A model generated the notes under the pieces. It saw only the letters and a list, made by a program, of their open reading frames with translations. It ran no database searches and was not told the DNA's origin. This document shows positions 1 to 34,769 of a stretch of DNA of 34,769 nucleotides, in pieces. This stretch comes from Viridothelium virens (Eukaryota; Ascomycota; Dothideomycetes; Trypetheliales; Trypetheliaceae): NCBI GenBank assembly GCA_010094025.1, contig ML991898.1, positions 1 through 34,769 on the forward strand, written 5' to 3'. Every line of letters begins with the position of its first letter. Position 1 is the stretch's first letter. The translations under genes and the position numbers were made by a program.

Positions 1-215
1 CACCACCCTCATCAGGTTCGCACCATCATCATGTGAATGGAGACGTGACTATGACGGATGATGAGAAGAGTCCACGCAGCGTGCTGCTGACCGAGAAGGA
101 GACGACAGAGTGGGGCGGATGGGAGAAGATTGCAGCGATTCTGACAGGGTTGTTGGAGGAGCAGCAGAGCCGCCAGCAGCAGCAGAGGGCGCGCCAAGGG
201 TTTATCGGGCAGCAA

Positions 216-264
<49 letters not shown>

Positions 265-422
265 CGCCGCCACCGCCTGCGCAGATGAGGAGACCGGACA
301 GCATGGCGGTACAGCCTCCTCCACCGGGAACACTAAGGAGTCCTGTCGAGACGAGAGGCGTGGGTGTGGATGGCGCGAGTCCTGGAGGCAGCGCGAGGAT
401 AAGCATTGCAAACATTATATGA
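1..422 (+). CDS. 3' end of a polyglutamine/proline-rich protein (partial, 5' end outside window)
   Basis: The reading frame is open from the left edge (codons in register with base 3) to a TGA at 420-422, so this is the C-terminal part, about 139 residues, of a longer protein. It begins with Pro/Ser and four His, continues with an acidic stretch and a segment around WGGWEKIAAILTGLLEEQ that looks helical, then an 18-residue glutamine run, a proline-rich patch and the terminus RISIANII. PolyQ and low complexity of this kind are common in fungal transcription regulators, but no DNA-binding domain lies in the visible part, so I assign no function. The ATG at 51 is internal to the open frame and is not taken as the start. 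All frames through the CAG tract are open, which is a property of the repeat and not evidence for other genes. Confidence 0.65.
219..263 (+). repeat. (CAG)15 trinucleotide microsatellite encoding polyQ
   Basis: Fifteen uninterrupted CAG units, preceded by CAG CAA CAA, encode the 18-glutamine run of the partial gene. Long pure CAG tracts are prone to length change, so the polyQ length probably differs among strains. Confidence 0.95.
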
Positions 423-1472
423 GGGAACGAATGGCAAAAAAGGGGCGATAGGGCGAGGTTAGATCTGATGACGATGAGCGGACATTTCCTGATGTGCAAC
501 AGATGATATGGTCTTAGGGTTTTTGGCCGTCTGTATTACATAGACCAACCTTGTCGTCTCTGGCTTTTGATACTTTGATTTTTACCTTTCACTACTGTAG
601 TTTGTACAGTTCGGGAGCGCTTGCAGCCGCCGACGAAAATTTTTTGAAATTCAAATCTTCGTTAAACAGCGACTTCTCTGTGCAGCTGAGATTCCTATGG
701 CACTGTAGTTTGAGCAGAGACTTCCTACTGGCAAGTCCCAATGCTTGAATTTTTTGTGACTGTATATTCACTGTATTATGCAGTCAGAGAAGCGTCGGCA
801 GAAGGCATAGCCAACACCTATATGAGGTATGAATGCTCCAGACAGATAGAGTCATGTGTACGCATGAGATGGAATATTTTCCCGCGAGTCGATGATTCGA
901 TGGAGACAACAGCTCCGATAAGTGCATAGCTCAGATAACTTATACGATGGAGATCATTAATCTCCAACGAAGTGATGGAAACAGCACTGAAGGCCATTTT
1001 CCCGCGTCATTTACTCACTTCGGCCCATTACCGGAATTCGCATTCATTTCTAGATCTTAGGTGTCTTCTACTTCACTAAGTTTTGATCATTTCGTATCAA
1101 TTTTATCGAATCAAAATTCAACAAGAAGTCTTGGATTTGCCTTCTCTTTTTACATTTTAGGCGTATTTCAAATTTATCATGTATGTACCAGAAAGCATCA
1201 ACAGTATATAGATATATAGATAGAGAAGATGAAAGGGCCCAGAGATTCGTCAGGAATAAATCGTAAAGCGTGACACAAGATGCTGGAAAAAGCCTTGAAG
1301 AGAGAAGGTCGGATGCCAGATTCTAATCATTTAGCCATGACTCGTTGTGGACAAGGATGGCCGAATAAAGGCTCAGACATATAGACACACCTAACCAGCA
1401 TACCAACATGGCTACAAAGGTCACTGTCTCTTGCAAAATCTGAACGGTATGAACTGGGTTTGGGACCCCACT
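423..1472. other. Intergenic region between two convergent genes; no gene seen
   Basis: About 1 kb between the stop of the polyQ gene and the stop of the minus-strand gene. Only short unsupported frames occur. The motif TTTTCCCGCG appears twice (877-886 and 997-1006), and short AT-rich runs lie near 1200-1225. Both flanking genes end here, so it should hold two 3' UTRs and not promoters. Confidence 0.6.
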
Positions 1473-2212
1473 CTAATCCGATCGCCTCGTATTCGATCTC
1501 TTGGACGCAACACTCTTCTGATACGCAAGCATAAGCTCCTCGCTCGTGAAAGGTTGGTCAGTCGCCGTCGCATTCGTCGTGTGTTTCTCCGGCGGGGGAC
1601 TCGCTTTACCTGAACATCCATAAGTCTTCTATTTCCCCCAGAAATCAAAATAAGGGGGGGGGGGGGAAAGAACATACCCTCATGCGCCTTCGGCGTCGCC
1701 CCCGGCGCAACCGGCGTCCCATCCTCGCCCACCACCTCCCTCACCACCTCCGGCGGCGGCTGCAGCTGCTGCAACCTCTCCACCCCGTCCTCCATTCCCC
1801 CCAACCCAGCCCCACTGCCACTCCCACTCCCGCTCTTCGCACTTCGCCTCCGTAGACTCCAGCTCCCAGACCTCCTCCCCGCACTGCTCGAGCTCCCCCT
1901 CCGACTCCCACCCGCCCCGGGCTCCCGGCTCGCGCGCCGACTTACGTTGCGGCTGGGCGCGCGGGTACCGAAGGGCGAGTACTGGCTGGCGGCGGAGGTG
2001 CGGCGCCAGGCGGCGGCGAAGTTGAAGGCGGCAAGGTGGTCGGCGTGCTTCTTGTCGACGGGGGCGCGGTATTTGGGCCGCGGCATCTTCTCGCCGGGCT
2101 GGTAGATGGAGGGGTCGTTGTTGTTTTTGGTGGGCGGCTTGTGGAGGCTGGAGGTCTCGCCTTGGGAGCTGGAGCGGGAGAAGGTCTTTTTGAGGCGTTC
2201 GCGGAAGGGCAT
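1473..2212 (-). CDS. Conserved fungal protein of unknown function (MPFRERLKK type), two exons
   Basis: Exon 1 runs 2212-1678 and exon 2 runs 1609-1473, joined across a 68-bp intron (donor GTATGT, acceptor CAG at 1612-1610), giving 223 residues. The unspliced frame reads into an arginine-rich stretch that looks non-coding. Splicing at this CAG instead gives a tail containing TDQPFTSEELMLAYQKSVAS and ending RRSD. The start MPFRERLKKTFSRSSS, the middle block with PRPKYRAPVDKKHADHLAAF and the AAWRR...SQYSP segment match, from memory, a widespread short fungal family with no established role. The rest is Ser/Arg/Gly-rich and probably disordered. The intron carries a 13-base homopolymer (C on the sense strand, G at 1654-1666 on the plus strand). 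Codon choice changes abruptly inside exon 1 (see findings). Start choice is supported by the conserved N-terminus. Confidence 0.75.
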
Positions 2213-3885
2213 GGTGGGAGGTGGTGGTGGTAGCTGGTGTTGATGGAGGAGTCGGAGAGGAAGATTTGGGTGTAGCGGGGTTGGATGGCGGGTTAATGTG
2301 TTTAGGTCAGGGGAGTCGCTACCACAGTCGTAACGTGGTCCGGTGGACCGGTGTCATTGGAGGGGTTATTTGACGCTGGATATTTGATATAGGAGTATCT
2401 GCGCTAGCAAACGATTGTGGGTGGCATTTTGTGGGGATTTGATGTATATGTATAGCGTGAATTGAGGCAAAGTGATAGCTGAAATCAGCACGGCCAATGC
2501 TTGGATCAATACGACGTCGCAGAGAAGGAATCCTTTGCAGTATCGTCGTCATTGGGTCATTAGATGGCCGCTCGCTCCGATTGGTACATCTGGAGGGGCG
2601 CACGGGTTCGTGGGGGTTTGTTCCGGCTTAAGCTCGTCCAGGCTCAGCCCTGTCCTGTTGGGACGAGAGAACTTTGAGCAGCTGCCATTTTCGGCTGACG
2701 AGCCCGAGGGGTTTTTTTGGTACGAGGGACTGCATTGCATGTAAAAGGACTGGAACATCAGGAAATGGATAATCTAGATATGTAGATGAGATGGTGCTCT
2801 CGTGGTACTTCGGAATCTGGCGACTTCATTTAACCTATTAATTAATCTTATTCTGGCGACGGAAGTCTCCAAGCGAGGTCTCACAACTCAATCTTGGTGC
2901 CACGTGAGCATACAGCCGACTGCGGCTCCAGCCTCTGTAGCGTGCGATAATTTTTACAGTCAGTAGCTTCCAAGGAGCTTTCTTTTTTGCTTTTGCTCTT
3001 GGTTCCAGTCGGAAAATTTATCGGTATCGCGAGCTCGGCGCTCATCTGCACTGATCAATGTGCATACTGCATACATGTGATAGGTAGGTGAGACGCACGG
3101 CCGGCGAGGACCGATGAACGCCAGCAAGTCTCGATCTTTGCCCCGCAGTAAGAGGCTGATGCATGTGGCGCCAGCAAGTCATGATGCATGCAACTTGTTT
3201 GTGTCTGGTGCATTCAGCTCCGGGATCGCCGACAGGGACAGCTTTGTATAATCTGGAGTGCTCCATTAAGTGCCTTCCATCTCTCTTGACCGCTCTCCTA
3301 AAGCTATTTGCAATATGAAAAGGTTTGTTTTCTTGTTTCCCGCGCAACCAACGATGATGATGCCTCATCCCGATCCAATTGATACATGCAAACTACCCTC
3401 TGCCGTTTCCAGCCGAGTCTGCAGAAACTTGGCACGAATGGCGCCAGCTGCCTTGATTTCCAGCAATTCAATGGACACGAGGCGCGAATGGAGGATCCTG
3501 TTTGGCGGTAGCGCAACGATTCTGTTGGAAGCCTGTCTCTAGGCGTCGACTTGGTTACTTCACTGTTCCCTTTTCAGCGGGCATGTTCGACCGATGCAGC
3601 CACAGATCGCCGCAAATGACGTCTAAGCAAGCTTTCTTTTCACCCCGCCTTGGAAGCTACGTCCCATGACTTCTTTCCAAATGAAACTTAGGATTCCTTT
3701 CGGGCCCATACTTTGCGGCCTTGAATAATATAAGCTTACTTCAAGAGCTCCCTTTCATCCTGGGCTGCCGCAAACCAGGCACTGAAGAGCCGTGTCGTTT
3801 CACCTGAGAACTGCTTTGGCAACTCCTACTGACCTTAGCCTTGGGAAGCTTGGACATTATTAGCAAGTGACCCGACCTCTTCAGT
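2213..3885. other. Divergent intergenic region (1.7 kb), promoters of both flanking genes
   Basis: The minus-strand MPFRERLKK gene and the plus-strand repeat-protein gene both start at its edges, so both promoters should lie here. I see only short frames without recognisable domains, no tRNA, and no convincing TATA box. Frames of 60-108 codons near 2319-2758 and 3042-3542 lack family resemblance and are treated as chance. Confidence 0.6.
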
Positions 3886-6800
3886 ATGGACAAAATCAAG
3901 AATATTCTGTAAGAGTTCTCTATGATCCTCCAACCAGACCGACCCCTTTGCTCATTCCGAAAATAAGCAATCGTGGAGACAAAAGCGGCAATTCACCGAC
4001 CAGTCCAACTTCTGCAGAAGGAAATGTGGGAGCTCTGACTGGAGAAGGCACCCATCTGGGAAAAGCAACCCAAGGGTAAGTTGCTCCACCTACGTCGATC
4101 ACTGTTGCATCATTTCGCATCACTCTTCATCCGACGTAGCTTGCTTGTAGACATCGTCATTCAGCACATGTTCTTTGGGAGGATAAAGTATCCCCTCTCA
4201 GACTACGTGAACAGCTATACACCAAACCTTGTAACCTCGCTGATTTCAACAGTAAGCCTCGCATAAACAATGACGATACGTGTCAAAACTCAGCTCTAGA
4301 CACAGATTCCCCCGACTCTGCCGTTCAAATGTCACAGTCATCAGCATCTGGCACGGGTCCCGACACAGGTAGGAACACCCACGGCAATCTGCTGCGCCCT
4401 ACGATGTCAGATCGGACAATCAGTACAGCGAGCGTCAAATCTGGCGTTGTGGGGTTCTCTCCCACGACGACAACTGCTGATCATCGTCCACCTTCAGGGC
4501 CTTCCCCGACAGCCTACCGAAATGTTGAAGGGTGAGTCTGGACGATGACTACTCTCCCCGCGCTCAAGGACTAACACCCGAAAGTACTCCTCAACACGGC
4601 AACTTCGATTTTGAGCGGGACCGCAGTGTAGGAAGCGGCGATCTCGGCGTAGGTACTGGTGCAAGTACTATTGCCGCCGAAAAGGCGTTCAAGGGTCATC
4701 AAGGTCAGGAAGTGACAGGTACGACTGGTACTAGCAAGACCAGCTCGGCTCCTCTTAGCTCTGGGGTGGCAAATACCGCTGGAACCGGGTCTGGTTTAAC
4801 GGGCTCCAGTACTGGAGAACGAGAACGAGAATTTCCTCTGAGCGGTGGAACCACCACAGGTATTCCTGCCACAGATCGTAATAAGCCTGGTGTTGCCTCT
4901 ACTCTTGACTCAGATGCGCCCCGAACCAATCAGACAGCTGGTGATGGTCGAGCAGCTCTTGCTGGAGCTGCAGGTGGAGCTCTTGAGCATGAGCATGGGG
5001 GTCATGGTCACAGTTTTGAAGGCGATCCATGTCCTCCAGGAGAGCATGCCACCGAAGGGACTCCGCACTTCAGCACTGGCCCTCATGTCACAGATACTGC
5101 CAACAGACTTGACCCAAATCTGCAATCCAGCAACACTTCGCATCCAGCCTCTTCTAGCAGAGCGGATCCTAGCTCTCAGTCTGCTCATTTACAGCAACCT
5201 GGTCAAACGTAAGCCGAATTTTACTTTTATTGCTCATGGAAGAGTACACTGTATTAATTTTGATCCCAGCATCGATCCGACCTCATCCGACACTCAAGGC
5301 ACCACAGGCCAACATCACTACGGACGAGACGCGGCATTGGCAGGTGCGGGAGCAACTGCTGCCGGTGGCGGTGCTCACGCGCTTGGTAGCAGAGACACCC
5401 AAGACACTGGCCCAGCCTCGAGAACCATTGGCCCTCACAAGAGTGACGCAGCAAATATAGCGGATCCGCGAGTACAGCCTGAGCCAGAGAAGATGAAGAA
5501 TGTAGGCGCTAGAGATACCAATACTGGACCTGCCTCAGCAACCATTGGTCCTCACGAAAGTAATCTTGCGAATGTGGCGGACCCAAAAGTTCAGCCTCAA
5601 CCTGAGAAGATGAAGGATACGGAGACGACAGGGCCCCATCGTTCGGATCTCATGAACCGAATGGACCCACGGGTTGATTCTTCTCGCAAGAACGTGGATA
5701 GCGGTGCCACCGATGCCGGCAAAACAGCTACTGGTGCTACTGCAGGAGGTATTGCAGGCGGTGATCCAAATATATCGAGCCCATATAATATCCAACCCGT
5801 AGATTCTCGGGTTGATGCCCACTCAGGGGCTCAGACCCAAGATAAGCAGCATCACTATGGTCGGGACGCTGCAGTCGCTGGAGGTGCCACTGCCGCCGGC
5901 GCTGCTGGGTATGGTGCGTATGAGGCAAACAAGAAACGAGATGAGCCGATTTCCTCGTCACAGCCATCGGCAACAGGCTACGGTAGCCAACCGAGCTCAA
6001 CTGCCCAACGAGCAACTCCATCTGACCCGACCACCACTTACGGCAACCAGCCCAGTGCCTCTACGCAACAAGCAAGGTCATCCCAGCCATCTACTTATGG
6101 CAACCAGCCTAATACTACTACGGAAGAGACTAGTGCAGGGATGCCTGGAGCTTTTCCAGAATCCACTGAGCAAAACAAGCCCCACTATGGACGTGACGCT
6201 GCCATAGCAGGTGGTGCCGCTGCTGCGGGCGCCGGCGCGTATGGAGCCCATGAGGCAAGCAGGCAGAAGAATTCTGAGCCCATATCCTCATCGCAACCGT
6301 CCAGCACTGGATATGGAAGTCAACCCGTGCCCACTACCAAGGAACACAGTACAGTGCCATCGTCTCAACCAGCCACAACGGGCTACGGTACTCAAACCAG
6401 CTCAACTGCTCAGCCGGCCAGCACAGTGCCTTCTAGCACAGGAAATGTTCGCCATAACGAAGAAGAGAAGCCTCATTATGGCCGCGATGCTGCCATAGCG
6501 GGTGGCGCCGCTGCAACTGGTGCCGGAGCGTACAGTGCGTACGAAGCCGGCAAGCCAAAGTCCTCAGAGCCCATTTCATCATCCCAACCATCGGGTACCG
6601 GCTATGGTAGCCAGCCCGGCCAAGCTGCTGAGCAACCCCATACAAAATCCTCATCTCAAACCTCCGGTGGACCATACAGCAATCAACCTACTTCTACGAC
6701 AGTACCATCTACGCAGCATTCAGGCACTAATTACCCGAGCCAGACCCACCCAACTGGCCTAGACTCGGGTGCGGTCACATCTGGACCGGCGCGCGTAACT

Positions 6801-8312
6801 GAACGCAGTGAACCTACTACTGGTTATGGCCCTCAGAGCACAGGCTATGACGGTCAGCAGGAGCGCCAACACCATTACGGGCGTGATGCAGCGATTGCTG
6901 GCGGTGCGGGCGCTGCTGGTGTTGGTGCATATGAAGCAAGCAAGCACACGGGCGATTCTCATCGTGACCCGCGAGCCACAGGTACTGGCCAAAGTACTCA
7001 ACCAGCTACTTACGGGAGCCAGCAACAAACAACGCCAAGCACTGGTTCTGTGGGTCAGCCAATCACCCAAAGTGAAAGAGGCATTGCTTCGCACGCACCT
7101 CAGTCCAGAGACTACGGTAACCAGCAACAGCCTCAGCATCACCTCGGTCGTGATGCTGCTATTGCTGGCGGTGTCGGAGCAGCGGGTGCTGGAGCTTATG
7201 AAGCAGGCAAGCACTCAGATAGGTCTGACCGTGGCCCATCGGGATCCACCACTGGATACGACACCCAGCGCGCAGAGATGCATCCTACTCACACAGCTCC
7301 AACCGCTGCTACAGGTGCTTCTGGTACAACTGGCACCAGTAGTACAGCGACAGGGATGCCGACTCAGTCTCGGGAAGAAGAGCCCAAGCAACATCATTAT
7401 GGTCGCGATGCTGCCGTTGCCGGTGGAGCCGGTGCGGTGGGAGCTGGTGCTGCACACGAGTATAAGCAGCATGAAGCTGAGAAGCAAGCCAAGGAAGCGC
7501 AAGCGCAAGCTGAAAAGGAAGCCAAACAGCAACAGAAAGAACTAGAGAAACGTCAAGCTCAGGCAGACAAAGACCTGAAGGCCCAAGAGAAAGAAAATGA
7601 GAAAGCAGCCAAGAAGGAACAGAAAGAGCACGACAAGGCAGTTGCGGCAGCGGAGAAGGAGCACCAAAAGGAGGCTAAGAAGCAAGAAAAAGAACACGAC
7701 AAGGCCGTGACCGCCGCGGAAGAAGACCACAAGAAGCACAGCGAGAAAGAAGTCGCAGCAGGCGCTGGTGGTGCCGCTGCCGCCGGAGGCGCCGCCTACG
7801 CTGCCGAAGAAGAGCATAAGAAGCACGACGACGACGAAGAGTCCGACAAGCAGAAGAAGCCGGGCCTCCTCGAGAAGATCCTGCATCCCCGCCGCAGCAA
7901 GGAGCAATCATCGACCGAAGAAGCTAGCGAATACCACCCCGAGTCCGAACGTATCATCCTCGACAAAGCGCACGAGTACGACGCTCAGCAGAAACAACAC
8001 TACCACGGCGCTGTCGCGACCGACGAGTCCGGCCGTCACCGCCTGCACAAGGACCCGCCGGCCTCTCACCCGGCGTCGCAGCAGCAGTCTGGCATCGTGA
8101 CAGAGCCGCACACGGGGCTCCCGATGAATGTCGGGAAGTATGGCAGCGGACAGGGCGGGACGGATGGCGCGGTCGAGCAGATTCATGGGTATGAAGGGGA
8201 AGGCGTGGGAGCGTCGGCGCCGAGAGATCAGGGCGTGGCGGAGCCGCATACTGGGGAGCGAGGTGTGGGTGGGGCGGAGCAGACTCGGAATCTGCCGGAG
8301 AGAGGGATTTGA
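3886..8312 (+). CDS. Large disordered repeat protein with HYGRDA modules and a charged coiled-coil tail (six exons, fungal family of unknown function)
   Basis: Proposed exons: 3886-3908, 3968-4075, 4151-4251, 4306-4531, 4585-5208 and 5270-8312, which keep one frame and give 1374 residues starting MDKIKNIL. The 3' introns are solid (53 bp with a CTAAC branch site before 4585; 61 bp ending CAG at 5269). Exons 1-3 are less certain. The N-terminal third is Ser/Thr/Gly-rich. Four copies of a GPHxSDxAN..DPRV-like repeat lie between about 5070 and 5680. Seven HYGRDAAIAGG modules follow, separated by Ser/Gln/Thr linkers full of GYGSQ. Residues about 1085-1185 are Lys/Glu/Gln/Ala-rich and should form a coiled coil. 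The tail contains PGLLEKILHPRR and TGLPMNVGKYGSGQGGTDG. Similar tails occur, from memory, in uncharacterised ascomycete proteins. No signal peptide or enzyme motif is visible. A structural or stress-related intracellular role is possible but unproven. Confidence 0.82.
5313..7460 (+). repeat. Seven coding repeats of the HYGRDA(A/V)xAGGxxAxGxGAYxA type
   Basis: Module starts (first His codon of the block) are at about 5313, 5850, 6183, 6474, 6870, 7137 and 7392. Each is a His-Tyr-Gly-Arg-Asp box followed by an Ala/Gly-rich stretch resembling a short hydrophobic helix, usually ending YEA or similar. Linkers differ in length (about 85-180 codons) and share Ser-Ser-Gln-Pro and Gly-Tyr-Gly-Ser-Gln. 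The sixth copy has Leu in place of Tyr. Confidence 0.9.
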
Positions 8313-8784
8313 AGCGAGGAACACGGGTTGTATGAAACGGTAATTTTTCTGAAGGAGGGTTCGAGGGGATACAGTGATGGGGAACGGTGCTCTAAGGTCA
8401 CTTTGGTAATGACGATGGAAAAGAGATATGCACAGGGCGGCCTTTGATGGATTGATATTCAATATCTCTGAATCTTTAAGTGGTAGTAGATTGATATGAT
8501 ACCTTTGATTTCTGTTCACAACAGACGCTCCAATGACGTCGATAAAGCAGCATGCTTTCCATGGTTATCAGCTTAGAAGCACCGGATTGCCCTTCCTCAT
8601 TCACGACATCGAGCCGTGTTGCCATCGCCATCAATGTCTTCACAATGGTTTGTTGCTTCTCGCCCGAATGGGAATCCGCCTTTGACAAGGTGGATTATTC
8701 TTTGACATTGTGCGTGATACCTCAAACATGGTCTGGTTGGGGGCGGTATTTCTCGTCTATTCGATATCTTTTCACATGCAGCAT
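8313..8784. other. Intergenic region between convergent genes; no gene seen
   Basis: It lies between the stop of the HYGRDA gene and the stop of LSM7 and should hold their 3' UTRs. The plus-strand frame covering 8552-8998 runs into antisense of LSM7 exon 2 and has no recognisable domain. Confidence 0.6.
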
Positions 8785-9375
8785 TTATTCGGGCGCGTCT
8801 GGATCCACAAAGGGATTTGCAATCTGCTCACTCCCATCCAGCGGCGTAATGAGCACCAACAGTGTACCTCTTGCGACAATCAAGCCCAGCGGGCGGGTTG
8901 ATTCATTGCCTTCGTCATCTTTTAATAGCTCATTGACATCGTCGAGGACGAGATTCATAAGTTGGTCGTATCCTTTGAGAGTGCCGACGACTAAATAAAG
9001 ACCCCAAACGCCAACGTCAGTCTTGAGGGTAAAGATGTTTGTGGGTCGTGTGAGAAGAGAAATTATGACCCCACCCACAAACTGTCACAAGATGAAACTC
9101 TCCAGGACAAAAATCAAATTCTGTAGTTCGGGCGGGAGATAGTGAGGAAACCAGAAAGTAGACAGAACAGTGCGCATACCTTCCCTTCCACCATTGAATT
9201 TGACGGTAATCTGCTTGCCCAGGTACTTCTCCAAATTGAGGATATTCTCCTTCTTGGGTTTCTCAGATGGAGCTCCTCCTGCCCCTCCACCAGCTCCTCC
9301 GCCTCTCCCGCCTCGGCCTCCGCGATCACCACGTCCGCCTCCTCGGCCCCCTCGTATGCTAGCGCGTTCCGACAT
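8785..9375 (-). CDS. LSM7: U6 snRNA-associated Sm-like protein LSm7
   Basis: Exons 9375-9180 and 8990-8785 join across a 189-bp intron to give 133 residues. LSm7 is a subunit of the LSm1-7 ring (cytoplasmic mRNA decapping and decay) and the LSm2-8 ring (nuclear U6 snRNA binding). After a Gly/Arg-rich N-terminal extension with RGG-like repeats (about residues 3-35), the Sm1 motif reads NLEKYLGKQITVKFNGGREV with VGTLKGYDQLMNLVLDD completing it, and the Sm2 motif reads LGLIVARGTLLVLITPLDG. The intron falls exactly at the GGRE/VVGTLKG junction, which is continuous in known LSm7 proteins. The start MSERASI is chosen because an upstream in-frame ATG at 9516 would add 47 residues unlike the family. 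The RGG-type extension is longer than in human LSm7, as far as I recall. Confidence 0.93.
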
Positions 9376-10652
9376 AACAGTGGGAAGGAGTGACTGCGGT
9401 GAGTTGGTTGGATAACAAGTTGCGGGATGCGGAAGGAGGGCGGAGCTGGGATGAGGTAAGGTAAGGTAAGGAAGGAAGTTCAGGCGGTTACTAAATTTGG
9501 AGCCGCGCGAAATCACGCGTTAAGGCCGCTTAGCAGTCACGCTTTTTCACCACAGAGGAGGGTTGCTGCGGTTGCGGGTGCGGCTTTGTGGGCGAAAATT
9601 AAGCTATTCAAGGTGGCTGCCGGGATTGGCGGGCTGCGACAGCAGGATGGGAAGTCGGGCGAAGGAGGTGAAAAAGGCGCAGGGAGGAAGGTGCGAGATG
9701 TGGGGCAACAGCAGCAGCAGAAGGCAGAAGGCAGACGGCAAGGGACCGCAGGGTGGGATGGCACTGATGGATGGCGACAGCCAGGAAGGAAGGAAGCTGG
9801 AAGCGCCGAAGGGTGGGGGGGCGCAACAGTGACATTCATCCACCCATCGATGATCACTGCGACCTGCTCGACGGCTTCGGCCACCTACGAATTCGTGTGC
9901 TTTTCCCTCGCCTGGCGCGGTCATGTCTATTCCGCTGCTGGGAAAGTAGCGAGTGACGGTGCTGCATTGGCACGCTTGGCTGCGCTACGCCGGCGGAAAA
10001 GAGGGTGAGAGGGCGAGCACGAGAGGGGCGTTAAAATGGCTGCTTGCTGGCTTCGTCCACCCCCGATGCTGACCCGGGCCCGCACTTCTGGAGGGCGATC
10101 CCTGGCGCGACCGGTCACGCTCCGAACGGCCGCGCAGGGCGGGTGATGTGGCGGCAAACACGCACATCACAACACGCACAACAGGGCCACGCTGAGTAGG
10201 AGGTGAGAGGTGCTTCAGCAGCAGCAGCAGCAGCAGCGAGGCTGACAACGAAGCGCGGCAGGTACTGGTACTCCGCACAGCTGTCACGAATGGCACCTGG
10301 GGTGGGGATGAAGAGGCGAAGTCGGGGGGCGCATGTGGGTTGCGGCAGTTTTCTTGAATCCAGAACGCTCGCGGCGGAACCGGTCTCGAGTGTTTTTGGG
10401 TGCAGGCAGTCACCTCCGCTCCTCCTGTGCGCGGTCTAGCCCTGCGGCCTCCAGCAAACCCACGCAACCACCCAACCTTACCGCGCTCTCCGCATTCCGC
10501 ATCCGCGTTTTCCATATCCCGAGCCTGCCCTCCCTCCCACTATTACCACTTCCCACCTCCCACCACGGCCACCTTTCCTTTCGCCTCCTCCCCGTCCTTC
10601 TCTCCCTTCTTCCTCCTCGAATGCTTTCCTCTCCCTCAATTTCACCTTCCTG
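9376..10652. other. Divergent GC-rich intergenic region with promoters of LSM7 and the zinc-cluster gene
   Basis: The 1.3-kb gap is GC-rich, so long chance frames occur on both strands, none with a recognisable domain. It holds a tandem GGTAA repeat at about 9456-9475, just upstream of LSM7, and a run of six or seven AGC units near 10216-10236. The plus-strand gene probably has a long 5' leader here. Confidence 0.55.
10506..10652 (+). promoter_or_regulatory. Pyrimidine-rich leader upstream of the zinc-cluster gene
   Basis: The 145 bases before the start codon are strongly C/T-biased on the coding strand. CT-rich tracts near transcription starts are typical of filamentous fungal genes, so this probably marks the core promoter or 5' UTR. 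There is no clear TATA box. Confidence 0.4.
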
Positions 10653-13131
10653 ATGCCATCCATCATGGATAACTTCGCGCATGCCGACCTCGAAATGAGC
10701 ACACCCGAACGCCCTTCCTCGGACCTCAAGCGGAAGCGAAGCAGCTCGAACGACGACGCGGTGACGGGCCACCCAACCAAGAAGTCTGCTTCCTCAGCTC
10801 ACCTCCAGATCAATTACCTCGCTCGCCAAAACAGTGACGACCTACCTCTCGTCTCCGAACATGACCCACTTTCCTCCCTCATCGCCATCCTCTCAGACTA
10901 TGCTGGTGTCCTCGAACGGCATGAAAGCATGGCCGTCAACCTCGGTGCCCGGCCCCTCGGCCCCATCCTGATCCATCGCTTCGAGCGCCTCTTCGACGGT
11001 CCGCCGCGGGTGCTGAAATCGCATGGCAAGGAAGGCACCACCGTCACATGGCTCGACGTGGTCGAGTTTGCGCGCAACAAGCCCGAGCAGTTCCAGCTTG
11101 GCCAGATGAGTGAGGGTGCTCGTGTCTGCCAATTCTACACCAAGCAGTGCCGCGTGCAAATCTCCGAGGACGATTTCGTGCTCATCAATTCGGGCATTCC
11201 ACAGAAGATGATTCCACCTCAGCCGATTAGCGAGGATGAGGAGAAGGAATTGGGGACGATTGAGATTTTGGAGAAGACATTGGGGCATTTGAGTCATTTG
11301 GCGGATCAAGGTACGACATGATCAACTTATGATTGTCGTTGTCGAGCTGGACGAAGTTTGGAGTACTAATCAGAGGACAGTTGCTGCTCGTACTAGGCAG
11401 CTCAACCACCGCCTGAAAGGTCGTAAACAAGCTATCCTCGATCGTCGCGCTGTCGAGCAGCCTATCAGTGGTTCCGCTGCTCTACGGGCTTCGAGCCCTT
11501 CGAATGTAGCACTTATGAATGGTGCTAATCCGGCCGCGGGTACTGCTCTCGCTGGACTTGCACAAGCTTCTCAGGGAGGCTTTGTAGCGGTCAATTCGAA
11601 GCCGCCCACAGAACATAATGGAAATCACAGCGCTCCAGATACGCCGTTATCAAGATTGGACCCAGGGCCAAAGAACGCTATTGGCGCGTCTCCGCAAACG
11701 CACGCCGAGCTGATGAATCGCTTTTCTACCGTAGCCGAACGGAAACAGCAAGCTGCTTTTGGCACCCCTGCACCTTCGCACTCTACGGGAGGAACTCCGA
11801 CTGGTACCTCTCAGTCTAGACAGAACGGCTCCAAAGGTCATTATACTGCAGACTTTGCTCCCTTCGGAAGTGGTTCGGATCATCTTGCGACCAATCGCCC
11901 GGCGCACTCCCACCTCTCACACAGCGCATCCCATCCTTCGCGACCGTCCTCAACGAACCATAGTAACTCTCACCACGGCCATTCTCATTCTACAGATCAT
12001 TCTCATTCCAATCACCATTCCTCATCTCAGAAAGCAGCCGCCGCAGCTGCAGATGAAGGGCCCTACAAAGCCGCCATGGTCTCGCGTATGGAGACCCTTC
12101 AAAAGGGCGACCGCATCCTCCCTCCCTGCGACCGCTGCCGTCGCCTCCACATGGACTGTCTCAAAAACCTCACCGCCTGCATGGGCTGCACCAAAAAGCA
12201 TGCGAAATGCTCGTGGCGCGAAGTCAAACCGGAAGAGCTCCAATCCTGGGATTCGACCCCCACGAACCCCACCTCCACCACCACCTCCTCCTCCACAACC
12301 TCCACATCGGCCTCAGATCCCACCGGCCTCCTCGATCGCCGACCCTCAACCCAATCCGACACCACCACCCGCCACCCCCTCGGCCTCTCCGACGGCTTCC
12401 CCGGTTTCCGCACCGCCAACAACGCCACCACCACCAACACCTCCTCAGACGACGAAACCTACGCCGCCCTCGCCCGCGAGACGCAGCGTGCCCGAGACGA
12501 GGAGGGCCTCATCCAGGCGCGCGCGCTCGCCCTCGCACAGCTGCAGGCGCAGAACGCGAGCACGGCGGCGGAGACCCCGCTTGCGGGACTCAATGCCACT
12601 GCGCCGCTCCAGTCAGGAGGAGCGCTGAGCCAGTCCGCGGCTGCGGCTGCTGCGGGAGCGTCGCTGGCGGCGGTGGCGGCGTCGGCGACGGAGGGGTATG
12701 CTAATGCTGCTGCTGGTGGGGGCGGGCTCTCGGGCCAGCAGTCGCCGTTGAGTACGCATCTCTCTGGCACGGGGACGGGGACGAGCGCGCTGAGTTCTAT
12801 TCCCACGAGCGCGATCTCCGAGGCGAGTTTTCGGCCTATTCCGACGCCTACGAGTGCGACGGTGATGGCGGGGGAAGCGGGGATGGGTAAGGAGGGGGGC
12901 GAGGTGAAGGAGGAAGGGGTTGAGGAGAACGAGGACGATGACAGTGGAGTGGGGCATGAGGATGAGGTTGAGAGTAGGAGAGGGAGTGGCAGCGCGCCGG
13001 ATGAGGATGAGAAGGCGGTGACGGCTGAGGCGATGGCGAGAGCTGCGGCGGCGTTGGGGTATGTGGGCGCGGCTACGAGTGGTGGGGGTGGGATGACTTT
13101 GGGAGAGGCGGAGCGGGGGGTTGCTAATTGA
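10653..13131 (+). CDS. Zn(II)2Cys6 zinc-cluster protein with conserved N-terminal domain (putative transcription regulator)
   Basis: Exons 10653-11310 and 11381-13131 (intron 70 bp, branch TACTAAT just before the acceptor) encode 802 residues. A second ATG at 10665 (MDNFAHADLEM) could be the true start. Residues about 60-200 form a well-ordered domain with DYAGVLERHESMAVNLGARP and GPPRVLKSHGKEGTTVTWLD, which I recall as conserved among ascomycete homologues of unknown role. The zinc cluster is internal: Cys469, 472, 479, 486, 489 and 496, spaced C-X2-C-X6-C-X6-C-X2-C-X6-C exactly as in fungal binuclear clusters. Ser/His-rich and Ala/Thr-rich disordered segments flank it and the C-terminus is acidic. 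No fungal-specific transcription factor middle-homology domain is visible. Nuclear DNA binding is inferred from the cluster. Codon choice switches sharply at about 12610. Confidence 0.85.
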
Positions 13132-13821
13132 GGTGCGACGAGTCGAAATGAGACTGGATGAGTTTGGATGGGATGTCAGCTGGTTGGAGCAGATGCATGT
13201 GTAAAACGCGCGGATGGAATGTGTGGATCGACTATAACATGCTGTATTCTAGCGTGATGAGACAAGAGGCGAGACGGGTAGATGGTACATTTGGCACATG
13301 CATGGATATCCTGCCGCGTGGTTGATTGACAGCCAGATCGTTAGCTAGCTAATGAGCGAGCTCGGTGCGAATGCGTATAGAGCATTAGAAAATTTCGGAA
13401 GCAATTGAGGCAACCCAGAATACCAATTACTTCAGCTTTGTAGACTATACTTCGGAGGTGATTCATTGAAAACATGATAAACCGAGGTCACGCTGAGGCC
13501 AAAAAGATAAATCATGATTATTCCATTTCGACATGGGAGAGACATGTATGGGTAGATGTATGTATATATGTATACGTCTATCATCCAGAGGGCCTTTCCC
13601 CACTCCCAGTGTATAATATATATAGGGTATGTATGGTATGTATTGCCAAAAAGCAAGCCGTCAAAGCTGGCTAGCATGATATGTGACATAAGTGCCTTCC
13701 TCGTTCTTAATGCCAAAAGCGCCGTTACACCATGCTCAAAGTAAACCCAGAGTTCCCGACTCCTCTCCAAAGCGTGGTTCACTTAACCCACCACTCATCT
13801 TCTCGATGCTCAGAAGCTCTT
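13132..13821. other. Intergenic region between convergent genes; no gene seen
   Basis: It holds the 3' ends of the zinc-cluster gene and hsp104. A low-complexity stretch rich in GTATG and TATA units lies at about 13545-13650. The frames there are short and unsupported. Confidence 0.6.
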
Positions 13822-16620
13822 TTAGTCGTAAAGATCCATGTCACCATCTGCATCAGCCAACTCCGCCATGGCAACTTCATCATCTACCATGTCGATCTCG
13901 CTTCCACTGGCATCATCATCGCTCTCGGTATGGTTCGGCAACACTTGGATGTGCCCATCCTCCAGTACCACTCGTGCGCTTTCCCCATCGCGAACATTCC
14001 CCCGGAGGATCAAGACAGCGAGTTTGTTCAAGACTTCCTTCTCGATGAGCCTCGCGAGCGGGCGTGCACCATAGGCAGGCGAGTATCCTGCCGAGCCGAG
14101 ATAATCCCTGACGCCGTCCGTCATCTCGATGCGAACATTCCTTCCATTCTGCCCAAGCCGGCGCTGGATCTCGTCGAGGCGAACATCGACAATCTTGCGG
14201 ATCTCCTTCTTGGTCAGCCGGTTGAAGATGACAATGCTTGAGATCCGATTCAGGAACTCTGGAAGGAAGTAATTTCGCAGAGCACCCATGACCATCTCCT
14301 TGGTAGTCGGATCGATCTTACCATCCGCTGCATTCGGTCGTGCGAGGTACTCAGCGCCCAAGTTCGATGTCATGACCACGATACAGTTCTTCGCATCGAC
14401 GACACGTCCTTGACCATCCGTAATCCGGCCGTCATCCATGAGTTGGAGTAGCACCGTCAGCACCTCTTTCGCCGCCTTCTCCACTTCATCAAACAGCAAG
14501 ATGGAAAATGGCCTCCTCCGCAGCGCCTCTGTGAGCTGTCCACCCGCGTCGTGCCCGACATAGCCTGGCGGCGCACCGATCATACGCGACAGCGAGTGGC
14601 GCTCCTGGTATTCTGACATATCGAAACGAATCATCGCCTTCGAGTCATCGAAGAGAAACTCCGCGAGCGCCTTGGTGAGCAGCGTTTTACCAGTACCCGA
14701 AGGACCACAGAAGAGGAAGGAAGGCGGTTGATTAGGGTTTGCAAGACCAGATCTTTGTAGGCGGATGGCATTGGCAACAGAAGTGACGGCTTCTTTCTGG
14801 CCGACAACGATATTACCGAGGTGCCTCTCCATGTGGAGGAGCTTCTCCTTCTCTGTCGTGCGCAGCCGCGTGACGGGGATACCGGTCCAGCGCGCGACGA
14901 TTTCATTGATCTGATCCGGCCCAACGGCGTCAGTAAGGAGGGTCTCACCCATCGACCCGCGGTGATTCATGGCCTCAGCGTCGGCGCGCGCCTTCTCGGC
15001 TTCGAGCTGCTCGATGCGCGTCTCCACGTCCGGGATGGCGTAGTATTTGAGGTCGGAGGCGGTCTGGATGTCGCGCATGCGCTCGGCTTCGGCTTGCTTG
15101 ACTTTGAGCTGGTCGAGCTTGATGCGGGCTTCCTGAATTTCTTTGCTGCGCGACTTTTCGGTCTCGTACTTTTCGCGGAGGGGCTTCAGTTCTTCTTCAA
15201 CGTTGGCAGATTCAGCTTTGGCCTCGCGTAGACGTGTTCGGGCGGCCTCGTCCTTTTCACGTTCGAGGGCGTGGATTTCGATTTGGAGTTGGCGCTGCTT
15301 TCGCTCTAGATTGTCGAGAGCTTCAGGTTGTGATTCTCGGGTTACGCGGACAGCAGCAGCGGCTTCATCGATCAAGTCGACAGCCGAGTCTGGCAGTCTG
15401 CGTTGTGTAAGATAGCGCGCTGCAAGGCTAGCTGCAGATACGATAGCTCCGTCGAGAATGGTGACACCGTGGTGGACTTCGTATTTCTCTTTCAATCCAC
15501 GAAGAATAGAGACGGTCTCGGGGATTGAAGGTTCCTTGACGAGAACTTGTTGGAACCGCCGTTCGAAAGCCTGATCTTTCTCAATGTATTTCCGGTACTC
15601 TGCCAGTGTGGTAGCACCGATGCAGTGAAGCTGACCTCGAGCAAGCATGGGCTTGAGGAGGTTGGCAGCATCCATTCCACCTTCACCGCTGGTGCCCGCA
15701 CCCATGAGAAGATGGATTTCGTCGACGAAGAGGACAATCATGTCCTTCGAATCTTCGATTTCTTTCAAGACGCCTTTCATACGCTCCTCGAATTCGCCAC
15801 GGTACTTGCTTCCGGCAACTAGGGATCCGACATCAAGGGAAAGGAGCTTGCATGCTGCAAGATTGGCTGGTACGTCGGCGTTGACGATCCGAAGCGCAAG
15901 ACCTTCCACAACCGTTGTCTTACCAACACCAGGCTCACCGATGAGCACAGGGTTGTTCTTCGTCCGTCGACTGAGAATTCGAATCACCCGTCGAATTTCT
16001 TCTTCTCGTCCAATAACAGGGTCGATCTTCCCTTCCCTGGCCATGCTCGTCATGTCAATGGTAAACTTTTTCAAATTCTCATTCTCCTCTTCAGCGTCGG
16101 CCGTCTTCGAGTCCACCCTCTTCGTACCCCGAATTTGCTGCACAGCACCGTCGATAAGCTTTGGGTTTGAAATATTTGCGTCAGCCAAACATCGTTGGAT
16201 GTTTGGGTCTTGCACCAGAGCTTGAATGAGATGGTCCACGGCAACATAGCTATCCTTTTGTGTTTTCTGAAGGTCACTCGCAGCCCTTAGGATCTTGGAA
16301 AAACTTGGTGAAAGAGAGACATGTTCTGGTGGAGGGTCCTGACTGGGTAGGCGGACCAACGATTTGTTAAAAGCCCGTGAAAGTAGTTGTGGATCACCAT
16401 GGGCGCGTTCGACGACTTGTTTGAACAATGGTGCAGAGGAAGCAGCATGAGATTCGTGATCTTTTGCCTGCTGGTCTTTTGAGAGATCAGGCTGAGGCTC
16501 GAGGAGGGCGACTCCGAGATGAATCGGCATGAGCTGTGCATGAGAGTGCTGTTGAGCCAAAGCTTGCGCCTCACTGAGAGCGGCTGAGGCTCGATCTGTG
16601 AAGTCCATGTTGGACGCCAT
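13822..16620 (-). CDS. hsp104: Hsp104/ClpB-type protein disaggregase
   Basis: One uninterrupted exon encodes 932 residues, close to the usual Hsp104 length. It is a hexameric AAA+ ATPase that works with Hsp70/Hsp40 to pull proteins out of aggregates and supports thermotolerance. In order: Clp N-terminal domain (about 1-165); first ATPase with Walker A GEPGVGKT at 228-235 and Walker B VLFVDE ending at 300-301; pore loop around KYRG at 272-275; coiled-coil middle domain (about 420-545); second ATPase with Walker A GPSGTGKT at 639-646, Walker B LLFDE at 711-712 and pore loop GYVG near 686-689; and an acidic tail ending DMDLYD. There is no mitochondrial presequence, and the acidic end suits the cytosolic/nuclear Hsp104 rather than mitochondrial Hsp78. 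The start is set by the family N-terminus. A heat-shock element and TATA box lie upstream. Confidence 0.97.
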   Translation of the reverse strand: MASNMDFTDRASAALSEAQALAQQHSHAQLMPIHLGVALLEPQPDLSKDQQAKDHESHAASSAPLFKQVVERAHGDPQLLSRAFNKSLVRLPSQDPPPEHVSLSPSFSKILRAASDLQKTQKDSYVAVDHLIQALVQDPNIQRCLADANISNPKLIDGAVQQIRGTKRVDSKTADAEEENENLKKFTIDMTSMAREGKIDPVIGREEEIRRVIRILSRRTKNNPVLIGEPGVGKTTVVEGLALRIVNADVPANLAACKLLSLDVGSLVAGSKYRGEFEERMKGVLKEIEDSKDMIVLFVDEIHLLMGAGTSGEGGMDAANLLKPMLARGQLHCIGATTLAEYRKYIEKDQAFERRFQQVLVKEPSIPETVSILRGLKEKYEVHHGVTILDGAIVSAASLAARYLTQRRLPDSAVDLIDEAAAAVRVTRESQPEALDNLERKQRQLQIEIHALEREKDEAARTRLREAKAESANVEEELKPLREKYETEKSRSKEIQEARIKLDQLKVKQAEAERMRDIQTASDLKYYAIPDVETRIEQLEAEKARADAEAMNHRGSMGETLLTDAVGPDQINEIVARWTGIPVTRLRTTEKEKLLHMERHLGNIVVGQKEAVTSVANAIRLQRSGLANPNQPPSFLFCGPSGTGKTLLTKALAEFLFDDSKAMIRFDMSEYQERHSLSRMIGAPPGYVGHDAGGQLTEALRRRPFSILLFDEVEKAAKEVLTVLLQLMDDGRITDGQGRVVDAKNCIVVMTSNLGAEYLARPNAADGKIDPTTKEMVMGALRNYFLPEFLNRISSIVIFNRLTKKEIRKIVDVRLDEIQRRLGQNGRNVRIEMTDGVRDYLGSAGYSPAYGARPLARLIEKEVLNKLAVLILRGNVRDGESARVVLEDGHIQVLPNHTESDDDASGSEIDMVDDEVAMAELADADGDMDLYD

Positions 16621-16765
16621 CTTGTATTATTAGTGTTTATGGTTGTGCACGTCTCGGAGGTAAAGGACTCGAAGGATAAACGATGAAAACCAGGTCAGTG
16701 ATCGTGGCGGTCGTGAAGGTCGTGAATGATTGTCAAGTTCTTGGAGCATGAACTCTAGGAAAAGA

Positions 16766-16772
16766 TTTTATA
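16766..16772 (-). promoter_or_regulatory. TATA box of hsp104
   Basis: TATAAAA on the minus strand, about 146 bp upstream of the start codon and downstream of the heat-shock element. Strong TATA boxes are typical of stress-induced genes. Confidence 0.65.
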
Positions 16773-16832
16773 CAGACTTCGTGCTCAAGTTGATAGTGAG
16801 GCTTCCAGTCGCTGCTCGTTGCTGGCAGCAGG

Positions 16833-16845
16833 TTCTAGAACCTTC
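16833..16845 (-). promoter_or_regulatory. Perfect three-unit heat-shock element upstream of hsp104
   Basis: The bases TTCTAGAACCTTC are TTC-nn-GAA-nn-TTC, three alternating inverted units with correct 2-base spacing, the binding site for the heat-shock factor trimer. It lies about 213 bp upstream of the hsp104 start codon and about 60 bp upstream of the TATA box, a normal arrangement for heat induction. Confidence 0.8.
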
Positions 16846-17427
16846 GACGTCATTTCTATCCACTCCCAACTCACCCCGCCAATATTGATGGACTACATGT
16901 AGGCCTCACTTTTAGGAAGCATGTATATATGATGATTCAAATAACAGCTAATTCACAGGCTAACTCGGATTCAGAAGTGGGCTTAGCAGTATTGGTCGAC
17001 GTATAAAAATGATGGACCTGTCAGACTAGTTCTGGAATCCGTCACCATAGAACAGTCTAATAACCAGATCAATCTAATAGCTCTGTTTGTGGCCACTATT
17101 ACAAGCGCAGTCGTGCCCAGACAGAGATTAGGTACAATACTGCTTGACGACTTTGGGATTTTCCCCTTTCCAACTTGTAATCTTGTTGTTCTTCCACGGC
17201 GTTCGAGATTTCTCATGCAACGAATGAGACATGATCCCTTAGAAATGATTTGAGCAGTCCATTCCAATCTCAATACTGTAATTTAAACGTTTCTGTACAC
17301 AAAATTCGTATTATACATGCCTAGAATACAGACCACCAATATTGGTTCCTCCATGGAGTCTATCCTGTAATCGACATTCACTGACCTCGTGATGTGCTGC
17401 CTGCAACGCCGCCCATGATAGAGTCAT

Positions 17428-18246
17428 TCATCTCACGAACCTTCTTATTCCAACGCGCCTAGCTGGTTCTCCAAACTTGACTCCTGCTCTTCCTGCTGCC
17501 CCTGTGCTGGAGCCATCCAAAGGATGTTCTTTCTCCCATTGCTCGTCTTCCTGAAATCTCATGACTGCCTCATCCAGGTCGTAGTCCGTTTGCTTCAAAT
17601 AAAGCAGGGCAATGTCATATTCCGCAACCTTGCAAGTCACCATGAATCGTCTGACCTTCCCTTTTCGCGCCTCTTCTTCCTCGCCTTCAACGGGTCGAGC
17701 TGAGAGTGAAGGGCCATGGTAGTAAGCGCCTGGGATCAGGATAGTGCGTCGGGCTTGTAATAGGGAGTCTGAAAAGAGCGAATTGTGTGTACGAAGGATT
17801 TGTAGTGGAACCCGATATCGTAGTGCTATGGAAGAAATGGTGTCATCAGGATGGAGGAAGTGGAGAACATCGGGAGTAGGTACAGGGCTCTTCGCATCTT
17901 TCGGAAGGTCGAATGCTTGTGTTCCAGTCGACGAATACGCCGAATAAGCTGGAGGAGGTACCTCGGAATCTGTATCTGATGCCGGCGGTGTGTCGAAATG
18001 AGGGGTGGGAGGGGATGCGGGAGGTGAGTAGGCCGGTGGGTCGCGAAGACCTTGTGGTATTGAGCTCGGTGTTGAGGAGACTTGACAATACGGGCAATAT
18101 GTTGAGAAGCGAGGGTTAGATGCTATGCATTTCGTGCAGATTGCACGACCACAACAAGAGACCCGTCGACTTGCTGTCAGTGGCTTCTCACTGTCTGTTG
18201 CAGAGGAGAGGAGAGAAGCGCACGTGCAGCACGCTTCAGCCGACAT
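17428..18246 (-). CDS. Intracellular LysM-domain protein with N-terminal zinc-ribbon/RING-like cysteine cluster
   Basis: Single exon, 272 residues from MSAEACCTC. An in-frame ATG 14 codons upstream (18288) is possible but adds a tail unlike the Cys-rich start. Residues about 5-57 hold paired cysteines (CCTC, CC, CTKC and CPYC) that could bind two zinc ions in a RING- or zinc-ribbon-like fold. A Pro/Ser-rich linker with PPAY motifs follows, then a single LysM domain (about residues 125-172, with VLHFLHPDDTISSIALRYRV and a LIPG end) and a C-terminal helical part with YLKQTDYDLDEAVMRFQEDE. There is no signal peptide, so unlike secreted chitin-binding LysM effectors this is probably intracellular. 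The C-terminal Asp/Glu helix resembles ubiquitin-associated-type sequences only loosely. Function unknown. Confidence 0.8.
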   Translation of the reverse strand: MSAEACCTCASLLSSATDSEKPLTASRRVSCCGRAICTKCIASNPRFSTYCPYCQVSSTPSSIPQGLRDPPAYSPPASPPTPHFDTPPASDTDSEVPPPAYSAYSSTGTQAFDLPKDAKSPVPTPDVLHFLHPDDTISSIALRYRVPLQILRTHNSLFSDSLLQARRTILIPGAYYHGPSLSARPVEGEEEEARKGKVRRFMVTCKVAEYDIALLYLKQTDYDLDEAVMRFQEDEQWEKEHPLDGSSTGAAGRAGVKFGEPARRVGIRRFVR

Positions 18247-18759
18247 TCTGATGTGATAAAGATGGATATGTACAGACTCAAGAAACAAGAGAAATGAAAT
18301 AGGTGAGACGATAGGGTAAAACTAACATTAGAGTTGTTTTGAGCAGAAGGCGAACCTTGTTCAGAGTGACATATTCGCCATCTCGCCGTATCGATAAGGT
18401 CGATATTTAGCGCGTCGGGTAGCGCACAGCACATGCCTGACTTGGGAGAAATTGTCAACCCCCTTCTTCAATAATCTCAATTGAACACCCTTAACCTTCA
18501 CAAACACTCTACCCCGAGGTATGTCAGAACGAATCTCCATGGTTTGAGCACTCTGCAGACAGCTTGGACAAGTAATCATTGGCTGCTTGTCGGTGCTGGG
18601 CACGCACGACGATATGCTTCCGCTTTGCAAGAAGAGCTGAAGAACCCTCGTGATGGGCACTCTTTGCGCTCGGGCTCCTGAAAGCTGATCAATATCCTTC
18701 AATCGCAGATACCTCAAGCCGCATTCGCCGCTTGAGAATCTCAGACTTCCGTCATCAGA
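18247..18759. other. Divergent promoter region between the LysM gene and RPS22
   Basis: 513 bp separate two genes that start at its edges. A minus-strand frame of 156 codons (18361-18831) overlaps the first coding exon of RPS22 and shows no domain beyond a chance CPSC, so it is not called. Confidence 0.55.
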
Positions 18760-19412
18760 ATGGTCCGAACCAGTGTCCTCAACGATGCCCTCAAATCTAT
18801 CAACAATGCCGAGAAGACTGGCAAGCGTCAAGTCCTAATCCGGCCGAGCTCCAAAGTCATCGTGAAGTTCCTTCATGTGATGCAGAAGCACGGTAAGTCA
18901 ACGCCTCTCACGTTAGTCGAGCGACGGCAACCACCCCCGAGTTGATAACTAGACGATGGTCTCAAATATACCTCTCCACGACTTTTGTCCTTTAAGTGCT
19001 CGGAAGATTGAAAACTTCTGCGAGAGTCTTACACGTTGCCCGAATCCAATCTGAAGTTCGACGTTTAACTCATCGCAATATGCTGACACTCGAGTCATCA
19101 GGCTACATCGGCGAGTTCGAAGAAGTTGACGACCATCGAAACGGCAAGATCGTCATCCAGCTAAACGGACGGTAAGGGCGTGTCCTGTCTCACCAGACGC
19201 CCCTGGCTAATACAAATTAAAGTATCAATAAGACTGGCGTCATCAGCCCTCGATATAATGTCCAGCTACGAGATTTGGAGAAGTGGGTAGTGAAGCTTCT
19301 GCCATCTCGTCAATTCGGTTTCATCGTTCTTACGACGTCCGCTGGCATTATGGATCATGAAGAAGCGCGTCGCAAGCATGTCGCAGGAAAGATCCTAGGT
19401 TTCTTCTACTGA
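18760..19412 (+). CDS. RPS22: 40S ribosomal protein S22 (uS8, S15a in animals)
   Basis: Exons 18760-18892, 19102-19171 and 19223-19412 encode 130 residues, the exact usual length. It is a small-subunit protein binding the central domain of 18S rRNA. The start [19 protein letters not shown], the block [20 protein letters not shown] and the end [20 protein letters not shown] followed by GKILGFFY are family hallmarks. Exon junctions keep [20 protein letters not shown] and [20 protein letters not shown] intact. Intron 1 (209 bp) is much longer than intron 2 (51 bp), common in fungal ribosomal-protein genes, and deserves a check for an embedded snoRNA. Confidence 0.97.
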
Positions 19413-19942
19413 GCCATTACGTATGATTTTCACAGAGTAGATTAGATGGTGTGTCTATAAGATACCCTAGCCCAAAAAGGAGATTGATTGAATTGTATCT
19501 GTCCTTTCGACCTCTCACTTGCGTAGCCTAGTAACAAGAGCGTCTAGCTCTAGGTAAAACAATCTGGCGCCCTAGATCATTTTTTCTCTTGTAGATGAGG
19601 ACTGGGCGGTACGTTCTTGCTCTGTAAGACTGAAGGCCCTGGTGAACAGGGGTGCGGCAAGTTGGGAAGAAAGGCACACTAATAGTCACTATACTCAAGC
19701 CACCATGTCATTGACAGAATCATCCAAGCTAAACAATCCTCTCCCTCCTCAAAAAAAGAAAAGCAAAATAAAAAAACTAAAAACGTCCAGTACCGGCAGC
19801 ATCACCATCGGTTCCATTCGTTTAAACGTACCTCCCGGGCCAGGCGAACTATTGGACCTCGGCTTATCGGTCCCTACATATCTAACATACCGCCTTCTGG
19901 CAAAACTCGTCGAGTCCCTTCTACCCGTCGACAATACCAGCA
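19413..19942. other. Intergenic region: RPS22 3' end and phosphatase promoter
   Basis: A plus-strand frame at 19642-20016 (lysine-rich, 124 codons) overlaps the start of the phosphatase in another frame. It could be a long upstream ORF but shows no conserved feature. Nothing else is supportable. Confidence 0.5.
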
Positions 19943-21333
19943 ATGCTGGATACCATCTATGTCGTTCGACATGGGGTACATTCGCAAACCTAAAGCCTTG
20001 GGTCAACCGAACATAGCTAATCATCCATTTAGTTCCGCTCAAACTGGGTCGTTGACCCGAAGAGCGGCAAATATACTAATAATATCCGCAGCCCTACCGG
20101 TATCGATGGCGATCCCGCGCTCACTAGCTACGGTGTGGAACAGTCCAAACAGCTCGCGCAGAGGCTGACGAAAATGGATGATCCCATAGAGACGATATAC
20201 AGCAGTCCGTTCTATCGTTGCGTTCAGACATTGAAGCCATTTATCCAAGGGTTGTACGAAGAAGGAAGTCCACCCGGCAGTAGCACGGTCAAGTACGAGC
20301 ATGGTCTCGGAGAATGGTTTGGAATCGCTGACTTCGAGCACCCTCAACCGGTGCAGTACGAGGTCCTCCAGGCGGAGCATTTTCCGTTCCTAGCTCAGGG
20401 GACGCTTTTTGGTGTCATTCCAAACCCCAAGGGCGAATCTATTGCCGGACTTCACGATCGTGTCGCACGAATTCTCAATGCCATCATCCAATTTGAAGAC
20501 AGGCGGCCGGAGCAGCCTCGAGCTCTCCTCATCTGCACACATGCTGCCGTCATGATAGCAATTGGGAGAGTTCTCACAGGCCACATGCCTGCAGATCCAA
20601 ATGAAGAGGACTTTCGTTGCGGCACCTGCAGTCTGAGTGAATACAAAAGGAAGTCTCCTCTACGAGCCCGAGAGGAATGGCAAGACTGGGAGAATGGCAT
20701 AGGAATAGCGGGCGGATGGGACGTGGCCTTAAACGGAGACTGCTCTTACTTGTCGAATGGAGAGGAGCGCACATGGTGAGTTGGAATAGTCATTGGCGCC
20801 TTTTATGTAAAGTCGTCGCTTTTGGTTTTCCCTTTTTTACCCTTCGTCCTTCCTTGAAAATCCTCTTGCAAGATTAGAGGTCTCCATCTTCCCTTCACTC
20901 ATCAACTGCAGGGACTTCAGCATGGAAGAACGATGAGAACGCGTATTTCCGTGATTGTTTAACAGAGGGAAGAAGTGTGAGATTATCTGATCATTAACAA
21001 CACAACTTTCAATCAACCGGTTACGTTTCCATCACTGTCTCATACGTTCGCCTATTCATTCTTTCTGCAGTTCTATATCCTAACGACGTTTTTGGTCTTC
21101 GATCTTTCATACGGCGTTATTCTTTTCCGTCTCACCTGCGACTTCAGATATGCCCCTTGTGTGCTTTTATGCCGTGGGTTGTGCCATGAATGACTCACTT
21201 ACTTACGTTTATCCTCGATCATGATAGGCACTTTCAAGGCGAAGAGGCGTTTTCCAAGGATCCAGAATCGGTAAATCCGCAGAGTCATGGGGGCCGGGGA
21301 GTCAGTGGACATGGAGAATCATCCAAGTTATAG
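19943..21333 (+). CDS. Histidine-phosphatase (phosphoglycerate mutase-like) family protein with C-terminal SKL
   Basis: Exons 19943-19975, 20033-20775 and 21228-21333 give 293 residues. The family uses a phospho-histidine intermediate; from memory, fungal relatives resemble the phosphatase domain of the TFIIIC subunit tau55, but the substrate is unknown. Catalytic features: RHG with His10 (split from the rest by a 57-bp intron with CTAAT branch), FRSNW, SSPFYRC with Arg73, and ICTHAAV with His181. Exon 3 follows a 452-bp intron (donor GTGAGT, acceptor ATAG) joined within the Trp259 codon. It adds HFQGEEAFSKDPESVNPQSH and a Gly-rich stretch ending SSKL, a type 1 peroxisomal targeting signal. 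If the intron is retained, the frame reads Trp259 and then TGA at once, giving a 259-residue form without the signal. From memory, relatives also carry a GEER.WHF-type tail, which supports the splice. Confidence 0.85.
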
Positions 21334-21968
21334 ACGTACTTCACCATTGGCAACATGGAGAAAGAGCTATCAGGACATGGGAACTGACTTCACCGCGGGC
21401 TGAGCTCCATGAGGGAGGGCGAAGAACCTGTCTACAGCTCTAAGAGACGCTATCATGACCAACGCTTTCTCCTCTGGAGGATTGTTATCATCAGGATGCG
21501 CTAGGATGCGGGCGCTTATGCGGCACATCTCGATCGTTTGGCTCGCGGTTTCGCCTCAGCGACACAGTCCACATGCTTCGCACAGGCCTTCAATACCATA
21601 ATCAGCACGATATATCGCACGTCAATCCACTCGTTATACATAACATGCACGAACAATGAATCAATCGATTTCTTCGATAACGCCGACTCCCAGCAGTTGC
21701 CAGCGCCGTGGCCAACATAGTTCCGTTGAAATAGCGAATCTCCGCTCAAAGTAGTCATTCTAGTAAAATTCGAACCTTCTTAAGTTATAATGAGAATTAC
21801 CCTTCTTTGTCCTTCTTTTACCGTTCGGTTCATCGTGTTTGGCGAAGAACGATCAAGCTTCGTCTCGGCCAAATCCAAAGCATCCATATCTTGCTGAAGC
21901 TCTCCAGCAAAACCCATAATGCTTAGATTATTCTTGTGGATGCCAGGGTCAGCGGCATGCACGAACAA
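21334..21968. other. Intergenic region between convergent genes; no gene seen
   Basis: It holds the 3' flanks of the phosphatase and the large membrane protein. A 62-codon minus-strand frame (21780-21968) begins directly after the stop of the membrane protein but has no feature that supports it. Confidence 0.55.
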
Positions 21969-23981
21969 TCAATAAGCTTGGTTTACTTTTATCGTCCTAT
22001 GAGTGTTTTTAAGATCTTGATCATTCTCAAAAACAATCTCTACAGACTGCTCTTTATTCTCCAAGATCCTGATTGGTTCTTGGAATACCGTCATCGTCTC
22101 AACTCCTGCACTAGTATTCTTTAACTGTGCAAGCGCTCTTGAGTTGAGGCCAAGAGCAACCAACTCTGCGATGGAGTCCCAGCTGTTTGAGCTTTGTCCA
22201 GTCCACAAGGACCAAGCCATAAACGTAAGAGCAAAGAGGCAGTAAAGGCAAAGGACGACAGCCGCAAGTATGTCGGGGACGGTCGTGATGCTGTACCCGG
22301 TGCCGGCCGCGAAGACTTCTACCTTAACTTCGGTAAGCCCGGGTTTCTGTCTGATGGGACCGGGATCTAAGGCAGAGGCATTTAGTGAAGACATTGCGGT
22401 AGCGACCACGGTACCCACTGTAGGGGCTAACGAGAGATCGAGAGGTACCTCAGACCAAGAGGACTCGAGCTGGCGGAATAAGTCTTGTAGCGTGACAGCA
22501 AAAGGCAGTCCAGCTCCATCGACAGAAGAGTTTACAACCGTGGACGTCGTCGCCCAGTCCGGATCAATAGAAACAATCGCTTCTGGCCAGGCTTCGGCGG
22601 GTTCCGGCTCAAGTTCGGCGGGCATGACGGAAGATTTACCCCACTGCGGACCATCTGGATCGATCAATTCTCCACTTAATGTATGGATACCCAAACTGTC
22701 GACAACCGTCTTGAGGCGGGATGGGCGCCATGCTGCTTGAAGGCCACACGTCCACGCGCTATCTTTTCCAGCACCAGAGCGATGCGGTGCATAAACGGCG
22801 ATGATGGAATAATTGCCGCGCAAAGATTCCGGTGGTGGCAGCCAGGTAAGATGAGCATCTCCTGCCGCATCGTACGAACGCAGAAAGTCTCCCTTGGTCA
22901 TGCTTAGGTTAGAAGGCTGCCCGGGCAGCAGTTGCAGATAAGAGGCGTTCTGGTTTCCTTGTACATCCTGTAATGCACAATGAGTTCTAAAGCACGGTTG
23001 TTTGCTAAGATAGGTCCGCATTAATCCCGAGGCATACTCTAGGTTTTCCCCCAACCCGACGGAGCCAGAGGTGTCGTATTCGTGGCAGGTAGGAATACAC
23101 AAGCCAGGAGAACACACTGTATACTCGACACTCGTGTCTAAATCTTCACTGTAGGCGTAGGAAATGTTTGTCTTTACTGGTTCAGGAAAATCAGCGAAAA
23201 CGGCTGTAAGATAGTCAGGAAGATCTTGCTGAAAGAACTGTTCGACTGCACCCAAATTTCTGCGGACGTTAGCCTTGCTTAATTTTCTCAACCAGACTGA
23301 AACCCACGCTGAGCCTACGTTCGAAGCGGTTATTTGAAGTGGGAACAGTTTAGTCTCATTGATAAAGTAATTGAAGGATCCGATCCGGGTCTGCATTTGT
23401 CTTGGTAGCATCAAGATAGCGCTTGCTGGACCAACGGTAGAACCGAGAAGCACGCCGACTGAAACCAGAATAAAATACACGATCCTGTGACGCATCCCAA
23501 GCAAGGGAGCGGTTACTGTTCCCCAGAACTCTAAGGAGACGAGGGAAGAAGCGCTGTATATCTGACTCCCAGCAAGCAGAGCACCAAAAGGTAAAGCAGT
23601 CTCGCCTGTCAAGTGATGTCGAATGTAGCCAAGGACTATCGCAGCAACGGATGCCTGCATCAGGACCTCATGGAGCTTCGCAACAAATTGGAGCGCAACG
23701 CAGCCGGAGTCGTACCACACAAAAACAACACGGAAATTGTAAATGAGAATGACCAAGCAAGCAGCCACAGGGACGAAGTGGACACTCGCTCGCGCGGTAG
23801 CCACGGATCGGCCTTGTCGAATTGCAATCTTTGGATTCTCAGGCCCTCTCCAACTTTTGAATGGCTTGACGATTTGGAGACCCAGGCTTCTCAATATGAC
23901 CCGTATATGGACGATGATACTGTGAGACAACGTGCCCTTTCGCGAGGCTTTCGAGACATCTCTCCTGCTAAGCGCTAACAT
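21969..23981 (-). CDS. Large fungal membrane protein with glycosylated cysteine-containing outer domain (unknown function)
   Basis: Single exon, 670 residues. A basic N-terminus is followed by hydrophobic segments at about residues 66-89, 106-120, 131-152 and 166-192, then a large hydrophilic domain (about 200-565) and a final membrane span at about 571-593 (ILAAVVLCLYCLFALTFMAW), with a 77-residue cytoplasmic-type tail. The hydrophilic domain has several N-glycosylation sequons (NET, NIS, NAS, NLS, NYS, NSS) and cysteine pairs around CSPGLCIPTC and CFRTHC, so it probably faces outside. This layout, a few N-terminal spans, a big outer domain and one C-terminal span, matches a family often expanded in plant-associated ascomycetes and left unnamed, as far as I recall. 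No catalytic motif. A sensor or cell-surface role is speculation. Confidence 0.75.
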   Translation of the reverse strand: MLALSRRDVSKASRKGTLSHSIIVHIRVILRSLGLQIVKPFKSWRGPENPKIAIRQGRSVATARASVHFVPVAACLVILIYNFRVVFVWYDSGCVALQFVAKLHEVLMQASVAAIVLGYIRHHLTGETALPFGALLAGSQIYSASSLVSLEFWGTVTAPLLGMRHRIVYFILVSVGVLLGSTVGPASAILMLPRQMQTRIGSFNYFINETKLFPLQITASNVGSAWVSVWLRKLSKANVRRNLGAVEQFFQQDLPDYLTAVFADFPEPVKTNISYAYSEDLDTSVEYTVCSPGLCIPTCHEYDTSGSVGLGENLEYASGLMRTYLSKQPCFRTHCALQDVQGNQNASYLQLLPGQPSNLSMTKGDFLRSYDAAGDAHLTWLPPPESLRGNYSIIAVYAPHRSGAGKDSAWTCGLQAAWRPSRLKTVVDSLGIHTLSGELIDPDGPQWGKSSVMPAELEPEPAEAWPEAIVSIDPDWATTSTVVNSSVDGAGLPFAVTLQDLFRQLESSWSEVPLDLSLAPTVGTVVATAMSSLNASALDPGPIRQKPGLTEVKVEVFAAGTGYSITTVPDILAAVVLCLYCLFALTFMAWSLWTGQSSNSWDSIAELVALGLNSRALAQLKNTSAGVETMTVFQEPIRILENKEQSVEIVFENDQDLKNTHRTIKVNQAY

Positions 23982-24303
23982 CAGTTTTTGATTGGGCGGT
24001 CAGGGTTCATTGGAATTGTGGTACCTCGCTCGGTCGGTGGGGATCATCTCATAACTCATGGTTGTATTCGAGTGTTGGAGGGTTTGAAATGCTTTGCTCC
24101 TTAATCAACTTTAATCGCGAACCAGAGGGGCAGATAAAAGGAGCGGAAGGGTACCCATGGATTTAAGGCTCGCTGAATGGAATGGCGGTGCTTCCCCTAC
24201 GGCTGAGCGACGCAACGCTCAAAAACATCCCGTCTGAATGCATATACACAGAGCCCACTACTCGACATTGGCCAGCCTAAGTAATGACCACAAATAGATA
24301 AGT

Positions 24304-24445
24304 GAGGACGGGACGGGTCGTCGGGCGTAAGGTATCTTACAACGCGTGAAAGTTTTGCACTCACTCAGATGACTGAGGACGTGACAGTTCGGACGCGAGG
24401 TATGTTACAACGTGTAAATATTTCCTACTCGCTCAGAAGGCGGAG
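24304..24445. repeat. Diverged tandem duplication, about 70 bp x 2
   Basis: The unit starting GAGGACG at 24304 recurs at 24375. Shared blocks include AGGTAT-TTACAACG-GT (from 24330 and 24398) and ACTC-CTCAGA. The second copy is about 3 bases shorter. Identity is roughly 70% by eye. Confidence 0.65.
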
Positions 24446-25172
24446 GCGGGAGAACTGCAAAGTAGATTTAATTCGACGCGAGCTTCACTTGGCCAATGTG
24501 TATCAGCATGCTCCTGGCAGCCACGAAGCTGACGATGCCATCTCGCCGTGGTGGCGAGGCTTGGGGAACTGGGTGAAATTGATATGTGCGTCTGAGAGGC
24601 GAAAGAGCTCAATGGTGGCGTTGTGGCTTGGAGGATCTTGCTGCCCTATCAAATGAGGCTTTTTGCAGATCCGGATGCGGCGACGACGCGACTGTAATTT
24701 CTTGAGTCGCTATAGTGAGAACTGCTCGGGAATGTATGATATAAGATGATTGATGTATAACAACGAGGATTTTGCCCGCGCTTAGAGCGCCATCGTCGCC
24801 TGAGTTTAAAGTACCTACAATCCGTTCCGCGACGGTGTGCGGTTGCTTTTCCCCCATCCAGGAAGACATCTCAGCACCTTAGGGTGTGGTGTTACAGTAG
24901 GTTGAAGGTGCATGCGTTGATCCTTGCTTGCTCGAACGTCGACGTCAATGGTTGAAGACCGGTTGCAATTGGGAACTTGCGGAACAACACACAGCCACCA
25001 CGACTACGTCGAGCCTAAGTGAACCTCGTCCGCCCCGAAGGCCTGCTGAAAGGATGGCATGACATGCCGTACACTTGAGCATGACATGAATGATTTCTCC
25101 AACGCAGGAAGAATCTGTCTGACTCGAATGGATGTGGATGAATAATACGGAGTACTTCGAATTAGTTTAAAT

Positions 25173-25367
25173 TACAGTAAATATTTGATATCACGTAATT
25201 CGATATAGCGAACTCATGCGATATTACGGAATTCACATGGCAATTTGAGGGACATTCTAACTCTGATAGGTATACGCTAATCCAGATTAATCGATTCTCA
25301 ACGAATATCCGGTATAACGTACCAAATCTCCAGATCATTTCGTTCGTCATATTAAATATTTACTGTA
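25173..25367. mobile_element. Non-autonomous inverted-repeat element (MITE-like, TA target duplication)
   Basis: The left end TACAGTAAATATTTGATAT and the right end, read inward on the other strand, TACAGTAAATATTTAATAT form near-perfect terminal inverted repeats (about 22 of 25 bases with the following ACG). The element is bounded by TA on each side, the target duplication of Tc1/mariner-Pogo-type transposons, and the inner ends begin CAGT as in Pogo/Fot1-like elements. At 195 bp it carries no transposase frame, so it would be a MITE mobilised in trans. The interior is AT-rich. Confidence 0.65.
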
Positions 25368-26046
25368 TGTCTAAGACGCGAGAATTCCAGCCTAATTAGG
25401 TTTAGCGTACCCATATAGGTCTGTACGTAAGGTTCGCCCCTAATCCATCTTCCCTTACGCTATGACGTACATCCGCTGGTTTAGGGACTTCTGTCCGACT
25501 TCTCTGCTGGTTTTTGGGGAAGCTTGTAGGTGAGAACACGGACACGAAGGAATCATTGCCGTATAGAAAGTCTCGAAGATATGTTTGCATACACTAAAGT
25601 GATGTCTCTCAACACTACCAGCATTAGACCTCTTGAAAGCAGAAACGACAATCCAGCAGAGAATTTACTCTGCACATTCCGGCGGAGAAACGCACGCTTC
25701 CCCTCACATTCAGAACCCAGTACGGAATGACGATGTCCGCGTCCACGCCTTCAAGCCTATGAGAAGACCTCGGCAACGTCTCCGCAATTCTCCGTAGAGG
25801 CAGGTACGACAGGTAAGTCTACGATTTTTGAATACTTCCACAAACCACAGAACGGATTGAAAAGTCAGCTGTGGTGGCGTCGGCTGTAGCGACAAGCTAC
25901 GATATGGATAAAATCATTTTGTTATAGCGTAAAAGCTTACCAGCTCCCATTAAATGCGAATCTGCTATTTAACCTGCAGCAAATCCTCTGCGCGCGTGTA
26001 ATCAATGGAGCATTCTCTTCAATCTACGTCTAGGTAACTACTCGGC

Positions 26047-27763
26047 ATGGCATTGATCAAAAAAATCACACTGGGCTTCGTAGCGGCACACCATGCCGTC
26101 ACCAATGCATTCCAGTCAACACCAGTTATGGGCTACAATTCTTACAATCAAGTCTCATGCAGCCCATCCGAGTCACAGATGACAGCAGCAATCAATGCTA
26201 TGGCAAGTCGAGGATTTCTCGCAGCTGGATACAAGTATATCCAACTTGACTGCGGCTGGGGCGCACGAGATAACTCAAGAAACGCGTCCACCGGTGCCAT
26301 AAATGTCGACACTGGCGCATTTCCCAGCGGTCTCCAATCATTGAGTCAGACTGCAAGGTCAAAGGGCTTCACATGGAGTATGTATTCAGACGCCGGAGTA
26401 AGAATGTGTGATGCTGTCGCGCCTAGCCCAGTAGCTGGCTCGTTGGGTCATGAAGCGGCGGACGCGGCATTCTTTGCTAGCTTGAACGCGCAATACGTCA
26501 AATGTGAGCTATACTGGTCTTATCAATGGCTGACAAAAGCTTATTCTGTCTAAAGACGACAATTGCTATGCAGATGGGCCAGCAGCGTCACAAAATGCCC
26601 CCAAAACCGCAAGAACCGATTTCCCAACGCGCTTCCGCACTATGTGGAACGCTCTACAGAGTGTCGGCATCTCAGGCATGCTGGTCTGCCAATGGGGAAC
26701 ACCGTATTCTTCACCAACTGGTCTAGAAGGGCCCAATGATTGGACTCGTGGGATATCGACATCATTCCGTCTATCCGATGACATTGTAACCGGCTTCAGC
26801 AACGTTTACCGGATCTACAACGAAGCAATTCACATTGCAAAGTCTGGGTTGATTGGACCAGGCCACTTTGCTGATGCGGATCTACTCGAGGTCGGAAACC
26901 CTGGTATGACATTCGATGAACAAGCCACTCACTTTGCCTTCTGGGCAATGGTGAAGTCTGCTCTGATGATCTCTACCGACGTCAACGCATTGTCCGCTCA
27001 GACTGTAGCTGTCCTGCAAAATTCCGACTTGATCGCAATTAACCAAGACTCTGCTGGTAAACCAATCACGCTTGTTCAGCGCTTCACCAACGACTACGAC
27101 ATCTGGATTGGAGACCTCAGCAACGGCGACAAGGCTGTTTTGGCGGTCGATCTCTCGAACAAAACACGCACGCTTACTGTCAACTTCTCAATTCTAGGAA
27201 TTGCCTCTGCAAACGTCAAAAACCTCTGGGACCAGTCTACTGCTACCGGCATCTCTTCATATTCCAAGTCGGTCAATGCTCACGGAACGTTGGCCTTGCG
27301 ATTATCCAGCGTCAAATCGTCAACTGCTAGCGCACCGAAGATCAACTGGGCAGAAGCCGAAGCTGGTGCTCTCAGTAGCGGTGCTGCTAAAGCCTCCTGT
27401 TCAGGTTGTTCAGGCGGTAGTAAAGCTGGAAATCTCGGAGGTAGCGGCAACGGAACTCTAATACTTTCTAATATCCTTACCTCTCAAGCAACTCAGTCTG
27501 TCCGTTTTGACTACATCAACGGGGAAGTAGGTTTTTCCTTCGGTACTGCTGAAAATGAGAGGTTAGCCTCAGTCTCGGTCAATGGAAAAGCTCCGGTCAC
27601 AGTTAGTTTTCCACTCAGCGGGTACAACTGGGACAAGGACGTGTATGCGAACTACCTCGTGCAGCTTTCGGGATTTAGTACAAGCAGTGCCAATACCATC
27701 ACCGTTTTCGCTTCGGGCAGCGGTTTCGCTCCTGACATTGATCGTGTTGGGGTCTTGGCGTGA
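26047..27763 (+). CDS. Secreted GH27 alpha-galactosidase with C-terminal CBM35
   Basis: Exons 26047-26503 and 26556-27763 (52-bp intron) encode 554 residues. It should release terminal alpha-1,6-linked galactose from galactomannan, raffinose-type sugars or similar. Residues 1-21 look like a signal peptide, though with a rather weak hydrophobic core. The GH27 barrel follows: TPVMGYNSYN, YIQLDCGWG, then YVKYDNCY with nucleophile Asp154 (restored only by the splice, which supports it), and SFRLSDDI with acid/base Asp228. HFADADLLEVGNPGMTFDEQ and FAFWAMVKSALMISTDV are further family blocks. An all-beta C-terminal domain of the barrel ends near residue 405, and a carbohydrate-binding module of family 35 type spans about 415-554 (NWAEAEAGALSSG...GYNWDKDVYANYLVQLSG...DIDRVGV). 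Fungal alpha-galactosidases with this arrangement are known. Confidence 0.93.
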
Positions 27764-28038
27764 TCGAATCCGATACCCTCAGAATCTCCTATGGGCGAGC
27801 CAAGTTGACCATCGATAGCCAGATGTAAAATATCAGACTTGCTACACTGGACAGCATCATAACTATCAGGTTCTTATGTAGAACATTACAAATATTATAA
27901 TTTGTATTATATAAATAGTATCAAACTTTTAGCTGATTAAGAAACAGAGATTGCTCTTCAATATTGATTTGAAAAGATTAAGAGATTGAATCGTATAGCA
28001 AGACTGTATAGAACTTCTTACCAAGTCAACTGATATAG

Positions 28039-28125
28039 TACTGTATCGTGGTTGGCGAACTCCTTGGGTAATTACAAGCTAGACCCTTGTCGTGGTTAGC
28101 GAAATGGAATTCGCACATTACAGTA
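28039..28125. repeat. Short imperfect inverted repeat with internal direct repeat, possible transposon relic
   Basis: The ends read TACTGTA and, on the other strand, TACTGTA; the match extends imperfectly over GTG...CGAAxTCC with a 4-base gap. Inside, CGTGGTTGGCGAA (from 28047) and CGTGGTTAGCGAA (from 28091) are a 12/13 direct repeat. TA ends recall Tc1/mariner-type relics, but the element is only 87 bp and could be chance or a degraded end. Confidence 0.3.
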
Positions 28126-28472
28126 GAGTACCTCGCTTTCCCGCCACTTCCACCTTTTCCATCCACTTCACCCGTGACATCACATATCTACTTTCGTCTT
28201 CCGCTCATTGCATCCTGTGAGGACCTATTGCATTGCTCGTGTACATCAATGCGACAAGGCTAGTATTTAGACAGCCCTGGCGCGCATCGACTACCCTTAA
28301 TATCATGTCCAAGGATAGGGGACAGTGTCGGGTGACAGATGTATATAGCCGTCTTGATGTAGGGAAAAAAATCCTCCAATCGCAGATCAGCTATTGGTGC
28401 CGGTCACCATGGAGGACGTGCTATAGCCTGCTGGCACCAGGAAATTAATTTGAGCTACTCTAAACATCCAAT

Positions 28473-28533
28473 GCGGGGTGCTAGCTGTTTACCATTCAAT
28501 ATTGCATTTGGCCGCAGGGTTGCTGGACTGGGG
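28473..28533 (+). promoter_or_regulatory. Two candidate CreA/Cre1 sites upstream of the GH30 gene
   Basis: GCGGGG (28473-28478) and CTGGGG (28528-28533) match the SYGGRG consensus of the carbon-catabolite repressor and lie within 150 bp of the start codon. A GGCTAG at 28258-28263 fits the loose GGCTRR motif of XlnR-type activators. These motifs are short and occur by chance, so this is only suggestive of repression by glucose and induction by plant polysaccharide. Confidence 0.25.
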
Positions 28534-28617
28534 GCACCTTGGAACCAAGGAAACTGGGTTGTAGAAAAGTATATCAATTCACAAGATAACAAGTAAGTCA
28601 AGTGTCTTTCTTTCGCA

Positions 28618-30054
28618 ATGCATTTCTCCGAGCATATTGCGGCCTTTGGGGCCTTCCTTAGCTTTGCAGCAGCTCAAACAGCAATCACCATCGATGCTGG
28701 AACAGTATTGCAAGACATTGCTGGCTTCGGTTTCTCTCAAGCTTTTGGTCGTGCTACCGAGTTCAAGAACGCAGCGGCTGGCATTCAGAAGCAAGCCTTA
28801 GACTACCTCTTCAGTACCTCCACCGGCGCCGGCTTCAGTATCATTCGCAATCGCATTGGATCAGGGGGCTCGGGGGACAGTATCGAACCCAACAGCCCCG
28901 GCTCTCCATCCAGTGCTCCAAGTTATGTCTGGGACAATAACGACAGCGGGCAGGTCTGGTTCAGCCAGCAAGCACGCAGCTATGGCGTCAACACCATCTA
29001 CGCCGACGCTTGGAGTGCGCCAGGCTTCATGAAGACCTCTGGTTCCGATGCCACTCCAGGTTATCTATGTGGCACCACAGGCCATACCTGCTCAACCGGA
29101 GATTGGCGTCAAGCATACGCCAACTTCCTCGTCAAATATGTGCAATTCTACGACGCTGCGGGCATCCCAATCACACATCTTGGCTTCCTCAATGAGCCGG
29201 ATTTCTCACCGGGATACTCCCAAATGCAGATCAGCAGCAACGCACAAGAAGCTATCTCATTCATCCCTATCCTCTCCGCTGCCGTCAAAGCTGCGGGTCT
29301 AAGCAACGTCACACTCACCTGCTGTGACGCCGTCGGATGGGGTGCGTAACTCCGCCCTTTTCCCGCTCTTCCCCCTCCAACTAACAACCTCGCAGGCACC
29401 ACCGCAACCTACATCCCCAATCTCGTAAACGCAGGCTCAACATCATATCTCGGCGTCATCACCAGCCATTCCTACTCCGCAGACGCCACGACCAACCTCG
29501 CAGGCACCAGCCTCCCAAAATGGAACACCGAGGGCGGCCCCTCCTCCGCCTTCACAACCACCTGGTACGCGTCCGGCGCCGACAACGAGGGCTTCACCTG
29601 GGCGAACAAGCTCGCCGTCGCAATGGTGAACGCACGTCTCGGCGCCTATCTCTTCTGGGAGGGCTTTGAGCTCCGACAGACGCAGTCAGGCAGCCATCTC
29701 GTCGACACAACGGACGGCGTGAATGCCACGCCCAGTGGCATCTTCTGGGCATTTGCCATGTGGAGTCGGTATATTCGGCCGGGGGCGAAGGCGATTGCGG
29801 CGACGGGGAGTCCGAGCGGGGTGCTGACGGGGGCGGCGAGGAATGCGGATGGGAGCACGGTGGTGGTGCTGACGAATAGTGGGACGGCGAGTCAGAGTGT
29901 GAAGTTGGGGTTTGAGGGGTTTACCCCGAAGACTTCGAGTGCATGGGTGACGAATCAGGGGAGTACGTTTAAGACTACGACGGCGGCGTTGAGTGGTGGA
30001 GCGGTGACGGTGAGCGTGCCGAGTAAGGGCGTGGTGACGGTGCGGTTGACGTAA
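28618..30054 (+). CDS. Secreted GH30 family glycoside hydrolase
   Basis: Exons 28618-29341 and 29396-30054 (54-bp intron, CTAAC branch) encode 460 residues. A signal peptide ends near residue 19-20 (FAAAQ). The (beta/alpha)8 core shows GFGFSQAFGRA, IIRNRIGSGG, YADAWSAPGFMKT, then HLGFLNEPDF with the acid/base Glu193, and LPKWNTEGGP with the nucleophile Glu287. A beta-sandwich C-terminal part contains VVVLTNSG and ends VVTVRLT. Overall layout and length fit fungal GH30 enzymes. The subfamily is uncertain: GYLCGTTGHTCSTGDWRQAY recalls fungal xylanase/glucuronoxylanase types (subfamily 7), while endo-beta-1,6-galactanase (subfamily 5) cannot be excluded. The gene lies 850 bp downstream of the alpha-galactosidase on the same strand, consistent with joint use on hemicellulose. 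Third codon positions flip from C-rich to G/T-rich at about 29760. Confidence 0.9.
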
Positions 30055-30436
30055 GGAGTGTATTGTAGGACTTGAGGATTCAGGTTGGATTGGAGGTAGA
30101 TATTGCAAAGTATCAACACATCTCCTTGGACTCGATCTTCCACTCGCGTGAGCTTTTTACTCTGTCGGGCTTCCTCTGATTCAGCATCTGCCGTATCTCA
30201 AAAAGACCCACTTCTTGCTATCATAACCTCAGAAGTATTCGCGCACTTGATCAATCTCGCCCTGCGCGGAGGCGCTCTTTCTTGTGGGCTTGAATCGAAA
30301 ATAGCTCGTGTATTGATTTTTAACGGTCCGGAAGATCTTGATCACGGTACGCTCCCGCAGCTGTGCTCTGCAAGTTCGACGTGCAAAGAACGAAAATCCG
30401 GCACCTATGTAGGAGTAAAGATTCTCTAGCGCATTA
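30055..30436. other. Intergenic region between convergent genes; nothing else seen
   Basis: 382 bp holding the 3' flanks of the GH30 and SAT4-like genes. The short frames are unsupported. Confidence 0.6.
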
Positions 30437-31898
30437 TCATACATCATTACTCTCGACATTGATGTCTCGTCGGACATTAATTTTGGCTGACAATGTAGGG
30501 TTTTCGTTCTCGTCAGGTTTGTCGCCTGTCTGGATGATAATGGTACTAGTGCCACGCGTATTCACCACTGCTTGCCAGGAAGACCTTTGAGTGTCTGGTA
30601 AACGCCTAAAGGCCCGAGAACTAATATCTACCCCTGGATGTCTAGAGGGATCAGATTCGTGCTTCATTAGGATCCTTGAACGATTTCGCAATCTCGAAAT
30701 GAGATCTCGCGCCGGGTTGATTATAACGACTTCCGCAGCTGGGCGCATGGTCGGGATACAAGCGCAAATTATACCTGTCGATGCTTCGATGCTTGCCCAG
30801 ACATAGTCGTTGTAGAGTACCCCTAGAAAAACAGCAATCCGTCAGTTGTCATCTATCATTGAAACTGCAAGATGACAGCAGTTTACCTACAAGTTATATC
30901 TCCCCATTGTAGAAAGGGATATACTAACCGCACAATGCCAGCGGCGCAGACACTGAGGTGATTGAAGACCAGTTAGGAACAATGAATCAAGCTGCTAAAG
31001 AGCTGGATGCTGCGAGTACTCACAAGGCTCCCACAGCGAAGATACCGGAAACCGAAGCTTTCCGCGTCCATGCAATCCGCAAATTCCAGATCTGAATTAT
31101 TGGAATAGCAAGCAGAGCGAAATCAGTAATGGTGTTCGATATCGTGGTAGCCATATAGTATCGTCCAATATCGAGACATTTGCCGGAAATCGATCTATCC
31201 CACAAAGCCCGTAATGGCTGGTATGATAACTTGTGTCAGTTTCTCTGGTCCAAGTAAGAATCATGTATCTTCAGCTTACAATGCACAAGAAGAAGTCCAT
31301 AGGGACTAAGATAGCCCATGATAGAAATACTATGACAGCGATGAAGTATACCATGACAGCAATATGTCTCACTGGGAAGATCTGTAGGAAAAACATAATT
31401 ATGGATGCTTTTATAACGGTTGTCGTGGTGTGGAAAAGCATGGTCCCGGCCCACATTGTCTAGCTTCATGTCAGTGCTTTCCATTGTGATCTTTACAGAA
31501 GCGGATAGCGGAGGCAGGCACCTTGAGAAACTTGGGTATGGACGGCGGAGGTACCACTTCAATATGTCTGCCTAAGCCGTATCGCTCCACTATGCAAGTC
31601 AGACACTTTCATAGAACCCCAAGATATTTTCGATCGCGTACTGCAAGGCTTTCCCAAGATGATGAAGAAGGAGAAGGAGCATACTTTCAATAATTATAAC
31701 CGCACAACTCCATGCTAGGACCAATCCCACGAGGATAAGGTAATCATGAGCAGCCAGCGGAAACTTCTTGAGCCTTCTCGAGTAGATGCGGGCTATGACG
31801 GAAATTGTAGCTGCAACAGCAATAGGTATAACAACATGCGAAGCTGGAGGGCTGCGGACATCATGGATATTCGTGGACGGAGGATTTAATTCAGTCAT
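30437..31898 (-). CDS. SAT4/rhodopsin-domain seven-span integral membrane protein (six exons)
   Basis: Exons 31898-31685, 31589-31522, 31459-31280, 31217-31024, 30952-30891 and 30822-30437 keep one frame and give 367 residues. Each junction was placed where the family motif is restored: AVIIIE/MERYGLGRHIE, PKFLK/TMWAGTMLFHTTTT, FLCI/PLRALWDRSISGKCLD, VGA/FVCAAGIVRLVY, and GDIT/WVLYNDYVWASIEAS followed by GIICACIPTMRPA. These blocks are characteristic of the fungal rhodopsin/SAT4 domain, which includes Pth11-like receptors. Seven hydrophobic spans are expected (about 20-38, 51-70, 99-121, 124-148, 172-191, 206-229 and 244-260), then a hydrophilic tail of about 105 residues. There is no N-terminal CFEM domain. 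Introns are 62-95 bp. The first 20 residues and the exact start are the least certain. The ligand is unknown; the family is very large in plant-associated ascomycetes. Confidence 0.85.
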
Positions 31899-34769
31899 AG
31901 CTCCTAGGCTTGACACTGACGGACGTATTACCTGCAATACCGTAAGTAAGGGTAGATGAACCTCTGCGATAGGCTTACATAGTCTAGTTCATCAATCGAA
32001 ACCGTCAAAACATTACTATATTCAAGATTAAAGGACTAGCGCGAAGAGAAGCGTTTGTGGTCGACAGATGACTGGAGATGGAGAGCGATTGCAGGTGATG
32101 ACTCGAGGTGGAAAGCGATTGCAGGTAGTGACTGAGCAGGGAGCGCATAAATGATTTTGGCAAATGCAGCCGACACCGTACTCTAAATAATCTAGTCGCC
32201 AAACATGCAGAAAAATCAAAGACTGGAACCAACACAGAAATGATCCCGAAGCGGATGGCCATGCCAGACGTGTAATACATTGCTTTGCAAATGGCGTAAG
32301 ATCGCCGCCATCTGATCAGAATCGCTCGCTGGAATAGGGATCGGCAGGGTTACCAACTCCAAGCTAGAGACCATATGAGGCGGGAGTTGTCATGGGGCCG
32401 GGGATACGTGTCAGTTCCGGAATGCCGGCTCTATTAAGTGACCCAGCATGCAACACTGTTGGTTGCCTGAGTCTCGAAGGCGACCTCTTCGCTAGGACAT
32501 AGAGTAGCACGATAGGAACTTCAAGTCAGGTATCCACCATATAGCGGGCGGGACGACTGGCTCAGCTTTACTCTGTGCTGTGCTGGATTGGCGGGAACTG
32601 CCCGGATGCGCCTACGCGAACTACGATATCGTAAGGTTCCGACCAGAGGGGTTCCACGTCGTTCAACCTCGCCAACGATTTTAATTCGATGACGCTCGAC
32701 TCCAGAGGGCTACAAAGGATGTATCTCTTGAATGTCAGAGCACATAGGCACCTTGGGCATACGTTGAACCGGGCGGTGAGACTTCGGATGTCGGAATCCA
32801 TCCCGACGTCACTTCTAGATACCTACTGACATTCGGGGCGGCACGAACGGAAGAAATAGATGTGACCTGAGCATTGGCATTAAGTATGGACCGTTTCTAG
32901 GTTATTGTCCCCTTTACTCGGTACCGACTGGCACTTACTTTGAGAGCCCCCGATATCTACATCTGTATGGGAATGAAGGTATCGGAGATGGTAAAAAGAT
33001 TGATTTAACCTCAGACGCTCCATGCCAACAGACTTAGCACTTTACTCTTAACCTCAAAAGTTGCGCTAATATCCTGCACAACGGCGTTACAATGCAAAGT
33101 GGCTCGACGACAGTTCCGACAAGCATGGGTCAAGCGGCCTCTAAATCTTTCGTGCTTTCCTCTCGCTTTTATACGTGCCAAGAGCGGTGAAGACAGTGCT
33201 CGGATCTCTAATCGACTCCAGCATTCCCAGAATGGGAATTCAGATGCCTAGACCAGCCTGAATCACCAACTATTTCTGGCGGTGTTAGGTTCGTTTGTCA
33301 GAGACGGGATACACAGGCCAAGAAACCCATCAGAATATAAAATCATTTGGTGTGCCTTTTCGCGATCCAATCTCCATGCAGCCCCCAGAAGATAGGCTCG
33401 ATTCTACCAAGTCTTGTCAGTGAAGGTCTGAAGGGGCACAAATACTTGAATTGTTCGTCCAGACTTCGTTGGTGCCTATCTGGCTTTCACGACGTTTCAA
33501 ATGTTCAGACACACTGCGACACCAATCCCATATGTATGTATGCCTCGACGCTTACTACGTTTGACGGTCATCATTCCATCGGCTATGGAACCATTGTTGT
33601 AAAGAATGCTAATCATGCAAACTTCGGTATCCCTTGTCTCCTGCTACTGTGTAAATTATGCATTTAGAAAAAACATTCACCATAAAATCAAGGAGTCGAG
33701 CCCGGCATCGTCATCGTAGCTTTGAACAGTAAGTCGCAAACGTGGCAAAAAATTGGAATGAATGATCTGTCCCAAAGCCCACCGAGTCTGCACCTGTACC
33801 GATGGCCTACGACTGCTGTGTCCTCATGCACATATAAGTGACACGCACTATTGGCAAAAGATTTGACGTGACGGTCGGCCGATTGCTTTAGATTGAAGAG
33901 TCACTTCACACGCAGTCCATTTTTCTTACTCAGTCTATAAGAGAGTCTCAACGAGAGAAGCTTTGATTTATTACGTCGTTCTTGGACTCGTGGCATCTTC
34001 TCAGGGCTGAAATATTTACACAATAAATTATGGCTGGTACAGTAAGACGATGTTACTGTACTGAGGAGGCTGTTGGCAGAGTTTGGGAAAACTGGTTACG
34101 AAAGGACTGTGAAGTCACAGGCGGAATCTTTTGGTTTTGAGTCATACGTGGAAGCGTAAGGTAGGTGATTCGCAAATGCTATTGAAGCTACCGTGGTCAA
34201 AAGCCAGATTTCAGTTTGAATGCCATTTCTACGCAGAGCCACAGCATAGCAGCTTTGCTATGAGTATGAAGTCAAGACGTATGTCTACTCCGAAGATGTC
34301 CGAAGTCACTTCCAACTTTCTCTGCAGAAGAAGAATATGTGATGCACGTGTCGTGGCTATGAAAGCCGTGCGCTGGCTCAGTTCACCCTTCTGACCTTGT
34401 GTGCTACTTGACGGTGACACAAAACCTACCTAGGCTTCAGGTGAAATCGTGAGTAAAATCTGGCGCATGGGCGATGCACTGAGAGAAATCTCTCACAGAC
34501 CTGAGCGGACTGCGCCTCGCCAATCCCGCTCCATATCACCATTTTGGGTACGTTATCGTCGTCATATCACAATTTAGCACGGAAAGCGCAGCCAGGATTT
34601 TGTCCCACGAACTATCAAGGTATATCTCATTGTGGCGTTTGCCCTTTATACGATCTGGTCTATCCATGGTTCCCACCTCCTGCAGGCCACCACCTCCTGC
34701 AGGCGCACCACCTTCCAATCTCCACCCTTTCAATTAATTATTACTCCACCACCACTCTATTAAAAATTG
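31899..34769. other. Gene-free right flank (2.9 kb)
   Basis: No frame here has a recognisable domain, signal peptide or splice structure that would support a gene; the longest (33347-33667, 106 codons) reads as chance. A 30-bp tandem repeat lies at 32071-32140, and CCACCTCCTGCAGG occurs twice (34673-34686 and 34690-34703). I found no tRNA or 5S rRNA. The left end must contain the promoter of the SAT4-like gene. Confidence 0.5.
32071..32140. repeat. Minisatellite, 30-bp unit x 2.3
   Basis: Bases 32071-32100 and 32101-32130 match at about 25 of 30 positions, sharing the core AGCGATTGCAGGT, and a third partial unit starts ACTGAG at 32131. It lies about 170 bp upstream of the SAT4-like start. 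Confidence 0.7.

Follow-up and report, generated by a model that had tools for sequence, protein, structure and literature searches.

The fungal proteins described as cryptically peroxisomal in passages of three papers (PMC3798809, PMC12316961, PMC9549241) are metabolic enzymes, for example GAPDH, PGK, malate dehydrogenase and 6-phosphogluconate dehydrogenase. In A. nidulans, a peroxisomal isoform of PGK arises by differential splicing (Freitag 2012, as relayed in sections of PMC3798809 and PMC12316961), and GAPDH is reported to undergo stop-codon readthrough (part of PMC12316961). In Yarrowia, isoform transcripts of malate dehydrogenase differ by four nucleotides in intron size, and only one of them carries a functional type 1 peroxisomal targeting signal, or PTS1 (a passage of PMC3798809). 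PTS1-bearing phosphatases of other classes are already known – yeast Ptc5 and plant phosphatases appear in a section of PMC9549241 – and the literature searched, by title and abstract, yielded no peroxisomal histidine phosphatase in fungi.

A second point of reference is tau55 (Tfc7) of S. cerevisiae, in which a histidine-phosphatase domain is fused to the tau95-binding TFIIIC_sub6 domain (PF10419). To go by portions of two papers, this phosphatase domain is apparently uninvolved in Pol III transcription (PMC10781861) and dispensable for the interaction with tau95 (PMC3799434). Neither Tfc7 nor its relative YNL108C is named in the main text of a systematic study of the yeast peroxisomal proteome, as judged by a term search (PMC9513677).

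The window discussed here is the whole 34,769-nt stretch of DNA analysed, contig C128 of the 30.7-Mb, 175-contig genome of Viridothelium virens; its genes bear introns and, to judge from gene content, appear fungal in character. One of them encodes a protein of the tau55 phosphatase type (Table 1), and the reading that we prefer, with a probability of about one half, is that of an SKL-tailed, free-standing histidine phosphatase made from an mRNA that normally loses its last intron by splicing. The 452-bp splicing as drawn, the function of the SKL end and the division of splicing among possible forms are all inferred.

Table 1. Features of the histidine phosphatase gene and its proposed splice variants (window coordinates).
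Feature	Position	Strand	Basis or remark
Exon 1, histidine phosphatase gene	19943..19975	+	MLDTIYVVRHG; Met aligned with yeast tau55 residue 1
Intron 1, 57 bp, GTACAT...TTTAG	19976..20032	+	Removal joins RHG to FRSNW, contiguous in yeast tau55
Exon 2, remaining histidine-phosphatase domain, to first two bases of Trp259	20033..20775	+	His_Phos_1
Proposed intron 2, 452 bp, phase 2, donor GTGAGT, acceptor ATCATGATAG	20776..21227	+	Putative branch site ACTTAC, 27 nt before exon 3
Shorter rival of intron 2, 136 bp, from the donor at 20776 to acceptor TCAACTGCAG	20776..20911	+	Protein end W-D-F-S-M-E-E-R
TGA stop, reached at once on intron 2 retention	20777..20779	+	Unspliced translation
Proposed exon 3: last base of Trp259, 34 codons ending SSKL, TAG	21228..21333	+	Spliced translation
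Codons TCC AAG TTA, C-terminal SKL, PTS1 consensus tripeptide	21322..21330	+	Sequence and spliced translation

The initial annotation had drawn the gene with three exons and 293 residues ending in SSKL, and had noted that retention of the last intron would give Trp259 and then TGA; renewed translation reproduced both. The spliced coding sequence of 882 nt, with its joins at 20775/20776 (TG/GTGAGT) and 21227/21228 (GATAG/GC), gives 293 amino acids ending ...SGHGESSKL before TAG, and omission of the second splice gives ...SNGEERTW before TGA. The match to the PTS1 consensus is found in the 452-bp-spliced model only. Stop-codon readthrough at W259 was considered and rejected: read by eye, the frame runs on as GTTGGAATAGTC... 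to a further TGA, and the residues before that stop are not PTS1-like. Upstream, an open reading frame of 103 residues (19705-20016, plus strand) with a strong start context (GCCACCATG) covers the start codon of the phosphatase in another frame; it has no Pfam match up to E 1 and, if included in the mRNA, could lower translation of the phosphatase.

The assignment to the histidine phosphatases, already made in the initial annotation, is borne out by homology. His_Phos_1 matches the whole protein (E 1.4e-17), and a phmmer search against PDB sequences returned 12 matches in all, among them tau55 (2yn0, E 3.5e-35, query residues 1-263; full chain 6yj6, E 2.4e-34) and YNL108C (2yn2, E 9.7e-34), the other nine being weaker UBASH3/Sts and ecdysteroid-phosphatase chains. 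In an alignment of three sequences – this protein, yeast tau55 and YNL108C – the RHG, FYRC, GEW and THAA motifs are invariant, and with them R9, H10, G11, R73, E105 and H181, which we take to be the catalytic residues. Invariant across the same three sequences are also W259 and F261, which flank intron 2 on opposite sides, so that conservation extends beyond the intron.

The Pfam listing for the protein has three families, with TFIIIC_sub6 not among them, and the one genome match to that domain falls in a separate gene on contig C70. The phosphatase is therefore no tau55 fusion, in agreement with what part of PMC10781861 says on the placement of the phosphatase domain in budding yeast, and a continuation of the gene into TFIIIC_sub6 was ruled out. 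Judged by homology, the protein is a free-standing relative of the tau55 phosphatase domain and YNL108C rather than a glycolytic mutase.

Other searches for relatives added little. Of the 14 NCBIfam families with an E of 1 or less, most of them phosphomutases and phosphatases of bacteria, none reached its own cut-off. His_Phos_1 matches 14 stretches of the genome, the present gene included, and a whole-protein genome search for a paralogue with a similar end listed one other place, on contig C2 (40% identity across 52 residues, E 0.11). Viral and prokaryote contigs, scanned twice each, gave 0, 21, 29 and 63 pattern matches, of which none was confirmed as an orthologue, and peptide strings of the protein, searched for in papers, found no match.

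How unusual intron 2 is can be gauged with a simple semi-Markov gene finder. Its self-training drew on 289 kb of the genome, made up of the window minus positions 19601-21400, 6 kb of C70, a stretch of 50 kb and two of 100 kb. The finder yielded 57 genes and 49 introns, a set that is probably incomplete and in which long introns are perhaps mispredicted; a first, stricter training on 200 kb, with 35 genes and 28 introns, was superseded by this run. The predicted introns have a median length of 61 bp, seven of the 49 exceed 200 bp and one exceeds 400 bp, while none of the 28 in the stricter run exceeds 200 bp. The claim that the 452-bp intron stands out thus holds as far as its length for this genome goes, although it is perhaps not unique; the same window also has a 209-bp intron, in the uS8/RPS22 gene.

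That shorter intron houses an H/ACA snoRNA of the snR44 family (18935-19083, plus strand; 38.1 bits against a cut-off of 33). In yeast, snR44 presumably lies in an RPS22 intron as well, and the host gene therefore looks conserved. Given this neighbour, the 452-bp intron might itself be long because it hosts a snoRNA or another RNA, with the SKL tail unrelated, an idea that is compatible with the other readings. It is nonetheless very improbable: no Rfam family reached its gathering score in the intron, a permissive scan restricted to the intron gave four matches, the best of them (20.5 bits, E 0.51) below its cut-off of 100, and folding gave a z of 0.57, with 68 of 100 shuffles at least as stable. 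A snoRNA in this intron is thus unsupported by the Rfam scans and by folding. At default settings the intron contains no repeats, it has no second match in the genome, and the repeat and promoter-like scans were uninformative.

The splice sites of intron 2 are of unequal quality. Its donor (ATG/GTGAGT) stands at the 92nd percentile of the 49 predicted introns, and acceptor 21227 with its best branch (ACTTAC) only at the 10th. The sole other strict acceptor for the donor at 20776 is that at 20911 (14th percentile), a rival site that the initial annotation did not mention; its product keeps the W-x-F pair and ends WDFSMEER, without SKL. Weak sites are not unusual in the gene set, the donor of intron 1 (4th percentile) and both sites of the malate synthase intron described below being examples. 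When acceptor, branch, length and coding terms are combined, the 136-bp intron ranks first among the 16 acceptors listed, about 6 nats above the 452-bp intron, which comes fifth, behind introns of 136, 145, 558 and 295 bp; the 558-bp choice creates a stop codon at the junction.

The exon that would follow has a weak coding signal. Its coding score, -3.0 to -4.7 nats, lends no support and resembles that of open intergenic stretches; values of -3.0 or below also occur in about 10% of exon-2 windows and in 58% of 113 open intergenic windows. Over its stretch, the exon 3 frame is not the best of the six, the top score (-2.3) lying on the minus strand. Composition, by contrast, shifts at the proposed boundary, with a rise at 21228 from a GC fraction of 0.43 and a purine fraction of 0.40 in intron 2 to 0.52 and 0.60 in exon 3. 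A purine fraction of 0.60 is the mean for the last 105 nt of predicted coding sequences and is reached by 20 of 754 overlapping noncoding windows; the best purine-rich segment extends to about 21426, past the exon 3 stop. Related proteins of filamentous fungi seem to continue from the Trp as W-H-F-x-G-D/E-E-x-F. This pattern, with which exon 3 (WHFQGEEAF) agrees, would speak for the exon; it enters none of the computed scores.

Could the SKL exon then be unreal, and its frame a coincidence, the gene ending either at the W259 stop or, through the 136-bp intron, in WDFSMEER? An ab initio decoder, which penalises long introns, does end the gene at 20779, with the TGA after W259; to this may be added the deficit of about 6 nats, the want of coding-score support and the fact that the 136-bp intron keeps W-x-F too. 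An end at W259, however, would forfeit F261, which all three aligned sequences share, and would give no reason for the strong GTGAGT donor; the rise in GC and purine at 21228 also speaks for the exon, albeit with a purine-rich stretch that continues beyond it.

The rarity of SKL by chance also tells against a coincidence. A control scan took, for all 57 predicted genes, the donors of the final 100 nt, joined them to acceptors up to 600 nt off and read the C-termini that resulted, with [SAC][KRH][LM] counted as PTS1-like and strict thresholds defined as those passed by both the phosphatase site and the PGK site discussed below. None of the 47 alternative isoforms was PTS1-like at strict thresholds (candidates in 13 of the 57 genes), and none of 211 at medium thresholds (30 genes); at very lax ones there were three among 1650 (52 genes), all of them the same end, NLSHL. 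The phosphatase gene has two strict candidates, of which one ends in SKL. Among the 57 predicted proteins as such, no PTS1-like end occurs, a sample too small to give a base rate of real PTS1 proteins.

With none of the 211 control isoforms PTS1-like, the SKL end goes beyond what chance would give, and the tag is probably, not certainly, functional; the proposal of the initial annotation that the spliced form carries a PTS1 is to that extent plausible. The case for exon 3 being real consists of one conserved residue (F261), the rarity of SKL and the shift in composition, set against weak splice and coding scores. On balance we consider an unreal SKL exon unlikely, while treating it as a serious contender.

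The initial annotation went further and proposed a switch, in which the unspliced mRNA would give a 259-residue cytosolic enzyme and the spliced one a peroxisomal form. The frame and the stop are as it described them, and the PGK gene of this genome offers an analogous arrangement. Nevertheless, retention gives NNG TRA in nine of the 11 phase-2 introns, as expected of phase-2 GTRA donors, so the stop after W259 is uninformative, and 43 of the 49 predicted introns contain an in-frame stop on retention. The 'complete-looking' retained protein is a mechanical outcome of a phase-2 GTGAGT donor. It is also slightly truncated compared with the yeast proteins, stopping two residues short of the last conserved residue, F261. 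The retained mRNA, if polyadenylated past exon 3, would have a 3' part of at least 550 nt, and a long 3' part can invite decay.

The malate synthase gene of the same genome (contig C8, 282832-286566; PF01274, E 3.5e-121) provides a further control. Its last intron, of 73 bp and phase 2, has the donor ATC/GTGAGT, and retention gives TCG TGA at once; the spliced product ends in SKL (...LLYNEVTTVGPAAPASKL; ...FLTSLLYNEVTTVGPAAPASKL). The donor stands at the 22nd percentile, and acceptor and branch at the 16th. Malate synthase is expected to be peroxisomal, and since it has the same layout, the layout alone gives no indication of a switch. With a stop typical of phase-2 introns, the same layout in malate synthase and a W-x-F pair that crosses the intron, the proposed retention switch finds no support, and we consider it decidedly improbable. 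Because the pair spans intron 2, splicing is favoured as the default, and the main product would then carry SKL.

Should a switch exist at all, retention is no likelier a mechanism than alternative use of acceptors 20911 and 21227, since W-x-F is kept in either product of the latter. One donor would then be joined either to 20911 (WDFSMEER) or to 21227 (SKL), the choice setting the peroxisomal share. These are the only strict candidates, they are similarly weak, and both restore W-x-F; of the tagless forms, the retained one lacks F261, whereas the 20911 product has a Phe at that position. The malate dehydrogenase of Yarrowia is a precedent for a PTS1 selected by intron size (as described in part of PMC3798809). 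Against these points, a rough estimate puts a chance W-x-F at about 1% per acceptor, or a few per cent over several, and the use of either acceptor is itself a prediction. Nothing in the DNA demonstrates that splicing is used as a switch here, and an acceptor-based one seems doubtful.

The PGK gene (contig C25, 176620-180351; PF00162, E 8.0e-92) bears on how readily splice-made tags might arise in this organism. Unspliced, it ends ALSSK before TAG, by which point the Pfam PGK profile has been matched to its end (379 of 379); an extra 70-bp intron (GTAAGT...TTTGATAG), with an acceptor at the 8th percentile, gives the end ALSTFNSRL, and three other strict acceptors give ends without a PTS1. PGK here is thus a possible candidate for a cryptic, splice-dependent PTS1 (SRL). 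The SRL reading matches A. nidulans PGK, which makes splice-made PTS1 ends plausible in V. virens, and its acceptor is as weak as that at 21227, so a weak acceptor is compatible with such an end. In the GAPDH gene (contig C6, 577716-581189), the frame stays open for 20 codons after ...KVDGNA and TGA. Its last residues, VVKL, form a weak PTS1-like end, which would come to light if the stop were read through. Two genome matches to Pex14_N exceed the cut-off, an indication that the organism has components of peroxisomal import.

On the preferred reading, then, the gene would encode a free-standing histidine phosphatase of the tau55 N-terminal-domain/YNL108C type, and its last intron would normally be spliced out, so that the domain regains its conserved W-x-F end and acquires a tail with the PTS1 tripeptide SKL at its terminus. 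The main product would reach peroxisomes, at least in part, by the Pex5 route; retention, or use of the 20911 acceptor, would give a tagless form, which is less likely to reflect a dedicated switch than to be minor or unproductive.

If true, this would add a histidine phosphatase to the fungal enzymes with a splicing-dependent peroxisomal tag. Finding such a signal on a free tau55 relative would offer a lead to the original role of the phosphatase domain. A bolder version is speculative and, in our estimate, rather improbable: a free tau55-type phosphatase would be divided between cytosol or nucleus and peroxisomes by a choice of 3' splice sites 316 nt apart, both preserving W-x-F, and the enzyme whose domain was joined to the RNA polymerase III factor TFIIIC in budding yeasts would, in other fungi, have been a phosphatase linked to peroxisomes.

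Set beside known systems, the protein is homologous along the entire domain (residue 1 or 2 through 263 or 264) with the N-terminal domain of S. cerevisiae tau55 (2yn0, 6yj6) and with YNL108C (2yn2), at 36 and 35% identity, and has in common with them, besides the motifs named above, a C-terminal GEE-x-x-W-x-F; unlike tau55, it lacks the TFIIIC_sub6 fusion and has the proposed SKL tail. Like malate synthase of this genome, the gene as drawn has a phase-2 GTGAGT last intron, a TGA on retention and a last exon ending in SKL, whereas the malate synthase intron is short and its splicing is expected to be constitutive. As in A. nidulans PGK, the PTS1 would emerge only after an extra splice; in contrast to PGK here, whose unspliced form completes its Pfam profile, the unspliced phosphatase ends before the last conserved residue. 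And as in Yarrowia lipolytica malate dehydrogenase, the PTS1 would be selected through intron size, with the differences that the introns differ by 316 nt rather than 4 nt and that the proteins are unrelated.
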